Shown one piece after another: positions 1 to 64,000 of a DNA stretch of 64,000 bases; within the stretch, counting starts at the first letter, position 1, and the number at the start of each line of letters is the position of its first letter. Both the position numbers and the translations under genes were made by a program. The notes under the pieces were generated by a model. It searched no databases, was not told the DNA's origin, and saw nothing but the letters and a program-made list of their open reading frames with translations. Source of the stretch: Algorimicrobium echini (lineage in GTDB: Bacteria > Bacteroidota > Bacteroidia > Flavobacteriales > Flavobacteriaceae); NCBI RefSeq assembly GCF_900115185.1, contig NZ_FOVN01000004.1, forward strand, positions 69,501-133,500, read 5' to 3'.

Positions 1-167
1 TTCCGAGTCCGTTATTGAGCCAGTTGGCTATTGGAGGGCGTTTGGTTATTCCTGTTGGTGATTCAGTTCAAACCATGACTTTATTTATAAGAAAAGGGGC
101 AAAAGATTTTGAAAAGCATGAGTTTGGAGAATTTCGGTTTGTGCCGCTTTTGGAGGATAAAAATTAA
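1..167 (+). CDS. pcm: Protein-L-isoaspartate O-methyltransferase, C-terminal fragment
   Basis: Only the last 54 codons are inside the window; the gene enters from the left edge, reading in the frame that begins at base 3. The visible tail contains the family's late signature (LAIGGRLVIPVG, then QTMTLFIR and a terminal FRFVPLL), which belongs to the end of the SAM-dependent methyltransferase that methylates isoaspartyl residues in damaged proteins. The catalytic SAM site lies outside the window. It converges with the minus-strand gene that ends only three bases downstream, and I see no clear terminator between them. Confidence 0.8.
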   Translation, partial: PSPLLSQLAIGGRLVIPVGDSVQTMTLFIRKGAKDFEKHEFGEFRFVPLLEDKN

Positions 168-170
168 AAG

Positions 171-689
171 TTAGATCTTTTTCTTTTTTAAATTTATAAC
201 CATATAAATTATTGGGCCAATAGTCATTAAGATAACAATTCCCATGAGTAGGTAATTAGCTACTGTGCTTATTGCTTTTGTTTGGTTTAAACTAACTTGA
301 ATAATTTCAAAAGTTATAATACTAAAAAGTAGTGCTATGCTAAGGCTTAAAAGCCGAATCATCCGTGTAGCATTAGAATACATCTTTTTAGCGTTTGCAA
401 GCGTGATTTTTTGAGGGTAATTAAAAATTTGCGGAAATTTATTTAAATAATACAAGCCGTAAACGGTTGCAAAACCTATAATATTAAGGAACCAAATACT
501 ACTTTTATCACCATAACGTGTTATTGTTCCTGAATAATTAAAATGCATGGGAACTTGTTCTGGAAGCGCATTATAACTTAAAATAGTATAGAATAATGCA
601 ACTGCAAGAATTCCGAAGGAAAAGATATCTAAAAAATTATCGAGTGTCGTCTTTTCCAAAGCAATTTTAGGTCGATTTTCATCAAACAT
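171..689 (-). CDS. DUF1648-type integral membrane protein
   Basis: This is a 172-residue protein with about four hydrophobic segments. After the first membrane segment it carries the DUF1648 signature (residues about 45-65, PEQVPMHFNYSGTITRYGDK), seen in small membrane proteins such as the N-terminal part of SdpI-like proteins. The exact function is unknown. A longer reading frame opens at 758, but that would overlap the upstream gene by 55 bases; the ATG at 689 leaves a 14-base gap and starts just before the conserved part, so I prefer it. It is the last gene of the probable smpB / NTF2-like / DUF1648 operon. Confidence 0.72.
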   Translation of the reverse strand: MFDENRPKIALEKTTLDNFLDIFSFGILAVALFYTILSYNALPEQVPMHFNYSGTITRYGDKSSIWFLNIIGFATVYGLYYLNKFPQIFNYPQKITLANAKKMYSNATRMIRLLSLSIALLFSIITFEIIQVSLNQTKAISTVANYLLMGIVILMTIGPIIYMVINLKKKKI

Positions 690-703
690 TTTTAATGGAT
701 AAA

Positions 704-1234
704 TTAGTTTGGTAAATAATCTCGTGGAATGGGTTTTGTTCGCGTTTCTTGCATCCAATACACATTAATAATCCACCAACGCGTGCCATCATTAAGGAGT
801 TGAATGCTTTTAATGCCACGTAAAGCGGGATACGGATCGGTTGGGTCATGATAAGCTTCAAAGGTGCTGAAAACTTGCGCTATATTACCATAAACATCTA
901 TTTTACGATTTATTTCTTTTTCAAAATAGCCATTTTCTTTTAACCATTCATCTGAAGATTTTTTATAGTCGTCTGGTGTCAAGAATTTGGCCAAATGGTT
1001 TCCGTCTAAACTTGTACCTGTTGGAATAATTTTTGCGCCAGGATAAAACAAATATTTAAAATCACTCCAATCCCTTTCGTATCCTTTTTTGCCGGAAGTA
1101 ACGCTATACAATTCATTGATAATGGCATCTACACTTCCTACTTTTCTAGAACTAGGATCCAACAAAAGCTGTGCTTGTATTTGCGAAATAGTTAGGCAAA
1201 GAGCTAAAACAAATAGGATTTTTTTATTAAGCAT
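704..1234 (-). CDS. Secreted NTF2-like (SnoaL/DUF4440-type) protein
   Basis: The 176-residue product has a clear Sec signal peptide (residues 1-21, ending in QIQAQ) followed by a cone-shaped NTF2-like fold inferred from its pattern: an initial helix (VDAIINELYSVTSG), a W-rich middle and a closing beta hairpin (GIKSIQLLNDGTRWWIINVYW). Proteins of this type bind small ligands or are enzymes, but nothing here fixes a substrate. It begins three bases after the smpB stop codon, so the two are almost certainly co-transcribed. The family assignment is from sequence pattern only. Confidence 0.65.
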   Translation of the reverse strand: MLNKKILFVLALCLTISQIQAQLLLDPSSRKVGSVDAIINELYSVTSGKKGYERDWSDFKYLFYPGAKIIPTGTSLDGNHLAKFLTPDDYKKSSDEWLKENGYFEKEINRKIDVYGNIAQVFSTFEAYHDPTDPYPALRGIKSIQLLNDGTRWWIINVYWMQETRTKPIPRDYLPN

Positions 1235-1237
1235 ATT

Positions 1238-1693
1238 TTAAAAACTTTTTTTAATACGGTCTAATCTTTTTTTGTTGTCACGATCCTTAATGGTTTCGCG
1301 CTTATCAAATAATTTTTTCCCTCTAGCTAAAGCAATCACTAATTTGGCATACCCTTTATCATTAATAAATAAACGTAAAGGAATTATGGTTAAACCTGTG
1401 TTTCTAACCTCTTTTTCTAACTTTTTCAGTTCACGTTTATTTAATAATAACTTACGCTCTGCTTTGGGTTTGTGGTTATAATATGTGCCGTATAAATACT
1501 CCTCAACGGTCATGTTAACAACAAACAGTTCGCCGTCCTCATTGAATTCGCAGAAGCTTTCTGCAATAGAAGCCTTACTCGCCCTAATTGATTTTATTTC
1601 GGTTCCAGATAGTACAATTCCAGCCGTATATTTATCTAAAATTTCATATTGAAATTTAGCCTTTTTATTCTTTATGTTTATGGTGTTTTGCAT
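1238..1693 (-). CDS. smpB: SsrA-binding protein SmpB
   Basis: This 151-residue protein binds tmRNA and carries it to stalled ribosomes for trans-translation. The whole family pattern is visible: an N-terminal NKKAKFQYEI strand, the GIVLSGTEIKSIR motif near residues 26-38, the KPKAERKLLLNKRE stretch, GLTIIPLRLFINDKGYAK, and the basic C-terminal tail (KKLFDKRETIKDRD...). A TTG at 1702 would add three residues, but a TAnnTTTG promoter element sits over that TTG (1700-1707), so the ATG at 1693 is the real start. The transcript would then have almost no leader. It is first in an operon with the NTF2-like and DUF1648 genes. Confidence 0.95.
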   Translation of the reverse strand: MQNTINIKNKKAKFQYEILDKYTAGIVLSGTEIKSIRASKASIAESFCEFNEDGELFVVNMTVEEYLYGTYYNHKPKAERKLLLNKRELKKLEKEVRNTGLTIIPLRLFINDKGYAKLVIALARGKKLFDKRETIKDRDNKKRLDRIKKSF

Positions 1694-1699
1694 AGAATT

Positions 1700-1731
1700 C
1701 AAAGGTAAATAAATTATGATTGTTTTTCGAA
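1700..1731 (-). promoter_or_regulatory. Promoter of smpB
   Basis: On the minus strand the -7 element TACCTTTG (1707-1700) matches the Bacteroidota consensus TAnnTTTG exactly. Twenty bases upstream lies TTCG (1731-1728), one mismatch from the TTTG -33 box. The G of the -7 box is only seven bases from the smpB ATG, so transcription would start at or next to the start codon. Confidence 0.55.
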
Positions 1732-1779
1732 TATAAGCTGTAAGTATTCATTAGATTTACGACAGAATTTAGAAATTTA

Positions 1780-2547
1780 ATGAATATGAAATACCTGCCC
1801 ATTCTTCTTATAACTATTCTATTAGCTAGTTGCCAAACAAGTAATAAAAATTTGTCTGCTGATGATATTGTAAATAACGCTATTGAAGTGGCTGGAGGTG
1901 ATAAATTTGATACAACGTCCTATTCTTTTCAGTTTAGAGACAAACAATATCATGCCGCTCGTTATAATGGTTATTATTCTTTAGTTAGGGAGTTTAATCA
2001 GGATTCTGTTGGTTTTATTCAAGATTACATAAGTAATAGCGGTTTTGAACGGTACATTAATAAAAAACGTGTAAACCTAGCAGATTCTACTGCGGCTAAA
2101 TTAAGTGCTTCCGTAAATTCAGTTCATTATTTTGCCATATTACCTTATGGTTTAAATGATGCTGCAGTAAATAAGCAATTAATAGGAAAGGTTACAGTAA
2201 ATGACGTGCCATATTATAAAATTAAAGTCACTTTTGAAAAAGAAGGTGGTGGTGAAGATTTTGAAGACGAATTCGTTTATTGGATACAAACTGAAACTTT
2301 TAAAGTGGATTATTTAGCTTATTCTTATGAAGAAGAGGATGGTGTTGGATTTCGTTTTCGTGAAGCTTTTAACGAACGTTATGTTTTAGGTTTACGTTTT
2401 GTGGATTACAATAATTATAAGCCAGAAGCCGAAGGGATTTCAGTGGAAGATTTAGATGATTTGTTTGAAAAACAACAGTTGAAATTACTTTCTAAAATAA
2501 AATTGGAAACTATTGTTGAGGGTTCACCGTTAAAAGTAAATCCGTAA
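1780..2547 (+). CDS. DUF6503-type lipoprotein
   Basis: The 255-residue product has a lipoprotein signal (lipobox LLASC, Cys at residue 18) and then the start typical of DUF6503-like flavobacterial lipoproteins (DDIVNNAIEVAGGDKFD...YSFQFRDKQYHA). The body is rich in alternating beta strands and resembles the LolA/outer-membrane lipoprotein-sorting fold, but no function is established. A second ATG lies two codons downstream at 1786 and could also serve. Its 3' end overlaps the opposing phosphatase gene by 38 bases. Family name is a moderate-confidence recognition. Confidence 0.72.
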   Translation: MNMKYLPILLITILLASCQTSNKNLSADDIVNNAIEVAGGDKFDTTSYSFQFRDKQYHAARYNGYYSLVREFNQDSVGFIQDYISNSGFERYINKKRVNLADSTAAKLSASVNSVHYFAILPYGLNDAAVNKQLIGKVTVNDVPYYKIKVTFEKEGGGEDFEDEFVYWIQTETFKVDYLAYSYEEEDGVGFRFREAFNERYVLGLRFVDYNNYKPEAEGISVEDLDDLFEKQQLKLLSKIKLETIVEGSPLKVNP

Positions 2548-3028
2548 CCATAGTATCTGTAATTGTTAAAATATACAAGTTGCCATTATTGCTATCATCA
2601 ATATCCAGATAGCTTTCAGTTCCTAGAAACTTATTTACAAATTTGGGCGTCGTATCACTGTGTCCAACAATGAGGACATTGTTTCCTTTGTTATTTTCTA
2701 GAATATTTCTAGTATCTAATTGAATGGCATCATAAATCTGAATGGTTAAATTATTACTGTTAGCAGTAGGTTTTGCGGTTTCAATAGTTCTGTTGTAATC
2801 TGTTGAATAGATGGCATCAAATTTTACGTTTTTAAAAATTTCCGACCAGTATTGCGCTCTATTTAGCCCAGTTGTAGTTAAATGCGGATTTTTATTTTCA
2901 GGATTACTTCTGTCTTTTTCTGCGTGACGAATAAAATAAAGCGTGGTTAGCGTTGTATCGTCAGATTTATTAGTACAACTTGATACTAATAAAAATGCAC
3001 TAAAAACAAGTGGTAGAAAAAACCTCAT
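2510..3028 (-). CDS. Histidine phosphatase (phosphoglycerate mutase-like) lipoprotein
   Basis: This 172-residue protein carries a lipobox (LVSSC, Cys18) and a histidine phosphatase domain. The catalytic RH of the family is seen in LYFIRHAEK (R34, H35), and the second catalytic His in IVGHSDT near residue 122. The small size resembles SixA-type phosphatases more than true phosphoglycerate mutases. It is probably exposed at the envelope; the substrate is unknown. It lies just downstream of deoD (18-base gap) on the same strand and may be read through from deoC-deoD. Its last 38 bases are antisense to the neighbouring lipoprotein gene. Confidence 0.8.
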   Translation of the reverse strand: MRFFLPLVFSAFLLVSSCTNKSDDTTLTTLYFIRHAEKDRSNPENKNPHLTTTGLNRAQYWSEIFKNVKFDAIYSTDYNRTIETAKPTANSNNLTIQIYDAIQLDTRNILENNKGNNVLIVGHSDTTPKFVNKFLGTESYLDIDDSNNGNLYILTITDTMVTDLLLTVNPQQ

Positions 3029-3046
3029 AAGATATTCTAATTTTGG

Positions 3047-3745
3047 TTACGCCAATTCTAAAGCAATTGAAATCATGTCTTTAAACGTGGTTTCACGTTC
3101 CTGACTTGTGGTGCGCTCACCAGTAACTAACGAGTCGGAAATGGTTAAAATTGTCAAGGCATTTACGTTATGTTTAGCTGCTATAGTATACAATCCTGCG
3201 GTTTCCATTTCAACACAAAGCACACCAAACTTTGACCATTTTTTATAGGACTCAAAGTTATCGGCATAAAATTCATCAGATGTAAAAACGTTACCCGCTT
3301 TAAGAGGGATGTTTTTGTTTTTTGCAATGTCAACTGCTTTTTGAAATAAATTAAAATCGGCTGTAGGAGCATAATCTGCACCGCCAAAGCGTAATTCATT
3401 AACTCCAGAATTAGAAGATGCAGCCATAGCTAAAACGATGTCCCTAACTTTTACGTGTTTTTGATAGGAGCCAGCACTCCCAACACGGATTAAGTTTTTT
3501 ACGCCAAACTCATTAATAAGTTCATGGGCATAAATAGAAATGCTTGGAACACCCATTCCAGTACCCATTACTGATATGGGTTTTCCATTGAAAGTTCCAG
3601 TATATCCAAACATATTACGAACTTTATTGAAGCATTTAGGATTATCTAAAAAAGTTTCGGCAATCCATTTGGCGCGGAGGGGATCACCAGGTAACAAAAT
3701 AGTTTCTGCTATATCACCTTTTTTAGCTTCAATATGTACACTCAT
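3047..3745 (-). CDS. deoD: Purine nucleoside phosphorylase DeoD-type
   Basis: The 232-residue protein is a hexameric-type purine nucleoside phosphorylase: it splits purine (deoxy)nucleosides with phosphate into base and (deoxy)ribose-1-phosphate. Family motifs include [13 protein letters not shown] near the N terminus (phosphate and nucleoside binding), [28 protein letters not shown], and the late [16 protein letters not shown] and TISDSL motifs. Length fits the family. It starts seven bases after deoC, so the pair forms one deoxyribonucleoside salvage operon. Confidence 0.95.
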
Positions 3746-3752
3746 AATGTGG

Positions 3753-4418
3753 TTATTTTTTTTGTTCTTTTTTTGCTAATTCCTCCATGATAGAAACACC
3801 TGCCGATGCGCCTATTCTATCTACACCAGCTTCTATATATTTTCTAACGGTTTCCAAATTACGTATTCCTCCTGATGCTTTTATTTTTGCTCCATCTTTA
3901 ACCGTTTTTTTTATCATTTTAACAGCAGTCAATGTGGCACCACCTTTGGAGAAACCAGTGGAGGTTTTTATAAAATCGGCTTTAGCATCTAGGCAAATTT
4001 GACAGGCTTTAATGATTTCATTTTTAGAAAGCTCGCTAATTTCTAGAATAACTTTAAGGGTTTTAGCTCCAATAGCTACCTTTACATCTCGAATATCTGT
4101 GTAAACATTTACGTAATTTTTGCTTTTTAACATACCAATATTGATAACCATGTCAATTTCATCGGCACCATCTTCTAGGGCTTTCTGTGCTTCAAAAACT
4201 TTAGCTTCTGTGGTCATGGCTCCTAATGGAAAGCCTACAACAGCACATACTTTTACATTGGAATTTGTTAAAAGTTCTTTGGCTAAAGGCACATAAAATC
4301 CGTTGACACAAACGCTGTAAAAGCGATGTTCTTTGGCTTCATCACAAAGTGTTTTAATTTCTTTTTGGGTAGCACTTGGTTTAAGGAGCGTGTGGTCTAT
4401 GTAGTTATTAATATTCAT
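3753..4418 (-). CDS. deoC: Deoxyribose-phosphate aldolase
   Basis: The 221-residue protein is a class I aldolase that cleaves 2-deoxyribose-5-phosphate into glyceraldehyde-3-phosphate and acetaldehyde. It shows the DeoC sequence order: [57 protein letters not shown], the Schiff-base lysine region [24 protein letters not shown] and [13 protein letters not shown]. It is the first gene of the deoC-deoD unit and is preceded by an inverted repeat (4445-4478) that may be a control site. Confidence 0.95.
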
Positions 4419-4444
4419 AATGATAAAAAAATAGGTTAAGGTGC

Positions 4445-4478
4445 GGTAAAAATACGATTAACTGCGTATCTTTTTACC
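4445..4478. promoter_or_regulatory. Inverted repeat in the deoC upstream region
   Basis: GGTAAAAA (4445-4452) pairs with TTTTTACC (4471-4478), and the inner TACG (4453-4456) with CGTA (4465-4468), with a two-base bulge. The structure begins 27 bases upstream of the deoC ATG. On the minus strand its distal arm contains TATTTTTA, one mismatch from a TAnnTTTG -7 element, so the repeat could be an operator over the deoC promoter. Function is inferred. Confidence 0.35.
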
Positions 4479-4632
4479 TCAATCCCTAAAACTTTATTAA
4501 AATTTTAGGAGATTTTTAAATGAAACCAGCCCATTAACTTTTTTTATTAATTTATTATGTTGACTGATAGGTTTTTACAACAGGTCTTTTTCATCTATGA
4601 TTTTTATCAGTATTTAAAGGTTTTTTTGAATT

Positions 4633-4640
4633 TACTTTTG
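4633..4640 (+). promoter_or_regulatory. -7 promoter element of the OmpW-like gene
   Basis: TACTTTTG matches TAnnTTTG exactly and lies 26 bases before the ATG at 4666. No clean TTTG is visible at the -33 position, so only the -7 half is supported. Confidence 0.45.
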
Positions 4641-4665
4641 AAGTATAATTTAAAACTTATAAATC

Positions 4666-5286
4666 ATGAGAAAAATAATTTTTAGCGCATTATTACTGTT
4701 TGTAGTTGTATTTAATGCTCAAGGCCAGGACGAACAAACATCATCAGATGATTATAGTAAATGGCAAGCGCGTTTTCGAGTTATTGCCGTAGTTCCTCAA
4801 CCTGGAGATAATTTACCTGGTGCGGAAGTAGACATTTCTACAACCTTTGTTCCGGAGTTAGACTTTACCTATTTCTTTACTAAAAATATTGCTGCCGAAT
4901 TAATTTTAGCAACAACTAAACATGACGTTGAAGTAGAAAATGGTCCTGATTTAGGTTATGCGTGGTTATTGCCACCAACATTAAATTTACAGTATCATTT
5001 TTATTTAGGAGATTTTAAACCTTATTTAGGTGCTGGTATTAATTATACTATTTTTTATGGCATTGATGAAGGTGATGTTGTAGGAATGGACTATGATAAT
5101 ACGTTTGGATTCTCGTTTCAAGCAGGTGTAGATTATAGCTTTAATGATAAATGGTTTTTAAATTTAGACATTAAACAATTACTTATATCTACAGATGTAG
5201 AAGTAAACACAGGTGTGGGTGTTTTACCAGTTGAGGTAGATATTAATCCACTTGTAGTTGGTTTAGGTATTGGCAGAAAATTTTAA
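4666..5286 (+). CDS. OmpW-like outer membrane protein
   Basis: The 206-residue product has a Sec signal peptide (about residues 1-20, ending FNAQGQ) and a beta-barrel pattern of alternating aromatic strands. The OmpW features are present: WQARFRVIAVVPQ, then VDISTTFVPELDFTYFFTKNIAAELIL, LPPTLNLQYHFYLGDFKPYLGAGINYTIFY, and a C-terminal strand ending VVGLGIGRKF with the terminal aromatic expected for BAM insertion. OmpW proteins form small eight-stranded barrels that pass hydrophobic molecules. It stands alone, with its own -7 element and a terminator downstream. Confidence 0.85.
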   Translation: MRKIIFSALLLFVVVFNAQGQDEQTSSDDYSKWQARFRVIAVVPQPGDNLPGAEVDISTTFVPELDFTYFFTKNIAAELILATTKHDVEVENGPDLGYAWLLPPTLNLQYHFYLGDFKPYLGAGINYTIFYGIDEGDVVGMDYDNTFGFSFQAGVDYSFNDKWFLNLDIKQLLISTDVEVNTGVGVLPVEVDINPLVVGLGIGRKF

Positions 5287-5306
5287 ATAAACAAAATGGT
5301 AAGATG

Positions 5307-5334
5307 AAAAAAACCGCTTTAGTGCGGTTTTTTT
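5307..5334. terminator. Bidirectional terminator between the OmpW-like and STAS-like genes
   Basis: AAAAAACCGC (5307-5316) and GCGGTTTTTT (from 5324) form a perfect stem around a short TTTAGT loop, with an A run on one side and a T run on the other. It can stop transcription from both converging genes. Confidence 0.8.
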
Positions 5335-5337
5335 TAT

Positions 5338-5721
5338 TTATTTAGTTTCCTGTTTTATTATTTTATGAACCCATTGAATCGCTTCACTTAAGGTATCAAA
5401 AATCTCATAGGGTTTATCAAAAAAATTACGCTCGTATTCGGCGTTTTGTTTCATAATAGGAGTGTCCGGAATCATGGCAATGGCTACTAAATTTGGAATT
5501 TTTTCTGTTTCTACATAAGTCAGCGGATCAACTGAATAGGAGTTAATACGATTTGAAACATATACAATGTTTTTGCCGGTAAAATGCTTCTGTATAATTT
5601 CATTTAATTTTATGTTGTGCTCGGGATGAATTTCCATGCCTTCGCGTATTTGGCAAACCAAAAACTCGTCAAAGACAAAAAGTTCAGCACGAGGTAAACT
5701 GTAATAATGAAACATGCCCAT
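5338..5721 (-). CDS. STAS/SEC14-like (SpoIIAA-type) small cytoplasmic protein
   Basis: This is a 127-residue soluble protein with no signal peptide. The pattern of strands and helices (ELFVFDEFLVCQIREGM, KNIVYVSNRINSYSVDP, NLVAIAMIP, and a closing helix LSEAIQWVHKIIK) resembles the STAS-like proteins common in flavobacteria. I cannot point to a conserved phosphorylatable serine, so it need not be an anti-anti-sigma factor. An internal ATG two codons downstream is an alternative start. Function unknown. Confidence 0.6.
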   Translation of the reverse strand: MGMFHYYSLPRAELFVFDEFLVCQIREGMEIHPEHNIKLNEIIQKHFTGKNIVYVSNRINSYSVDPLTYVETEKIPNLVAIAMIPDTPIMKQNAEYERNFFDKPYEIFDTLSEAIQWVHKIIKQETK

Positions 5722-5872
5722 ATTGCGATAAATCTATTCAAGGTTAAAAATAGTTTTTTATTTATAAAACAGTTTATTGTTGTAGTGTTTTTTTCTGTTT
5801 TTTAATGCATTTTAAGCCATTCCAATTATTAAAACGTATATTGAAGCTGCTATTAATTAATACTTTATATTT

Positions 5873-7189
5873 ATGAAACATGTAAAAACCTATTACCTGC
5901 TTGCTATGCTATTTTTAAGTGTTAGCCTTCAAGCTCAAATTTCTGACACCGATTTTCCTGTAAATCAACTAATCGTTAATGAAGACCTTATGGTTAAGGG
6001 AAGTGGCTGCATCGGTATGGACTGTCCTGATGCGCCTTCTTTTGGCTTTCATACCATTCGTTTAATGGAAAATAATTTACGCATTGCTTTTGATGATACG
6101 AGTTCTTCTGGAACATTTCCCGCAAACGATTGGGAAATTACTATTAATGATACAGGAAATGGAGGTGCTAATTATTTTGGCGTAACGGATGTTACAGCCA
6201 ATACAAGTCCATTTAAAATTATGGCAGGTGCAGGAAATGATGCCTTATTTGTTAGCGGAACAGGAGGAAATGTTGGTTTAGGTACGAATGCTCCTCTTGT
6301 AGAACTGCATATAACAGATGGAGATTCTCCTGCTTTACGTTTGGAACAAAATGGTGCTTCTGGCTGGACATCGCAAACTTGGGATGTAGCAGGAAATGAA
6401 ACTAATTTCTTTATTAGAGATGTAACAGGAGGAAGTACTCTGCCATTCAAAATAAAACCTGGTGCACCGAATAATGTCATTTTTATTGCAGAAACAGGCG
6501 CATTGGGTGTTAACAATGCTGCACCAAACGGAAATGCTTCTTTAGATTTGGGTGCTACCAATAAAGGTTTAATATTGAATAGGTTAACAAACGCTGATAG
6601 AGCAACTTTATCAGGTGGTGCTGTGGCAGGTATGATGGTTTATGATACGGAAGATAATGCTACCTATACTTGGGATGGTTCTGCTTGGGTGCTACCAGGA
6701 AGTGATAGTCAAAACATGGCGTCAGCAACATTAAGTGGTACAACCTTAACGGTTGCCATTGAAAATGGTACATCTGTAGATGTTGATTTGGCTCCTTTGT
6801 TAACAAGTTTGCAAGCCGAAAATGTAGCGCAGCAAGCACAAATAGACGATTTGCTAGCTAGAATGACGGCTCTTGAAGATTGTGCCTGTGAAACCCTTCA
6901 GATTCCTGAAATAGAAACAGGTGAAATAGGTATTCAACTTGGGCAAAATGTCCCAAACCCCTTTAACACGCAATCTGAAATTTCCTATTTTATTCCTTCA
7001 AAATACCAAACAGCAAAAATTGTTTTAACTTCATCTTTAGGGCAAATTATCTCATCAGCTCCAATCACCCAATTTGGAAAATCTGGTACTATATCTATTC
7101 AAAAGGCACAGTTGCAATCTGCTATATATTATTACACACTATATGTAGATGGTAAAAAAATAGAAACGAAACGTTTGGTGGTTAAGTAA
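5873..7189 (+). CDS. Exported fibre-like protein with T9SS sorting domain
   Basis: The 438-residue protein starts with a signal peptide (residues 1-21, ending SLQAQ). The middle has two similar repeats of about 90 residues (each with NDW/WDVAG..., PFKI, then GNVGLGTNAP or GALGVNNAAP), like the head/neck repeats of tail-fibre and trimeric adhesin proteins. A coiled coil follows (LQAENVAQQAQIDDLLARM), then a T9SS type A sorting domain (LGQNVPNPFNTQSEISYFIP ... KRLVVK). It is therefore predicted to cross the outer membrane by T9SS and be displayed or released. The partner or substrate is unknown. Confidence 0.8.
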   Translation: MKHVKTYYLLAMLFLSVSLQAQISDTDFPVNQLIVNEDLMVKGSGCIGMDCPDAPSFGFHTIRLMENNLRIAFDDTSSSGTFPANDWEITINDTGNGGANYFGVTDVTANTSPFKIMAGAGNDALFVSGTGGNVGLGTNAPLVELHITDGDSPALRLEQNGASGWTSQTWDVAGNETNFFIRDVTGGSTLPFKIKPGAPNNVIFIAETGALGVNNAAPNGNASLDLGATNKGLILNRLTNADRATLSGGAVAGMMVYDTEDNATYTWDGSAWVLPGSDSQNMASATLSGTTLTVAIENGTSVDVDLAPLLTSLQAENVAQQAQIDDLLARMTALEDCACETLQIPEIETGEIGIQLGQNVPNPFNTQSEISYFIPSKYQTAKIVLTSSLGQIISSAPITQFGKSGTISIQKAQLQSAIYYYTLYVDGKKIETKRLVVK

Positions 7190-7203
7190 GAGTTTTACAA
7201 ACA

Positions 7204-7243
7204 AAAAAGCAACGTGCATCTATAAAGATTTACGTTGCTTTTT
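7204..7243. terminator. Terminator after the T9SS protein gene
   Basis: AAAAAGCAACGT (7204-7215) pairs with ACGTTGCTTTTT (7232-7243) around a 16-base loop. The T run lies on the plus strand, directly downstream of the stop at 7189. Confidence 0.75.
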
Positions 7244-7311
7244 CAAACTAACTAACCAACTTATTCATGAAAACGTTTTAGTTCAAGTTTTATTTTTGTT
7301 TTAACGAAACT

Positions 7312-9921
7312 TTAATATTCTTCCGAGACTAAATCGCCTTGATTCCTAAAGACTAATTTGTCATCAAAAGCATCTAATAAAATAATGCTGTCTGTTGAAA
7401 CGGTTCCAGATAATATTTCTTTACTTAATTCATTTAGAACTTCTTTCTGAATAACCCGTTTTACTGGTCTTGCGCCATATTCAGGGTTATATCCTTTTTT
7501 GGCTAGGTATTCTACAGCTTCTGGAGTTGCGTCAAACGTGATGCCTTGTTTTCCAATCATTTTAGTAATACCTTTTAGTTGTAACCCTACAATTTCAGTG
7601 ATGTTATCCTGTGTTAATGGCGTGAACATAATTGTATCATCAATACGGTTTAAAAATTCAGGTCTTACAGATTGTTTTAGCAAACCAAGAACCTCAATTT
7701 TTGCCATTTCCATTGCAGAGTCTACATCTTTGGTTGCTTCAAATTTATCTTGAATTATTTGGCTACCCATATTAGATGTCATAATAATGATGGTATTTTT
7801 AAAATCTGCCAAGCGACCTTTGTTGTCTGTTAAATGTCCTTCATCTAAAACCTGTAATAATATGTTAAAGGTATCTGGATGCGCTTTTTCAATTTCATCT
7901 AACAATACTACGGAATATGGTTTACGTCTTACGGCTTCCGTTAATTGGCCACCTTCATCGTAACCAACATATCCTGGAGGTGCACCAACCAATCGGCTAA
8001 CTGCATGTCGTTCTTGGTATTCGCTCATATCAATTCGGGTCATAGCTGCTTCATCATCAAATAAATACTCGGCCAATGCTTTTGCTAATTCCGTTTTGCC
8101 AACACCTGTTGTTCCTAAAAATAAGAACGTACCTATTGGTTTTTGTGGATTTTGTAAACCAGCACGAGAACGTCTTACGGCATCGCTAACAGCAACAATG
8201 GCTTCTTCTTGGCCTACAACACGTTTGTGTAATTCACTTTCTAATTTTAAAAGCTTTTCGCGTTCACTTTGCAGCATTTTAGTTACTGGAATTCCTGTCC
8301 ATTTAGCTACTACCTCGGCAACATCGTCATATGTTACTTCTTCTTTTATTAATGAGTTTTCACTCTGATTGGTCTGCAATTCCTTTTGAAGGGTTTCCAA
8401 ACGTTCTTGAGCTTCTTTTATTTTTCCATAACGAATTTCCGCTACTTTACCGTAGTCGCCATCGCGTTCTGCGCGTTCAGCTTCAAGCTTAAATTCCTCA
8501 ATATTTGATTTAGCGGTTTGAATATTATCAACCACGTCTTTTTCGCTTTTCCACTTCGCATTTAGCTCGTTGCGTTCTTCTTTTAAATTTGCTAAATCAG
8601 AACGCAGCGTTTTTAATTTTGTTTCATCTTTTTCACGCTTTATGGCTTCTATTTCAATTTCCAATTGCATGACTTTTCTATCCAATACATCTAGCTCTTC
8701 AGGTTTGGAATTGATTTCCATTCGTAATTTTGAAGCGGCCTCGTCCATAAGGTCAATAGCTTTGTCTGGTAAAAAGCGGTTAGTTATATAGCGTTCTGAT
8801 AACTCTACGGCTCCAATAATGGCTTCATCTTTTATACGAACTTTATGGTGTGTTTCGTACTTTTCTTTAATGCCACGTAAAATAGAAATGGCGCTTTCAG
8901 TATCTGGCTCATCAACCATGACTTTTTGAAAACGACGTTCTAATGCCTTGTCTTTCTCAAAGTATTTTTGATATTCATCCAAAGTTGTGGCTCCTATAGC
9001 GCGTAGTTCACCTCGAGCTAAAGCTGGTTTCAAGATATTGGCAGCATCCATAGCGCCTTGACCACCACCAGCACCAACAAGAGTATGGATTTCGTCGATA
9101 AAAAGTACAATATCGCCTTCGCTAGTAGTTACTTCTTTTATAACAGCTTTTAGGCGTTCTTCAAATTCACCTTTGTATTTAGCTCCAGCAATAAGAGCTC
9201 CCATATCTAAAGCAAAAATTTGCTTATCGACTAAATTTTCAGGAATATCACCATCTACAATTCTATGCGCTAAACCTTCTGCAATAGCGGTTTTTCCAGT
9301 TCCTGGTTCACCTACTAAAATTGGATTGTTTTTGGTTCTTCGGGATAAAATTTGAAGAATGCGTCGTATTTCTTCATCGCGACCAATAACGGGATCTAAT
9401 TTGCCATCTTTAGCTAATTGGTTTAAGTTTTTGGCGTATTTATTCAATGAGTTATAGGTTTCCTCTTGACTTTGAGATGTAACACGATCACCTTGGCGCA
9501 ATTCTTCAATAGCGGCTTTTAAATGGTTTTCAGTTACACCTTGATCTTTTAGCATTTGTGCAATTTTGCTAGTCGATTTAAAAATAGCTAAAATTAAATG
9601 TTCGATAGATACATAATCATCGGTCATTTTTTTTGCTATTATTGACGCTTCATTCAACGTTTTTCCAGCCTCACGAGATAACATAATCTCACCGCCAGAT
9701 ACTTTAGAAAAACTTTCTAATTGTTTATCTAAAGCTTGTTGTAATAAGGAAACGTTAACATTTAATTTTTTTAAAACAAATGGCAAAACGTTTTCATCGA
9801 TATTGAAAAGTGCTTTAAAAATATGTTCGTTTTCAATTTGTTGATGTCCAAAGCCTTGTGCTAGCTGCTGCGCTTGCTGTATGGCTTCTTGCGATTTTAT
9901 TGTAAAATTGTTTAAATTCAT
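7312..9921 (-). CDS. clpB: ClpB disaggregase
   Basis: The 869-residue protein is the AAA+ chaperone that threads and rescues aggregated proteins with DnaK. Domains in order: N-terminal Clp repeat domain (residues 1-145), NBD1 with Walker A GEPGTGKT (204-211), the M-domain coiled coil (about 405-530, rich in E/K/R), NBD2 with Walker A GTTGVGKT near residue 605, and the GYVGYDEGGQ pore loop. The C-terminal small domain includes YNPEYGARPVKR. Full length for the family. I see no CIRCE operator in the divergent region upstream. It stands alone. Confidence 0.97.
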   Translation of the reverse strand: MNLNNFTIKSQEAIQQAQQLAQGFGHQQIENEHIFKALFNIDENVLPFVLKKLNVNVSLLQQALDKQLESFSKVSGGEIMLSREAGKTLNEASIIAKKMTDDYVSIEHLILAIFKSTSKIAQMLKDQGVTENHLKAAIEELRQGDRVTSQSQEETYNSLNKYAKNLNQLAKDGKLDPVIGRDEEIRRILQILSRRTKNNPILVGEPGTGKTAIAEGLAHRIVDGDIPENLVDKQIFALDMGALIAGAKYKGEFEERLKAVIKEVTTSEGDIVLFIDEIHTLVGAGGGQGAMDAANILKPALARGELRAIGATTLDEYQKYFEKDKALERRFQKVMVDEPDTESAISILRGIKEKYETHHKVRIKDEAIIGAVELSERYITNRFLPDKAIDLMDEAASKLRMEINSKPEELDVLDRKVMQLEIEIEAIKREKDETKLKTLRSDLANLKEERNELNAKWKSEKDVVDNIQTAKSNIEEFKLEAERAERDGDYGKVAEIRYGKIKEAQERLETLQKELQTNQSENSLIKEEVTYDDVAEVVAKWTGIPVTKMLQSEREKLLKLESELHKRVVGQEEAIVAVSDAVRRSRAGLQNPQKPIGTFLFLGTTGVGKTELAKALAEYLFDDEAAMTRIDMSEYQERHAVSRLVGAPPGYVGYDEGGQLTEAVRRKPYSVVLLDEIEKAHPDTFNILLQVLDEGHLTDNKGRLADFKNTIIIMTSNMGSQIIQDKFEATKDVDSAMEMAKIEVLGLLKQSVRPEFLNRIDDTIMFTPLTQDNITEIVGLQLKGITKMIGKQGITFDATPEAVEYLAKKGYNPEYGARPVKRVIQKEVLNELSKEILSGTVSTDSIILLDAFDDKLVFRNQGDLVSEEY

Positions 9922-10070
9922 AATTGTATATAATCCCGTTTTAGGGATGTGTTTTTAAGTTTTTTTAATGATTTTAGTTGTGTTTATTAGCTTAAAGTCA
10001 ATAATCTTACCAGTATGAATTTAGCGACAAAATGTCTGTTTACTTGAGTTATAGCGTGACTTTTAGTCAG

Positions 10071-10106
10071 TTTGTAAGATTTTTAAATTAGTTCGACTTA
10101 TCTTTT
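10071..10106 (+). promoter_or_regulatory. Possible promoter of ytxJ
   Basis: TTTG (10071-10074) and TATCTTTT (10099-10106, one mismatch from TAnnTTTG) are separated by 24 bases, 27 bases before the ytxJ ATG. The spacing is slightly long, so the call is tentative. Confidence 0.35.
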
Positions 10107-10132
10107 ACAATACAATTATAGAAAAAGAATAA

Positions 10133-10519
10133 ATGAGTTTTATTAATAAGTTATTTGGAGGTTCAAATGAACCTAAAGAGGAGAAGATATTGCCATGGAA
10201 GGCTTTAACAAGTATGTCTCAATTAGATAATATTGCCACAAAGTCGAATACTAAAACACAAGTTATATTTAAACACTCTACACGTTGTGGGATTAGTAAA
10301 ATGGTAATGAACCAATTTGTTGATGCATTTAATGTAGATTTAAACGTGGATTTATATTATTTAGACTTATTAAATTATCGTGATGTAAGTCAAGAAACAG
10401 GTTATAAGTTTCAGGTGCTTCATGAATCTCCACAATTATTAATTATTAAAAATGGTGTTGCAGTAGCTCATGCAAGTCATGGAGCTATTAATAGTTTGGA
10501 TTTAAACCCATACGTTTAA
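10133..10519 (+). CDS. ytxJ: Bacillithiol-system redox protein YtxJ
   Basis: The 128-residue protein is a thioredoxin-fold monothiol protein of the YtxJ (BrxC) family, which works in bacillithiol-dependent reduction of protein mixed disulfides. The active-site region KHSTRCGISKMV near residues 49-60 keeps the single cysteine of the family, and the conserved cis-Pro strand is in HESPQLLIIKNGV. It has no signal peptide and acts in the cytosol. It is divergent from clpB and has its own terminator. The presence of a bacillithiol pathway in this organism is inferred from this gene only. Confidence 0.85.
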   Translation: MSFINKLFGGSNEPKEEKILPWKALTSMSQLDNIATKSNTKTQVIFKHSTRCGISKMVMNQFVDAFNVDLNVDLYYLDLLNYRDVSQETGYKFQVLHESPQLLIIKNGVAVAHASHGAINSLDLNPYV

Positions 10520-10592
10520 GATTTAGTTAGATTTTGTATTGGTATTGTAGGTATAGGGTAGTCTAAATCAAGACAGTTAACTGATTTATAAA

Positions 10593-10626
10593 AAAAAGCC
10601 CACAGATTGTAATTTGTGGACTTTTT
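10593..10626. terminator. Bidirectional terminator between ytxJ and fahA
   Basis: AAAGCCCACA and TGTGGACTTT form a stem with one C-A mismatch around an inner loop. A long A run on the left and a T run on the right let it serve ytxJ on the plus strand and fahA on the minus strand. Confidence 0.65.
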
Positions 10627-10648
10627 ATTATTTTTTATTATCGGTGGT

Positions 10649-11941
10649 TTATTTATTGTTTTTAGGGGTATAAATAGGGAGCAGTTCTGTTGAAACTTCA
10701 CCAAAACCAATTCGTGTGCCATCTTTTTCACAATATCCGCGCATAATAACGGTATCATGGTCATTAATAAATTTACGTTCGCTACCATCTTTTAATTTAA
10801 CAGGTTTTTCACCTCGCCAACTCAATTCTAGCATGGAGCCAAAGGAATCCGGTGTTGGTCCTGATATGGTACCACTACCCATCATATCGCCAGAATTTAC
10901 TGGGCAACCATTAACGGTGTGGTGCGCAAGTTGTTGCGACATATTCCAATACATATATTTAAAGTTAGACTTGCTAACTATGGTTTCTTTAGCCGATTTC
11001 GGTTTTATAGCAACCTCCAATTTAATGTCGTAGCTCTTTTTTCCTTTATATTGTAAATACGGTAATTGTGGTTTTATAGGCTTTGGGCTTTCTACTCTAA
11101 AAGGTTCTAAAGCATCTAAAGTTACTATCCAAGGTGAAATAGACGATGCAAAACTTTTAGCTAAAAAAGGGCCTAAAGGAACATATTCCCACTTTTGTAT
11201 GTCGCGAGCCGACCAGTCATTAAATAAAACCAATCCGAATATGTATTCTTCGGCTTCATTAATAGGAATTGGTTCGCCTAGGTCATTTGCATCGGTTGTA
11301 ATAAAAGCCATTTCTAGTTCAAAATCTACCAATTTACTCGGGCCAAATACAGGTGTGTCACTTCCAGCTGGTAAAGTTTGTCCTTGAGGTCTGTGTATTG
11401 GAATTCCCGACGGAATTATTGAAGAACTTCTACCATGGTATCCAACTGGAATATGAAGCCAGTTTGGCATTAATGCATTTTCAGGATCACGGAACATGGT
11501 ACCTACATTCGTTGCGTGTTCTATACTTGAATAAAAATCAGTATAATCACCAATTTGAACTGGTAATTGCATTTCAATTTCATCCAAACGAAACAAAACT
11601 ATTTCTTTATGTTTTTTGTTGTCTTTTAATTCATTGTTTTCAGCATCGAATATTTTGGCTATCCTATTTCTAACGGCACGCCATGTTTTTCTACCGTCTG
11701 CTATAAAATCATTTAGCGTATCTTGTAGGAAGATATCATCTGTTAGTGGAATACCTTCAAAATATCCTAACTGGTGTAAAGCACCTAAATCTATTGCGGT
11801 ATCTCCAATTCGTGTACCGATGGTAATAATATCATCACGAGTTAAAAACACACCAAAGGGAATGTTTTGAATTGGGAAATCGGAGTTTTTATCGACGTGT
11901 AACCAGGATTTTCTGTCTGGATTGTTAGCTGTAAGTGGCAT
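10649..11941 (-). CDS. fahA: Fumarylacetoacetase
   Basis: The 430-residue enzyme hydrolyses fumarylacetoacetate to fumarate and acetoacetate, the last step of tyrosine catabolism. Conserved parts include an N-terminal domain (SDFPIQNIPFGVF), the metal-site region IHRPQGQ followed by DFELEMAFIT, the FNDWSARDIQKWEYVPLGPF signature, HHTVNGCPVNSGDMMGSGTISG, and a C-terminal GFGEVSTELLP. A longer frame opens at 11980, but the homologue-like start is MPLTANNPDRKSWL at 11941. The gene stands between ytxJ and the divergent glyA. Confidence 0.93.
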   Translation of the reverse strand: MPLTANNPDRKSWLHVDKNSDFPIQNIPFGVFLTRDDIITIGTRIGDTAIDLGALHQLGYFEGIPLTDDIFLQDTLNDFIADGRKTWRAVRNRIAKIFDAENNELKDNKKHKEIVLFRLDEIEMQLPVQIGDYTDFYSSIEHATNVGTMFRDPENALMPNWLHIPVGYHGRSSSIIPSGIPIHRPQGQTLPAGSDTPVFGPSKLVDFELEMAFITTDANDLGEPIPINEAEEYIFGLVLFNDWSARDIQKWEYVPLGPFLAKSFASSISPWIVTLDALEPFRVESPKPIKPQLPYLQYKGKKSYDIKLEVAIKPKSAKETIVSKSNFKYMYWNMSQQLAHHTVNGCPVNSGDMMGSGTISGPTPDSFGSMLELSWRGEKPVKLKDGSERKFINDHDTVIMRGYCEKDGTRIGFGEVSTELLPIYTPKNNK

Positions 11942-12079
11942 AACTAATTGTGGTTTTGTGTTTGTAAAAATTCTACTCAAACCTACATAACTTTTCCTAT
12001 TTATACTAATTTAAGGTGTAAAATATAGCATTCCTTAATCCTTTAAAAAAAATTATATCAGTCAAGTAAATATATGTTT

Positions 12080-12114
12080 TTTGATGAATTAAACTAATGT
12101 ATTTCTTATTTTTG
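12080..12114 (+). promoter_or_regulatory. Promoter of glyA
   Basis: TTTG (12080-12083) and TATTTTTG (12107-12114, exact TAnnTTTG match) are separated by 23 bases. The -7 box ends 27 bases before the glyA ATG at 12142. Confidence 0.65.
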
Positions 12115-12141
12115 AATTCTATTTAACAATAACCAAAATTT

Positions 12142-13413
12142 ATGCAACGCGACGAACAGATTTTTGAATTAATTGAAGCCGAAAAACAGAGACAGCTTCA
12201 CGGAATAGAACTTATAGCATCAGAAAATTTTGTAAGCGATCAAGTTATGGAAGCTGCAGGTTCTGTTTTAACTAATAAATATGCTGAAGGCTATCCAGGC
12301 AAGCGCTATTATGGTGGTTGCGAAGTAGTAGATGAAGTAGAGCAATTAGCTATAGATAGAGCCAAAACGTTATTTGGTGCTGCTTACGTTAATGTGCAGC
12401 CGCACTCAGGAAGTCAGGCTAATACAGCTGTTTTTGCAGCCTGTTTGAAACCTGGTGATACTATTTTAGGTTTCGATTTATCCCATGGAGGTCATTTAAC
12501 ACATGGATCGCCTGTTAATTTTTCTGGAAAACTATACAATCCTGTTTTTTATGGTGTTAAAAAAGAAACGGGTCTAATAGATTATGATCATGTGGCAGAA
12601 GTTGCAGAACGCGAAAAACCTAAAATGATTATTTGTGGAGCTTCTGCTTATTCTCGTGATATGGATTTTAAACGTTTTCGCGAAATTGCAGATAGTGTTG
12701 GTGCTCTATTATTAGGAGATATTTCACATCCTGCAGGATTAATTGCAAAAGGAATTCTTAATGATCCTTTACCGCATTGTCATATTGTTACCACTACCAC
12801 CCATAAAACCTTACGTGGTCCTCGTGGAGGAATGATTATGATGGGTCAAGATTTTGATAATCCCTTTGGTTTAAAATTGAAAAATGGCAATCTGCGTAAA
12901 ATGTCTTCGTTACTAGATTCTGGTGTGTTTCCAGGAAATCAAGGTGGACCATTAGAACATATTATTGCAGCTAAAGCTATTGCCTTTGGTGAAGCTTTAA
13001 CGGATGAGTTTATGCATTATATGTTACAAGTGAAGAAAAATGCAGCTGCTATGGCAAAAGCTTTTGTAGAGCGTGATTACCATATTATTTCTGGTGGAAC
13101 CGATAACCATATGATGTTAATTGATTTACGTAATAAAAATATTACAGGAAAAGATGCTGAACAAGCACTTGTTAAAGCGGATATTACGGTTAATAAAAAC
13201 ATGGTGCCATTTGATGATAAAAGTCCATTTGTAACGTCTGGAATCCGAATTGGAACTCCAGCTATTACTACTCGTGGTTTAAAAGAAGCTGATATGGATG
13301 CTATTGTTGCCTTGGTTGATGAGGTGATCATGAATTATGAAGACGAAGCAAAACTAGAAGCTATTGGCGACAAAGTAAATGCCATGATGAGCGACTTACC
13401 GCTATTTGTTTAA
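12142..13413 (+). CDS. glyA: Serine hydroxymethyltransferase
   Basis: The 423-residue PLP enzyme interconverts serine and glycine while loading tetrahydrofolate with a one-carbon unit. The PLP lysine is K222 in [14 protein letters not shown], the substrate-binding N-terminal motif [10 protein letters not shown] is present, as is [17 protein letters not shown] and the [13 protein letters not shown] stretch. Length fits the bacterial family. It has its own promoter upstream and a strong terminator after the stop, so it is probably transcribed alone. I see no glycine riboswitch in the leader. Confidence 0.97.
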
Positions 13414-13434
13414 GACAATTTATATTATAAAAAT

Positions 13435-13471
13435 AAAAAACCTGCTTGTTGATTTAAGCAGGTTTTTTTTT
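13435..13471 (+). terminator. Terminator of glyA
   Basis: AAAAAACCTGCTT (13435-13447) pairs with AAGCAGGTTTTTT (from 13456), followed by a run of T residues, 22 bases after the glyA stop. Confidence 0.85.
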
Positions 13472-13568
13472 GATGTTTTTTGCTGTTTAGAACGTGATGA
13501 AGAATCTATATAGTAGTTTTCTTCTGAATTCTGAATATGTGAATAAAACGTTTTGTTAACTTTAGCTA

Positions 13569-15116
13569 TTAAAACTCGGTATGTTGATAAGCACCTGCAT
13601 CTGGAGTAGCTGTTCTACTTACATTTAAAATATCTAGAGGCACATTGTTTGAAAATGGATTCACACCAATGTTAATAGCTCCAGAATTATTACCAATAAT
13701 CATTTCATTATTGTTTGGGTTTTTAAAATCCGGATCATTATTAAAGCGCATGTTTTCATAATGAGTTACATTATCAAAATCATAATTATCATCTGAAAAA
13801 TTATTATTCGGATCTTGGAAGCGTACCAGCGAATTAGTGAATTTAAAATTGAACATGTTTCCAGGGTCCGCAACTTCATCTAAAATAAATTCTGGATTAT
13901 CGTTACCGTAAATAATGCAATTGTTGAAGTTAGCTTCAGTCAAATCGAATAACAAAATAGCATCTTCTGTTTCGCGAAAATTATTAAGGAGTAGGGAAGG
14001 GAACTGTCTGAAACTATTGTTCCAGTAATTAGCAATGGTACAATGCGTAAAATTGTAGCTGCCACCTTCGGTTCCTGCAAATGAGGATTGACCTGAATTA
14101 TTAATGACAACGTTTTCTGCTGCAATGGAGGTGTTTCTTCCTAAAATTCCGAAATTACTACTGTTATAAATTTGGGAATTGGTTATGGTTAATTTCGCTG
14201 TTGGATCATTGGGATTACTATCACTTAAAATACCAACTCCTGCATTTTTAATAGTTGCATAGTTAATGTTATTGTTTACGCTTCCTTGAAATAACCAAAT
14301 CGTTCCCCATTGCCCAGGAACATCGCTAAATCCTGGTTCTAATCGGTCGCCTTCAAAAATGACTTCGTTTTCCAGTAGGTCTTGGTCCAAACTTAAAGCA
14401 CCATTCACATTAAGTGAGGCGCCTTCCGAAACCAATAACCCAGAGTTAGCGTGGAAATGAACACGTGCTCCCGCATTTATTGTTAGTGTTTCCCCATTAG
14501 GAACGGCTGCATAGCCATAAATAACGTATGGTTTTTCGTTTGTAAATGTGTGTTCATCAGGCATTAAATAACGTCCTTGGATATCTGTTTCTATTATTTC
14601 TCCCCCAACGTTTAAGGTGAGTGTTTCTATAATCCCAGTACTATTATCGCGGTTTGGATAAATAAATACGGCATCTTTAACCAAGGTTACTAAATCCACA
14701 TCTTGCATATTAGCTCCAGAATCGAATACAATTTTATCAGTATATAAAAACTCACCCGAATTTGGTAAGTTGTTAATGTCTATTGTGGTTTCGATAAAAA
14801 CGAACATACTATCTTTAGCAAGAATTTCAACATTTTCAAATGAGTTTCCAGACATACCATCTACGTTTAGTCGGTATTCAGAATTGATACCAGCTGCCAG
14901 TGTAATACTTGGGATACTAATATCTTCATTACTGCGGTTGTAGACTTTTAAATTGTATGTGCTAGAGCCAATGTTTGTAAAAACGGTGTCTAAATAAACA
15001 GTGTCTTTAGAGAATTCTAAATTACCAGTGCTTCGAGAAAATTCCAAATCTTTACGACAAGAGCTCCAAAGCATTAGAAAGCCAAGGCAAAAAAGAAAGT
15101 AAATAATACGCTTCAT
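13569..15116 (-). CDS. Parallel beta-helix lipoprotein
   Basis: The 515-residue product has a lipoprotein signal (lipobox ending WSSC, Cys20). Residues about 25-130 form an Ig-like region (VYLDTVFTNIGSSTYNLKVYNRSNEDISIP, like the DUF1573 or choice-of-anchor type). From about residue 195 the sequence shows right-handed beta-helix rungs with stacked Asn and hydrophobic residues (TLTINAGARVHFHANSGLLV, INYATIKNAGVGILSDSN, AENVVINNSGQSSF, NFNNCIIYGNDN). Such helices often bind or cleave polysaccharide, but no catalytic set is evident. It is probably anchored in the outer membrane. Confidence 0.75.
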   Translation of the reverse strand: MKRIIYFLFCLGFLMLWSSCRKDLEFSRSTGNLEFSKDTVYLDTVFTNIGSSTYNLKVYNRSNEDISIPSITLAAGINSEYRLNVDGMSGNSFENVEILAKDSMFVFIETTIDINNLPNSGEFLYTDKIVFDSGANMQDVDLVTLVKDAVFIYPNRDNSTGIIETLTLNVGGEIIETDIQGRYLMPDEHTFTNEKPYVIYGYAAVPNGETLTINAGARVHFHANSGLLVSEGASLNVNGALSLDQDLLENEVIFEGDRLEPGFSDVPGQWGTIWLFQGSVNNNINYATIKNAGVGILSDSNPNDPTAKLTITNSQIYNSSNFGILGRNTSIAAENVVINNSGQSSFAGTEGGSYNFTHCTIANYWNNSFRQFPSLLLNNFRETEDAILLFDLTEANFNNCIIYGNDNPEFILDEVADPGNMFNFKFTNSLVRFQDPNNNFSDDNYDFDNVTHYENMRFNNDPDFKNPNNNEMIIGNNSGAINIGVNPFSNNVPLDILNVSRTATPDAGAYQHTEF

Positions 15117-15183
15117 AAGATGATATCAATTTGTTCAAAAATATAACTTTTGTATTGATGATTTCGTATGAAAACTATAAAAA

Positions 15184-15567
15184 TTAGAGAAATATGTTTT
15201 TTACTTCATCCGTTATCCTTGTAGGCCGCATACGGTTGCTATCCATAAAACACCATGTAGTTTCAGATTTTGCTAATAATATGTCGTTATTTAATATTTC
15301 AACAACACGTGTGCATGTTACGCCTTCAGAGTTTGGAACGTAAGTTTTTAGTGTGATTTCATCCTGTAAAAACGCTGGTTTTTTATAGGTAATATGGTGC
15401 GATAACATTATCCATAAATAATGATCTGTTATGGAACTAGGTGCTTTTGTAAACCAATGCATTTTAGCAATATCTTCAACCCATTGCACATACCGTACGT
15501 TATTAACGTGATTTAAATTGTCAATATCGTCTGAAGTGACTATAATTTTAGTTTCAAAAATTTGCAT
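15184..15567 (-). CDS. Acyl-CoA thioesterase, 4HBT hot-dog family
   Basis: The protein of 127 residues is a single hot-dog domain, expected to hydrolyse acyl-CoA thioesters in the cytosol. The typical start is seen in FETKIIVTSDDIDNLNHVNNVRYVQWVEDIAKMHW, with the D-x-x-x-H-V-N-N motif (active-site Asp/His region). An upstream ATG at 15621 would add 18 residues (MPYATMDALALPG...), which look less like the family, so I prefer the ATG at 15567. It follows the glutaminyl cyclase gene on the same strand and may be co-transcribed. The acyl substrate is unknown. Confidence 0.8.
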   Translation of the reverse strand: MQIFETKIIVTSDDIDNLNHVNNVRYVQWVEDIAKMHWFTKAPSSITDHYLWIMLSHHITYKKPAFLQDEITLKTYVPNSEGVTCTRVVEILNNDILLAKSETTWCFMDSNRMRPTRITDEVKNIFL

Positions 15568-15651
15568 AGTTTTATGTTGTTTTCCTGGCAAAGCTAATGC
15601 ATCCATTGTAGCATAAGGCAAACCTGAAACGTTTAATGGACAAATTTCAAA

Positions 15652-16686
15652 TTACTTTTCAGTTATTTCAACCTCAAAGAGTTTATCCCAATATTTTCCC
15701 GTTACAAAAATGGTCTTGGTGTCTGGATTGTAGGCAATTCCATTTAATACATCTAATTTCGGGTGTTTGGTTACCATATTATGAAGTGGTGTAAAATCTA
15801 TCACACCTTCTACAGCGCCATTTTTAGGGTTAATTATTGCAACACCATTTTTGTTCCAGCGGTTTGCATATATTTTGCCATTTACCCATTCTAATTCGTT
15901 TAACTCTACTACTTTTCCTTTGTTATGGTAAGCTTGAATGTAACCTTCCTCGGCTAAAGTTTCTGGATTAAGCGTCCAAATTTTTTCGGTGCCATCACTC
16001 TTATATAATTTAGAGCCATCGTTACAAATTCCCCAGCCTTCTAAACTTTCACCATATTTAAAACTGCCTGTTTTTTCAAAGGTATTCACGTCGTAAACAA
16101 AGCCTGTGCCTTTTTTCCACGTAAGTTGATATATTTTATCATTAAGTATGGTAATACCTTCGCCAAAATATTCGTTTGATAAATTGATGTTTTTTAAAAC
16201 TTCACCAGTTTTATAGTCTACTTTTCGAAGCTTGGAGCCACCATATTGTCCAGTACCTTCATATAATTCGCCATTATGAAATTCCAACCCTTGTGTGTAG
16301 GACGTTTGGTCATGTGGATATTCGTTAATAATAGTATAGGTGTAAATTTTAGGTGTTTGATTATTTAAAATGGTAATACTTTTAGAAATGCTCGTGCTTT
16401 CACCATTCAAACTGAAAGAAGCCACTAATTCATGTATCCCTAGTTTCATGTTGTTAAGTGTCTCCGATGATTGGATATCTTTTCCGTCCAACGTATAACT
16501 TACGGAGCCAATTTTATGGTTTTTAGGATTTGAAATGGATAATTTCAAGTCTTTACCAAGTGTAAAAGCATCATTTGACGCATTTGTTTTGATTGAAATA
16601 TCTTTTTTTTCTTCATTAATATTGGTGCCACAAGATGTTAAAGTAAGGCATAAAATTATGATAGTAAGAGACTTATAAAGCTTCAT
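15652..16686 (-). CDS. Glutaminyl-peptide cyclotransferase lipoprotein
   Basis: The 344-residue protein has a lipobox (LTLTSC, Cys19), a short beta-rich N-terminal region (about residues 30-130), and a five-bladed propeller-type glutamine cyclotransferase domain. The domain is recognised by TQGLEFHNGELYEGTGQYGGSKLRKVD, GEGITILNDKIYQLTWKKGTGFVYD, EGWGICNDGSKLYKSDG, LNELEWVNGKIYANRW, and LDVLNGIAYNPDTKTIFVTGKYWDKLFEV. It would convert N-terminal glutamine of exported proteins to pyroglutamate, which matters in Bacteroidota because lipoproteins and T9SS cargo often expose N-terminal Gln. The role in this organism is inferred. Confidence 0.9.
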   Translation of the reverse strand: MKLYKSLTIIILCLTLTSCGTNINEEKKDISIKTNASNDAFTLGKDLKLSISNPKNHKIGSVSYTLDGKDIQSSETLNNMKLGIHELVASFSLNGESTSISKSITILNNQTPKIYTYTIINEYPHDQTSYTQGLEFHNGELYEGTGQYGGSKLRKVDYKTGEVLKNINLSNEYFGEGITILNDKIYQLTWKKGTGFVYDVNTFEKTGSFKYGESLEGWGICNDGSKLYKSDGTEKIWTLNPETLAEEGYIQAYHNKGKVVELNELEWVNGKIYANRWNKNGVAIINPKNGAVEGVIDFTPLHNMVTKHPKLDVLNGIAYNPDTKTIFVTGKYWDKLFEVEITEK

Positions 16687-16740
16687 GATTAGTTAATTAT
16701 TTGTAGCAAGATATTTATTAAAATTCAGTTTAAAAAATCA

Positions 16741-16770
16741 TTGTGAAAAATTTAAAAGATTGTATCTTTG
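16741..16770 (+). promoter_or_regulatory. Promoter of the SRP RNA gene
   Basis: TATCTTTG (16763-16770) is an exact TAnnTTTG match, with TTG at 16741-16743, nineteen bases further upstream, in the -33 position. The -7 box ends about five bases before the first paired base of the RNA, as expected for the transcription start. Confidence 0.75.
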
Positions 16771-16774
16771 CCGC

Positions 16775-16869
16775 GGGCAAGTCCTACACAACCAGCTCCT
16801 GTTGAATCCTCCAGGGCGGGAACGCAGCAAAGGTAGACGGTCGTAGCGGTGTGATGTAGGTAGCTTGCC
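16775..16869 (+). ncRNA. ffs: Signal recognition particle RNA (4.5S, small bacterial type)
   Basis: The conserved SRP domain IV is plain to see: the asymmetric-loop strand CTCCAGGGC, the GGAA tetraloop, then GCAGCAAAGGTAGACGG. The ends pair with each other (GGGCAAG at the 5' end with CTTGCC at the 3' end), giving one long hairpin of about 95 nt. This RNA binds Ffh and targets nascent membrane and exported proteins to SecYEG. It is followed at once by a T run (16870-16876), which acts as its terminator. Confidence 0.93.
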
Positions 16870-16925
16870 TTTTTTTGTGCCTTTACTTTTTCCTTTCAAA
16901 ATTAAGAAGGGATTCATTTATAAAT

Positions 16926-16959
16926 AAGATTTGTAAGCTGTTAGTTTACAAATCTTTTT
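16926..16959 (+). terminator. Hairpin between the SRP RNA and the dehydrogenase gene
   Basis: AAGATTTGTAA (16926-16936) pairs perfectly with TTACAAATCTT (16946-16956) around a nine-base loop and is followed by further T residues. It lies between the SRP RNA and the next gene and may be a second terminator for the RNA. Confidence 0.5.
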
Positions 16960-17026
16960 CATTTTATAGACTTTTTACACAATACATTCTTAATTTTACG
17001 GTCATTAAATTATAGTTAGAATATAT

Positions 17027-17830
17027 ATGTCTAAAGTTGTCTTAATTACTGGTGGTTCATCTGGAATTGGAAAATCAGTAGGTGATTATTTAACACTCCA
17101 AGGATTTATGGTGTTTGGTACAAGTCGTTCACCAGAAAAACACGCTTCAAGTAATTTCCCAATTGTAAGACTGGATGTTACCAAACCAGAAACCATTACT
17201 GAAGCTATTAAAACAGTTATTGTTAAAACGGGTAGGTTAGATGTGGTTATAAACAATGCAGGTGTTGGAATTACAGGACCCATTGAAGAAATTCCAGAAC
17301 AAGAAATTAAGAGCAATTTTGAAACTAATTTTTTTGGACCAATAAATGTCATTAAAGCAGTTTTGCCACAGATGCGTAAGCAGAAATCTGGTTTAATTAT
17401 TAATGTTACATCCATAGCTGGTTATATGGGACTGCCTTATCGTGGTATCTATTCAGCAAGTAAAGGGGCTTTGGAATTGGTTACGGAAGCTTTTCGTATG
17501 GAGGTCAAGGCTTTTAATATTCATATGACAAATGTTGCTCCAGGCGATTTTGCAACCAATATAGCATCGGGTCGTTACCATGCGCCAGTATTAGATGGTT
17601 CGCCATATAAGGGACCCTATGGTAGCACTTTAAAGTTAATGGATTCGCATGTAGACGCAGGAAAAGATCCTTTAGAAATGGCAAAAGCTATTCATAAAAT
17701 TATCAATACTGCCAACCCTAAAGTGCATTATAAAGTTGGGGAATTTATGCAGAAGTTTTCCATTGTTTTAAAGCGAATTTTACCAGATAAAGTTTATGAA
17801 AAACTCCTCATGAATCATTATAAATTGTAA
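17027..17830 (+). CDS. Short-chain dehydrogenase/reductase
   Basis: The 267-residue protein is a classical SDR. The NAD(P)-binding motif TGGSSGIG lies at residues 8-15, NNAG at 76-79, and the catalytic Ser129, Tyr142 and Lys146 are seen in NVTSIAGYMG and YSASKGAL. The C-terminal part (LMDSHVDAGKDPLEMAKAIHKII) matches the subgroup often annotated as SDR family oxidoreductase of unknown substrate. It is cytosolic, and the preceding hairpin separates it from the SRP RNA. Confidence 0.88.
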   Translation: MSKVVLITGGSSGIGKSVGDYLTLQGFMVFGTSRSPEKHASSNFPIVRLDVTKPETITEAIKTVIVKTGRLDVVINNAGVGITGPIEEIPEQEIKSNFETNFFGPINVIKAVLPQMRKQKSGLIINVTSIAGYMGLPYRGIYSASKGALELVTEAFRMEVKAFNIHMTNVAPGDFATNIASGRYHAPVLDGSPYKGPYGSTLKLMDSHVDAGKDPLEMAKAIHKIINTANPKVHYKVGEFMQKFSIVLKRILPDKVYEKLLMNHYKL

Positions 17831-17878
17831 TTTTGTAATCGCAAATTAAGGAACTACTTACAACAAACTATTAATATG

Positions 17879-17892
17879 TCTGCTTAAGCAGA
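17879..17892. promoter_or_regulatory. 14-base perfect palindrome upstream of the transaldolase gene
   Basis: TCTGCTTAAGCAGA is self-complementary over all 14 bases and ends 18 bases before the ATG at 17911. It could be a dimeric repressor site or a leader hairpin; no family can be named. Confidence 0.3.
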
Positions 17893-17910
17893 ATAGACAA
17901 ACAATTACTT

Positions 17911-18564
17911 ATGAAATTTTTTATTGATACAGCCAATTTAGATCAGATTCGTGAAGCACAGGATTTAGGTGTTTTAGATGGTGTTACTACAAATCCATCA
18001 TTAATGGCTAAAGAAGGCATTACAGGACATGACAATATTATGAAGCATTATGTGGACATTTGCAACATTGTAGATGGTGATGTAAGTGCAGAAGTTATTG
18101 CAACAGATTTTGAAGGTATGATTCGTGAAGGCGAAGCACTAGCAGAACTACATGAGCAGATTGTCGTGAAATTACCAATGATTAAAGATGGTGTTAAGGC
18201 ATGTAAATATTTTTCAGATAAGGGGATAAAGACTAATGTGACTTTAGTGTTTTCAGCAGGTCAAGCACTTTTAGCAGCTAAAGCTGGAGCCACTTATGTA
18301 TCGCCATTTATTGGTCGTCTAGACGATATTTCTACAGATGGACTAAATCTGATTTCTGAAATTCGCCATATCTATGATAACTATATGTTTGAAACAGAAA
18401 TTTTAGCAGCTTCTGTTCGTCATACCATGCATGTTATTGATTGTGCTAAATTAGGAGCTGATGTTATGACTGGGCCATTGAGTGCTATTGAAGGCTTATT
18501 AAAACATCCATTAACCGATATTGGGTTAGCCAAATTTCTAGAAGATTTTAAAAAAGGAAACTAA
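17911..18564 (+). CDS. fsa: Fructose-6-phosphate aldolase / transaldolase (TalC/FSA type)
   Basis: The 217-residue protein belongs to the short transaldolase group. The Schiff-base lysine is K87 in IVVKLPM, with the [11 protein letters not shown] motif near residues 26-36, [15 protein letters not shown], and [11 protein letters not shown]. It is either a transaldolase of the pentose phosphate pathway or a fructose-6-phosphate aldolase; the sequence does not settle which, and the C-terminal [24 protein letters not shown] fits the group often labelled transaldolase. A palindrome lies in its upstream region and a terminator follows. Confidence 0.92.
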
Positions 18565-18587
18565 TTTCAAAGATCTAAAAAATAAAG

Positions 18588-18615
18588 AAAGCCTTAACAG
18601 TTACGTTAAGGCTTT
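18588..18615. terminator. Terminator between the transaldolase and TlpA-like genes
   Basis: AAAGCCTTAAC (18588-18598) pairs with GTTAAGGCTTT (18605-18615), followed by T residues. It serves the plus-strand transaldolase gene, and the flanking A run also lets it stop the minus-strand gene. Confidence 0.8.
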
Positions 18616-18636
18616 TTTATGGGTTTTATTTGTATG

Positions 18637-20073
18637 TTATTTATTAAGTAGTCCTAATAACTCTTCTTCAAACATAATAGAGAACATATTGGTATGTGCA
18701 TTAACAATTTTACCATCCTGATCAATAATCATCACTTTATTTATTGGTGAAATAGCTAATTTATGTTTAGCTATTTCGGGTTCTTTAAACATAAACTCGT
18801 CATGTTTGGAGTAATTAAATTGAGATAATTGTTTTTTCCAATTCGTTACATTTTTAGCATTTGCGTTTATAGCTATAAAATCGACTTCTGGATACTTAAT
18901 TTTTAATTCTGTTGCTTTTCTATGGCTATCATTATGCGACCGATAGGCTGAAGACCAGAAATAAACAACAGTTGGTTTATTAATAATCTTATTTAAAGAT
19001 AACTCGTTATTATTGTAGTTTAAAACTGTAATTTCTGGCAGGCGTTGTCCTGCTTTCAACCCTTTTAAAGAATTTACCATATTGGTAACGTATTGATGGT
19101 TTTTCTTATTGGTGTTTTTTGCGGTGTAAGATTGTAATACTAAATCATAATCATCTGTATTCTTACTATTACTGATAAACTCAACAGCAGTTTGAACTAA
19201 TAATGAATTTTTAATAGAGTCATTAACCATTAAGCTGTCAATTAAATTCAACTTTATTAGGTTGTAGTTTAAAGACTTTAAATCAAAAACGCTATCGTCG
19301 GATTTTTTAAAATGTTCGGAAAGGGCTAAATTTTCAAAATGATGTTTTAAAAAGGAATAATATGGAAAATAATCCATTAATTCACAGTAATTATAGTCAA
19401 TATCTTTTCTGTAGTCATAAAAATCATCAGGAAGGTCATTAAAGTTAGCGCGTTCAGTATTTCCATAATTTACAAATGGATATACTTCTTTGCTTAAGTA
19501 ATAATCATAATTAATATTGCCTTTTACTAAATTGTTGAAAGTGTCTGAAGACGGGTTTTTACTATTAAACTGTTTTAACCTCATTAACTTGTGGTTTCTA
19601 ATAGAGTCCAAAAGACGCTCAAATTCCACTGGTGGTAATTGACTAAAACCCAATATGGTTTTATCTTCAGCCTCGCCATCTAAAAACAAATCTATTAGGT
19701 AGTTGTTTTTTTTGGCACCATTACCAGTGTAAACTAAAGATTCATCAAACTCCAATGTGTTTAATCTAAATAATAAACTATCATTAGGTTCCAACAATAC
19801 CATTTGGTATTCCAAACCTTCAGATGCCCAAAGGCGAAAGGTGTAGAGTCCTTTTTCAACATGATCAACTTTGTACAGAAACCGATTATTTTCATCCAAA
19901 CGAATGGTATCTAAAACGTTTTCTGATTTGGATAGAATTACAAAATTATTTTTAGGGTTTACAACTTCGCCACCAAAATATGCAGCTCCTTCATCTGTTT
20001 TAGAATCTTTTTCACAAGATAAAAAGACAAGAGTCGTTACAATTAAAGCACAAATAAGTTTTAATTCCTTCAT
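18637..20073 (-). CDS. TlpA-like lipoprotein lacking the CXXC motif
   Basis: The 478-residue product has a lipobox (VFLSC, Cys20). An N-terminal beta domain (residues about 28-115, YFGGEVVNPKNNFVILSK...FRLNT) resembles the DUF4369-like part of flavobacterial thiol-disulfide proteins, a helical middle follows, and the last 140 residues are a thioredoxin-like TlpA domain (AGQRLPEITVLNYNNNE, KPTVVYFWSS). Where an active member has W-x-x-C-x-x-C, this one reads FWSSAYRSHND, so both cysteines are replaced (Tyr and His). It is probably not a redox enzyme and may be a structural or binding protein. Confidence 0.85.
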   Translation of the reverse strand: MKELKLICALIVTTLVFLSCEKDSKTDEGAAYFGGEVVNPKNNFVILSKSENVLDTIRLDENNRFLYKVDHVEKGLYTFRLWASEGLEYQMVLLEPNDSLLFRLNTLEFDESLVYTGNGAKKNNYLIDLFLDGEAEDKTILGFSQLPPVEFERLLDSIRNHKLMRLKQFNSKNPSSDTFNNLVKGNINYDYYLSKEVYPFVNYGNTERANFNDLPDDFYDYRKDIDYNYCELMDYFPYYSFLKHHFENLALSEHFKKSDDSVFDLKSLNYNLIKLNLIDSLMVNDSIKNSLLVQTAVEFISNSKNTDDYDLVLQSYTAKNTNKKNHQYVTNMVNSLKGLKAGQRLPEITVLNYNNNELSLNKIINKPTVVYFWSSAYRSHNDSHRKATELKIKYPEVDFIAINANAKNVTNWKKQLSQFNYSKHDEFMFKEPEIAKHKLAISPINKVMIIDQDGKIVNAHTNMFSIMFEEELLGLLNK

Positions 20074-20109
20074 AATTTTGTAATCAAATAGATAGTGGAC
20101 TTATAATCA

Positions 20110-20117
20110 CAAATGTA
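20110..20117 (-). promoter_or_regulatory. -7 promoter element of the TlpA-like gene
   Basis: On the minus strand TACATTTG (20117-20110) matches TAnnTTTG exactly and lies 36 bases before the ATG at 20073. No clean -33 TTTG is seen. Confidence 0.45.
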
Positions 20118-20136
20118 AAAGTTGTACTTGTGACAT

Positions 20137-20155
20137 GTTGTTAATTCGTTGTTAA
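20137..20155. promoter_or_regulatory. Two GTTGTTAA direct repeats, 11-base period
   Basis: GTTGTTAA occurs at 20137-20144 and again at 20148-20155, that is, one helical turn apart, in the divergent region between the TlpA-like gene and the ABC-F gene. This is the spacing expected for a protein contacting one DNA face twice. No regulator can be named. Confidence 0.3.
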
Positions 20156-20172
20156 ATATTAATATACTGGGA

Positions 20173-20208
20173 TTTGTTTCGCCTTATGGATGCTTTTTTT
20201 TACTTTTG
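20173..20208 (+). promoter_or_regulatory. Promoter of the ABC-F gene
   Basis: TTTG (20173-20176) and TACTTTTG (20201-20208, exact TAnnTTTG match) are separated by 24 bases, slightly more than usual. The -7 box ends 20 bases before the ATG at 20229 and rules out the longer frame that opens at 20190. Confidence 0.55.
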
Positions 20209-20228
20209 CAAAAATTAAAGAACAATAC

Positions 20229-21854
20229 ATGTTATCAGTTTCAAATTTATCGGTTCAATTTGGTAAGCGCGTCCTTTTTGATGAAGTTAGTACTACTTTT
20301 AATAATGGTAATTGCTATGGAATTATAGGTGCTAATGGAGCCGGAAAGTCTACATTTTTAAAAATTATATCAGGAAAGCAAGATCCTACTTCAGGACATG
20401 TGCATTTGGAGCCTGGTAAGCGTATGTCAGTTTTAGAACAGGATCATAACTTACATGACGATGATACCGTTTTAGAAACTGTAATAAAAGGTAATAAACC
20501 ACTCTATAAGTTAAAAACGGAGATTGATGCTCTTTATGCAGATTATACCGATGAGAATGCCGAAAAAATTGGTGAACTCCAAGTATTGTTTGAAGAAATG
20601 AACGGTTGGAACGCAGATAGCGATGCAGCTGCCATGTTATCTAATTTAGGAATTTCAGAAGAGCACCACTATACCTTAATGAAAGATTTAGATGGTAAAC
20701 AAAAAGTACGTGTATTATTAGCTCAAGCTTTATTTGGAAATCCTGATGTGTTAATTATGGATGAGCCAACGAACGACCTGGATTATGAAACCATTTCCTG
20801 GCTAGAAAACTTTTTGGCAAACTATGAAAACTGTGTCATTGTTGTATCTCACGATAGGCACTTTTTAGACGCAGTTTGTACGCATATATCGGATATTGAT
20901 TTCGGGAAAATAAATCATTTTTCAGGAAATTATACATTTTGGTATGAATCTTCTCAACTAGCAGCAAGGCAACATGCCCAACAAAACAAAAAAGCTGAAG
21001 AGAAAAAGAAAGAATTAGAAGAATTTATTCGTCGTTTTTCTGCCAACGTAGCAAAAAGTAAGCAAGCTACCAGTAGAAAGAAAATGATTGATAAATTAGA
21101 TATATCTGAAATTAGAAGAACTAGTCGTCGTTATCCTGCTATTATTTTTGAACGGGAACGTGAAGCTGGTGATCAGATTTTAAATGTACAAGGATTAGCT
21201 GCTTCTATAGATGGAGAAGTTCTTTTCCAAAATATAGATTTAAACTTAAATAAAGGCGATAAAGTTGTATTGTATTCTAAAGATTCTAGAGCAACAACAG
21301 CATTTTATCAAATTTTAAATAATAAAGAAAAACCAGATGCTGGAACTTTTGATTGGGGTATAACAACCACACAATCTTATTTGCCACTTGATAATAGTGA
21401 GTTTTTCGAAAATAATTTATCTTTAGTTGACTGGTTACGTCAATGGGCAAAAACAGAGGAAGAACGGGAGGAAGTACATATTCGTGGTTTTCTTGGGAAA
21501 ATGATTTTTAGCGGTGAAGAAGCCTTGAAAAAATCGAATGTTTTATCAGGAGGTGAAAAGGTACGCTGTATGTTAAGCCGCATGATGATGATGCGTGCTA
21601 ACGTCCTAATGTTGGATGAACCTACAAATCATTTGGATTTAGAGAGTATTACAGCCTTTAATAATTCGCTTAAAAACTTCAAGGGTACTGTGTTATTTTC
21701 AACTCACGATCATGAGTTTGCCCAAACTGTTGCCAACCGTGTGGTAGAATTAACTCCAAATGGTGTTATTGATAGGTATACTACTTTTGATGAATACATG
21801 CAGGATCCTAAAATTAAGGAAATGCGTCAGAAAATGTACGCAGTTACAGTATAA
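20229..21854 (+). CDS. ABC-F family ATPase, YbiT-like
   Basis: The 541-residue protein has two ABC cassettes and no membrane segments, the plan of ABC-F translation factors that bind the ribosomal E site. NBD1 has a good Walker A (GANGAGKS, residues 34-41) and Walker B (LIMDEPTNDLD), while its signature is divergent (DLDGKQKVR). A charged linker follows. NBD2 has a canonical signature (LSGGEKVR) and Walker B (LMLDEPTNHLD), but the Walker A position reads YSKDSRATTAF, without the GxxGxGK pattern. The start at 20229 is chosen because the promoter lies over the earlier ATG. The exact role is unknown. Confidence 0.9.
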   Translation: MLSVSNLSVQFGKRVLFDEVSTTFNNGNCYGIIGANGAGKSTFLKIISGKQDPTSGHVHLEPGKRMSVLEQDHNLHDDDTVLETVIKGNKPLYKLKTEIDALYADYTDENAEKIGELQVLFEEMNGWNADSDAAAMLSNLGISEEHHYTLMKDLDGKQKVRVLLAQALFGNPDVLIMDEPTNDLDYETISWLENFLANYENCVIVVSHDRHFLDAVCTHISDIDFGKINHFSGNYTFWYESSQLAARQHAQQNKKAEEKKKELEEFIRRFSANVAKSKQATSRKKMIDKLDISEIRRTSRRYPAIIFEREREAGDQILNVQGLAASIDGEVLFQNIDLNLNKGDKVVLYSKDSRATTAFYQILNNKEKPDAGTFDWGITTTQSYLPLDNSEFFENNLSLVDWLRQWAKTEEEREEVHIRGFLGKMIFSGEEALKKSNVLSGGEKVRCMLSRMMMMRANVLMLDEPTNHLDLESITAFNNSLKNFKGTVLFSTHDHEFAQTVANRVVELTPNGVIDRYTTFDEYMQDPKIKEMRQKMYAVTV

Positions 21855-21858
21855 TTAA

Positions 21859-21889
21859 AAAAATCTCTAGTGTTTAACTAGAGATTTTT
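21859..21889. terminator. Terminator between the ABC-F gene and the DUF2007 gene
   Basis: AAAAATCTCTAGT pairs with ACTAGAGATTTTT around a five-base loop, followed by more T residues. It can serve both converging genes. Confidence 0.85.
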
Positions 21890-21917
21890 TTTGTTTTGAT
21901 TTTAAATGTATTTTTCA

Positions 21918-22154
21918 CTAATGAGCTTCAAGCTCCGAAGTCACACTTTCTACAATAGGGATGGCTTCAGATAACTCTTCAATATTAACATATATATCTT
22001 GCGAACCAGAAATAGAAGCTCCAAAACCAGCTAGTCGTCCAGATTCACTTTCATCCTTAACAATTGCTGAAATGCCTAAAGCTTCTAGTTTATCAACAAT
22101 CAATTGAGCAATAATAAAGCTACCAGTGTAAATTTTTTTATAGTCAGAATCCAT
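21918..22154 (-). CDS. DUF2007 small protein (putative signal-transducing protein)
   Basis: This 78-residue protein matches the DUF2007 pattern: IYTGSFIIAQLIVDKLEALGISAIVKDESES near the N terminus, and DIYVNIEELSEAIPIVE at the end. The fold resembles a ferredoxin-like ligand-binding unit and is widespread in flavobacteria, but no molecular function is established. It is cytosolic and stands alone. Confidence 0.75.
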   Translation of the reverse strand: MDSDYKKIYTGSFIIAQLIVDKLEALGISAIVKDESESGRLAGFGASISGSQDIYVNIEELSEAIPIVESVTSELEAH

Positions 22155-22317
22155 AATTATAAGTTCAAAATTAATACGCTTAAAGATACAAAATAACCTT
22201 GTTATTATTTGATTTTAGGCTAAAATAAGCAATGAAATAAACGACTAATTTCATCAATTTAAACGTTTCACCTGTAAAAAAATGTTCTAAAAAGTTCAGA
22301 ACGTCATTTTATATAAT

Positions 22318-22325
22318 TATATTTG
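22318..22325 (+). promoter_or_regulatory. -7 promoter element of the cold-shock gene
   Basis: TATATTTG matches TAnnTTTG exactly and ends 29 bases before the ATG at 22355, so the leader is short rather than the long cold-shock leader known from enteric cspA. The -33 region shows no clear TTTG; an imperfect repeat (GTTCT at 22284, AGAAC at 22298) lies just upstream. Confidence 0.5.
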
Positions 22326-22354
22326 TTTAATATTAAAATTTTTAAATTATTACA

Positions 22355-22546
22355 ATGAGTAAAGGAACAGTAAAATTCTTCAACGATTCTAAAGGATTTG
22401 GATTTATCGTTGAAGATGACACAAACAAAGAACATTTTGTTCACATTTCTGGATTAATTGACGAAATTCGTGAAGGTGATGCAGTAGAATTTGATTTAGA
22501 AGAAGGAAGAAAAGGACTGAATGCAGTAAACGTTAAAGTAATATAA
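22355..22546 (+). CDS. Cold-shock domain protein (CspA family)
   Basis: The 63-residue protein is a single cold-shock domain that binds single-stranded RNA and DNA. RNP1 is seen as KGFGFI (residues 13-18) and RNP2 as EHFVHIS near residues 26-32, within the full OB-fold sequence (GTVKFFNDSKGFGFIV...GDAVEFDLEEGRKGLNAVNVKVI). It is slightly shorter than the usual 66-70 residues. It has its own promoter and a strong terminator, so it is monocistronic. Confidence 0.93.
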   Translation: MSKGTVKFFNDSKGFGFIVEDDTNKEHFVHISGLIDEIREGDAVEFDLEEGRKGLNAVNVKVI

Positions 22547-22570
22547 TTTATATTTAACTTATTGAACACA

Positions 22571-22600
22571 AAAAACCTCGAATTAAATTCGAGGTTTTTT
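22571..22600. terminator. Bidirectional terminator between the cold-shock gene and pheT
   Basis: AAAAACCTCGAATT and AATTCGAGGTTTTT form a nearly unbroken self-complementary stem with A and T runs on the two sides. It can stop both converging transcripts. Confidence 0.85.
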
Positions 22601-22622
22601 TATGCCTATTTGTTTTTACTAT

Positions 22623-25049
22623 TTAACGCAACTCTGCTCCTAATTGTTTTTCAAAATTAGTTTGCAACTTATTCATAATCTTATCTATTTGTTTATCGGT
22701 AAGCGTTTTGCTTTCGTCTTGAATGGTAAAACTAACCGCATAACTCTTTTTGCCAGCTGGTAAATTCTTACCTTCATATACATCAAACAGATTCACGCCT
22801 TTAAGTAATTGTTTTTCTGTTTGTTTCGCTATTTTATATATGCTTTCAAAACTAACAGATTGATCTATTAATAGCGCAAAATCCCGTCGTACTTCTGGGT
22901 ATTTAGAAATACTAGTAAATGAAATCCGATTATATTTAGCGGTTTCAATGATGGCGTCCCATTTAAAATCCGCAAATAAAACGGTTTGAGAAATACCAAA
23001 ATGCTTTAAAATGGCTTTCTTAACCAAGCCAAATTCAACTAATTTCGTTTTACCAAAAGACAGGGTTAAGCCTTCGCTAAATACTTGAGATTGGATTGGA
23101 GATGCTTTTAATTTATGAATTCCTAAACGTGTTAAAATAGCTTCAACAGTTCCTTTCATATAATAAAAATCACTTGGTTTAGTTTCTGTATTCCAACGGT
23201 TTTCATGCCGATTACCTGTAATTAGAACTGATAAGTGTTTGAATTCTTCACGATTATTAGTGAAGTTATGATAGGTTTTTCCAAATTCAAATAATTTTAA
23301 ATCTTCACGACGACGGTTAACATTGTGGCGAATGGATTCAAGACCCGAAAACAACATAGACTGTCTTAAAACACTTAAATCTGCGCTTAAGGGGTTCAGC
23401 ATTTCAACATGATGTTCTGGCTTTAAGTCTGAATCTAATTTAATGTAATCTGGTGTTGTTAAAGAGTTGGTTAAGGTTTCAAAGAAGCCTTGAGATACCA
23501 ACTGATTTCCAACAATGTTTTGAAGCTTATAATCTTCAAACTTAGATGTATTTGAAATAGATGCATTCAGCTTTTCAGTGGTTTTAATATTATTATAACC
23601 ATATACACGCAGAATTTCTTCAATAATATCAGCTTCGCGCTGAACATCATTACGGAAGGCAGGAACCGTTAAGCCTAATCCGGTTTCTGTAACATTATTA
23701 ATTCTAATATCTAAAGACATTAATATGCGTTTGATGATGTCTTTGGGAATTTCTTCGCCTATTAAATCTTTGGCATTATCAAAGCTTAAGCGTACTTGAA
23801 AATCTTCTATTTTATTTGGGTAAAAATCAATTAAATCACTCGTAACCACACCATCTGTAAGTTCTTCAATTAAAAGTGCTGCCCGTTTTAAAGCGTATTC
23901 TGTAATATTTGGGTCTATTCCACGTTCAAAACGAAAGGATGCATCGGTATTTAACGCATGGCGTTTGGCTGTTTTTCTAACACTTACAGGATTAAAATAT
24001 GCGCTTTCTAAAAAGATACTGGTAGTACTTTGAGTAACACCAGAATCCATTCCGCCAAAAACACCAGCAATACACATAGGTTTTTCAGCATTACAAATCA
24101 TTAAATCTTCTTCATGAAGTTCACGTTCAACACCGTCTAGCGTAGTAAACTTGGTGCCACTAGGTAGGGTTTTTACTATTATTTTATTGCCTGTAATTTT
24201 ATTAGCATCAAAAGCATGAAGTGGTTGTCCTAATTCGTGAAGGACATAATTTGTGGCATCAACCACATTATTTATAGGTGTTAGGCCAATGGCCTTAAGT
24301 CGGTTTTGTAACCAAGCAGGAGAATCGGCTACTTTAATATTAGATATGGTTAAACCGCAATATCGTGGTGCTAAATTTTTATCAACAACGTCTACATCTA
24401 TACGTAATGAGCGGTTGTCCACATGAAAGGCGCTAACTGAAGGGGTAATAAGTTCTGTATTAATGTCTTTTTGCGTGAAACCAGCACGTAGATCGCGAGC
24501 TACACCATAGTGACTCATAGCGTCAGCGCGATTTGGTGTTAAGCCAATTTCGAAAACCTGATCATTTTCAATTTTAAACACCTCTGCTAATAGGGTGCCT
24601 GTTTTTAACTTCTCATCCAAGACCATGATACCATCATGCCCTTTTCCTAAACCTAGCTCATCTTCTGCGCAAATCATTCCATGACTTTCCTCGCCGCGAA
24701 TCTTACCTTTTTTAATGGTCCATGCTTCTCCAGTTTCTGTATATAGCGTAGTGCCAATAGTTGCAACAGGTACTTTTTGTCCAACAGCTACATTAGGTGC
24801 ACCACAAACAATTTGCAACGGTGCATCTGTGCTAACAGAAACAGTTGTTATCTTTAATCTATCAGCATTTGGGTGTTGTACACATGTTAATACTTCACCA
24901 ACAACAATACCTTCAAGTCCACCTTTTACAGATTGAAAGCTGGTAAGGCCTTCTACTTCAAGACCTAAATCGGTTAAAAGCTCACTAGTTTGTTCTGGAC
25001 TCCAATCCGTTTTAATGAATTGTTTAAGCCAGTTGTAAGAAATCTTCAT
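22623..25049 (-). CDS. pheT: Phenylalanyl-tRNA synthetase beta subunit
   Basis: The 808-residue subunit pairs with PheS to charge tRNA-Phe. Domains run as in other bacterial PheT proteins: an N-terminal tRNA-binding OB domain (about residues 40-155, VVGEVLTCVQHPNADRLKI), the B3/B4 editing domain, B5 (FQVRLSFDNAKDLIGEEI and FRNDVQREADIIEEILRVYGY), a catalytic-like core, and the C-terminal anticodon-binding FDX-ACB domain (SKYPEVRRDFALLIDQSVSFESI). Length fits. pheS is not in the window, so the two subunits are not adjacent here. A perfect promoter lies just upstream. Confidence 0.96.
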   Translation of the reverse strand: MKISYNWLKQFIKTDWSPEQTSELLTDLGLEVEGLTSFQSVKGGLEGIVVGEVLTCVQHPNADRLKITTVSVSTDAPLQIVCGAPNVAVGQKVPVATIGTTLYTETGEAWTIKKGKIRGEESHGMICAEDELGLGKGHDGIMVLDEKLKTGTLLAEVFKIENDQVFEIGLTPNRADAMSHYGVARDLRAGFTQKDINTELITPSVSAFHVDNRSLRIDVDVVDKNLAPRYCGLTISNIKVADSPAWLQNRLKAIGLTPINNVVDATNYVLHELGQPLHAFDANKITGNKIIVKTLPSGTKFTTLDGVERELHEEDLMICNAEKPMCIAGVFGGMDSGVTQSTTSIFLESAYFNPVSVRKTAKRHALNTDASFRFERGIDPNITEYALKRAALLIEELTDGVVTSDLIDFYPNKIEDFQVRLSFDNAKDLIGEEIPKDIIKRILMSLDIRINNVTETGLGLTVPAFRNDVQREADIIEEILRVYGYNNIKTTEKLNASISNTSKFEDYKLQNIVGNQLVSQGFFETLTNSLTTPDYIKLDSDLKPEHHVEMLNPLSADLSVLRQSMLFSGLESIRHNVNRRREDLKLFEFGKTYHNFTNNREEFKHLSVLITGNRHENRWNTETKPSDFYYMKGTVEAILTRLGIHKLKASPIQSQVFSEGLTLSFGKTKLVEFGLVKKAILKHFGISQTVLFADFKWDAIIETAKYNRISFTSISKYPEVRRDFALLIDQSVSFESIYKIAKQTEKQLLKGVNLFDVYEGKNLPAGKKSYAVSFTIQDESKTLTDKQIDKIMNKLQTNFEKQLGAELR

Positions 25050-25072
25050 GAATCATGGGTTAATTAAGTCTG

Positions 25073-25103
25073 CAAAGATAAAATATTGACACTAGCATTC
25101 AAA
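25073..25103 (-). promoter_or_regulatory. Promoter of pheT
   Basis: On the minus strand TTTG (25103-25100) is followed after exactly 19 bases by TATCTTTG (25080-25073). Both boxes match the Bacteroidota consensus without mismatch, 23 bases before the pheT ATG, making this the clearest promoter in the window. Confidence 0.8.
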
Positions 25104-25146
25104 CATTGTTTGTATAAATATGAAGTTCGTAAACTAGCATTTTATA

Positions 25147-25602
25147 TCAAGAGGTAATTTGCCGAATCCCTTCGTAAACGACTATGCTCACTGCGTTAGC
25201 TAGATTTAAACTTCTTACTTGTGAGCTAAAAAGAGGTATTTTAAACAGGTTGTCTTCATGTTTTTTTAAAAGTGTTTTTGGTAAACCAACCGATTCTTTG
25301 CCAAATATTAAAAAAATATGATCTTCATAAGGAATATCCCAATGGTTTTTTTCGCCATGACTGGATAAAAATGCCATGTTAGCATCTTTATTTTTTATGA
25401 AGAAGTCCTCTAAACTCTCATAATAGTGAAGATTTAAATGCTGCCAATAATCTAAACCAGCTCGTTTCAGTCGTGAATCTGTAATTTCAAAACCGAACGG
25501 TTTTACCAAATGAAGATTGGATCCAGCTGCTAATGCTAATCGTCCAATATTTCCAGTATTATTTGGTATTTCAGGTTCTATGAGTACAATATTTAAAGGC
25601 AT
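25147..25602 (-). CDS. trmL: tRNA (cytidine/uridine-34-2'-O)-methyltransferase TrmL
   Basis: The 151-residue SPOUT enzyme methylates the 2'-O of the wobble base in tRNA-Leu isoacceptors. The whole family sequence is visible: VLIEPEIPNNTGNIGRLALAAGSNLHLVKPFGF, DSRLKRAGLDYW, the SAM-knot strand LIFGKESVGLP, and IPLFSSQVRSLNLANAVSIVVYEGIRQ. Length fits this minimal SPOUT group. It lies between recG and pheT on the same strand, 59 bases after recG. Confidence 0.93.
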   Translation of the reverse strand: MPLNIVLIEPEIPNNTGNIGRLALAAGSNLHLVKPFGFEITDSRLKRAGLDYWQHLNLHYYESLEDFFIKNKDANMAFLSSHGEKNHWDIPYEDHIFLIFGKESVGLPKTLLKKHEDNLFKIPLFSSQVRSLNLANAVSIVVYEGIRQITS

Positions 25603-25661
25603 TTTTTAATGTGTTTTTTAGTTTGGATAAAAGTGCTTTTTATTTGAGTTTTTATTTCAAA

Positions 25662-27812
25662 TTAAGAAATATAGTTCCAGATGTTCTTGTATTTACTCAT
25701 TTGTTGGTATGTAAATAAAATAGCTTGGTTATTGGGTTTAGATAAATTGGGGTCTGAGTTTAAAACGTGTTTAGCATAGTAGCGTGCTGTTTTTAAAATG
25801 TTACCATCTTTAACAATGTCGGCAATACGTAAATTTAGAACACCACTTTGTTGCGTACCCATAATGTCTCCTGGACCACGTAGTTTTAAGTCGACTTCTG
25901 CAATATCAAAACCGTCGTTGGTTCTGGTCATTGTTTCTAAACGCGTTTTGCTGTCGTTACTTAATTTATGGCTCGTCATGAGGATGCAATAACTCTGTTC
26001 GGCACCACGACCAACACGACCTCTTAATTGGTGAAGTTGCGAGAGCCCGAAGCGTTCCGCACTTTCAATAATCATAACAGAAGCATTTGGAACATTTACT
26101 CCCACTTCTATAACGGTTGTGGCAACCATAATTTGAGTTTCACCTTTTATAAAGCGCTGCATTTCAAAATCTTTATCGGCAGCTTTCATTTGGCCATGTA
26201 CAATGGAAATTTGATATTTTGGCATTGGAAAATCACGTGAAATACTTTCATAGCCATCCATTAAATCTTTGTAATCCATTTTTTCACTTTCTTGAATAAG
26301 TGGATAAACGATATAAATTTGTCGTCCTTTTTCAATTTCATCACGTATAAAACGGAAGACGTCTAACCTGTTTTTATCATAGCGATGTACCGTTTTTATA
26401 GCTTGTCTTCCTGGAGGTAATTCATCTATAACTGATATGTCCAAATCGCCATAAACAGACATCGCTAAAGTACGCGGAATAGGCGTGGCTGTCATAACTA
26501 AAACATGTGGTGGAATAGCGCCTTTTGGTTCATTATTTTCGGAGGATTGAGTAGGGCTTATTTTTGGTCCTTTGTGCCATAATTTGCTCCGTTGTTCTAC
26601 ACCAAACCGATGCTGTTCATCGATAATTGCGAGACCTAAATTCTTAAATTTCACCTTGTCTTCTAATAGGGCATGAGTGCCAATAAGTATTTGTAATTCG
26701 CCATTTTCTAACGCGTGATGAATTTCTTTTCTATTTGAAGTTTTGCTTGAGCCTGTTAGTATTTTTATACTGATATCTAATTGTTTACACCATTCAAGTA
26801 ATCCGTTATAGTGTTGTACTGACAAAATTTCAGTTGGAGCCATTAAACAGGCTTGAAAACCGTTGTCAAGTGCCATGAGCATTGACATGAAGGCTACAAT
26901 GGTCTTTCCAGAACCCACATCGCCTTGTAAAAGCCGGTTCATTTGTGCGTGGCTACCTAAATCTTGACGAATTTCTTTTAAAACACGTTTTTGTGCGTTG
27001 GTTAATTCAAAGGGTAAATAGGTCTCGTAAAAGGTGTTAAAATAGTTTCCAACTTTTTCAAAAGGAAGTCCTTTTATTTTTGATTTATGAATAAGGTTTT
27101 TTAAAATTAATTGGAGTTGAATATAGAATAATTCTTCAAATTTTAATCGGTATTGGGCACGAGCTAAAAGGTCTTGATTTTTCGGAAAATGGATATTGAA
27201 AAGTGCATCACTTTTTGAGATTAATTTCTGACTTTCTAAAAGTTCTGGTGATAAGGTTTCAATAAATCTGCCTTTGGTTTCAACAAACAATTGTTGCATT
27301 ATTTTATTAACCACACGATTCGTGATTCCCTTATTATTCAATTTTTCAGTAGATGGATAAATGGGCTGCATGGCCGAACGTAAACTGGTTTGGTGTTCCG
27401 TTAAAAGTTCCATTTCAGGATGTGGCATACTAAATTTGCCACCGTAGAAATTTGTTTTTCCAAAAATAACATAAGGTGTTTGAAGCTTTAAACTGTCGCG
27501 AATCCATTTTTGCCCACGAAACCAAACCAATTCCATAGTACCAGTTTCATCTTGAAATGTGGCGACTAATCGTTTACCGCGTTTTTGGGCAATCTCCTCA
27601 AACTTTATCAGTTTTCCAATTACTTGGACTTCAGCGTTGTTTTGCTGTAGTTCGTTTATCTTGAAGTATTTGGTTCGGTCTAAATACCGATTTGGAAATA
27701 AATTTATTAAGTCTTGATAGGTATGAATACCGAGTTCTTTCCGAAGTAAATCAGCACGATTAGGACCAACGCCTTTGAGGTAATCGATGGGAGTTTGTAA
27801 ATGGGTATTCAT
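25662..27812 (-). CDS. recG: ATP-dependent DNA helicase RecG
   Basis: The 716-residue helicase remodels stalled replication forks and branched DNA. The N-terminal wedge OB domain (about residues 60-150), the helicase motifs LLQGDVGSGKT (motif I), AIIDEQHRFGV (DEQH, motif II), LVMTATPIPRTLAM (motif III), MVATTVIEVGVNVPNA and LHQLRGRVGRG (motif VI), and the TRIP-type C-terminal sequence follow in order. Length fits. It starts divergently from the aminopeptidase gene. Confidence 0.96.
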   Translation of the reverse strand: MNTHLQTPIDYLKGVGPNRADLLRKELGIHTYQDLINLFPNRYLDRTKYFKINELQQNNAEVQVIGKLIKFEEIAQKRGKRLVATFQDETGTMELVWFRGQKWIRDSLKLQTPYVIFGKTNFYGGKFSMPHPEMELLTEHQTSLRSAMQPIYPSTEKLNNKGITNRVVNKIMQQLFVETKGRFIETLSPELLESQKLISKSDALFNIHFPKNQDLLARAQYRLKFEELFYIQLQLILKNLIHKSKIKGLPFEKVGNYFNTFYETYLPFELTNAQKRVLKEIRQDLGSHAQMNRLLQGDVGSGKTIVAFMSMLMALDNGFQACLMAPTEILSVQHYNGLLEWCKQLDISIKILTGSSKTSNRKEIHHALENGELQILIGTHALLEDKVKFKNLGLAIIDEQHRFGVEQRSKLWHKGPKISPTQSSENNEPKGAIPPHVLVMTATPIPRTLAMSVYGDLDISVIDELPPGRQAIKTVHRYDKNRLDVFRFIRDEIEKGRQIYIVYPLIQESEKMDYKDLMDGYESISRDFPMPKYQISIVHGQMKAADKDFEMQRFIKGETQIMVATTVIEVGVNVPNASVMIIESAERFGLSQLHQLRGRVGRGAEQSYCILMTSHKLSNDSKTRLETMTRTNDGFDIAEVDLKLRGPGDIMGTQQSGVLNLRIADIVKDGNILKTARYYAKHVLNSDPNLSKPNNQAILFTYQQMSKYKNIWNYIS

Positions 27813-27893
27813 AAAAGCGAATTTAAGTCATTTCAATCAATTCATAAAATGCAAATTTTTGTATTTTGGAGCAGTATTTGCTTAAATTATGCT

Positions 27894-29897
27894 ATGAAAT
27901 ATGTATTTGTTCTTTTAGGTTTTTTATTCAGCAGTATTGTTTTTTCGCAACAAACAGATTTTGTGGATTTTAAACAGATTCAAGCACGCATTGTGCCAGA
28001 TGTTTCCACTAAAAGTGTTTCGGGAAATCTCACCATTATTTTTGATGTTTTAAAATCTACTGATTCTATTTTTTTAGATGCTCAAAACATCACATTTTCT
28101 AATGTGCTGTTGAATGGAAGCACAATTACCTATAAGAATGATGGAAAAAAGCTCATTTTATTTAATCTTTTTAAAGTTTCAAAAGAAAATATTGTAACGT
28201 TTCAATATACGGCTACACCAAAAAAAGCATTGTATTTTGTTGGTTGGGATAACGACGCTCCAAATCAAGTCTGGACACAAGGGCAAGGTAAATACACCAG
28301 TAATTGGTTGCCAAGTATAGATGATATGAATGATAAAATAGAATTTGATTTAACCGTTGAATTCGATTCAAACTTTAGCGTTATTTCAAATGGAAAACTA
28401 ATTGATAAGCAGATTAATGGTGCTAACACTATTTGGAGTTATAATATGAATCAACCAATGGCTAGTTATTTAGTGGCTTTAGCTATTGGAAAATATGATA
28501 AAAATGAAGACCTATCAGGAAGTGGCATTCCGTTAGAAATGTATTATTATCCTGAAGATTCTCTTAAGGTAGAACCAACCTACAGATATACCAAGCAAAT
28601 GTTTCATTTTTTAGAAACTGAAATTGGTGTTCCATATCCATGGCAAAATTATAAGCAAGTTCCTGTTCATGATTTTTTGTATTCCGGTATGGAAAATACA
28701 GGAACTACCATTTTTGCAGATTCGTTTGTCATAGATTCTATTGCGTTTAACGACAGAAATTATGTAAATGTTAATGCGCACGAATTAGCACATCAATGGT
28801 TTGGGAACTTGGTTACAGAAACCTCTGGAACACATCATTGGTTGCAAGAAGGTTTTGCTACGTATTATGCACTATTAGTTGAGCAGGATGTTTTTGGCGA
28901 GAATTATTACTATATGCGTTTGTATGAATACGCTCAAGAACTATTAGAGCAAGATAGTCGTAATGAAGGAACTTCTTTGTTGAATCCGAAATCCAGTAGC
29001 GCTACCTTTTATAAAAAAGGGGCTTGGGTTTTACACGCCTTACGCGAAAAAATAGGTAATGAGGCGTTTAAAACAGCCGTTAAAAACTATTTACAAATCT
29101 ATCAGTTTAAAAACGTAGAAACAACCAACTTTATTCAAGAAGTTGAAAAGGTAAGTGGTCAAAATCTAGATGCTTTTGTGGCTATTTGGTTGGAGGCAGA
29201 TACATTTCCATATAATGTAGCTATGGCAAGTTTGGAGCAATTGGAATATATGCAGGAATTTCTCATGGCGGATTGCGAAGCTAAAAACGCTAAATGCGAT
29301 TATTACCTAATTGCACCATTGTCTGCTGAAGCAAAAGCTAAAATTGTTGCTCAAGTACCAGAACTGATTTCAGGAGATGTTTTTAATGAGGGTTTAAAAG
29401 TGCGTCAAGCCATTGCTAAAAACCTTGTAAAAATTCCACTAACATTAAAGTCGAAATATGAATCGCTATTGACTGATAAATCTTACATTACGATAGAATC
29501 TGCGCTTTATAATTTATGGGTTAATTTTCCAGAGAACCGCGCAGACTATTTAAATAAGACAAAATCAATAGTTGGGTTGCCCGATAAAAATGTACGTTTG
29601 TTATGGTTGGTTTTGGCGCTTTCTACGCCAGATTATGAAGCCGAAAACAAAAAGCTTTTTTTTGATGAGTTAGTAGCATATACATCGGCAGATTATGGCT
29701 TCGAAGTACGTCAAGGTGCATTTTCGTATCTAAATGCTTTACAGGTATTTCCAGAAACCGCTATTGTAAACTTAATAGAGGCTACCAATCATCATAGTTG
29801 GCAATTTAAATCGTTTGCTAAAAATGTATTAAATCAGTTGTCAAACACAGAAGAATATGAGCTTATTATACAGCGATTAACTAAAAAAAATCAATAA
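27894..29897 (+). CDS. M1 family aminopeptidase, exported
   Basis: The 667-residue protein has a signal peptide (about residues 1-19, ending SIVFSQ) and an M1 gluzincin domain with all key residues: GMEN exopeptidase motif (265-268), zinc ligands H296 and H300 in HELAH, and E319 in WLQEGFATYY. A C-terminal helical repeat region follows. An in-frame ATG at 27801 would add 31 residues ahead of the signal peptide and overlap recG, so 27894 is chosen. It is followed after two bases by the first patatin gene, suggesting one operon. It would trim peptides in the periplasm or outside. Confidence 0.92.
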   Translation: MKYVFVLLGFLFSSIVFSQQTDFVDFKQIQARIVPDVSTKSVSGNLTIIFDVLKSTDSIFLDAQNITFSNVLLNGSTITYKNDGKKLILFNLFKVSKENIVTFQYTATPKKALYFVGWDNDAPNQVWTQGQGKYTSNWLPSIDDMNDKIEFDLTVEFDSNFSVISNGKLIDKQINGANTIWSYNMNQPMASYLVALAIGKYDKNEDLSGSGIPLEMYYYPEDSLKVEPTYRYTKQMFHFLETEIGVPYPWQNYKQVPVHDFLYSGMENTGTTIFADSFVIDSIAFNDRNYVNVNAHELAHQWFGNLVTETSGTHHWLQEGFATYYALLVEQDVFGENYYYMRLYEYAQELLEQDSRNEGTSLLNPKSSSATFYKKGAWVLHALREKIGNEAFKTAVKNYLQIYQFKNVETTNFIQEVEKVSGQNLDAFVAIWLEADTFPYNVAMASLEQLEYMQEFLMADCEAKNAKCDYYLIAPLSAEAKAKIVAQVPELISGDVFNEGLKVRQAIAKNLVKIPLTLKSKYESLLTDKSYITIESALYNLWVNFPENRADYLNKTKSIVGLPDKNVRLLWLVLALSTPDYEAENKKLFFDELVAYTSADYGFEVRQGAFSYLNALQVFPETAIVNLIEATNHHSWQFKSFAKNVLNQLSNTEEYELIIQRLTKKNQ

Positions 29898-29899
29898 AT

Positions 29900-30823
29900 A
29901 TGCGAGCTTTAGTTATTTCAGGAGGAGGAAGTAAAGGTGCATTTGCAGGAGGAGTGGCACAATATTTAATTGAAGAAAAAGGACATGAATATGATTTGCT
30001 TATAGGTACCTCAACAGGGAGTTTGCTCGTATCGCATTTAGGGTTGAAAAATGTCGAGAAAATAAAAAACGTATATACCAATGTCAATCAACATGCTATT
30101 TTTAATCGTCGTCCATTCACCATCAAGAAGAAAAAAGGGGTTGAAACTATTGGGATTAATCACTTTAATGTCCTTCGAAATTTGTTGCGTGGTAGTAAGA
30201 CGTTCGGCGAAAGTCACCATTTAAAGAAATTGATACAGAAAACACTTTCTGAAAGCGAGTTTGATATTTTAAAAGCATCACAGAAAGATGTGGTGGTAAC
30301 GGTTTCAAATTTATCCTTAAACCAAGTGGAATATAAGTCGATTAACGATTTTACATACGATGAATTTTGCGAATGGATTTGGATTTCGTGCAATTACACG
30401 CCTTTTATGACATTGGTTAAAAAGGATGGTTGTGAGTATGCTGATGGTGGTTTAGGTTCTATGGTTCCTATAGAAGAAGCTATTAAGCGTGGTGCAACAA
30501 CGGTGGATGCTATTATTTTACAAACAGAAGTAACAGCTTTTAATAGAATGCCATCTATTAATGCTTTTTCTTTACTTACTAATATGTTTGCGTTTATGTT
30601 AGATAGAATTGAAAGTCAAAATGTGCGAATAGGTAAGTTTGTTGCAAATAATCAGAATGCGATTATCAATTTTTATTACACACCAACTGTTTTAACAACC
30701 AACTCGCTTGTTTTTGATAAGGAAAAAATGACCAAATGGTGGCAAAGTGGTTTTGAATTTGCTAAATATAAAAACCAAGAAACAAGCCCGTTAGAAATAG
30801 AAACCGAAACGAAACCAGAATAA
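29900..30823 (+). CDS. Patatin-like phospholipase, copy 1
   Basis: This 307-residue protein is a cytosolic patatin-type lipid hydrolase. The oxyanion loop SGGGSKGAFAGG (residues 7-18), the nucleophile elbow GTSTG (Ser38) and the Asp of the catalytic dyad in ADGGLG (Asp182) are all present. The C-terminal third ends in KMTKWWQSGFEFAK. It begins two bases after the aminopeptidase stop and overlaps copy 2 by one base (TAATG). The substrate is unknown. Confidence 0.88.
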   Translation: MRALVISGGGSKGAFAGGVAQYLIEEKGHEYDLLIGTSTGSLLVSHLGLKNVEKIKNVYTNVNQHAIFNRRPFTIKKKKGVETIGINHFNVLRNLLRGSKTFGESHHLKKLIQKTLSESEFDILKASQKDVVVTVSNLSLNQVEYKSINDFTYDEFCEWIWISCNYTPFMTLVKKDGCEYADGGLGSMVPIEEAIKRGATTVDAIILQTEVTAFNRMPSINAFSLLTNMFAFMLDRIESQNVRIGKFVANNQNAIINFYYTPTVLTTNSLVFDKEKMTKWWQSGFEFAKYKNQETSPLEIETETKPE

Positions 30824-31716
30824 TGAAAGCATTAGTTATATCAGGAGGAGGAAGTAAAGGTGCATATGCAGGAGGTGTAGCACAATATTTAATGGAGGAA
30901 AAGGGTAAAACGTATGATATGTTTTTAGGAACTTCTACTGGAAGTTTATTAATCCCGCATTTGGCATTAGGAGATATTCCAAAGCTTTATGACATGTACA
31001 CGAATGTGCAGCAGCATGATATTTTTAGCGTTAGTCCGTTTGTTCAACGTAAAAAAGGCGATAGGGAGTATGTGTCTATTGATTTTGTGAATTCTATCTG
31101 GCAGTTTATTCGCAGAAAAAGAACCTTTGGAGAAAGTAAAGCGTTAAGGCGCCATATTAAGCGAAATTTTACTAAAGATGAGTATCTTAAAATCCGATCT
31201 GAAAAAAAAGACGTTGTTGCCACGGTTTCCAATTTATCTAAAAATTCGGTGGAATATAAGTCGATTAATGATTGTACTTATGATGAATTTTGTAATTGGA
31301 TTTGGATTTCCTGTAATTATATTCCGTTTATGTCTATTACAAAAGTCAACGGATTTGAGTATGCTGATGGCGGTTTAGGATGTGTGGTGCCAATTCGGGA
31401 AGCCATAAATAGAGGTGCTACAGAAGTGGATGCCATTATTTTAGAAGCTGAAAATATTGAACATAAAAAAGTGCTTGGGAAAAATCCATTTTCATTAATG
31501 ATTAATCTATTTGGGCATTTATTAAATCAGGTGGAACGGAATGATATTCTTATTGGTAAGTTAGCTGCTAAAAATAGAGGTGTAAAGCTTAACTTGTATT
31601 ACACACCATCCAGTTTAACAGAAAATTCCTTAATATTTAGTAAGCGACTCATGACCAAATGGTGGCAGCAAGGTTATGAGTATGCAGAAAAACGGCATAC
31701 AAATTTTAAGGAATAA
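30823..31716 (+). CDS. Patatin-like phospholipase, copy 2
   Basis: This 297-residue protein is a tandem paralogue of the gene before it. The active-site residues sit at the same positions (GGGSKGAYAGG, Ser38 in GTSTG, Asp182 in ADGGLG), with no gap needed between the copies up to residue 185. Over residues 130-170, 35 of 41 residues are identical. The TAATG junction suggests translational coupling. Both copies keep full catalytic dyads, so neither looks like a pseudogene. No clear terminator follows. Confidence 0.88.
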   Translation: MKALVISGGGSKGAYAGGVAQYLMEEKGKTYDMFLGTSTGSLLIPHLALGDIPKLYDMYTNVQQHDIFSVSPFVQRKKGDREYVSIDFVNSIWQFIRRKRTFGESKALRRHIKRNFTKDEYLKIRSEKKDVVATVSNLSKNSVEYKSINDCTYDEFCNWIWISCNYIPFMSITKVNGFEYADGGLGCVVPIREAINRGATEVDAIILEAENIEHKKVLGKNPFSLMINLFGHLLNQVERNDILIGKLAAKNRGVKLNLYYTPSSLTENSLIFSKRLMTKWWQQGYEYAEKRHTNFKE

Positions 31717-31956
31717 AGTTGTTTTAAGACGTTATAATATGTGAAGTTAGTTTATTTTTTTATCGGCCTTTATTTATTAACTATATGGCTTTTGGTAAGT
31801 TTAAATTTTTTACAAAATTGTTATGTAGTCTATTTCTTGTGTTGCTAAAAAGCACTTAATATAACATGTTTATAAAATAAGGAGCAATGAATAATTATCA
31901 AAGGGACGTTGTATTTCTCATTTTAAATGTTTTACAACGCCTCTTACAATAATTAT
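31717..31956. other. Intergenic region after the second patatin gene
   Basis: These 240 bases are AT-rich. I see no small ORF with coding character and no RNA. A weak stem (CGTTGTA near 31908 and TACAACG near 31933) could be a poor terminator for the converging transcripts. Confidence 0.4.
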
Positions 31957-32478
31957 CTACCACATTTCGGCAACTTCCTGTTTAATAAATGATAAAGCGG
32001 CATCACTAGGCGCACGCTTTTCCATCATTTCTGTTAGGACTACTTCACGTAGTTTGTTGGCAGAGTCTGTTTTTTCTAGCAAGGCAGCTTTTCTAATAAG
32101 TTGCATAGTGGCGTTTTTTGCTGCTGTAATAATATTCCAACAATCGTCCGTCAAATATATTTGCTGGGATAAGTTGTGTTCAAATTCTTGCTCAATACTT
32201 TGAATTAATAACGATTCATAATCTTCCTTATTGGCAGAAAGTGGAGCCACACGAATTAGTAATTTTGATGGTGTAATGCGTTCTAAAAAAAGTGCCATTC
32301 GCTCATAAGCTTGTAAACGGATAGGCATGGTGTTGGCTTGCATGTCTTTATGTAATAAAAATCGGCGTCTCCCATCTTCATTTTTGGTATGTTCTTTAAA
32401 AAAGTAATAGGCAATCATTCCTGTGATAACTGTTGGAACGGCATATAAAAAAAGTTCAAATAATTTTTCAATCTCCAT
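31957..32478 (-). CDS. DUF7935-like membrane-anchored protein
   Basis: The 173-residue protein has one N-terminal transmembrane helix (about residues 8-26, LFLYAVPTVITGMIAYYFF) and a cytosolic helical domain with the flavobacterial pattern RRRFLLHKDMQANTMPIRLQAYERMALFLERITP. Function is unknown. A longer frame opens at 32541 but overlaps the upstream GltB-like gene; the ATG at 32478 leaves a 20-base gap. It appears to be co-transcribed with that gene. The DUF name is a tentative recognition. Confidence 0.68.
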   Translation of the reverse strand: MEIEKLFELFLYAVPTVITGMIAYYFFKEHTKNEDGRRRFLLHKDMQANTMPIRLQAYERMALFLERITPSKLLIRVAPLSANKEDYESLLIQSIEQEFEHNLSQQIYLTDDCWNIITAAKNATMQLIRKAALLEKTDSANKLREVVLTEMMEKRAPSDAALSFIKQEVAEMW

Positions 32479-32498
32479 CTTAATAGGTATTCTGTTTA

Positions 32499-34070
32499 TT
32501 AATTTTCTAATTTGTTTATGTGACCGCCCAAATATATACAATCTTTTAATTCCTGCATACCGTTAAAAGGAACTGTTGTTTTGTTGTACATGTATGTTCT
32601 GTCCAATTCTTTGGTTAAATTATGATCGTCAACATTTACAGCCACATCACTCATTTTAAATTGGCAAGGGTGTTCGTAGCCTGCAGCATGGGTTATTTCA
32701 ATAAATTCTTTTCTGAATGTTTTAAAATATTGGCCTAATCTTTCTGACTTTAGTGTTGGGTCTATACCACTTTGTAGCCATTTGTTTTGTGTAGCAACAC
32801 CACTTGGGCACCTATTAGTATGGCACACTTGGGCTTGAATACAACCAATACTCATCATAGCTTCGCGAGCCACGTTAATGCAATCGGCTCCCATGGCAAA
32901 TGCCATAGCAGCTTTTGCAGGGAAACCTAACTTGCCACTTCCAATAAAAACAATCCGCTCGGTAATATTTCTATTTTTAAACACTTTATATAAATCACTA
33001 AATCCATAAACCCATGGTAAAGATACATGGTCCGCAAAGCTAGGAGGTGCAGCGCCTGTTCCGCCTTCGCCACCATCAACTGTTATAAAATCTGGACCTT
33101 TTCCAGTCTTTACCATTAAATCGGCAAGTTCTTCCCACTGGTCTAGTTTTCCAATAGCTGCTTTAATACCTACAGGTAGCCCTGTAGCTTCTGCAATTTG
33201 CTCTATGAACTCTAACATTTCTGAAACGTTTGAAAACGCAGAGTGATTAGGAGGAGAGAGGACGTCTTTTCCTAACGGAACGCTTCGTATGTCTGATATT
33301 TCTTGTGTGATTTTAGCTCCAGGTAAAACACCTCCTTTTCCTGGTTTGGCACCTTGTGAAAGCTTAATCTCAATAGCTTTTACAAACGGGTTTTTATTAA
33401 CTAATGCCACTAATTTTTCTAAAGAAAACGTGCCATCATCATTACGAACACCAAAATATCCAGTGCCAAAATGAAATATAACATCGCCTCCATGAGAGTG
33501 ATATGGTGATAAACCACCTTCTCCTGTGTTATGATAGGCATGAGCAATTTTTATGCCTTTATTCATTGATTCTACAGCTTTAGCAGATAACGAACCAAAA
33601 CTCATAGCACTTACATTAATAACAGAAGCGGGTCTAAACGGTTTTCTACGATTGTTATGGAGGCCCATAACTTTGGCGCATGGTAAAAATGTGTTGTCCG
33701 TTGCGTTGGGATGGTTGTCTGAAACTTTATAAGGCATCATGGCATTATTAATAAAAATATGCTGATGGGCATAAATGTCTCGATCGGTTCCAAAACCTTC
33801 ATAGTTGTTTTCGTGTTTTGCCGAGGCGTATATCCAACTGCGTTCTATACGATTAAATGGTAATTCTTCCCTATTATTGGCAACTAAATACTGTCTTAAT
33901 TCAGGGCCAATTTTCTCCAACATATATCTAAAATGACCAATTATAGGGAAGTTATGACTAATAGTGTGTCGCTTTTGTAAAAACACATCGCGAATAGCAA
34001 TTAAAGTTAAAGCAATTAAGATCCACATCCACCAAGATATATTGGCCAAAAAATCAAGGAAAGCATTCAT
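32499..34070 (-). CDS. FMN-binding glutamate synthase family protein (GltB-like)
   Basis: The 523-residue protein starts with a transmembrane helix (residues about 10-27) and continues as a TIM-barrel domain like the FMN/3Fe-4S part of glutamate synthase: VINVSAMSFGSLSAKAVESMNKG, GEGGLSPYH, IEIKLSQGAKPGKGGVLPGAKI, the FMN strand FITVDGGEGGTGAAP, and the cysteine cluster near C-I-Q-A-Q-V-C-H-T-N-R-C-P, which fits a 3Fe-4S site. It lacks the amidotransferase domain, so it is not a complete glutamate synthase; related archaeal-type proteins are also annotated this way. The electron donor is unknown. Confidence 0.88.
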   Translation of the reverse strand: MNAFLDFLANISWWMWILIALTLIAIRDVFLQKRHTISHNFPIIGHFRYMLEKIGPELRQYLVANNREELPFNRIERSWIYASAKHENNYEGFGTDRDIYAHQHIFINNAMMPYKVSDNHPNATDNTFLPCAKVMGLHNNRRKPFRPASVINVSAMSFGSLSAKAVESMNKGIKIAHAYHNTGEGGLSPYHSHGGDVIFHFGTGYFGVRNDDGTFSLEKLVALVNKNPFVKAIEIKLSQGAKPGKGGVLPGAKITQEISDIRSVPLGKDVLSPPNHSAFSNVSEMLEFIEQIAEATGLPVGIKAAIGKLDQWEELADLMVKTGKGPDFITVDGGEGGTGAAPPSFADHVSLPWVYGFSDLYKVFKNRNITERIVFIGSGKLGFPAKAAMAFAMGADCINVAREAMMSIGCIQAQVCHTNRCPSGVATQNKWLQSGIDPTLKSERLGQYFKTFRKEFIEITHAAGYEHPCQFKMSDVAVNVDDHNLTKELDRTYMYNKTTVPFNGMQELKDCIYLGGHINKLEN

Positions 34071-34120
34071 AGATTTAAATTTTTAGGTAAATATATTTAA
34101 AATTAATCTTAAAAATTAGA

Positions 34121-34128
34121 TATCTTTA
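34121..34128 (+). promoter_or_regulatory. Possible -7 element of the AsmA-like gene
   Basis: TATCTTTA is one mismatch from TAnnTTTG and ends four bases before the ATG at 34133. If used, the transcript would be leaderless or start inside the first codon. Confidence 0.3.
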
Positions 34129-34132
34129 TGAA

Positions 34133-35692
34133 ATGGGCAATACTGGAAAAAAGTGGTTAAAAATAGGCTTGGGAATATTAATTGGCGTTTTTATAATGTT
34201 GTTTATTGCGCAATGGTATATAAAAAACAAACTAACAAGCTATATTGAAAACGACCTTCCAAAAACCATGAAAGTCTCCTATTCGGATTTAAGTGTTAAT
34301 ATTTTTTCAGGTAGTCTGGAGGTTAATGAGCTTCAATTTTTTAGAATAGGCCAAACTACTAATGATACGCTAATGCAGTTGAAACTACATCAGTTATTAG
34401 TTAAAAATGTTGGCTACTGGAGTTATTTGGTGAAAAATACAATTCATGTTTCAGATGTTGCATTAGAGAATCCAACTGTTTACTACAACCACAATCCTAA
34501 AGTTCAAAAATCAGCTTATAAATCGGAATCCAATAATTCGTTTGAAAAAACGGTAATTGTGGATGGTTTTAATATGGAAAATGGGCATATTAATATGTAC
34601 AACTTGGAAACAGATTCCTTAATGCTTCATGTGAAAAACACCCATTTTTCATTGAAAAATATTCGTTTTGATGCAAAGACACAAAAACAAAAAATTCCAA
34701 TAGCTTATAACGGTTTGCATTTGATGTTTGATAGTTTGTTTTTTAGAATGAGTGATTACGATGACTTAAGAATAGGAAAATCTGAAATTGAGAATAAGCA
34801 AATTAACTTGCAAGATGTAACCATAAAAACAAAATACGCTAAAAAAGAATTATCTCGTATTATCCCTAAAGAGCGTGACCATTATAATATAAGAATGGCA
34901 TCCATAGAGCTAAACGAATTTGATTATGGTTTCCGTCAGGATTCCATCCTTCAAATTAAAAGTCCACAGGTTTTGATAACCGAAATTGATGCAGACATTT
35001 ATCGTGATAAACTGGTGGCCGACGATATGTCTATCAAGCCACTTTACAGTAAAATGTTACGCGATTTGAAGTTTGATTTAGCAATTGATGAGGTTAAAAT
35101 TGTAGATACCAAAATTAGTTATTCGGAAAAAGTAAAGGCAGACCGTCAAGCCGGAACGGTTAATTTTAACGATTTTCAAGCCATAATCAAAAATGTCAGT
35201 AATACCTATGTGTCACCAGCCAAAACAACATTGGATATACGTACAGAGTTCATGAATCATGCTCCATTGCATGCTAATTGGGAGTTTGATGTAAATAATA
35301 TGCAGGATAGGTTTTTATTTCAGGCTGAAATAGATTTATTGAAAGCCTCCTATTTAAATACATTTTTACAACCTAATTTAAACGTCCGTTTGGAAGGCGA
35401 ATTGGAAAAAACCTATCTAACAATTGATGGTAACGACAACTCATCGCAAATTGATTTCAAAACGAAATATGAAAATTTTGATGTGGTAGTGCTTCGCGAA
35501 GATGGAAAAGAGAAGAATAAATTTTTATCGGATGTAGTCAATATTTTTGTTTCCAAAAATAGTAACAAACGAAAATCTCAATTTGTAGAAGTAACCAAAC
35601 AAGGAGTTGAAAGAAATAAAAATCAATCCGTTTTCAATTATATCTGGATTAATACACGAGCAGGTTTGCTTAAAGCCATGACGTTTGAGTAG
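34133..35692 (+). CDS. AsmA/DUF748-like membrane-anchored protein
   Basis: The 519-residue protein has one N-terminal transmembrane helix (about residues 8-27) followed by a long periplasmic beta-rich region of AsmA-like repeats (VSYSDLSVNIFSGSLEVNELQF, ISELNEFDYGFRQDSILQIKSPQVLITEIDADIY, AKTTLDIRTEFMNHAPLHANWEFD). Related proteins form long hydrophobic grooves that move lipids to the outer membrane; that role is inferred here. No signal cleavage site is apparent, so it stays anchored in the inner membrane. It stands alone between divergent and co-directional genes. Confidence 0.7.
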   Translation: MGNTGKKWLKIGLGILIGVFIMLFIAQWYIKNKLTSYIENDLPKTMKVSYSDLSVNIFSGSLEVNELQFFRIGQTTNDTLMQLKLHQLLVKNVGYWSYLVKNTIHVSDVALENPTVYYNHNPKVQKSAYKSESNNSFEKTVIVDGFNMENGHINMYNLETDSLMLHVKNTHFSLKNIRFDAKTQKQKIPIAYNGLHLMFDSLFFRMSDYDDLRIGKSEIENKQINLQDVTIKTKYAKKELSRIIPKERDHYNIRMASIELNEFDYGFRQDSILQIKSPQVLITEIDADIYRDKLVADDMSIKPLYSKMLRDLKFDLAIDEVKIVDTKISYSEKVKADRQAGTVNFNDFQAIIKNVSNTYVSPAKTTLDIRTEFMNHAPLHANWEFDVNNMQDRFLFQAEIDLLKASYLNTFLQPNLNVRLEGELEKTYLTIDGNDNSSQIDFKTKYENFDVVVLREDGKEKNKFLSDVVNIFVSKNSNKRKSQFVEVTKQGVERNKNQSVFNYIWINTRAGLLKAMTFE

Positions 35693-35794
35693 GATTCCCA
35701 CTTTTCTATTAAAATTTGTTTATAATTAATCATATATCCGACTGCCTAAACGGCTAACAATAGTTATTTTTACACTTTAAAAAATTATAGAAGT

Positions 35795-38128
35795 TTGGAG
35801 AAGTATTTAAGCCAGTTAAATGAAGCGCAGCTTGCGCCAACATTACAGAAAGATGGACCGATGATTGTTATTGCAGGAGCTGGTTCTGGCAAAACACGTG
35901 TGTTAACCTATCGTATTGCGTACCTCATGAGTCAAGGTGTGGATGCCTTTAATATCTTATCATTAACATTCACCAACAAAGCAGCACGTGAAATGAAAGC
36001 ACGTATTGCAACTATTGTAGGTGAAAGCGAAGCGAAAAATCTATGGATGGGAACTTTTCACTCGGTTTTTGCTAAAATTTTGCGTTTTGAAGCTGATAAA
36101 TTAGGCTATCCAAGCAACTTCACCATTTATGATACCCAAGATTCCGATCGGCTAATTGCGGCCATAATTAAAGAAATGAATCTGGATAAGGAAATCTATA
36201 AAACCAAACAGATTCGTTCCCGAATTTCATCTTACAAAAACAGCTTAATAACCGTAAAGGCTTATTTTCGGAATCCAGAATTAATGGAAGCCGATAAAAT
36301 GGCTAGACGTCCACGATTAGGCGATATTTATAAAAATTATGTAGACCGCTGTTTTAAAGCAGGTGTAATGGATTTTGATGATTTGTTGTTGAAAACCAAC
36401 GAATTGCTCACGCGTTTTCCAGAAGTTTTGGCAAAATATCAAGATAAATTTCGTTATATTTTGGTGGATGAGTATCAGGATACCAACCATTCACAGTATT
36501 TAATTGTTCGTGCTTTATCAGATCGTTTTCAAAATATCTGTGTGGTAGGGGATGATGCGCAAAGTATCTATGCCTTCCGTGGTGCTAACATTAATAATAT
36601 TTTAAACTTCCAAAAAGATTATGATGATGTGAAGTTATTCCGATTAGAACAGAATTACCGTTCTACAAAAAATATTGTAAATGCGGCTAATTCCATCATC
36701 GATAAAAACCAAACCAAGCTCGATAAAATTGTTTGGACAGCTAATGATGAAGGTGCTAAAATAAAAGTTAACCGTTCGTTAACCGATGGTGATGAAGGGC
36801 GATTTGTAGCGAGTTCTATTTTTGAAAATAAAATGCAAAATCAATTACCAAATAGCGATTTTGCTGTTTTATACAGAACTAATGCGCAATCCCGTTCTAT
36901 TGAAGATGCCTTACGCAAACGCGATATACCGTATCGTATTTATGGTGGTTTGTCATTTTATCAACGAAAGGAAATTAAGGATGTCTTGTCCTATTTGCGC
37001 TTGATTATTAACCCAGCTGACGAAGAAGCTTTAAAACGAGTGATTAATTATCCGGCTCGCGGTATTGGGCAAACAACCATGGATAGGTTGGTAGTAGCAG
37101 CAAACAGTTATGGTAAAACCATATTTGAAGTTTTACAAAATATTGATCAAGTAGAAATAAATGTCAATTCTGGTGCGCGTAACAAATTGCGTGATTTTAC
37201 CACGCTTATTGAGAGTTTTCAAGTTATGAATCAAACAGCCAATGCGTTTGAGTTAGCGGACCACGTGGTAAAAGCCAGTGGTGTTATTCGTGAATTAAAT
37301 AAAGACAGCACGCCTGAAGGTGTTGCTAGAATGGAAAATATTGAGGAGCTTTTAAATGGTATTAAAGATTTTGTTGAAGGGCAAAAAGAAATTGTGGATG
37401 CTACAGCTTCATTAGCAGAATTTCTAGAAGATGTGGCTTTGGCGACCGATTTAGATGCAGATAAAGGTGATGCTGATCATGTTGCCTTAATGACCATTCA
37501 CTTGGCTAAAGGCTTGGAGTTTCCGTATGTTTATATTGTAGGTCTAGAGGAAGATTTGTTTCCTTCAGCTATGAGTATGGGAACTCGTAGTGAGTTGGAG
37601 GAGGAGCGTCGTTTATTTTATGTGGCTTTAACACGTGCAGAAAAACAGGCTTATTTAACTTATGCTTTATCGCGTTACCGTTGGGGTAAACTGATTGATT
37701 CGGAACCTAGTCGCTTTATTGAAGAAATAGACGAGGAATATCTAGATATTATTACACCTATTGAGGAACGCCGTTTTAATCCGATGCTAGATGCTGATAT
37801 TTTTGGCGATCCAGAACCGAATAAAGTCCGCTTTAAAAAACCAGTTCAACCAACTTTCAAAAAGAAAGGTGCGCCAGTTTCTAAAGTAGAAAAGAAAGTA
37901 TTGCCTGCCTCTAAAAATTTAAAACCTGTTAGTCAAACCAAAGGGAATACCAACTTATTTGATAGTAATTTAGTGGTTGGTAATATGGTGGAGCATCTGC
38001 GCTTTGGAAAAGGTGAAGTTTTAAAAATTGAAGGTGCAGGCGCTGATACGAAAGCCGAAATTAAATTCAATAATGGTGGTGTTAAAAAACTATTGTTACG
38101 TTTTGCTAAATTGGAGGTAATCAGTTAA
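35795..38128 (+). CDS. uvrD: UvrD/PcrA-type DNA helicase with TTG start
   Basis: The 777-residue superfamily 1 helicase acts in nucleotide excision repair and replication-fork clearance. It has the Q-motif start (LSQLNEAQLAPTL), Walker A AGAGSGKT (residues 27-34), LSLTFTNKAAREMK, DEYQDTNHSQY (motif II), VVGDDAQSIYAFRGA, EQNYRSTKNI, and the late motif VALTRAEKQAYLTYA, with a C-terminal Tudor-like region (VGNMVEHLRFGKGEVLKI). The start codon is TTG: the frame upstream is closed by TAA at 35747 and holds no ATG between, while the first internal ATG is at residue 23, inside the nucleotide-binding region. Confidence 0.95.
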   Translation: MEKYLSQLNEAQLAPTLQKDGPMIVIAGAGSGKTRVLTYRIAYLMSQGVDAFNILSLTFTNKAAREMKARIATIVGESEAKNLWMGTFHSVFAKILRFEADKLGYPSNFTIYDTQDSDRLIAAIIKEMNLDKEIYKTKQIRSRISSYKNSLITVKAYFRNPELMEADKMARRPRLGDIYKNYVDRCFKAGVMDFDDLLLKTNELLTRFPEVLAKYQDKFRYILVDEYQDTNHSQYLIVRALSDRFQNICVVGDDAQSIYAFRGANINNILNFQKDYDDVKLFRLEQNYRSTKNIVNAANSIIDKNQTKLDKIVWTANDEGAKIKVNRSLTDGDEGRFVASSIFENKMQNQLPNSDFAVLYRTNAQSRSIEDALRKRDIPYRIYGGLSFYQRKEIKDVLSYLRLIINPADEEALKRVINYPARGIGQTTMDRLVVAANSYGKTIFEVLQNIDQVEINVNSGARNKLRDFTTLIESFQVMNQTANAFELADHVVKASGVIRELNKDSTPEGVARMENIEELLNGIKDFVEGQKEIVDATASLAEFLEDVALATDLDADKGDADHVALMTIHLAKGLEFPYVYIVGLEEDLFPSAMSMGTRSELEEERRLFYVALTRAEKQAYLTYALSRYRWGKLIDSEPSRFIEEIDEEYLDIITPIEERRFNPMLDADIFGDPEPNKVRFKKPVQPTFKKKGAPVSKVEKKVLPASKNLKPVSQTKGNTNLFDSNLVVGNMVEHLRFGKGEVLKIEGAGADTKAEIKFNNGGVKKLLLRFAKLEVIS

Positions 38129-38134
38129 AAAAAA

Positions 38135-39103
38135 CTATTTTACCATAAAAACAGAATTAATGTTGCCTTTCCCGTCATATTCTTTTACTGGATTGTCAGG
38201 ATCTGTTATCCATTCATTGTCCACAATAAATTTGTAATGATGCTTTCCTCCAGTTAATGTCAAGTTTAGTGTCCAGCCAAAATCTGTTTTTTTCATTTTT
38301 AGAGCATCTTCAGACCAATTATTAAAACTACCAGACAAGATGACTTTTTCAGCATCCAAAAAATTCCGTAATTCAAAGGTTACTTCTTTGGTGATATTAA
38401 TTACCGAATTGTATTCGCCATATTCATTTTCAACTTTATTAGGATTATAAGGGTCTTCAATCCAATTTCCGTCAACTATATAACGATATTGATAGGATCC
38501 AGGTTTAATTTCTAATGTTATTTCCCAGCCATTCTCAACTTTTTTCATAGAAAAAAGGTTTTCATCCCATTTATTGAATGAGCCTGCCAGAATTACTTTT
38601 TTTGCATTTTTATGACCATATAATTTAAAACAAGCATTACCATCTTCATTTTGATAGGCTGTATAAAACTTTAAATTATAGACATTTAAGGGGCTTCCGC
38701 TTGGGGTTTTTGCTGGTGCTATATTGGCAATGTTATCGTTAGGTTCAGCCCAGTATTTTCCGTTGATTAAGAATTTAAATTCCCAAGAAAATTCATTAGT
38801 AAAATCGGCTATTTTTTTTCTTAATTCAAAGGTGTTAATGCCAATTTTTTTCATTTTCCATTTGTCACGAGTCCAATCGTTAAATTGCCCAGACACAATA
38901 ACTTCTTTTATATTTAAATCGTCAAAGTCATTAATGCTGCCTTCGTCGTCTGAAGTGATTCTGTTGTAATTGCTAATGTCAAACACAAATACAATATCAT
39001 CGCCTTCTATCTTGTAGCCTAAAATTTTTTCTTCTTGTGAAAAGCTTGAGGCGCAAGTGAGAAAGTAAAAAATACTGATAATTTGTGATATAACTAGTTT
39101 CAA
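38135..39103 (-). CDS. Exported protein with three CBM48/AMPK-like glycogen-binding modules
   Basis: The 322-residue protein has a signal peptide (residues 1-23, ending SSFSQ) and then three beta-sandwich modules of the isoamylase/AMPK CBM48 type, each with the core pattern V-I-L-x-G-S-F-N-x-W (VIVSGQFNDW, VILAGSFNKW, VILSGSFNNW) and a closing strand (FKFLINGKYWAEP, YRYIVDGNWIEDP, YKFIVDNEWITDP). There is no catalytic domain. It probably binds alpha-glucan in the periplasm or at the surface. The start is TTG at 39103, overlapping the upstream stop as TTGA, so it is translationally coupled to the aspartyl protease. Confidence 0.82.
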   Translation of the reverse strand: MKLVISQIISIFYFLTCASSFSQEEKILGYKIEGDDIVFVFDISNYNRITSDDEGSINDFDDLNIKEVIVSGQFNDWTRDKWKMKKIGINTFELRKKIADFTNEFSWEFKFLINGKYWAEPNDNIANIAPAKTPSGSPLNVYNLKFYTAYQNEDGNACFKLYGHKNAKKVILAGSFNKWDENLFSMKKVENGWEITLEIKPGSYQYRYIVDGNWIEDPYNPNKVENEYGEYNSVINITKEVTFELRNFLDAEKVILSGSFNNWSEDALKMKKTDFGWTLNLTLTGGKHHYKFIVDNEWITDPDNPVKEYDGKGNINSVFMVK

Positions 39104-40065
39104 TGTTTTTGTATGGGATAATTTATAAAATACAATTTCTCTTTCTGATAATTTATAATGGTTCTTTTTTGTTTGAAGAATTCATAGCCTAAAACACCAT
39201 CCAAATCTGTGCCGAAAGCTTGGTTAATACCTCGCAAGTTTGTTAAAACAGTATCCATAGGGCCAAAATATATAGTTTCGCTTAATTTTACGCGATGTAG
39301 TTTTCCAGCAATAACTTCTTTTTTATTGTTGCTAGCATCAATTAAAGTTAAGCGTTTTTTTGGTGTAAAGTATTTGAGTATTTCTTTATTAAGGTTTTTG
39401 CTTATTTGATTGAATTCTGCTGCGGTGTCCAGCCCAAACGTCACTTTTTTATTGTTGATATTTCCAACCAGTGTTATAGTATGATTTTTTAATGAAAAAT
39501 TTAAACTATCAACAATTTTTTCAATGTAAACTTTTTTATCGAGCTTATTTCCGTCTTTATTAACTTTTGATAATGTAATTTGATTCAAATATAAATCAAC
39601 AAAAACTTCGTAATCTTTTAATACAGAATAGCCAATAATCCCTAATAGTTTTATTTTTTTACTTTTTTCTATATGTGAGAGGTTGATAACATCTGACTTT
39701 AATGATTCCAGTTTAAAGTTTTGAAGTACAAAATCCTTTACTTGTTTTTCATATGGATTATCAATTGCTTCCAATACGCCAAATGATTGATTGTCTTTTT
39801 TCTGGTGTTTATAAAGGTTTTTGAAGTGTACTTTGTTTAAAATCATGGTTTCTGATCCCGTATCAATAATGAAATTTCCATTTTGACCGTGAATTTGAGC
39901 TTCTACAACAATAAGATGATCCACAAGTTTAAAAGGAATTCGTGTCGTGTACTCATTGATTTTTTCAGATTTTGGAAAAATAATAGACCGTTTACTCTTT
40001 ATGTCATTAGCTTTCAATAAGCTTGAATAGCATGTAATTAGTATAAATAATAGTATTCTTGGCAT
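39100..40065 (-). CDS. Two-lobed retropepsin-like aspartyl protease, exported
   Basis: The 321-residue protein has a signal peptide (residues 1-19, ending SLLKA) and two lobes, each with an aspartyl protease active-site loop: FIIDTGSETMI (Asp68) and FGLDTAAEFNQI (Asp213). The second loop is DTAA rather than the usual DTGS. Each lobe also has a conserved hydrophobic-Gly strand (LLGIIGYSVLKDYEVFVDL, LDGVLGYEFFKQKRTIINY). It would cleave peptides outside the cytosol. It is coupled to the CBM48 gene by a TTGA overlap; whether the two share a substrate is unknown. Confidence 0.85.
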   Translation of the reverse strand: MPRILLFILITCYSSLLKANDIKSKRSIIFPKSEKINEYTTRIPFKLVDHLIVVEAQIHGQNGNFIIDTGSETMILNKVHFKNLYKHQKKDNQSFGVLEAIDNPYEKQVKDFVLQNFKLESLKSDVINLSHIEKSKKIKLLGIIGYSVLKDYEVFVDLYLNQITLSKVNKDGNKLDKKVYIEKIVDSLNFSLKNHTITLVGNINNKKVTFGLDTAAEFNQISKNLNKEILKYFTPKKRLTLIDASNNKKEVIAGKLHRVKLSETIYFGPMDTVLTNLRGINQAFGTDLDGVLGYEFFKQKRTIINYQKEKLYFINYPIQKH

Positions 40066-40211
40066 ATTATTAAGACTGAAAAAAAAGGTAAATGTTACAG
40101 AATTTACCCAACAGTTTATAAATTTAAGTTTAATTTTTGAAATGTTATGATGGTGATAGGTAATTCAAATAAAAATATTTAATTTGTATAGCATCATTTT
40201 ACCCAATTATT

Positions 40212-40832
40212 ATGGCAGAATTTATTAGAATTTATGAAGAAAACCCTAATCCAAAAGAGATTAAGCGTGTTGTAGAAGTTTTAAAAAAGGGAGGTTTAAT
40301 TATCTATCCAACCGATACCGTTTATGGATTAGGATGTGACATCACAAATGTGAAGGCGTTAGAAAAAATAGCTAGAATAAAAGGGGTGAAACTAGAAAAA
40401 TCTAATTTCTCCTTTATTTGTCATGATTTAAGTAATTTAAGCGACTATGTTAAGCAGATAGATTCCACGACATTTAAAATTTTAAAACGTGCGCTTCCTG
40501 GTCCATATACATTTATATTGCCAGGAGCCAAATCGTTGCCCTCTGTTTTTAAAAAGAAAAAGACAGTAGGTATTCGTGTGCCTAGCAATAATATTGCGCT
40601 TGAAATAGTGAAGCAATTAGGAAACCCTATTATTTCTACATCCATTCGTGACGAAGATGATGTTTTAGAATATACTACAGATCCCGAATTAATTCTTGAA
40701 AAATGGGATAATCTAGTAGATTTAGTAATTGATGCTGGTTATGGCGATAATGTAGCATCTACCGTTATCGATTTATCGGAAGAATCTCCAATAATTGTTA
40801 GAGAAGGAAAAGGTAGTTTAGAGATTTTTTAG
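40212..40832 (+). CDS. tsaC: L-threonylcarbamoyladenylate synthase (TsaC/Sua5/YrdC)
   Basis: The 206-residue enzyme makes threonylcarbamoyl-AMP for the t6A modification at position 37 of ANN-decoding tRNAs. The N-terminal loop with KKGGLIIYPTDTVYGLGCD and the ARIKGVKLEK stretch belong to the substrate-binding site, and PGPYTFILPG, VGIRVPSN and PIISTSIRDED follow the family order. The length is that of the short YrdC-type enzyme without the Sua5 C-terminal domain. The terminator stem overlaps its last codons. Confidence 0.9.
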   Translation: MAEFIRIYEENPNPKEIKRVVEVLKKGGLIIYPTDTVYGLGCDITNVKALEKIARIKGVKLEKSNFSFICHDLSNLSDYVKQIDSTTFKILKRALPGPYTFILPGAKSLPSVFKKKKTVGIRVPSNNIALEIVKQLGNPIISTSIRDEDDVLEYTTDPELILEKWDNLVDLVIDAGYGDNVASTVIDLSEESPIIVREGKGSLEIF

Positions 40833-40856
40833 AATTCTATAAACTACCTTTTTTAA
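40808..40856 (+). terminator. Terminator whose 5' arm is inside the tsaC coding sequence
   Basis: AAAAGGTAGTTTA (40808-40820) is perfectly complementary to TAAACTACCTTTT (40840-40852), followed by T residues, with a 19-base loop that contains the tsaC stop codon. Confidence 0.65.
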
Positions 40857-40859
40857 TTA

Positions 40860-41018
40860 TTAAGCTGATTTTAAATTTCTTGAAAATCGGTTTGTTTGAT
40901 TATTGGTTAAAATTATTGAATCTGCCTGAAAATACTTTTCAGATTTAATAACATTAATGAGCCAATCTAAATGGTTTTTAGAGCGTCTTTTAAACTGATA
41001 GTGTAATGTCTGTTTCAT
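40860..41018 (-). CDS. Possible 52-residue hypothetical protein
   Basis: An ATG at 41018 opens a 52-codon frame on the minus strand ending with TAA at 40860-40862. The predicted product begins MKQTLHYQFKRRSKNHLDWL and continues INVIKSEKYFQADSIIL, so it is basic, soluble-looking and has no signal peptide or membrane helix. Codons look like those of neighbouring genes. No homologue comes to mind. It fills most of an otherwise unexplained region. The call rests only on frame and codon impression. Confidence 0.35.
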   Translation of the reverse strand: MKQTLHYQFKRRSKNHLDWLINVIKSEKYFQADSIILTNNQTNRFSRNLKSA

Positions 41019-41257
41019 AGTAAATTAGATTTTAAGTAGGTTTTCAAAAATCTTTTACAAAAAACGTGTTGCAGTAGGTTTGGGTTAATTAAATTTAAGT
41101 TATTATAATCTTTAAATAATAAAAAGTCTACAAATTGTACAATTTATCTGTTAAACTATTTATGTTTAAGTTAAATTATAATAAATATCTTATTTATTTA
41201 ACATAAATGATAGTAATTATTGACTCATTTAGTGAGTTTTTTTTAAATCCTGGCAAT
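41019..41257. other. AT-rich intergenic region between the small ORF and the OmpA-like gene
   Basis: No gene-like frame is seen. A small plus-strand hairpin (ACTCA 41223-41227, TGAGT 41233-41237) followed by eight T residues looks like a terminator, although no plus-strand gene leads into it. A short untranslated RNA between 41040 and 41245 is therefore possible but unproven. Confidence 0.3.
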
Positions 41258-41288
41258 AAAAAAAGCCCAATCGGTTAGATTGAGCTTT
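41258..41288 (-). terminator. Terminator of the OmpA-like gene
   Basis: On the minus strand AAAGCTCAATC pairs with GATTGGGCTTT (one mismatch) and is followed by a T run. It lies 22 bases after the OmpA-like stop codon. Confidence 0.7.
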
Positions 41289-41309
41289 AATAGGTTTAGA
41301 TTTTAACGA

Positions 41310-42149
41310 TTATCTGCCGTCTGCTTCAAGGTTTTTCATTTCCTTATCAATCATTTCGTAGAATTCATCAATTTTTGGTAATACAATAATTCTTGTACGT
41401 CTGTTTTTAGCTCTGTTTTCAGCTGTGTCATTATCTACTAATGGTTGGTATTCACCACGACCAGCAGCAATAAGTTGTTTAGGTGCTACGCCTAAATCTT
41501 CTAATACACGAACAACAGATGTGGCACGCTTAACGCTTAAATCCCAGTTATCAATTAATGGAGGCTTGTTATAAGGAACAGGATCTGTATGCGCTTCAAC
41601 CATACATTCAAATGTAGGCTTGCTCTTAACAACTGTAGCTACTTTTCCTAAAATTTCTTGAGCTCTAGTTGTTACACTGTAACTACCACTTTGGAATAAT
41701 ACTTTATCAGCTATAGAAATAAATACGACACCTTTTTCAACATTCACTTGTATGTCTGGATCGTTGATACCAACTTCTTTTTTCAAACTGGTAACCAGCG
41801 CTAACATAACACTATCCTTTTTGCTAACAGCGTCTTGTAAACGAGATATTCTTAAATCTTTCTCTTTTAAACTTTCAAGTGTTTTTTCAACATTACTAGC
41901 ACCTTTAGATGTAAGCATTGTTAAAGCTTCATTGCTGGTAATAAGGTTGTCGTTGGTTCGTTTTAAATCGGCAATACGATCTTCTAAACCTTGTGCTTTA
42001 GATAAGCAGGAGTTTAACTTTATCGTTGCAGTATTTAATAAATCTTGTGTTTCTTTTTGCTTGGCTTCAAGAGCTGCATATTCTTTTTTAGAAACGCATG
42101 AGCCAAGTAGAAACATGGCGGAAATACTCAATAAAATTAGTTTTTTCAT
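41310..42149 (-). CDS. OmpA-family lipoprotein with coiled coil
   Basis: The 279-residue protein has a lipobox (FLLGSC, Cys18), a coiled coil (about residues 22-125, many Leu/Ile heptads such as LNSCLSKAQGLEDRIADLKRTNDNL) and an OmpA/MotB-type peptidoglycan-binding domain (FISIADKVLFQSGSYSVTTRAQEILG, VEAHTDPVPY, NWDLSVKRATSVVRVLEDLGV, ENRAKNRRTRIIV). The Asp and Arg residues that bind diaminopimelate are in place. It should tether the outer membrane to peptidoglycan across a helical spacer. It has its own promoter and terminator. Confidence 0.92.
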   Translation of the reverse strand: MKKLILLSISAMFLLGSCVSKKEYAALEAKQKETQDLLNTATIKLNSCLSKAQGLEDRIADLKRTNDNLITSNEALTMLTSKGASNVEKTLESLKEKDLRISRLQDAVSKKDSVMLALVTSLKKEVGINDPDIQVNVEKGVVFISIADKVLFQSGSYSVTTRAQEILGKVATVVKSKPTFECMVEAHTDPVPYNKPPLIDNWDLSVKRATSVVRVLEDLGVAPKQLIAAGRGEYQPLVDNDTAENRAKNRRTRIIVLPKIDEFYEMIDKEMKNLEADGR

Positions 42150-42188
42150 AATACTTAATGTGATTTTAGATGTTATTTATTAACAGAT

Positions 42189-42196
42189 CAAAATTA
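42189..42196 (-). promoter_or_regulatory. -7 promoter element of the OmpA-like gene
   Basis: On the minus strand TAATTTTG (42196-42189) matches TAnnTTTG exactly and lies 39 bases before the ATG at 42149. No clear -33 TTTG is at the right distance. Confidence 0.45.
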
Positions 42197-42340
42197 TACA
42201 AAAGATTAGTTCATCTTGTCTCTATTAACAAAAACTTTAACAAATTTATAAACAATTAATTTTCAACATAATAAATTAAAAAATACGTAAATTTTAACTT
42301 AAAAGCTAAAGAAACGGACTCTAAAAAAGTATCGTTAATT

Positions 42341-43321
42341 TTAAACTTGGTATTTACGCTTGATGTAATAATCCCAAACAATAGATTTTGTATTAAAGTA
42401 GTGTGTTTTTTGTTTTAGGTTTTTACGTTTTTTTAGCAGTAATGGTAGGTGTTTATAAAAGCTTATGTGCGCTTTTAAAACGGCTAAAATATGATGAAAC
42501 TTAAAAGTAATTAGAAACATGGCGCTTGCTATACCATCTAATAAAAGTCGCGTAAAAATCAGAATGAATAAATTGCCATATGCATTTTTTGTCAAAGCAA
42601 ATAAACTATTTCTAAAATTTAAATAGGTTTTCTTTGGGTTTGTATTTTTAAGTGTTGCGCCTCCAACATGAAACACTGTTGAGGCTCCGATATAAACCGT
42701 TTTTAAATTTCGATTAAAAGCTCGCCAGCATAAATCAATTTCTTCCATATGAGCAAAAAATGATTCGTCAAAACCATTTAAAGTATCAAAAACGGATTTC
42801 CGAATAAATAAACAGGCACCCGATGCCCAAAATATTTTGGCTTTATTATTATACTGTCCAAAGTCTTTTTCAACAGTGTTAAACACACGACCTCTACAAA
42901 ACGGATAACCGTATTTGTCAATATATCCGCCTGCAGCACCAGCATATTCAAAATAATCCTTGTTTTTATAATCTAAAATTTTTGGTTGAATAATAGCTGT
43001 TTCCCGACTGTTTTCAAATTCCTTAAGAATTGGGTTTAACCAGTTTTCAGTAACTTCTACATCAGAATTTAATAAGCAATAGATGTCCTCGTTTACCTGT
43101 TTTAAAGCGTCATTATAGCCTTTGGCATAACCACCATTTTCAGAATTTTCAATTATCTGAATAGTTGGGAAGTTTTCCTTAATATACATGACAGACCTAT
43201 CGGTTGATGCATTGTCGGCAACATAAATAATAGCTTCTTTAGAAAAAGCTAAAACGGCTGGTAAAAACTGTTCTAAAAGCTTTTGTCCATTCCAATTTAA
43301 TATAACAACTGCTATTTTCAT
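42341..43321 (-). CDS. Glycosyltransferase family 2
   Basis: The 326-residue protein has the GT-A fold of family 2: the N-terminal nucleotide-sugar motif VVILNWNGQKLLEQFLPAVL, ADNASTDRSV, the SENGGYAKGYNDAL loop, and the metal-binding LLNSDVEV (D-x-D equivalent). Later motifs ASGACLFIRKSVFDTLNGFDESFFAHMEEIDLCWR and GGATLKNTNPKKTYLNFRNSL are typical of the rhamnosyltransferase-like subgroup. A C-terminal hydrophobic segment (about 245-275) suggests membrane association. It overlaps the nuclease-domain gene by one base (TAATG). Confidence 0.92.
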   Translation of the reverse strand: MKIAVVILNWNGQKLLEQFLPAVLAFSKEAIIYVADNASTDRSVMYIKENFPTIQIIENSENGGYAKGYNDALKQVNEDIYCLLNSDVEVTENWLNPILKEFENSRETAIIQPKILDYKNKDYFEYAGAAGGYIDKYGYPFCRGRVFNTVEKDFGQYNNKAKIFWASGACLFIRKSVFDTLNGFDESFFAHMEEIDLCWRAFNRNLKTVYIGASTVFHVGGATLKNTNPKKTYLNFRNSLFALTKNAYGNLFILIFTRLLLDGIASAMFLITFKFHHILAVLKAHISFYKHLPLLLKKRKNLKQKTHYFNTKSIVWDYYIKRKYQV

Positions 43322-43764
43322 TAAATATAATCAGGTATGTCTTTTAAAAATGTGTAGCATTCTGCCTTGAAATCCATTTGGCAATAATAATGATTTAAAC
43401 CGTTGGTTACCATTAAATATGTGGCATTTAAGGTTAAATTATATTGTGCAATTTGGTCAAATGTGCTTTGCGTAATGGGAATACTAGGAGCCTTACATTC
43501 AACAATTAAGTGAATACTACCATCTGGATTATAAACTACAATATCGTAGCGCTTTTTTAAATCGTTGACACGCAATTCTTTCTCAACGTTTATAAGCGAT
43601 TTAGGATATTTTTTTTCTTGTAATAGAACTTGTAAACAGTTTTGGCGCACCCATTCTTCAGGTTGTAAAATCACAAATTTTTTCCGAATAGGATCGAATA
43701 TAGAAACTTTATTTTCGCTATTTTTGAAACGAAACGAAAACTTCGGAAAATTGAGTGCTTGCAT
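43321..43764 (-). CDS. HsdR_N-type PD-(D/E)XK nuclease domain protein
   Basis: The 147-residue protein is a stand-alone version of the type I restriction HsdR N-terminal domain (HSDR_N_2 pattern). The nuclease core is visible: Asp74 in RYDIVVYN and Glu89-x-Lys91 in IVECKAP, with the following DQIAQYNLTL motif. There is no helicase part and no hsdM or hsdS nearby, so it is not a restriction enzyme as such. It is divergent from holA and translationally overlapped with the glycosyltransferase gene. A role in DNA metabolism is a guess from its position. Confidence 0.85.
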   Translation of the reverse strand: MQALNFPKFSFRFKNSENKVSIFDPIRKKFVILQPEEWVRQNCLQVLLQEKKYPKSLINVEKELRVNDLKKRYDIVVYNPDGSIHLIVECKAPSIPITQSTFDQIAQYNLTLNATYLMVTNGLNHYYCQMDFKAECYTFLKDIPDYI

Positions 43765-43869
43765 GGTTGCCGCTTATGATTTTGCCAAAGTTAACGTTCA
43801 ATAATCAAAAACCAAATGCCTGGCCTCTTTTTTAAGAACAGGTATATTAAATTTCGAAAAGTCAGTATT

Positions 43870-44874
43870 TTGGACGAAATCAAACAATTAGTAACCGATA
43901 TCAAGAAACGGAACTTTAAACCCATTTATTTTTTAATGGGTGAAGAGCCATATTATATTGACAAAATTTCCGATTATATTCAAGAAACCGTTTTAACAGA
44001 AGATGAACGTGGTTTTAATCAAATGGTCTTATATGGTCGTGATGTTACTATTGATGAAGTTGTAGGAAACGCCAAACGTTTTCCCATGATGGCTGAATAT
44101 CAGGTTATTATTGTTAAAGAAGCACAGGATTTATCCCGAACTATTGAAAATTTAGTAGAGTATGCAAAAAACCCGCAGCCATCAACCATTTTGGTTTTTA
44201 ATTACAAATACAAAACAATTGATAAGCGTAAATCGTTGTACAAGGCACTAAATAAAACTGCTATTGTTTACGAAAGCAAAAAATTATACGACAACCAAGT
44301 TCCGGGTTGGATAAACCGTGTATTGTCCGGTAAAAATTATAGTATCACACCAAAAGGTGCTCAAATGCTTACAGAATTTTTAGGAACAGATTTGAGTAAA
44401 ATTAGTAACGAATTAGATAAATTAATAATCGTTTTGCCTGAAGGTACTCAAATAACGCCAGAGCTGATAGAAGAAAACATAGGAATTAGTAAAGATTATA
44501 ATAATTTTGAATTGCACAAAGCCATTGGTTATCGTGATGTGGTTAAAGCGAATAAGATTATTAAATATTTTGGAGAAAACCCCAAGGATAATCCTATGGT
44601 TCTTACCGTTGGGTTTTTATACACCTATTTTAGCCGTGTATTACATTTGCATGGTTTGAAGGATAAATCATCCAGAAGCGTGGCAGCAGCATTAAAAATA
44701 TCACCCTATTTTACAGAGGAATATATTGTTGCAGCGCGTAATTATCCTATGAAAAAAGTAAGTGCAATTATCTCGGATTTACGTGCATTTGATGTCAAGG
44801 GGAAAGGTGTCGGTGCTAATGCTGTGCCTCAAAGCGACTTATTAAAAGAGCTCATGGTTCGTATCATGTATTAA
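43870..44874 (+). CDS. holA: DNA polymerase III delta subunit
   Basis: The 334-residue protein is the clamp-loader delta subunit, which opens the beta clamp. It has the family start DEIKQLVTDIKKRNFKPIYFLMGEEPYYIDKI, the AAA+ like region (VIIVKEAQDLSR, TILVFNYKYKTIDKRK), ITPKGAQMLTEFLGTDLSKISNELDKLI and the C-terminal collar domain. Homologues start at M-(D/E)-E, and here that position is a TTG (43870); an ATG at 43816 would add 18 residues that look non-native and leave only 51 bases to the divergent gene. Both starts are possible. Confidence 0.86.
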   Translation: MDEIKQLVTDIKKRNFKPIYFLMGEEPYYIDKISDYIQETVLTEDERGFNQMVLYGRDVTIDEVVGNAKRFPMMAEYQVIIVKEAQDLSRTIENLVEYAKNPQPSTILVFNYKYKTIDKRKSLYKALNKTAIVYESKKLYDNQVPGWINRVLSGKNYSITPKGAQMLTEFLGTDLSKISNELDKLIIVLPEGTQITPELIEENIGISKDYNNFELHKAIGYRDVVKANKIIKYFGENPKDNPMVLTVGFLYTYFSRVLHLHGLKDKSSRSVAAALKISPYFTEEYIVAARNYPMKKVSAIISDLRAFDVKGKGVGANAVPQSDLLKELMVRIMY

Positions 44875-44943
44875 CAGTTTTCTTTGTTTTTAACATGATA
44901 ACCCCATCCTTTAACATTTTTTATTAAACTTCCGTTAAACAGT

Positions 44944-44962
44944 CTTTCAAATTCGTTGAAAG
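44944..44962. promoter_or_regulatory. Inverted repeat upstream of the PfpI-like gene
   Basis: CTTTCAA (44944-44950) and TTGAAAG (44956-44962) are perfect complements around ATTCG. No T run follows, so it is not an obvious terminator for holA; an operator or leader hairpin for the downstream gene is possible. A further TTTAAC...GTTAAA repeat lies just upstream (about 44910-44939). Confidence 0.3.
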
Positions 44963-45017
44963 CCTAGATATCTATTATATTAAGGTAAACGAATTAATAA
45001 TCTTAAAAATACTTAAA

Positions 45018-45578
45018 ATGGAGAATTTAAATAAAAAGCGAGTAGCAATTTTAGCTACGAATGGTTTTGAAGAAAGTGAATTAAGAGAACCAAAAAAAGC
45101 ATTGGAAGAAGCAGGTGCTCATGTTGATATAGTGAGTCTTGAATCTGGAACTATAAAATCTTGGACAGATGGAAATTGGGGTAAAACCTATGAAGTCGAT
45201 AAAACATTAAATGGTGTATCTCATAGCGATTATAACGCGCTCATGCTACCAGGTGGTGTTATTAATCCTGATTTGTTGAGAAAAAATAAAAATGCGGTGA
45301 ATTTTGTGAAATCATTTTTTGAAAATCACAAGCCAGTAGCAGCTATTTGCCACGCACCTTGGCTATTAGCCGAAGCAGGTGTTTTAAAAGGAAGAAAAGT
45401 AACCTCTTATGACTCAATTAAAACAGATATTATTAATGCAGGAGCTAATTGGGTAGATGAAGAAGTTGTTGTAGACAGCGGATTAGTAACAAGCCGCTCA
45501 CCAAAAGATTTACCGGCATTTAATTCTAAATTAGTTGAAGAGGTTTATGAAGGTAAACATGAAGAACAGATGGCATAA
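45018..45578 (+). CDS. PfpI/DJ-1 family protein (YhbO-like)
   Basis: The 186-residue cytosolic protein is of the PfpI type. The conserved Glu-containing strand is in NGFEESELREP, and the nucleophile elbow AICHAPWLLAEA (Cys near residue 116, His next to it) with YDSIKTDIINAGANWVDEEVVVDSG follows the family order. Members have been described as proteases, glyoxalases or protein deglycases; the sequence cannot decide. It is monocistronic, with a strong terminator downstream. Confidence 0.9.
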   Translation: MENLNKKRVAILATNGFEESELREPKKALEEAGAHVDIVSLESGTIKSWTDGNWGKTYEVDKTLNGVSHSDYNALMLPGGVINPDLLRKNKNAVNFVKSFFENHKPVAAICHAPWLLAEAGVLKGRKVTSYDSIKTDIINAGANWVDEEVVVDSGLVTSRSPKDLPAFNSKLVEEVYEGKHEEQMA

Positions 45579-45596
45579 TATTTTTGTCAATCTTAT

Positions 45597-45630
45597 AAAA
45601 AACGCAAACCAAACGGTTTGCGTTTTTTTT
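45597..45630. terminator. Bidirectional terminator after the PfpI-like gene
   Basis: AAAAAACGCAAACC (45597-45610) pairs with GGTTTGCGTTTTTT (45615-45628) around a four-base loop. The A and T runs on both sides allow it to serve the two converging genes; the downstream gene's stop codon starts inside the T run. Confidence 0.85.
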
Positions 45631-46105
45631 ATGACTTTAAAGTTTCCAGTACTAAATTATAATCATACTGTAAATCTTCATGTAACGTTTTCACAATCTT
45701 TTCAATAGCTAAAATTTGTCTTTCGTAAATATTGGTAAGCGTTACATTTCGTGATATAGAAGGTGTCATGTTTTTTAAACATTCACAAAAATAGAGCAGA
45801 AGCTCAACTTCGGTTTCTTTCTTTAAGGAATAACGCGCGTACTTTTTTATGAGTCGCAAGATTTTACGAACACTTTTTTTAATATAGAAATAGCTGCTGG
45901 TATTTATGTTTGAAAACTGTAAATCGATTTCGTTTTTAACCGATTCTATATAACCTGTTTCATCATGAGATTCAAATAATAAATAGGTGAGTAGCTCTTT
46001 ATTTTCTTTTTTGAATTTAGACAACCGTAGCACCAATTCCATCAAATCTTTATTGGACTTATGTTGTAACTCTTTTTTTATGGTAACTACAGAAACAGCT
46101 TTCAT
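45629..46105 (-). CDS. Conserved hypothetical helical protein
   Basis: I do not recognise a named family. The 158-residue protein has no signal peptide or membrane segment and appears all helical. It is rich in Lys and Leu (NKDLMELVLRLSKFKKENKELLTYLLFESHDETGYIESVKNEIDLQF), with a basic middle (YIKKSVRKILRLIKKYARYSLKK). This style is common in flavobacterial cytosolic proteins. Its stop codon sits in the T run of the terminator. It stands alone, 95 bases upstream of no obvious partner. Confidence 0.65.
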   Translation of the reverse strand: MKAVSVVTIKKELQHKSNKDLMELVLRLSKFKKENKELLTYLLFESHDETGYIESVKNEIDLQFSNINTSSYFYIKKSVRKILRLIKKYARYSLKKETEVELLLYFCECLKNMTPSISRNVTLTNIYERQILAIEKIVKTLHEDLQYDYNLVLETLKS

Positions 46106-46200
46106 ATTAATTTCCCGTTAAAACGGGAATCTTTTAGTTTTATTAAATGCATGTAATCTCTCGAAAGAAAAAAGATTGTTTATTTTTATTCGGTTTAAAA

Positions 46201-46578
46201 TTAGTGCTTATCCAAAGAATACTTTCCAGGTCCAGTTAAAAATAGCACTAAAAATCCAACAAGATATAAAAGGGCTTTTTCTTTGGTATAAAAATCATCT
46301 TCTAAATGAACAATAAATGCAGCTACCAACATGGTTATGGTTGCAGGAATAGCTGCTAATTTGGTTTTATAGCCAATGATAATAAATATAGGAGCAATTA
46401 CTTCACCAATTAAGGCTAAAATTAGAGATGCTGTTGGGCCAACACCTATAGGGTCGCCAAATTCAATAGGACTTGTAAACAGGCGTTCTATTTTAGGAAT
46501 GCCATGAACGAGCATCATGCCAGAAATGCTAATTCTTAAAATAGCTAGAGCTAAATTGGTATAATTTTTTGTCAGCAT
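46201..46578 (-). CDS. DoxX family membrane protein
   Basis: The 125-residue protein has four hydrophobic segments, and the DoxX pattern is visible: LALAILRISISGMMLVHGIPKI at the start, LILALIGEVIAPIFIIIGYKTKLAAIPATITMLVAAFIVH in the middle, and a last helix LLYLVGFLVLFLTGPGKYSLD. DoxX proteins are integral membrane proteins linked to redox or sulfur metabolism in some species, but the function here is unknown. It is monocistronic. Confidence 0.88.
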   Translation of the reverse strand: MLTKNYTNLALAILRISISGMMLVHGIPKIERLFTSPIEFGDPIGVGPTASLILALIGEVIAPIFIIIGYKTKLAAIPATITMLVAAFIVHLEDDFYTKEKALLYLVGFLVLFLTGPGKYSLDKH

Positions 46579-46662
46579 AGGTTAAATTTTTTTGTGAAGC
46601 GATTATTAAAATAAAAGCATCATTGTTTTAGTTAGAGTTAGAGCTTAAATATACTAAAACAA

Positions 46663-46699
46663 AAAGACCTGATTGTAAATTTTTACAATCAGGTCTTTA
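46663..46699 (-). terminator. Long-stem terminator of the 2-oxoacid dehydrogenase gene
   Basis: AAAGACCTGATTGTAAA (46663-46679) and TTTACAATCAGGTCTTT (46682-46698) form a perfect 17-base-pair stem with a two-base spacer (loop of the inner bases), and a T run follows on the minus strand. Confidence 0.85.
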
Positions 46700-46723
46700 G
46701 ATAGTTGTTTTATAAAATATTGT

Positions 46724-49135
46724 TTATCTTAATTTTGGAAATTCATGCGGATTTGTTTCATGCATCAGGTTATAAACAGCTTCAAAAACATCTTCAACAG
46801 ATGGTTTAGAAAAATAATCGCCATCAGTTCCATAAGCTGGTCTATGGGCTTTAGCTGTTAGTGTTTCAGGTTTACTGTCTAAATATTTGTAGGCATTTTG
46901 TGTGTTTAAAACTTCGTTTAGAATAAAGGCTGAAGCACCTCCAGGAACATCTTCATCAATTACCATTAACCGATTTGTTTTCGCTACGCTTTTCACAATG
47001 TCATGGTTTAAATCGAATGGTAATAACGATTGTACATCAATAATTTCGGCACTAATACCAACTTCTAGTAATTCTTTAGCAGCTTGCTCAATTACGCGAA
47101 GTGTGGAGCCGTAAGATACTAACGTAATATCATTACCTTCTTGAATGGTTTCTACCACACCCAAAGGGGTTTTAAATTCACCGATATTGGTTGGCATTTT
47201 CTCTTTTAAACGGTAGCCATTTAAGCATTCTACTATTAAAGCAGGTTCATCACTTTCCAATAAGGTATTATAGAATCCAGCTGCTTTAGTCATATTACGT
47301 GGCACTAAAACGTGGATGCCACGAATTAAATGAATTACACCACCCATTTGTGAGCCAGAATGCCAAATACCTTCTAATCTGTGTCCTCTTGTTCTAATAA
47401 TTAAAGGTGCTTTTTGACGACCTTTAGTTCTGTATTGTAACGTTGCTAAATCATCACTCATAATTTGCAAGGCGTATAGAATATAATCCAAATACTGAAT
47501 TTCGGCAATTGGACGTAAACCACGAAGAGCCATACCAATACCTTGCCCTAAAATAGTAGCTTCACGAATACCAACATCTGATACGCGCAATTCACCATAT
47601 TTTTCCTGCATACCTTCCAGACCTTGATTGACATCGCCAATATGGCCAGCATCCTCACCAAAAATAAGCGCTTCTGGATACTTGCTAAAAATAGCATCAA
47701 AATTGTCACGGATTACTAAACGAGCATCTACGTTTTCGCTAGAATCATCATAAGTTGGTTTTACTTCTTTAATATTTAAAGCTGATTTTTCCGATTGTGA
47801 ATATAAATGCGAGCTGTATTTAGGTTGAACAACATCAATATAATTATTAATCCAAGAGGTTAATTGATCTTTAGTTTCCGATGTTTCATGCACAACATAA
47901 CGTAAGGCTTTACGAGCTGTAGATAGTATATCTTTTCGGATTGGCTCTGAAATTTCAGCCAAATCATTTTTTAGTTTTTCAATAAATACTTTGTTAGAAC
48001 TTGCTGTAGCAACGGTTTCTAATAAAGCTATCAATTCGTTTTGTTCGTTCTTTAAAGGTTGTGAAAATGCGGTCCAGGCTGCTTTTTTACCATCGCGAAC
48101 TTGCTTTTTTATGGTTTTTTCTAGAGCTGTTAAATCATCATCGGTTGCTATACCATTAGCAATAATCCATTCACGAAATTTAACATTACAGTCGTATTCA
48201 GCTTCCCAAGATAGTCGTGCTTCATTTTTGTAGCGCTCATGCGAACCAGAGGTAGAGTGACCTTGAGGTTGAGTTAATTCTTGAACATGAATTAAAACAG
48301 GTACATGTTCTTCACGAGCTACATTAGAGGCTTTTTGGTAGGTTTCAATTAAAGCTGGATAATCCCAACCCATAACGCGTAAAATTTCAAATCCTTTTTG
48401 GTCGTTTTCGCGCTGAAAGCCTTTTAATATTTCTGATATGTTTTCTTTGGTTGTTTGGTGTTTTGCATGAACCGAAATACCGTATTCATCATCCCAAACG
48501 CTCATAACCATCGGCACTTGTAATACGCCAGCTGCATTAATGGTTTCAAAAAACAAACCTTCACTAGTGCTGGCATTTCCAATAGTTCCCCAAGCTACTT
48601 CGTGGCCTTTGTTTGAAAAATTGGTGGTATCAATGCCTGTAACTTGTCTGTATATTTTTGATGCTTGTGCCAATCCTAACAAACGAGGCATTTGTCCAGC
48701 TGTAGGTGAAATATCGGCACTCGAATTTTTTTGCTCTAACAGGTTATTCCAGTTCCCATTTTCATCTAAACTCTGTGTAGCAAAGTGTCCACCCATTTGG
48801 CGACCAGCAGACATTGGTTCTTCTTTTAAATCCGTATTCCCATAAAGTCCGGCAAAAAACTGTTCAATGTTTAAAGCGCCAATGGCCATCATAAAGGTTT
48901 GATCACGATAGTATCCTGAACGAAAATCGCCATTTTTGAACGCTTTTGCCATGGCTAATTGCGGAACTTCTTTACCATCGCCAAAAATCCCGAATTTTGC
49001 TTTACCTGTCAATACTTCACGACGTCCTAACAAACTACACTCACGGGAAGTAACGGCTAGATTATAATCGTTTAAAACTTCGGTTTTAAAATCTTCAAAA
49101 GACAGGTCTTTATTTATTTCAGGATTTGCTTTCAT
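46724..49135 (-). CDS. Fused 2-oxoacid dehydrogenase E1 (alpha and beta) subunit
   Basis: The 803-residue protein joins both E1 chains in one polypeptide. The alpha part (about residues 1-400) has the thiamine diphosphate region WGTIGNASTSEGLFFETINAAGVLQVPMVMSVWDDEYGIS, where the classic GDG...NN is altered. The beta part (about 470-803) starts DNFDAIFSKYPEALIFGEDAGHIGDVNQGL and shows VSDVGIREATILGQGIGMALRGLRPIAEIQY, plus the late EAAKELLEVGISAEIIDVQSLLPFD. The substrate could be pyruvate or a branched-chain acid. A promoter and a terminator bracket it. Confidence 0.9.
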   Translation of the reverse strand: MKANPEINKDLSFEDFKTEVLNDYNLAVTSRECSLLGRREVLTGKAKFGIFGDGKEVPQLAMAKAFKNGDFRSGYYRDQTFMMAIGALNIEQFFAGLYGNTDLKEEPMSAGRQMGGHFATQSLDENGNWNNLLEQKNSSADISPTAGQMPRLLGLAQASKIYRQVTGIDTTNFSNKGHEVAWGTIGNASTSEGLFFETINAAGVLQVPMVMSVWDDEYGISVHAKHQTTKENISEILKGFQRENDQKGFEILRVMGWDYPALIETYQKASNVAREEHVPVLIHVQELTQPQGHSTSGSHERYKNEARLSWEAEYDCNVKFREWIIANGIATDDDLTALEKTIKKQVRDGKKAAWTAFSQPLKNEQNELIALLETVATASSNKVFIEKLKNDLAEISEPIRKDILSTARKALRYVVHETSETKDQLTSWINNYIDVVQPKYSSHLYSQSEKSALNIKEVKPTYDDSSENVDARLVIRDNFDAIFSKYPEALIFGEDAGHIGDVNQGLEGMQEKYGELRVSDVGIREATILGQGIGMALRGLRPIAEIQYLDYILYALQIMSDDLATLQYRTKGRQKAPLIIRTRGHRLEGIWHSGSQMGGVIHLIRGIHVLVPRNMTKAAGFYNTLLESDEPALIVECLNGYRLKEKMPTNIGEFKTPLGVVETIQEGNDITLVSYGSTLRVIEQAAKELLEVGISAEIIDVQSLLPFDLNHDIVKSVAKTNRLMVIDEDVPGGASAFILNEVLNTQNAYKYLDSKPETLTAKAHRPAYGTDGDYFSKPSVEDVFEAVYNLMHETNPHEFPKLR

Positions 49136-49154
49136 AGGTGACTAGGTATTTTTG

Positions 49155-49186
49155 CAAAGGTAGTTATTATAACTAATATTTACAAC
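49155..49186 (-). promoter_or_regulatory. Promoter of the E1 fusion gene
   Basis: On the minus strand GTTG (49186-49183, one mismatch from TTTG) is followed after 20 bases by TACCTTTG (49162-49155, exact TAnnTTTG). It lies 19 bases before the ATG at 49135. Confidence 0.6.
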
Positions 49187-49306
49187 GACCTGAACTGTTA
49201 TAAAATTGATTAATTATGAAATAAAAGGGGTTTTTATTGCATTTTTATCAGTAAATAAGCTTAAATTAGAAATCTGTTACAGATTCTGTAGTGATTGGGA
49301 AATTGT

Positions 49307-52144
49307 TTAATACCATCTTCTGGTAAATAATCCTAACAAGGTTTTAAAATCTAAGGTGACAATAAATCTGATTTTCTCGGCATATTGCGGTTGAGCTATT
49401 TCCCATCCTAAATTTGAATAAACAGGAAAATAGAGTTCAAAATAATCTTCAATTAAACTCACGCGAACACCAGTATCGTAAACAAATTCGGCACCAGTGT
49501 CATGATTTTTTACCAAACCAACATCACCATAAGCCAAAATATATTTCCAAATAGTCATGCTGCCATTTAAAGTGGTTATCCATTGGTTTGCAAAACTTGG
49601 TTGTAATTGCGACTTAAAACCGCCTTCAGCTATAATAAGTTGCTGACTAAATAATCCATCACTTTCCGAGCGTCCATAGTAATTGTAATCGAATAAATAA
49701 TCGGTTGGTCTATCTAGAGCAAAGCTAAAATAATCAGAATCCCTAAACGTTTTATTGTACAGAAAAACACCTGCAAAAAAACGTAAATTATACTGCCTAT
49801 TATTTTTGGTTAGCTTTCTGTACTCATAGTTTAAGGCGACCTTTCCAAATTTTTCAGAAAACTGCGTGTCTGCAAACCAAGAGGAATAATTTACCAAATC
49901 TTTGTCTATATGATTATAACGTAAATTAAGAACGCCATAGTTTGGTTGGTTGGTTTCGGAAGTTAATAAAGCAGAAGGATCTGAATCTCTATTAATATCT
50001 ACATAACGTAAGTTTAAGTAATGACGTTTGTTAGAGCGTAAATTATTTTTATCTCTAAACGAAAGCTGAACAGCAGGTGTGAATTTTCTGACAAACAAAT
50101 CCTCTGCATAACTAGAATAGCTTGCACCTACACCATAATTAATATTGAATAATGGTGAGGAATCATCAATATACTGAATGTAATTTAATGTTACAGATCC
50201 TGTAAGTGATTGTGATTTTAAACCATATTGTGGTGCTATTTTGTAATAAAAAGGTTTTCGTAACACGGTTTTATTGTAAGCTTTAACACCTAAAACAATA
50301 CCATCATAAATATTATTAAACTCCACAATTGGCATTAGGAAAATCTGATTGTAATCAGGATCTTCAATATCTTTTATTAATCTAATTTGTAAGGGTCTGT
50401 TAAAAAGAGCTTTGGTAAGTGTCTTGGTGTTATTCCGGACATTAAATTCAGGCACAATTTGATCGTGATTTAATACGACCTTGGTTGTTTGGGTATCGGG
50501 AATTGTAACGGTTAGGGAATCCTTAATACTATTTAACCAAATTTTAGACGTGACCGTTTTATCGGTAAATGAAAACAAGGAAATAGGGACACTTATATCA
50601 CTATTATTTTTAATGGTTACATGTATGGAATCGTTTTCGCGAATGGCTTTAGAAATGGTGTAATCAATATATTTTTTGGTGTGAATATAATCGGTAAAAA
50701 ACCACTCTAAATCTTTGTCAGTTTTTGATTTTACAAAGCGTTCAAAACGTTCGGTATTGACTTCTTTATGTCTATTTGTAATTAGAAATTCGGTGAGTAT
50801 AGAATCAACCAGTTGATTTCCCAAATAATCATTCATGTATTTTAAACCTACACCAGCCTTGTATTTGTTAGCTATATTTTCATTAAATTTTATTAATGAA
50901 TCCTTCGGCATGGTTAGTGGTTGGTCTATATTTTGGCGCGCCATGTGCATGTACAGAAAACTATATTGAGCATTGAAATCTAATTGCATAGCATGAAAAG
51001 ATTTAATACCCCAGATATTGGAAAGTGTTCCAGCTAATTTCATGTCTGGATAATTTTCATCTACATATTTCATTAAATAGTAGGTTTGAATTCCATCCAT
51101 TAACCATTGGTCCGTTCGCGGATTAATTAATAATATATTCTCTAAATAATTGCGAAGTCCTGTTTTTAAAATTTTCAATTCATACTGAAAGTGATCGGGA
51201 AACGGTCTGATAAAACTTGGTAATAAATTCAAACCGTAAATAGGGCTTTTTCTGTAATCAATATCTGATATTAATAAGCGTTCATGCGGATAGTCTCCTA
51301 AATTGTCGGTTAAAAATTGTACTATTTTGTCTGTTACCAAAGCCTTGTTCATGGCATTTAAATTCTCATCATCTACATTGGAGATTAATGTAAAGTTATC
51401 GGTTTCAATTTCTCGATATAGGGATAATTTATTTAGAAACAATTTGGAGTTCAAGCGGTTTTTACCTGAAAAAACAACTGTTTGATTGTCTTTAACGTGG
51501 TAATAATCAATTTTATCTAATTCAGATTCTATATAATAATTTAAAGGACAAGTAATTTCTAGCCGAATATCTGATTCAGGTACAAACATATCATCCAAAT
51601 CCTTATGGCTACTATATTGCCATTCGCCATTGTATACAGCAGGTGTTGCATACCAATACCGAAGGTTGTAGTCTCCATATGTGCTCACGCCATATCTTGT
51701 AAACTTATCGTTAGGAACTTGTACAATATAATTTAAATGGATGGTATAAGAGTTCTTTGGTAGTAAAGGAGTTTCTAATTCAACTTTAACAACATCAATA
51801 TGATCTTTAACACGGTCAAACTCTAATTCTACTTCGTTTTGGTGAATGGAAGTAATTACGGAATAGCCACGATCTTCATTTTTTGCAAAGTGAAATTCTG
51901 TTTTAAATTCTTCTGAAAAACGCTTGGCCAGCGGTGTGTTTTTGGTAGCAAAACTATTACTCCAATCATTTAAATAAATACTTTGAAGTGTATCGTTCGT
52001 TTTATTAAAATAGGTAATGGTTTGAGAAATTCGGATCTGATTTTTAGTCACATCAAAGGTTGCTTTAACATCCATGGTATTTTGTCCAAATACTACAATG
52101 CCAAAAAATAAAAAGATGCTACTAAATAGATTTTTAATGCTCAA
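49307..52144 (-). CDS. Pseudo-M1 peptidase fused to an outer-membrane beta-barrel
   Basis: The 945-residue protein has a signal peptide (about residues 1-20), an M1-like beta sandwich and gluzincin-like region (to about 490), Ig-like strands (about 490-560) and a C-terminal barrel (about 600-945) of alternating aromatic strands ending FTRRWY. Where an active M1 enzyme has HExxH and WLNEGxxTYY, this one reads RNYLE (331-335) and WLMDGIQTYY, so the zinc ligands are lost. It keeps the fold but is probably not a peptidase. The start is TTG at 52144, in a TTGA overlap with the upstream stop. Confidence 0.8.
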   Translation of the reverse strand: MSIKNLFSSIFLFFGIVVFGQNTMDVKATFDVTKNQIRISQTITYFNKTNDTLQSIYLNDWSNSFATKNTPLAKRFSEEFKTEFHFAKNEDRGYSVITSIHQNEVELEFDRVKDHIDVVKVELETPLLPKNSYTIHLNYIVQVPNDKFTRYGVSTYGDYNLRYWYATPAVYNGEWQYSSHKDLDDMFVPESDIRLEITCPLNYYIESELDKIDYYHVKDNQTVVFSGKNRLNSKLFLNKLSLYREIETDNFTLISNVDDENLNAMNKALVTDKIVQFLTDNLGDYPHERLLISDIDYRKSPIYGLNLLPSFIRPFPDHFQYELKILKTGLRNYLENILLINPRTDQWLMDGIQTYYLMKYVDENYPDMKLAGTLSNIWGIKSFHAMQLDFNAQYSFLYMHMARQNIDQPLTMPKDSLIKFNENIANKYKAGVGLKYMNDYLGNQLVDSILTEFLITNRHKEVNTERFERFVKSKTDKDLEWFFTDYIHTKKYIDYTISKAIRENDSIHVTIKNNSDISVPISLFSFTDKTVTSKIWLNSIKDSLTVTIPDTQTTKVVLNHDQIVPEFNVRNNTKTLTKALFNRPLQIRLIKDIEDPDYNQIFLMPIVEFNNIYDGIVLGVKAYNKTVLRKPFYYKIAPQYGLKSQSLTGSVTLNYIQYIDDSSPLFNINYGVGASYSSYAEDLFVRKFTPAVQLSFRDKNNLRSNKRHYLNLRYVDINRDSDPSALLTSETNQPNYGVLNLRYNHIDKDLVNYSSWFADTQFSEKFGKVALNYEYRKLTKNNRQYNLRFFAGVFLYNKTFRDSDYFSFALDRPTDYLFDYNYYGRSESDGLFSQQLIIAEGGFKSQLQPSFANQWITTLNGSMTIWKYILAYGDVGLVKNHDTGAEFVYDTGVRVSLIEDYFELYFPVYSNLGWEIAQPQYAEKIRFIVTLDFKTLLGLFTRRWY

Positions 52145-53415
52145 TGTGTTTTAATAAACTTTAAAGGTTCAACCTGTGTGTTGCTGGCTACAATATAATA
52201 GATGCCAGCTGATAAATTTGTTAAGGATACGTTATAAGTATACGCAGTTTGAACAGGAATGGTTTTTACTTGTTGTCCTAGTGTGTTGTATATTTTTAGG
52301 ATATCTGTGTCATGAAAAAGCTTATTTACTTTTAGTGTTAAACTATTTTGAATGTAATTTGAACCCACTATTTCAATAGATTTTGATAGTGTTGTTGAAA
52401 ACTCTGGAATGGATAATGAGGCATTTGTTGAAATTTGTAAGGTTACCGGTAAGTGGTCGCTAAAATAATGAAGTGCCTCACGGATATTAAATGAAAACTT
52501 AATACCAGCACATTCAGAATCGATTATGGATTGATTAAAACAATCAGTATTACCATTGTTTCCATAAACCTGATAGGAATTAGGTTCATAATACAGGTCT
52601 GTATTGGAAAGCATGTTTTCTGATGTCATGATAAAATCAAAACGGTCATCAAAACCACCAGTTGTGCCACCAAAACCAGTTTGTGTTCGGGTAGATTGTG
52701 TAAATACATCCACAAAGTTAGTATTGTTATGCCAGCTGCCAATTTTGTTAGCAGGATCTGTAAATGTAATTGTATTGGTAGGGTTTATCAATTCCTGAAA
52801 AGCAGGTTCCGAACTGGTATACACATTAAAATCGCCTGCAAGCAGCACATTGCTATTTGCAGGCAACGTGCTTAAATAACTTGTTAAGTCGTTTACCATT
52901 TGTAAGCGGTAAGCCTGATTTTCGGTGCCACTAGAGGCTTTTAAATGACAGACAATAGCATTTAAATAAATAGGATTACTAGCTTGATTTACTGTGTTTA
53001 ATTTTAAGCGATAATGGTTGAAATCTCTAAAGATAGTAGGTACAATTGTCTGACTTTCTAATATGAATTTAGAACTGTTAAAATATATCAAATTCTGCAA
53101 ATCGTTCTGATTTCCTATGGTATCATCCGAAGTGTTTAGCTGAAAGGTTGCCATTTCAAAATTGCTATTTACCCGATCTTGAATCATCTGCAAAATGCTA
53201 TTAGCACCAAAGGCATTATTGAGTTCGCAAACCATGAAAATGTCTGGTTGGTAATCGTTTAAAATAACCTCTAAATATGCTAAACGATTGGGTACAGCGT
53301 TTTCCAAAGGAAAGTTTAGTACGTTATAAAACATCACATTAAAGGATGTTTGTGCACGTATTCCTGTAAAATTTAAGATGCCCAAAAGCATCAAAAACAG
53401 CCAATTCTTTTTCAT
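52141..53415 (-). CDS. Exonuclease/endonuclease/phosphatase-family protein with T9SS sorting domain
   Basis: The 424-residue protein has a signal peptide (about residues 1-21, ending GIRAQ), an EEP fold (NVMFYNVLNF, IFMVCELNN, VLLAGDFNVYTSSEPAFQELI, SDHLPVTLQI, with the conserved Asn, Glu, Asp and His of the catalytic set) and a C-terminal T9SS type A sorting domain (LKVNKLFHDTDILKIYNTLGQQVKTIP...YYIVASNTQVEPLKFIKTH). It is therefore predicted to be exported; a nuclease or phosphodiesterase role is likely but unproven. It overlaps the pseudo-M1 gene. Confidence 0.85.
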   Translation of the reverse strand: MKKNWLFLMLLGILNFTGIRAQTSFNVMFYNVLNFPLENAVPNRLAYLEVILNDYQPDIFMVCELNNAFGANSILQMIQDRVNSNFEMATFQLNTSDDTIGNQNDLQNLIYFNSSKFILESQTIVPTIFRDFNHYRLKLNTVNQASNPIYLNAIVCHLKASSGTENQAYRLQMVNDLTSYLSTLPANSNVLLAGDFNVYTSSEPAFQELINPTNTITFTDPANKIGSWHNNTNFVDVFTQSTRTQTGFGGTTGGFDDRFDFIMTSENMLSNTDLYYEPNSYQVYGNNGNTDCFNQSIIDSECAGIKFSFNIREALHYFSDHLPVTLQISTNASLSIPEFSTTLSKSIEIVGSNYIQNSLTLKVNKLFHDTDILKIYNTLGQQVKTIPVQTAYTYNVSLTNLSAGIYYIVASNTQVEPLKFIKTH

Positions 53416-53435
53416 ATGGTAGGTGTGGAACTATT

Positions 53436-54125
53436 TTAGAAGTTTGGACTAAGGTCAGATTCTTTATAGAAACTATCCAAGATTGGAATCACTTCGTCTG
53501 CTGTATCAACCAAGTGAATTAGATCCAAATCCTTAGCACTTACGTTAGCAAAGCCATCTAAAACCGTTGCTTTAATCCAATCTAATAAACCAGACCAGAA
53601 ATCGGTTCCTACTAATATAATTGGGAATTTTTCAATTTTGTTTGTCTGAATAAGGGTTATGGCCTCAAACAACTCATCCAAAGTTCCAAAGCCACCAGGC
53701 ATCACCACAAAACCTTGTGAATACTTAACAAACATAACTTTTCTAACAAAGAAATAATCAAAATCTAAACTTTTGTCAGAATCAATGTAAGGGTTGTCGT
53801 GTTGCTCAAAGGGTAAATCAATATTTAAGCCTACAGATGTCCCACCAGCAATATGCGCACCTTTATTACCAGCTTCCATAATTCCGGGACCACCTCCTGT
53901 TATAACACCATAGCCATGTTCTACAATTTTACAAGCAACTTCTTCCGCTAGTTTATAGTATTTATGGTCTGGTTTGGTTCGAGCAGAACCAAATATAGAA
54001 ACACAAGGTCCTATTTTACTTAATTTTTCATAGCCGCTTACAAATTCGCCCATGATTTTAAATATAGCCCAAGAGTCATTTGTTTTTACTTCATTCCAAC
54101 GTTTATGGTGTTGTTCAGTTCTCAT
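53436..54125 (-). CDS. LOG family protein (TIGR00730)
   Basis: The 229-residue protein has the LOG signature GGGPGIMEAGNKGA near residues 78-91 and PGGFGTLDELFEAITLIQTNKI at about 143-164, the two halves of the nucleotide-binding pocket. Family members cleave the N-glycosidic bond of AMP or cytokinin riboside monophosphates. The length and an N-terminal extension fit the longer bacterial subgroup. It is monocistronic, 20 bases after the T9SS gene's start region. Confidence 0.88.
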   Translation of the reverse strand: MRTEQHHKRWNEVKTNDSWAIFKIMGEFVSGYEKLSKIGPCVSIFGSARTKPDHKYYKLAEEVACKIVEHGYGVITGGGPGIMEAGNKGAHIAGGTSVGLNIDLPFEQHDNPYIDSDKSLDFDYFFVRKVMFVKYSQGFVVMPGGFGTLDELFEAITLIQTNKIEKFPIILVGTDFWSGLLDWIKATVLDGFANVSAKDLDLIHLVDTADEVIPILDSFYKESDLSPNF

Positions 54126-54287
54126 TTTATATAATTTTTTTTAAGTTATCTTTTTAAGTACTTGGAAAACATAAATCCAACAGCAAATTTAAGAGAAATA
54201 AGCGCATTATTCATGCTTTATTTGAATCATTTCAATTTCAGTGAAAATTCCTGTTTTCATCAAGTGAATTGTTTAAAAAAAGGACAT

Positions 54288-54319
54288 GAAAAAAGACAAA
54301 TCGACTGGATTTGTCTTTT
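54288..54319 (-). terminator. Terminator of the lmo0937-type gene
   Basis: AAAAGACAAAT and ATTTGTCTTTT form a stem with a seven-base loop. The T run lies on the minus strand, 24 bases after the small gene's stop codon. Confidence 0.65.
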
Positions 54320-54342
54320 AAAAATCATGTTTAATTTCTGTG

Positions 54343-54537
<195 letters not shown>

Positions 54538-54569
54538 CTACTAATCTAATAAATATTTCTGAAATGTAA

Positions 54570-57401
54570 TTACTTTAATTCTTTTTTTAGAAATTGAGCC
54601 GTATAGCTTTTTTTGTTTTTAATAATGTCTTCAGGTGTGCCTTTGGCTATAATTTCGCCGCCACCTTTACCGCCTTCATAGCCAACATCAATAATATAAT
54701 CTACTGTTTTAATCACATCCAAATTGTGTTCAATGATTAAAACGGTATTGCCTTTATTAACCAATTTATTTAATACTTGCATCAATACACGAATGTCTTC
54801 AAAATGCAATCCTGTTGTAGGTTCATCTAAAATATAGAAGGTGTTTCCTGTATCACGTTTGCTTAATTCGGTTGCCAACTTAATCCTTTGGGCTTCACCA
54901 CCAGAAAGGGTTGTGCTTTGCTGACCCAGTGTAATATAACCCAAACCAACATCTTGAATGGTTTTTACTTTTTTATGAATTTTAGGAATGTGTTCAAAGA
55001 ACTCAACCGCTTCATTCATGGTCATATTTAATACATCGCTAATGGATTTGCCTTTATATCTAATTTCCAATGTTTCCCTATTAAAACGTTTGCCTTGACA
55101 GGTTTCACACTCTACATAAACGTCTGGAAGAAAATTCATTTCAATAACCCGTAAACCACCACCTTGGCAGGTTTCGCAACGACCACCTTTTACATTAAAA
55201 CTAAAACGTCCTGGTTTATAACCACGTATCATGGCTTCTGGAATTTTAGCAAATAAACTGCGTATTTCACTAAAAACGCCTGTATATGTGGCTGGATTAC
55301 TTCGTGGTGTTCTGCCAATTGGCGACTGGTTTATATCGATAACTTTGTCAATATGTTCCAAGCCTTTTATGCTTTTATAAGGCATTGGTTTTTTAACGCC
55401 ATTAAAATAGTGCGCATTCATAATCGGGTAGAGGGTCTCGTTTATTAGGGTGGATTTCCCGCTTCCAGAAACACCAGTTATACCTATCATTTTTCCCAAA
55501 GGAATATCAACAGATACATTTTTTAAATTGTTTCCCGTACAACCTTTTAAGGTTAGTGTTTTGCCATTCCCTTCCCGACGTTTTTTAGGAACTTCAATCT
55601 CTTTTTTACCGTTTAAATAATCGGCCGTTAAGGTATTGTGTGTTTTCAACTCCTCTGGTGTACCAATACTAATAATTTCGCCACCATGTTTTCCGGCTCG
55701 TGGTCCAATGTCAATTACATAATCGGCATGTTCTATCATATCCTTGTCATGCTCTACTACAATTACGGAGTTTCCAATATCGCGTAAGGATACCAAGGAC
55801 TTTATCAGTTTTTCATTATCACGTTGATGTAAACCTATACTCGGTTCATCTAGAATATATAAAACGCCAACTAATTGCGAACCTATTTGAGTAGCTAGTC
55901 GAATCCGTTGTGCCTCACCACCTGAAAGCGATTTAGAGCTTCTGTTTAATGACAAATAATCCAAGCCAACATCTAATAAAAATTGGGTTCGCGATGAAAT
56001 TTCTTTAATAATCTCCTCGGAAATTTTGACTTGTTTTTCAGATAGGTGTTTTGGTAAATCCTGAAACCACGCACCTAAATCTACTAAATCTTTATTGGCT
56101 AATTCGGCAATATTTAAACCATTCACTTTAAAATAAAGCGATTCTTTTCGCAGTCGTGCGCCTTCACAGGTAGTACAAACCACTTTATCCATATATTCTT
56201 TAGCCCAGCGTTTTAAAGAAGTTGTTTCAGCCGTGTTGTATTGATTTTCTATAAAATTAGCAACGCCTTCAAAATCTATTTTATAATCTCGGGTAATGCC
56301 TAAAGTCTTGCTTTCTACCTCAAATTTTTCGTTACCACCATATAAAATCATCTGTTTGGCAGCATCCGGAATATCCTTATAAGCATCGTTTAGTGAGAAA
56401 TTATAGCGTGTTGCAATGGTTTCAAATTGCTTGAAAATCCAACTGTTTTTTTGCGGACCATGAGGCGCTAATGCACCTGCTTTTATAGATAGAGATGGGT
56501 CTGGAATAATCTTATTTTCATTCACTTGATACAAAGTTCCTATCCCATTACACGTAGGACATGCACCTTTAGGCGAGTTGAATGAAAAATTATTTGGTTC
56601 CGGATTAGGATAGGATATTCCCGAACTCGGACACATTAGATTCCGACTAAAATAGCGTACTTCTTGAGTGTCTTGGTCAATAACCATTAGCACATCTTCA
56701 CCATGATACATGGCTGTATTAATGCTTTCGGTTAAGCGTTTGTCGTTATCGGCTGTAGTATCAATTTTAAGACGATCAATCACAATTTCAATATCGTGAT
56801 TTTTATAACGATCCAGTTTCATGCCTTTTACTAGGTCTTTAATTTCGCCATCGGTTCTGACTTTTACAAAGCCTTGTTTGGCTATTTGCTCAAACAACTC
56901 ACGATAATGTCCTTTTCTAGAACGCACGACAGGTGCTAAAATATTAATACGTTTCCCGTTAAAAGTTTCTGTAATTAATTCTTTTATCTGTTCGTCATTA
57001 TAGCTCACCATTTGTTCGCCAGTGTTATAACTATAGGCATCACTAGCTCTGGCGTATAACAGACGTAAAAAATCGTAAATTTCGGTAATGGTTCCAACCG
57101 TAGATCGTGGCGATTTACTCGTCGTTTTTTGCTCAATGGCAATAACAGGCGAAAGCCCATCAATTTTATCCACATCAGGACGTTCTAAACCACCTAAAAA
57201 CTGACGCGCATAAGCCGAAAACGTTTCAATATACCGTCTTTGTCCTTCGGCATAAATGGTATCAAAAGCCAATGACGATTTACCACTACCAGACAAACCC
57301 GTAATTACAACCAGTTTTTCTCTAGGAATGGAAACATCTATATTTTTTAGGTTGTGAACGCGTGCGCCTTGAACCTCAATAGTATCTTCAAATTTACTCA
57401 T
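54570..57401 (-). CDS. uvrA: UvrABC system protein A
   Basis: The 943-residue protein is the damage-recognition ATPase of nucleotide excision repair. It has two ABC cassettes with Walker A GLSGSGKSS (near residue 35) and GVSGSGKST (near 645), signature LSGGEAQR in each half, and the zinc-finger cysteines CPTCNGIG, CTTCEGARL, CETCQGGG and CETCQGKR. The late ILDEPTTGLH and the C-terminal segment are typical. Length fits. A TACCTTTG -7 element is just upstream. The neighbouring uvrD-type helicase is far away in the window, so they are not an operon. Confidence 0.97.
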   Translation of the reverse strand: MSKFEDTIEVQGARVHNLKNIDVSIPREKLVVITGLSGSGKSSLAFDTIYAEGQRRYIETFSAYARQFLGGLERPDVDKIDGLSPVIAIEQKTTSKSPRSTVGTITEIYDFLRLLYARASDAYSYNTGEQMVSYNDEQIKELITETFNGKRINILAPVVRSRKGHYRELFEQIAKQGFVKVRTDGEIKDLVKGMKLDRYKNHDIEIVIDRLKIDTTADNDKRLTESINTAMYHGEDVLMVIDQDTQEVRYFSRNLMCPSSGISYPNPEPNNFSFNSPKGACPTCNGIGTLYQVNENKIIPDPSLSIKAGALAPHGPQKNSWIFKQFETIATRYNFSLNDAYKDIPDAAKQMILYGGNEKFEVESKTLGITRDYKIDFEGVANFIENQYNTAETTSLKRWAKEYMDKVVCTTCEGARLRKESLYFKVNGLNIAELANKDLVDLGAWFQDLPKHLSEKQVKISEEIIKEISSRTQFLLDVGLDYLSLNRSSKSLSGGEAQRIRLATQIGSQLVGVLYILDEPSIGLHQRDNEKLIKSLVSLRDIGNSVIVVEHDKDMIEHADYVIDIGPRAGKHGGEIISIGTPEELKTHNTLTADYLNGKKEIEVPKKRREGNGKTLTLKGCTGNNLKNVSVDIPLGKMIGITGVSGSGKSTLINETLYPIMNAHYFNGVKKPMPYKSIKGLEHIDKVIDINQSPIGRTPRSNPATYTGVFSEIRSLFAKIPEAMIRGYKPGRFSFNVKGGRCETCQGGGLRVIEMNFLPDVYVECETCQGKRFNRETLEIRYKGKSISDVLNMTMNEAVEFFEHIPKIHKKVKTIQDVGLGYITLGQQSTTLSGGEAQRIKLATELSKRDTGNTFYILDEPTTGLHFEDIRVLMQVLNKLVNKGNTVLIIEHNLDVIKTVDYIIDVGYEGGKGGGEIIAKGTPEDIIKNKKSYTAQFLKKELK

Positions 57402-57437
57402 AGCATAGCAATCTGGACTGATTTACAGACCAGTTTG

Positions 57438-57445
57438 CAAAGGTA
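57438..57445 (-). promoter_or_regulatory. -7 promoter element of uvrA
   Basis: On the minus strand TACCTTTG (57445-57438) matches TAnnTTTG exactly, 36 bases before the ATG at 57401. The upstream region holds TTTT/TTTA at about the -33 distance but not a clean TTTG. No SOS box is evident. Confidence 0.5.
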
Positions 57446-57587
57446 CAGATTATGCTTTTAATTATAAAACGATGTCTGTTTATGATTTATTCTAGAATTA
57501 CCCTTTTGAAAGATTTTTACAATATCTATTTAAAATTTTAAGAGACATTAAACAAAAACCTTTACATTAGGTGTTATAATAGAAAAC

Positions 57588-58463
57588 ATGAAACGCATAC
57601 TTATAACTGGCGCAACAGGCCATATTGGGTCTGAAGTTTTGGCTTCCCTTTGCAAGAGTCCACAAGATTTAGAAATAGTGGCAGCTGTTCGTAATGTAGA
57701 GGCAGCTGAACAACAATTTCAGCCAAGTTCCCAACTAACATTTCAGGTATTCGACTTTGAAAAACCAGACACCTTTAGTCAGGCATTTCAAGGTGTTGAT
57801 AGTCTGTTTTTGCTGCGTCCACCACAACTGGCCGATGTAGATAGGTATTTTAAGCCGCTTTTGGAAGCGGCAAAAACCAGTGGTATTCAACAGGTGGTGT
57901 TTTTATCCGTTCAAGGTGTAGAAACTAGTAACATGATTCCACATTATAAAATTGAAGCCCTTATTAAAAATCTAGGTTTTCAGTATGTTTTTGTTCGGCC
58001 AGGTTATTTTATGCAAAATTTAACTTCCACATTATTGCCAGAAATTTTAAAAACGCAAACCATTACCTTACCAGCTGGCCAAGCAAAGTTTAATTGGGTA
58101 GATGTGAAAAATATAGGTGAAGCAGTTGCGGTTTTAATCAAGGCGTTTGATTTGTATAAAAACCGTGGTTATGATATTACAGGCTCTGAAAATTTGAGTT
58201 TTCAAGCTGTTACCCATCAGATGACTATTATTCTTAACAAACCCTATCGTTTTAAAAGTATAAATCCTATTCGATTTTATTTTAAAAAACGAAAAGATGG
58301 TCTTACTACTGGTTTTGCTTTGGTAATGACCTTACTTCATTTTTTACCACGATTTCAAAAAGAACCAGAAATTTCCAATAATTTTTTTAAATTGACAGGC
58401 AAAAAACCGACCACTTTAGTCGCGTTTATCAATCGAGAACAGCATATATTTAATAAAACATAA
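57588..58463 (+). CDS. NmrA-like NAD(P)-binding reductase
   Basis: The 291-residue protein has the Rossmann start ILITGATGHIGSEVLASL (residues 4-21) and follows the NmrA/YtfG-like atypical SDR pattern (VAAVRNVEAAEQQF, FDFEKPDTFSQAFQGVDSLFLLRPPQ, QVVFLSVQGVETSNMIPHYKIEALIK, FVRPGYFMQNLTSTL). The last 60 residues carry a hydrophobic stretch (TTGFALVMTLLHFLPRF), less usual in the family. The substrate is unknown. It lies seven bases before the next gene and is probably co-transcribed with it. Confidence 0.85.
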   Translation: MKRILITGATGHIGSEVLASLCKSPQDLEIVAAVRNVEAAEQQFQPSSQLTFQVFDFEKPDTFSQAFQGVDSLFLLRPPQLADVDRYFKPLLEAAKTSGIQQVVFLSVQGVETSNMIPHYKIEALIKNLGFQYVFVRPGYFMQNLTSTLLPEILKTQTITLPAGQAKFNWVDVKNIGEAVAVLIKAFDLYKNRGYDITGSENLSFQAVTHQMTIILNKPYRFKSINPIRFYFKKRKDGLTTGFALVMTLLHFLPRFQKEPEISNNFFKLTGKKPTTLVAFINREQHIFNKT

Positions 58464-58470
58464 TACACTT

Positions 58471-58998
58471 ATGAAGCAACTTTTAGGAATCAGCTCCAGA
58501 ATTAATCACCCAGAATATGGAAAGGGTGTGGTAACTAACGTCACCTCTAAGCATTACTGGGTCACTTTTATAGATTCCGGTTTAGAAACCATAGCTATTG
58601 ACTCTGAATTTGAAGTCATTGAGGCAGCCGAAGACGATGTGGATACCGTTAGTTTTGCAGAGGTAGAAAGTAGTTTGATACAAATTTTAAAACGTTGGAG
58701 TGATGCCAGCGAAGTGGTTCATATAGCTGATAAATGGAAAGGTGGCAAACTGATTTTGGAACCTGGTGATACCAATCTGAAATCCAGCGAATTGCCGATT
58801 GACACCTTTTTTCATAAAATTACTATGGTTCGTGACCGTTTGCGTGTTATGGAACAAAAAATAAATTCAAGTAATTTAAACGAACAAGAAAAAATAGATT
58901 TACAGCAATACATTACCCGAAGTTATGGGAGTTTAACATCCTTTAATGTGTTATTTAAATTAAAGGAACAGCAATTTGTTGGGCAGCGTTCGAAATAG
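58471..58998 (+). CDS. Conserved hypothetical protein with a Tudor-like N-terminal part
   Basis: I recognise no named family. The 175-residue cytosolic protein begins GISSRINHPEYGKGVVTNVTSKHYWVTFIDSGLETIAI, a pattern like the small Tudor/KOW-type domain at the end of UvrD-type helicases (compare VGNMVEHLRFGKGEVLKI in the helicase at 35795-38128). The rest is helical (VESSLIQILKRWSD, FFHKITMVRDRLRVMEQKI). It follows the NmrA-like gene closely, which suggests one transcript but not a shared function. A nucleic-acid role is only a guess. Confidence 0.65.
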   Translation: MKQLLGISSRINHPEYGKGVVTNVTSKHYWVTFIDSGLETIAIDSEFEVIEAAEDDVDTVSFAEVESSLIQILKRWSDASEVVHIADKWKGGKLILEPGDTNLKSSELPIDTFFHKITMVRDRLRVMEQKINSSNLNEQEKIDLQQYITRSYGSLTSFNVLFKLKEQQFVGQRSK

Positions 58999-59070
58999 GT
59001 TAGAAGTTTCGGTTTCTGGTTTTAGATTCAAGGTTTAAGATAATTGCTATTTAAACTGAAAACTGAACAG
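58999..59070. other. Short convergent gap with AT-rich, repeat-like sequence
   Basis: Between the two convergent genes lies low-complexity sequence with near-repeats (AAACTGAAAACTGAAC near 59053). No proper terminator hairpin is seen. Confidence 0.4.
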
Positions 59071-59784
59071 TTATTCTTTCCCAACAACATCATTCATTTT
59101 AATACCTAAAAAAAGCATTTCATGAAAGGTAGGTAATATGGCGCCACTTTCGGTAGTTGTCCAATCATTCCATGAAGCTTCTAAACCTCCAATTGGTAGG
59201 ATATCTACCCACATCCTGAATTTTACGGGTTTGTTATTTGTGTCTAAAAGCCATAAATACGAATCACCAGGTGTGGTGCCTCCTGTGGTGTACGTCACCA
59301 ATAGCGCTTCTTGATTGTTCCACTTTACCAAGCGTCTTTCCGTTCCTGGATCGAAAATTTTGTAAGGTGCTACAAGCCAAAAGGAATCATTATTAAAATA
59401 ACCAAGAGCTGTAGCTATGTATTCGGAAGCTTGTTCGCCTTGAACTTCAAAATTATGAACAAAGGCTTTACTTAAACTCGGGTTGTTTAAATTTAAATCT
59501 ACTTTGTAGTCTTTCCAATGAACCATACAGGTGTTTTCATTCTTTTGCCATTGGTAATGGTGCCTGTTTTTAAACGTCCATTCTATATAATTGGTTTCCA
59601 AGTAAGCTTCGTGGTTTAATGCTTGTAGCATTTTATGAGCTAGTGCGTCTGCTTGAGGGCCTTGTTGGCCAGCTGGTAAGTCTTCATTGTATTTAAAATA
59701 AACAAAACCAAAAAATAGTAAACTGGGTAAGGTGAAGAAAATAATAACACCCATGACTATTTTAAGTATTTTCTTTGTTTTCAT
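59071..59784 (-). CDS. Membrane-anchored conserved hypothetical protein
   Basis: The 237-residue protein has one N-terminal transmembrane helix (residues about 7-30) and an exported beta-rich domain (DALAHKMLQALNHEAYLETNYIEWTFKNRHHYQWQ, VDLNLNNPSLSKAFVHNFEVQG, ALGYFNNDSFWLVAPYKIFDPG, RMWVDILPIGGLEASWNDW). It resembles other flavobacterial proteins with this arrangement but no function is known. It is the last gene of the four-gene unit with the ATP-grasp protein, ggt and the AcpH-like gene, six bases after the ATP-grasp gene. Confidence 0.7.
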   Translation of the reverse strand: MKTKKILKIVMGVIIFFTLPSLLFFGFVYFKYNEDLPAGQQGPQADALAHKMLQALNHEAYLETNYIEWTFKNRHHYQWQKNENTCMVHWKDYKVDLNLNNPSLSKAFVHNFEVQGEQASEYIATALGYFNNDSFWLVAPYKIFDPGTERRLVKWNNQEALLVTYTTGGTTPGDSYLWLLDTNNKPVKFRMWVDILPIGGLEASWNDWTTTESGAILPTFHEMLFLGIKMNDVVGKE

Positions 59785-59790
59785 ACACAG

Positions 59791-60690
59791 TTATTTTAGG
59801 CGTAAGGCTATTTGTTTAGCAAGGATTCCAGCTGCTTTATGGTTATTTCTAAACCACAATTCAGGCTCAATAAGTTCAAGTTCAGAAACTGCTAATTGGT
59901 TTGCGTTATCAGTAAATATATCAACTCTAGCATAAATAGGCAATTCTGGACAAGCTTTTGTTGCATTTACAGCAAAGGTTATTTCGGTTTCACTAGGATT
60001 GTAGGTTGTTACACTGCCACCGAAATCATCTTGTACACGGAAATCGCCTGCTTTGGCTTGTTTTAAAACCGCATGACTATACATGCCATTAAATATAATG
60101 AGCGATAGTTCTCCCTGATTTACAATATTGTGTTGAAAGGGTTGAAGCATCATGCTTTCATTTTGAATCAATTCAGAAAAAATACTCTCATAATCCGCTC
60201 TGTTTTCAGGTGATAATTTGTAAGTATGTCTGCCAGCACCAGAAACACAGGGTTTCAATACGGTTTCATTCCATTGTAATTGTTGGTGTAATTCAGCTAA
60301 AGTAATTTGAGTTCCAGCTTCTATAAAATAGGATTCAGCCACAGGAATACCAGTTGATTTTAAATCCAACAAGTAATGTTTATCAATATTCCAACGGATG
60401 AGTTTTTCGGAATTTAATAATTTGGTTTTGGTAGAGACCATAGCTAACCATTTTGAAAATTCTGGAAAGCGATCAAAATAATCCCAGGTTGTTCTAAAAA
60501 GAATTGCTTTGGTGTCTGACCAGTTAAAATCGGGATCGTCCCAAGCTAATCGGGCAACGGTTAAATTTTCGTTTTGTAGAGCTTGTTGTACTAGATAGTC
60601 TTCATAAAACACGTTATGCTTGTAGGTGTTTGTTTGGGAGTCTTCTAAGTAGCGTTTGTCGGTTAGTATGATTATGTCGTAAGTTTTCAT
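59791..60690 (-). CDS. ATP-grasp family protein (RimK/DcsG-like)
   Basis: The 299-residue protein is a cytosolic ATP-grasp ligase-like enzyme. It has an N-terminal domain (TYDIIILTDKRYLEDS, DDPDFNWSDTKAILFRTTWDYFDRF), the ATP-binding part (WNETVLKPCVSGAGRHTYKL, ESMMLQPFQHNIVNQGELSLIIFNG) and the metal-site region near the end (ARVDIFTDNANQLAVSELELIEPELWFR, with Glu/Asn ligands). Similar proteins are annotated as RimK-like or as the cycloserine-pathway DcsG ligase. It lies in a unit with a gamma-glutamyltransferase, which hints at gamma-glutamyl peptides, but the substrate is unknown. Confidence 0.82.
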   Translation of the reverse strand: MKTYDIIILTDKRYLEDSQTNTYKHNVFYEDYLVQQALQNENLTVARLAWDDPDFNWSDTKAILFRTTWDYFDRFPEFSKWLAMVSTKTKLLNSEKLIRWNIDKHYLLDLKSTGIPVAESYFIEAGTQITLAELHQQLQWNETVLKPCVSGAGRHTYKLSPENRADYESIFSELIQNESMMLQPFQHNIVNQGELSLIIFNGMYSHAVLKQAKAGDFRVQDDFGGSVTTYNPSETEITFAVNATKACPELPIYARVDIFTDNANQLAVSELELIEPELWFRNNHKAAGILAKQIALRLK

Positions 60691-60702
60691 GTGTTTTAAT
60701 TT

Positions 60703-62406
60703 TTAAAACCCGATTGCTGTGTCATCACCTCTATAATCGGCACCACCTTCCAAGGCGCCAGAATCCAATACTAAAATACCATCAACCTTCCCTAAAACGG
60801 GTGCATTTTCTTCGTTAATTGTATAGCCTTTAGCTTTCAATTCAGCTTTAAGTTGATCTTTAAAAACACCTGGTTCCATTCTAATATAATCGGGATACCA
60901 TTGGTGGTGAAAACGTGGCGCATCAACAGCCTCTTGCATGGTCATGCCAAATTCATGAACATTTAAAATAGTTTGCAATACCGATGTAATAATGGTTGAA
61001 CCTCCAGGGGTACCAACACTCATGAGTAGTTTGCCATTTTTCTCAACAATAGTCGGTGTCATGGAACTCAACATGCGTTTTTCAGATAGTATGCTATTGG
61101 CTTCTGCACCTAGTAAGCCAAAGGCATTTGGTACTCCTGGTTTGCTGCTAAAATCGTCCATTTCATTATTTAAAAAGAAGCCTAATTCCTGACTAAATAA
61201 TTTGGAGCCGTAACCATGATTTAGTGTGGTTGTTACGGAAATGGCATTTCCAAATTGATCGATAATAGCGTAGTGAGTCGTTTCGTTACTTTCAATAATT
61301 TCCACGCTACCATGCATGACATCTGTAGATTTTGTAGCTTTTTCAAATGAAAAATCTGCCATTCTTCGGGAGAGGTAGGGTGCACTAATTAGAGAATCGG
61401 TTGGTACGTGAACAAAATCAGGGTCGCCTAAATAGAAACTACGATCAGCATAAGCACGACGTTCGGCTTCCGTAATAACTTGAATAGCTTGAAGGGAGTT
61501 ATGACCGTATTCTGAAAGGTTATAGGGTTCGATCATTTTCATAATTTGTCCTAACGCAATACCTCCACTAGATGGGGGCGACATGGAAATAATGGTTAAG
61601 TCATCATAATTAAATGAAACAGGTTTGCGCCATTGTGCTTCATAGCGTGCCAAATCTTCTTCTGTAATAATACCACCTTGCTCTTGAATAAATGCAGCTA
61701 ATTTTTTAGCGGTTTCACCTTTGTAAAATTCGTTCCGACCATTGGACATAATGGCTTTTAGTGTGTTAGCTAAAGCAGGATATTTAATGGTGTCGTTTTC
61801 TTGCCATAAACCATCTAGAACAGTTCCTTTTGGGTTTACAGCAGCAAATGCTTTTTGAAAATAGGCTAAACGCTCTGCTTGTTGTTTGGTAACAACAACG
61901 CCAGTTTCCGCTAGCGCGATAACAGGTTTAAGAATGGTTTCAATGGGTAACATGCCGAATCTGTTATGTGCTTCAAAAACACCAGCTACAGTACCAGGAA
62001 CACCAACAGCCATGGCGCCTACAATGCTTTTATTAGGAATTACATTTCCTAAACTATCCAAATACATATCTTTGGTAGCTGCCATAGGTGCTTTTTCCCG
62101 ATAATCCAAAGCTCCTGTTTCTCCGTTTTGTAATCGATACACCATAAATCCACCACCTCCAATATTTCCAGCATAGGGAAACGAAACGGCAAGTGCTAAT
62201 TCGGTTGCAACCATGGCATCAAAAGCATTTCCGCCTTGTTCTAAAATGGCACTTCCAATTTTAGAGGCTTCTTCACGTGCCGAAACAACCATGGCTTTTT
62301 GAGTAATGAGTCCATGTTTTTGAGTTTTTTTAGGTATTTCAGGTTGGTTTTTGCAAGACCAAACAAGAGCTAGTGTAAATAGCAAATAATAGCGTTTAAT
62401 GATCAT
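60703..62406 (-). CDS. ggt: Gamma-glutamyltransferase lipoprotein
   Basis: The 567-residue protein has a lipobox (LVWSC, Cys18) and a complete gamma-glutamyltranspeptidase: SAREEASKIGSAILEQGGNAFDAMVA, GGGGFMVYRL, YREKAPMAAT, and the autocleavage site NETTHYAIIDQFGNAISVTTTLN, whose catalytic Thr follows ET. The small-subunit signature GSKLFSQELGFFLNNEMDDF and SSMTPTIV are present. It would split glutathione and other gamma-glutamyl compounds in the periplasm or at the outer membrane. It lies between the ATP-grasp and AcpH-like genes (gaps 12 and 3 bases). Confidence 0.94.
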   Translation of the reverse strand: MIIKRYYLLFTLALVWSCKNQPEIPKKTQKHGLITQKAMVVSAREEASKIGSAILEQGGNAFDAMVATELALAVSFPYAGNIGGGGFMVYRLQNGETGALDYREKAPMAATKDMYLDSLGNVIPNKSIVGAMAVGVPGTVAGVFEAHNRFGMLPIETILKPVIALAETGVVVTKQQAERLAYFQKAFAAVNPKGTVLDGLWQENDTIKYPALANTLKAIMSNGRNEFYKGETAKKLAAFIQEQGGIITEEDLARYEAQWRKPVSFNYDDLTIISMSPPSSGGIALGQIMKMIEPYNLSEYGHNSLQAIQVITEAERRAYADRSFYLGDPDFVHVPTDSLISAPYLSRRMADFSFEKATKSTDVMHGSVEIIESNETTHYAIIDQFGNAISVTTTLNHGYGSKLFSQELGFFLNNEMDDFSSKPGVPNAFGLLGAEANSILSEKRMLSSMTPTIVEKNGKLLMSVGTPGGSTIITSVLQTILNVHEFGMTMQEAVDAPRFHHQWYPDYIRMEPGVFKDQLKAELKAKGYTINEENAPVLGKVDGILVLDSGALEGGADYRGDDTAIGF

Positions 62407-62409
62407 AGT

Positions 62410-63009
62410 TTAATTAATTGCATTAGTAAGTAATTGTAGTTTCTCTTTTGAAAAGTATCGTAATTCTTCGAAAAAAGAGGTGAATTCTGCTTCAAATTCA
62501 TCGTAGTATTTTACGAGTTCTCGTGTAGCTTCATTCATTTTAGACTTGTTTTTAGTGCGTCTATTCATGCCGTCTAAAACGTTTTGAATGCCTTCAATTT
62601 CAGCATAACTTAATAACCAATTGCCAGAAATCATATAGGGTAACATGTGTTTGGTTCTTTCAGGTAATAGCTGATAATTATCCTGTAATAACGTGTAAAA
62701 ATTTTGGACATAATTTTCGAGTGGTTCGTTGGAATAAAGCGACCAGTTTTTAGCTAAAAAATGATCGTAAAGGATATCTACAATAACACCACTGTAATGG
62801 CTGTAATTTTTATGAAGTCTTTTAGTACTCTGCCTAACTGTAGGGTGTGCATCTGTAAAAGTGTCAATTTCCCGATGGAGTAGGATACCAACTTGAATAG
62901 CTTTCGGATATTTTTTATATTTTTTCCCGCGAATACCATCTGCTATAAAATTGCCTATGGTAACCTGATCCAAGTTGTTAGAAAGATAAATGTGCGCTAA
63001 AAAATTCAT
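62410..63009 (-). CDS. Acyl-carrier-protein phosphodiesterase-like protein
   Basis: The 199-residue protein matches the AcpH (DUF479) family: it begins MNFLAHIYLSNN, then has IGNFIADGIRGKKYKKYP, VGILLHREIDTFTDAHPTVRQS and HYSGVIVDILYDHFLAKNW, with the conserved His and Asp residues of this HD-like metal site. Members remove the 4'-phosphopantetheine from acyl-carrier protein. It is cytosolic and starts the four-gene unit, three bases before ggt. Whether it truly acts on ACP is not known. Confidence 0.88.
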   Translation of the reverse strand: MNFLAHIYLSNNLDQVTIGNFIADGIRGKKYKKYPKAIQVGILLHREIDTFTDAHPTVRQSTKRLHKNYSHYSGVIVDILYDHFLAKNWSLYSNEPLENYVQNFYTLLQDNYQLLPERTKHMLPYMISGNWLLSYAEIEGIQNVLDGMNRRTKNKSKMNEATRELVKYYDEFEAEFTSFFEELRYFSKEKLQLLTNAIN

Positions 63010-63054
63010 GTCTCGAATTTACAAATTCATACTATAGAAAACACACAGAAAACT

Positions 63055-63062
63055 TATATTTG
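63055..63062 (+). promoter_or_regulatory. -7 promoter element of glmM
   Basis: TATATTTG matches TAnnTTTG exactly and ends 20 bases before the glmM ATG at 63083. No clear -33 TTTG is seen at the expected distance. Confidence 0.5.
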
Positions 63063-63082
63063 TTGAAATTAAATAGAAAAAT

Positions 63083-64000
63083 ATGACACTTATAAAATCG
63101 ATATCAGGAATCCGTGGAACTATTGGTGGTGCAGTTGGCGATAATTTAACGCCAATTGATGCCGTAAAATTTGCTTCCGCTTATGGCGTTTGGTTAAAAG
63201 GACAATATAAAAAAGATGATTATCGAGTTGTGGTTGGCCGAGATGCCCGAATTTCTGGAGAAATGATACAGAATTTAGTTATGAATACCTTGGTAGGGTT
63301 AGGCATACATGTTATAGATTTAGGGCTTTCCACAACACCAACTGTTGAGGTTGCTGTACCTATGGAACACGCAGATGGTGGTATTATTCTAACGGCTAGT
63401 CATAATCCTAAACAATGGAATGCCTTAAAACTTTTAAATAATAAAGGTGAATTTTTAAATGGTGAGGAAGGCTCTAAAATTCTTGCCATTGCGGAAAGTG
63501 ATAGCATGAATTTTGCAGATGTAGATAGTTTGGGGAAAATAACACGAAATGATGCTTATATTGATTTACATATTGATGCGGTTTTAGATTTGAAACTTGT
63601 TAATAAATCTGCAATCGAAAAAGCTAATTTTAAGGTAGTAGTTGATGGTGTAAACTCTACGGGTGGTATTGCTATTCCATTATTATTAGAACGATTGGGT
63701 GTAGAATGCGTTAAATTATATTGCGAGCCTACAGGCCATTTTCCACATAATCCAGAACCTTTAAAAGAACATTTAACCGATTTGTCTGAAGCGGTTGTTA
63801 AAGCGCATGCAGATTTTGGAATTGTTGTAGATCCTGATGTAGATCGTTTAGCCTTTATGGATGAAAATGGACATATGTTTGGTGAAGAATACACATTAGT
63901 AGCTTGCGCAGATTACGTGCTAGGTGAAACACCAGGAAACACGGTTAGCAATATGAGTTCTACACGTGCCCTACGTGATATAACCGAAAAACATGGCGGA
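63083..64000 (+). CDS. glmM: Phosphoglucosamine mutase, 5' part
   Basis: The first 306 codons are visible; the gene runs off the right edge. It starts MTLIKSISGIRGTIGGAVGD, has the phosphoserine loop TASHNPKQWNALK with Ser106, and the magnesium site DPDVDRLAF (Asp250, 252, 254). The enzyme converts glucosamine-6-phosphate to glucosamine-1-phosphate for peptidoglycan and lipopolysaccharide. The archaeal-like GlmM subgroup common in Bacteroidota fits the start. A TATATTTG -7 element lies just upstream, divergent from the AcpH-like gene. Confidence 0.93.
   Translation, partial: MTLIKSISGIRGTIGGAVGDNLTPIDAVKFASAYGVWLKGQYKKDDYRVVVGRDARISGEMIQNLVMNTLVGLGIHVIDLGLSTTPTVEVAVPMEHADGGIILTASHNPKQWNALKLLNNKGEFLNGEEGSKILAIAESDSMNFADVDSLGKITRNDAYIDLHIDAVLDLKLVNKSAIEKANFKVVVDGVNSTGGIAIPLLLERLGVECVKLYCEPTGHFPHNPEPLKEHLTDLSEAVVKAHADFGIVVDPDVDRLAFMDENGHMFGEEYTLVACADYVLGETPGNTVSNMSSTRALRDITEKHGG

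Follow-up and report, generated by a model that had tools for sequence, protein, structure and literature searches.

The closest described systems are Omp85 proteins that carry a domain of their own in front of the barrel. As described in the survey of Heinz and Lithgow (2014; PMC4104836), the superfamily divides into ten subfamilies, among them the patatin, WD40, and PF00149 "Metallo" types, and POTRA domains are lacking in some; no M1 type is named in its account of the ten, and its main text contains no word beginning with "peptidase". The patatin-Omp85 protein PlpD is described as a lipolytic enzyme in which an N-terminal enzyme fold precedes the Omp85 barrel and lies in the periplasm; it differs from the protein considered here in having a patatin rather than an M1 domain and in its POTRA. 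The "Metallo" and WD40 subfamilies likewise place a non-POTRA domain before the barrel, which in their descriptions is PF00149 or a beta-propeller. Recent reports portray the outer-membrane machinery of Bacteroidota as strongly unlike that of E. coli (PMC12611786, PMC12578637). The BAM complex of F. johnsoniae, a member of the same family as our organism, also serves outer-membrane assembly, but none of its six subunits (BamA, D, G, H, M, and P) is described as an M1-barrel protein, and it is these descriptions that set them apart.

Here we consider a protein of Algorimicrobium echini in which an M1 domain without its zinc site is fused to an outer-membrane barrel. This combination, already proposed in the initial annotation, is borne out by structural models and alignments and is kept across the family. 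The architecture of M1 fold plus barrel is well supported by the predicted models; the function we infer. BamM was dropped as a candidate on its description as a lipoprotein with a PPI fold and calcium ions, and the F. psychrophilum elastase FP0506 on its description as a surface lipoprotein. Among the open-licence literature matches listed (titles and starts of abstracts, with preprints outside the scope), none describes an M1-barrel protein.

The gene and its M1 fold

The window, by which we mean the whole stretch of 64,000 nucleotides that was analyzed, contains the gene at 49307-52144 on the minus strand as one open frame of 945 aa; all coordinates given for its parts are on this strand. 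The plus strand across the same positions carries stops throughout. Translation starts at a TTG that shares bases with the TGA stop of the gene upstream (TTGA), and the equivalent place is also TTG in all three relatives inspected (L099, L100, and L101). Residues 1-21 (52082-52144) form, by eye, a putative signal peptide without a lipobox Cys. Open frames and Pfam identify the upstream neighbor (52141-53415, minus strand) as a separate gene for an endonuclease/exonuclease/phosphatase-like protein, which has a sub-threshold type IX sorting tail.

An AlphaFold2 model of the full-length protein (59 sequences; mean pLDDT 77.4, pTM 0.71) gives the domain order as a beta saddle at residues 22-255 (51380-52081), a helical domain at 264-486 (50687-51355), a small beta domain at 495-558 (50471-50662), and a barrel from residue 599. 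With VIA-align, residues 20-582 superpose on M1 peptidases, best on engineered tricorn F3 (3q7j; Z 25.5 over 432 residues, rmsd 3.2), and in the predicted model residues ~20-560 have the M1 fold, with the saddle and the helical (catalytic) domain both recognized. The initial annotation was therefore right that the M1-like part keeps its fold. We call the small domain, whose strands come from the model, Ig-like by eye and partly on what we take to be the usual M1 anatomy. The M1 (gluzincin) aminopeptidases tricorn F3, IRAP/ERAP1, LTA4 hydrolase, and Deinococcus M1 share the saddle and helical fold (Z 22.9-25.5 among the matches listed), but the window protein differs from them in that the zinc ligands, the catalytic Glu, and GAMEN are all replaced and in having a C-terminal barrel.

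Pfam Peptidase_M1 (PF01433) matches the protein at 14.8 bits, below its 27.7 cut-off; the scores are 40.4-68.2 in the nine active proteins scanned and 16.5 in a dead protein of family f2. Neither a protein query nor a profile query found a match among PDB sequences, and the protein found none in NCBIfam. In Foldseek the best 50 matches listed for the full chain are exclusively M1 entries, and the barrel was for this reason modeled by itself. A second M1 peptidase lies in the window at 28587-29189 (plus strand); its 698-aa open frame has HELAH intact and is the strongest Pfam M1 match of the genome.

Loss of the zinc site

In the alignment, HEVGHNWFYGILGSNERxxxWMDEG of active relatives faces KTGLRNYLENILLINPRTDQWLMDG (with one shift of start), so that their HEVGHNW stands opposite K327-T-G-L-R331-N-Y. 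The column of the first His holds K327, that of the catalytic Glu T328, and that of the second His R331 (KTGLR, residues 327-331; 51152-51166), while the third ligand, the Glu of WMDEG, corresponds to D350 of WLMDG (residues 347-351; 51092-51106); neither HExxH nor the downstream Glu is present. At the position of the GAMEN loop (residues 301-311, PIYGLNLLPSF; 51212-51244), YGLNLLP replaces the GGM-EYP of the active relatives. The initial annotation had HExxH replaced by RNYLE. The loss stands, but its register was four residues off, as RNYLE starts at residue 331, the second His, and the true counterpart is KTGLR. The WLMDG that it read in place of the downstream WLNEG motif starts at residue 347.

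Conservation was read mainly from a 74-row alignment made up of the window protein, 56 family sequences (L002-L057), and 17 of the 80 named loci; two others, A2 and A3, take in 58 and 79 of the named loci, with the partial L150 left out of A3. HExxH is missing in all 57 fetched sequences of the family (f1), in 4/4 of f2, and in all 58 named relatives in A2, which have K at 327. Six other M1 open frames found in the same genome by the Pfam M1 search all have HExxH intact, which makes the loss here more than chance. Among the positions listed, those invariant in 74/74 rows are P309, K327, and R343 in the M1 part and D815, F818, R825, Q834, G842, F843, and K844 further on. W347 is found in 73/74 rows, D350 is D in 70 and E in 4, N332 is retained in 54/74, and near the GAMEN position Y303 and G304 each reach 73/74. 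Residue 331 is N in 27 rows, H in 19, R in 10, K in 6, and Y in 4, and residue 349 is variable in a 59-row alignment, so RNYLE and WLMDG are not conserved letter for letter as had been envisaged. Judged from the alignment, the His at 331 (19/74), N332, W347, and D/E350 are remnants of an active site. In family f55 the zinc site has decayed otherwise: in L222, for example, both His are gone while the catalytic Glu persists together with the third Glu.

Across the 74 rows, mean conservation is 0.57 in the saddle, 0.66 in the helical domain, 0.61 in the small beta domain, and 0.72 in the old cleft (residues 296-356), which indicates that the dead cleft has not been left to drift. K327 and D350, at two zinc-ligand positions, probably pair; either something binds in the old cleft, or this pair may serve to hold the fold. 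A different metal site or other chemistry in the same cleft would also fit a region more conserved than the remaining M1 part, in which E322, D350, and D407 are nearly invariant; moreover, H287 and H384 are each kept at 90% when the narrower alignment of 59 rows is used, and residues 369-407 are unreliably modeled (pLDDT about 30). The initial annotation had named a metal site left intact through other residues as a point against its reading. Between residues 264 and 486, no His or Cys is retained in 93% of the 74 rows, E322, D350, and D407 being the only candidate ligands kept at that level. As the first ligand is also an invariant Lys and GAMEN is gone, we consider it very unlikely that the protein is still an enzyme.

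The barrel and its side of the membrane

The C-terminal third had been read as a beta-barrel, and two AlphaFold2 models predict one, with strands in residues 599-930; residues 600-945, on which that reading depended, do contain a predicted barrel. In the barrel-only model (80 sequences; pLDDT 72.3, pTM 0.69), residues 599-933 (49346-50350) form sixteen strands, counting a short last strand and a broken third strand, with a gap of 55 residues between strands 11 and 12. The long loop in this gap (residues 798-854; 49583-49753) contains DYLFDYNYYGRSES...EGGFKS and is modeled mostly at pLDDT under 50-60, and mostly under 50 in the barrel-only model. Sixteen strands and a long strand 11-12 loop are features of Omp85, here found in a predicted model only, and the loop would correspond to L6 as in Omp85 proteins. 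The active relatives carry a similar block in the alignment. The RGF/RGY motif of L6 is absent from the loop, as is any POTRA domain from the model, where the M1 fold and small beta domain occupy the N-terminus.

Structure comparisons point to the same superfamily. With the barrel alone, the best 50 of 510 Foldseek matches (E <= 10) are all Sam50, TamA, BamA, or CdiB (best E 7.6e-7), and the matches listed have TM-scores of 0.34-0.48 and rmsd of 7.6-13.6. The first 35 VIA-align matches belong to the Omp85 superfamily (Z 16.4 to 13.8), among them 7xzi chain 7, which we take to be Toc75; BtuB (Z 13.7) and other barrels come next at <= 13.7, so the margin is small. The F. johnsoniae BamA barrel (9n2d, 9n2e) is among the structure matches of both programs. 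In hhalign comparisons with 29 Omp85 sequences, 26 active barrels gave E 1.3e-4 (prob 54), 84 dead barrels E 0.021 (prob 2), and dead and active barrels together E 0.0027 (prob 11; reversed control 0.43); on these profiles the dead-only and combined probabilities are well below the usual trust level. Pfam Omp85 (PF01103) has no match in the window protein and matches one of 20 barrels from other family members, at E 0.01. We regard the kinship to Omp85 as moderately supported by the model; given the weak-to-modest sequence support and the absence of RGF/RGY and POTRA, we use the term Omp85-like for the barrel and refrain from placing the protein in Omp85 itself.

Sequence conservation bears on what the barrel does. 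The loop at 798-854 has a mean of 0.80, the highest of the stretches compared, and 44% of its residues are conserved at >= 95%; the linker (residues 559-598) reaches 0.75, the last strands 0.74, and the barrel as a whole 0.67. Were the barrel an inert anchor without insertion or transport, with the dead M1 domain acting as a scaffold for envelope proteins such as peptidoglycan, lipoprotein, or inner-membrane partners, it would be odd for the loop, linker, and last strands to be the most conserved parts. The absence of RGF/RGY and the weak Omp85 profile match would suit such an adaptor. There is also a precedent for an M1 fold as a scaffold in the aminopeptidase-homology domain of Taf2, which is inactive. 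In the account of TFIID this domain contacts partners and DNA (PMC6220335), but Taf2 is eukaryotic and nuclear and has no barrel. A purely structural adaptor is possible, if unlikely.

The gaps of the barrel model speak to orientation. Those after odd strands are 3, 4, 2, 16, 2, 55, 5, and 15 residues long and those after even strands 8, 7, 8, 3, 5, 2, and 3, so that the long gaps (16, 55, and 15) all lie opposite the N-terminus; the strand number is even. Long barrel loops are normally outside, and the M1 part should accordingly face the periplasm. From the model, its most likely position is periplasmic, where other Omp85 proteins carry POTRA. This runs counter to the initial annotation, in which the dead peptidase was displayed from the outer membrane. 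In a type Vd-like arrangement the barrel would carry its own M1 domain outside as a receptor or adhesin, much as PlpD was first described (PMC4104836), and peptidase activity at the surface would be a sensible role for the active relatives. Besides the predicted topology, two observations oppose this: later work places the PlpD domain in the periplasm, where it is described as remaining (PMC11116518), and the 74 rows show strong conservation of the old cleft, unlike typical variable surface parts. Surface display is thus quite improbable.

Distribution, history, and proposed role

Of the 199 sampled genomes of family f1, which we take to be Flavobacteriaceae because Bizionia, Hanstruepera, Algibacter, and Winogradskyella are among the named relatives, 193 have a match at least as strong as E 1.1e-77. 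The tally rises to 198/199 if weak matches in G016 (3e-4), G023 (8.5e-7), G081, G089, and G136 are included; G055 has none. Among the six genomes without a strong match, completeness reaches 90% only in G016 (91%) and G023 (99%). The figure of 193/199 counts strong matches, the motif itself having been read in the 57 family sequences and the named relatives. A phylum tally of 173/296 was set aside, since it mixes the M1-barrel protein with other M1 peptidases. One family copy (G041:C56:6713-9499) has one in-frame TGA. In f2 genomes several short M1 matches span one or two TAA codons (e.g., G290:C1:3293304-3293855); these may simply run beyond the gene end.

Outside the family, an order-wide search found some match in 83/118 genomes, and 31 further loci were examined. 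Dead forms were seen in f1, f2, f51, f52, f55, and f60 and in one f63 genome, G522, and active M1-barrel forms (HEVGH) in f54, f59, and f62; none of nine reduced genomes of 0.3-0.6 Mb listed (f64) has a match. The G522 copy falls inside f1 in the tree, which makes its origin doubtful, and it may reflect contamination or transfer. All M1 proteins of 36 other loci (L063-L098) have HExxH; plain M1 peptidases are among them, and two of those belong to f1 genomes. One of these loci, L072, has two neighboring active M1 frames (3306-4583 and 4633-7533), the first shorter. Active M1-barrel relatives from families elsewhere in the order and class (such as L064, L066, L227, and L233) appear alike in length, M1 domain, and an alignable barrel that includes the strand 11-12 block; they differ in keeping HExxH...E and GGM-EYP, and are about 900-1030 aa long. 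The barrel of L077 is similar to that of the window protein (hhalign, E 8e-11); hhalign found no such similarity in the more distant full-length M1 proteins L079-L086, L097, and L098.

In a tree of 61 chosen proteins, all 35 dead forms lie on one side of a branch and the 26 active forms on the other (SH-aLRT 100). In a tree that includes plain M1 peptidases, the dead forms, picked for spread, group together (15/15), and next to them stand 14 M1-barrel proteins of the class that are active. The active M1-barrel set used for hhalign and the 61-protein tree takes in L075, L076, and L095, which come from outside the class. Both trees are quick ones, with SH-aLRT without bootstrap, a midpoint root, and many rows that differ in letter composition. 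Since the dead forms make one clade, one loss suffices, and on these trees the zinc site was apparently lost once. The zinc site is ancestral in M1, and with a midpoint root the direction of change rests on this. The f55 genome G548 has two M1-barrel proteins, one dead and one active (L228 and L229). Its active copy groups with f5 (support 94), and transfer would fit.

Gene order around the locus has been kept, yet it reveals little of what the protein does. Among the 80 named loci, some of which are cut by contig ends, a LOG-like gene (79/80), uvrA (78/80), and the exonuclease-phosphatase (25/80) lie upstream and a 2-oxo acid dehydrogenase (75/80) downstream; the window's neighbors were not recognized in 40 loci (L059-L098: f2, active, and plain M1) with flanks of <= about 4 kb, some much shorter. 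Neither the sequence nor these neighbors directly suggest lipid- or LPS-related maintenance of the outer membrane through the barrel, with M1 as a lipid-binding or sensing part. Such a role would have parallels in the lipolytic domain of PlpD (PMC4104836), in TamA, which may join in lipid trafficking (PMC11116518), and in leukotriene A4 hydrolase, an M1 member among the structure entries matched that was solved with a lipid substrate; we consider it improbable.

The evidence on function is indirect and lies in the kind of barrel, the conservation of loop and cleft, and the near-universal retention of the protein. Most likely the protein serves in assembly, export, or scaffolding at the outer membrane, its M1 domain binding without catalysis. 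Of the receptor or assembly factor that the initial annotation had suggested, the assembly factor is compatible with the Omp85-like barrel found by Foldseek and VIA-align. As the best explanation overall we tentatively favor an outer-membrane pseudoenzyme with an assembly or scaffold role, in which the dead cleft has turned into a binding site; the uvrA, LOG-like, and 2-oxo acid dehydrogenase neighbors count against it in that they do not indicate outer-membrane assembly. Such a protein would sit in the outer membrane by its C-terminal 16-strand, BamA/TamA/Sam50-like barrel, with the M1 fold and small beta domain in front of it in the periplasm, at the POTRA position of other Omp85 proteins. 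Its ancestor would have been a membrane-tethered zinc peptidase that lost the zinc site on the branch to Flavobacteriaceae and several neighbor families, after which the protein would have been kept in nearly all genomes. The old cleft may bind a polypeptide or partner protein without cutting it and feed or position it at the barrel.

Taken further, and possible if somewhat doubtful, this would be a further Omp85-like kind in Bacteroidota, in which M1 replaces POTRA and the peptidase died once in the order, leaving a client-binding assembly or export factor beside BAM and TamL that is now near-universal and possibly essential. Dead and active forms that share their domains, one loss that suffices, and a genome, G548, that has both make a clean case of pseudoenzyme evolution. 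A near-universal protein with an Omp85-like barrel in the family of F. johnsoniae is a candidate for a missing piece of its outer-membrane machinery.
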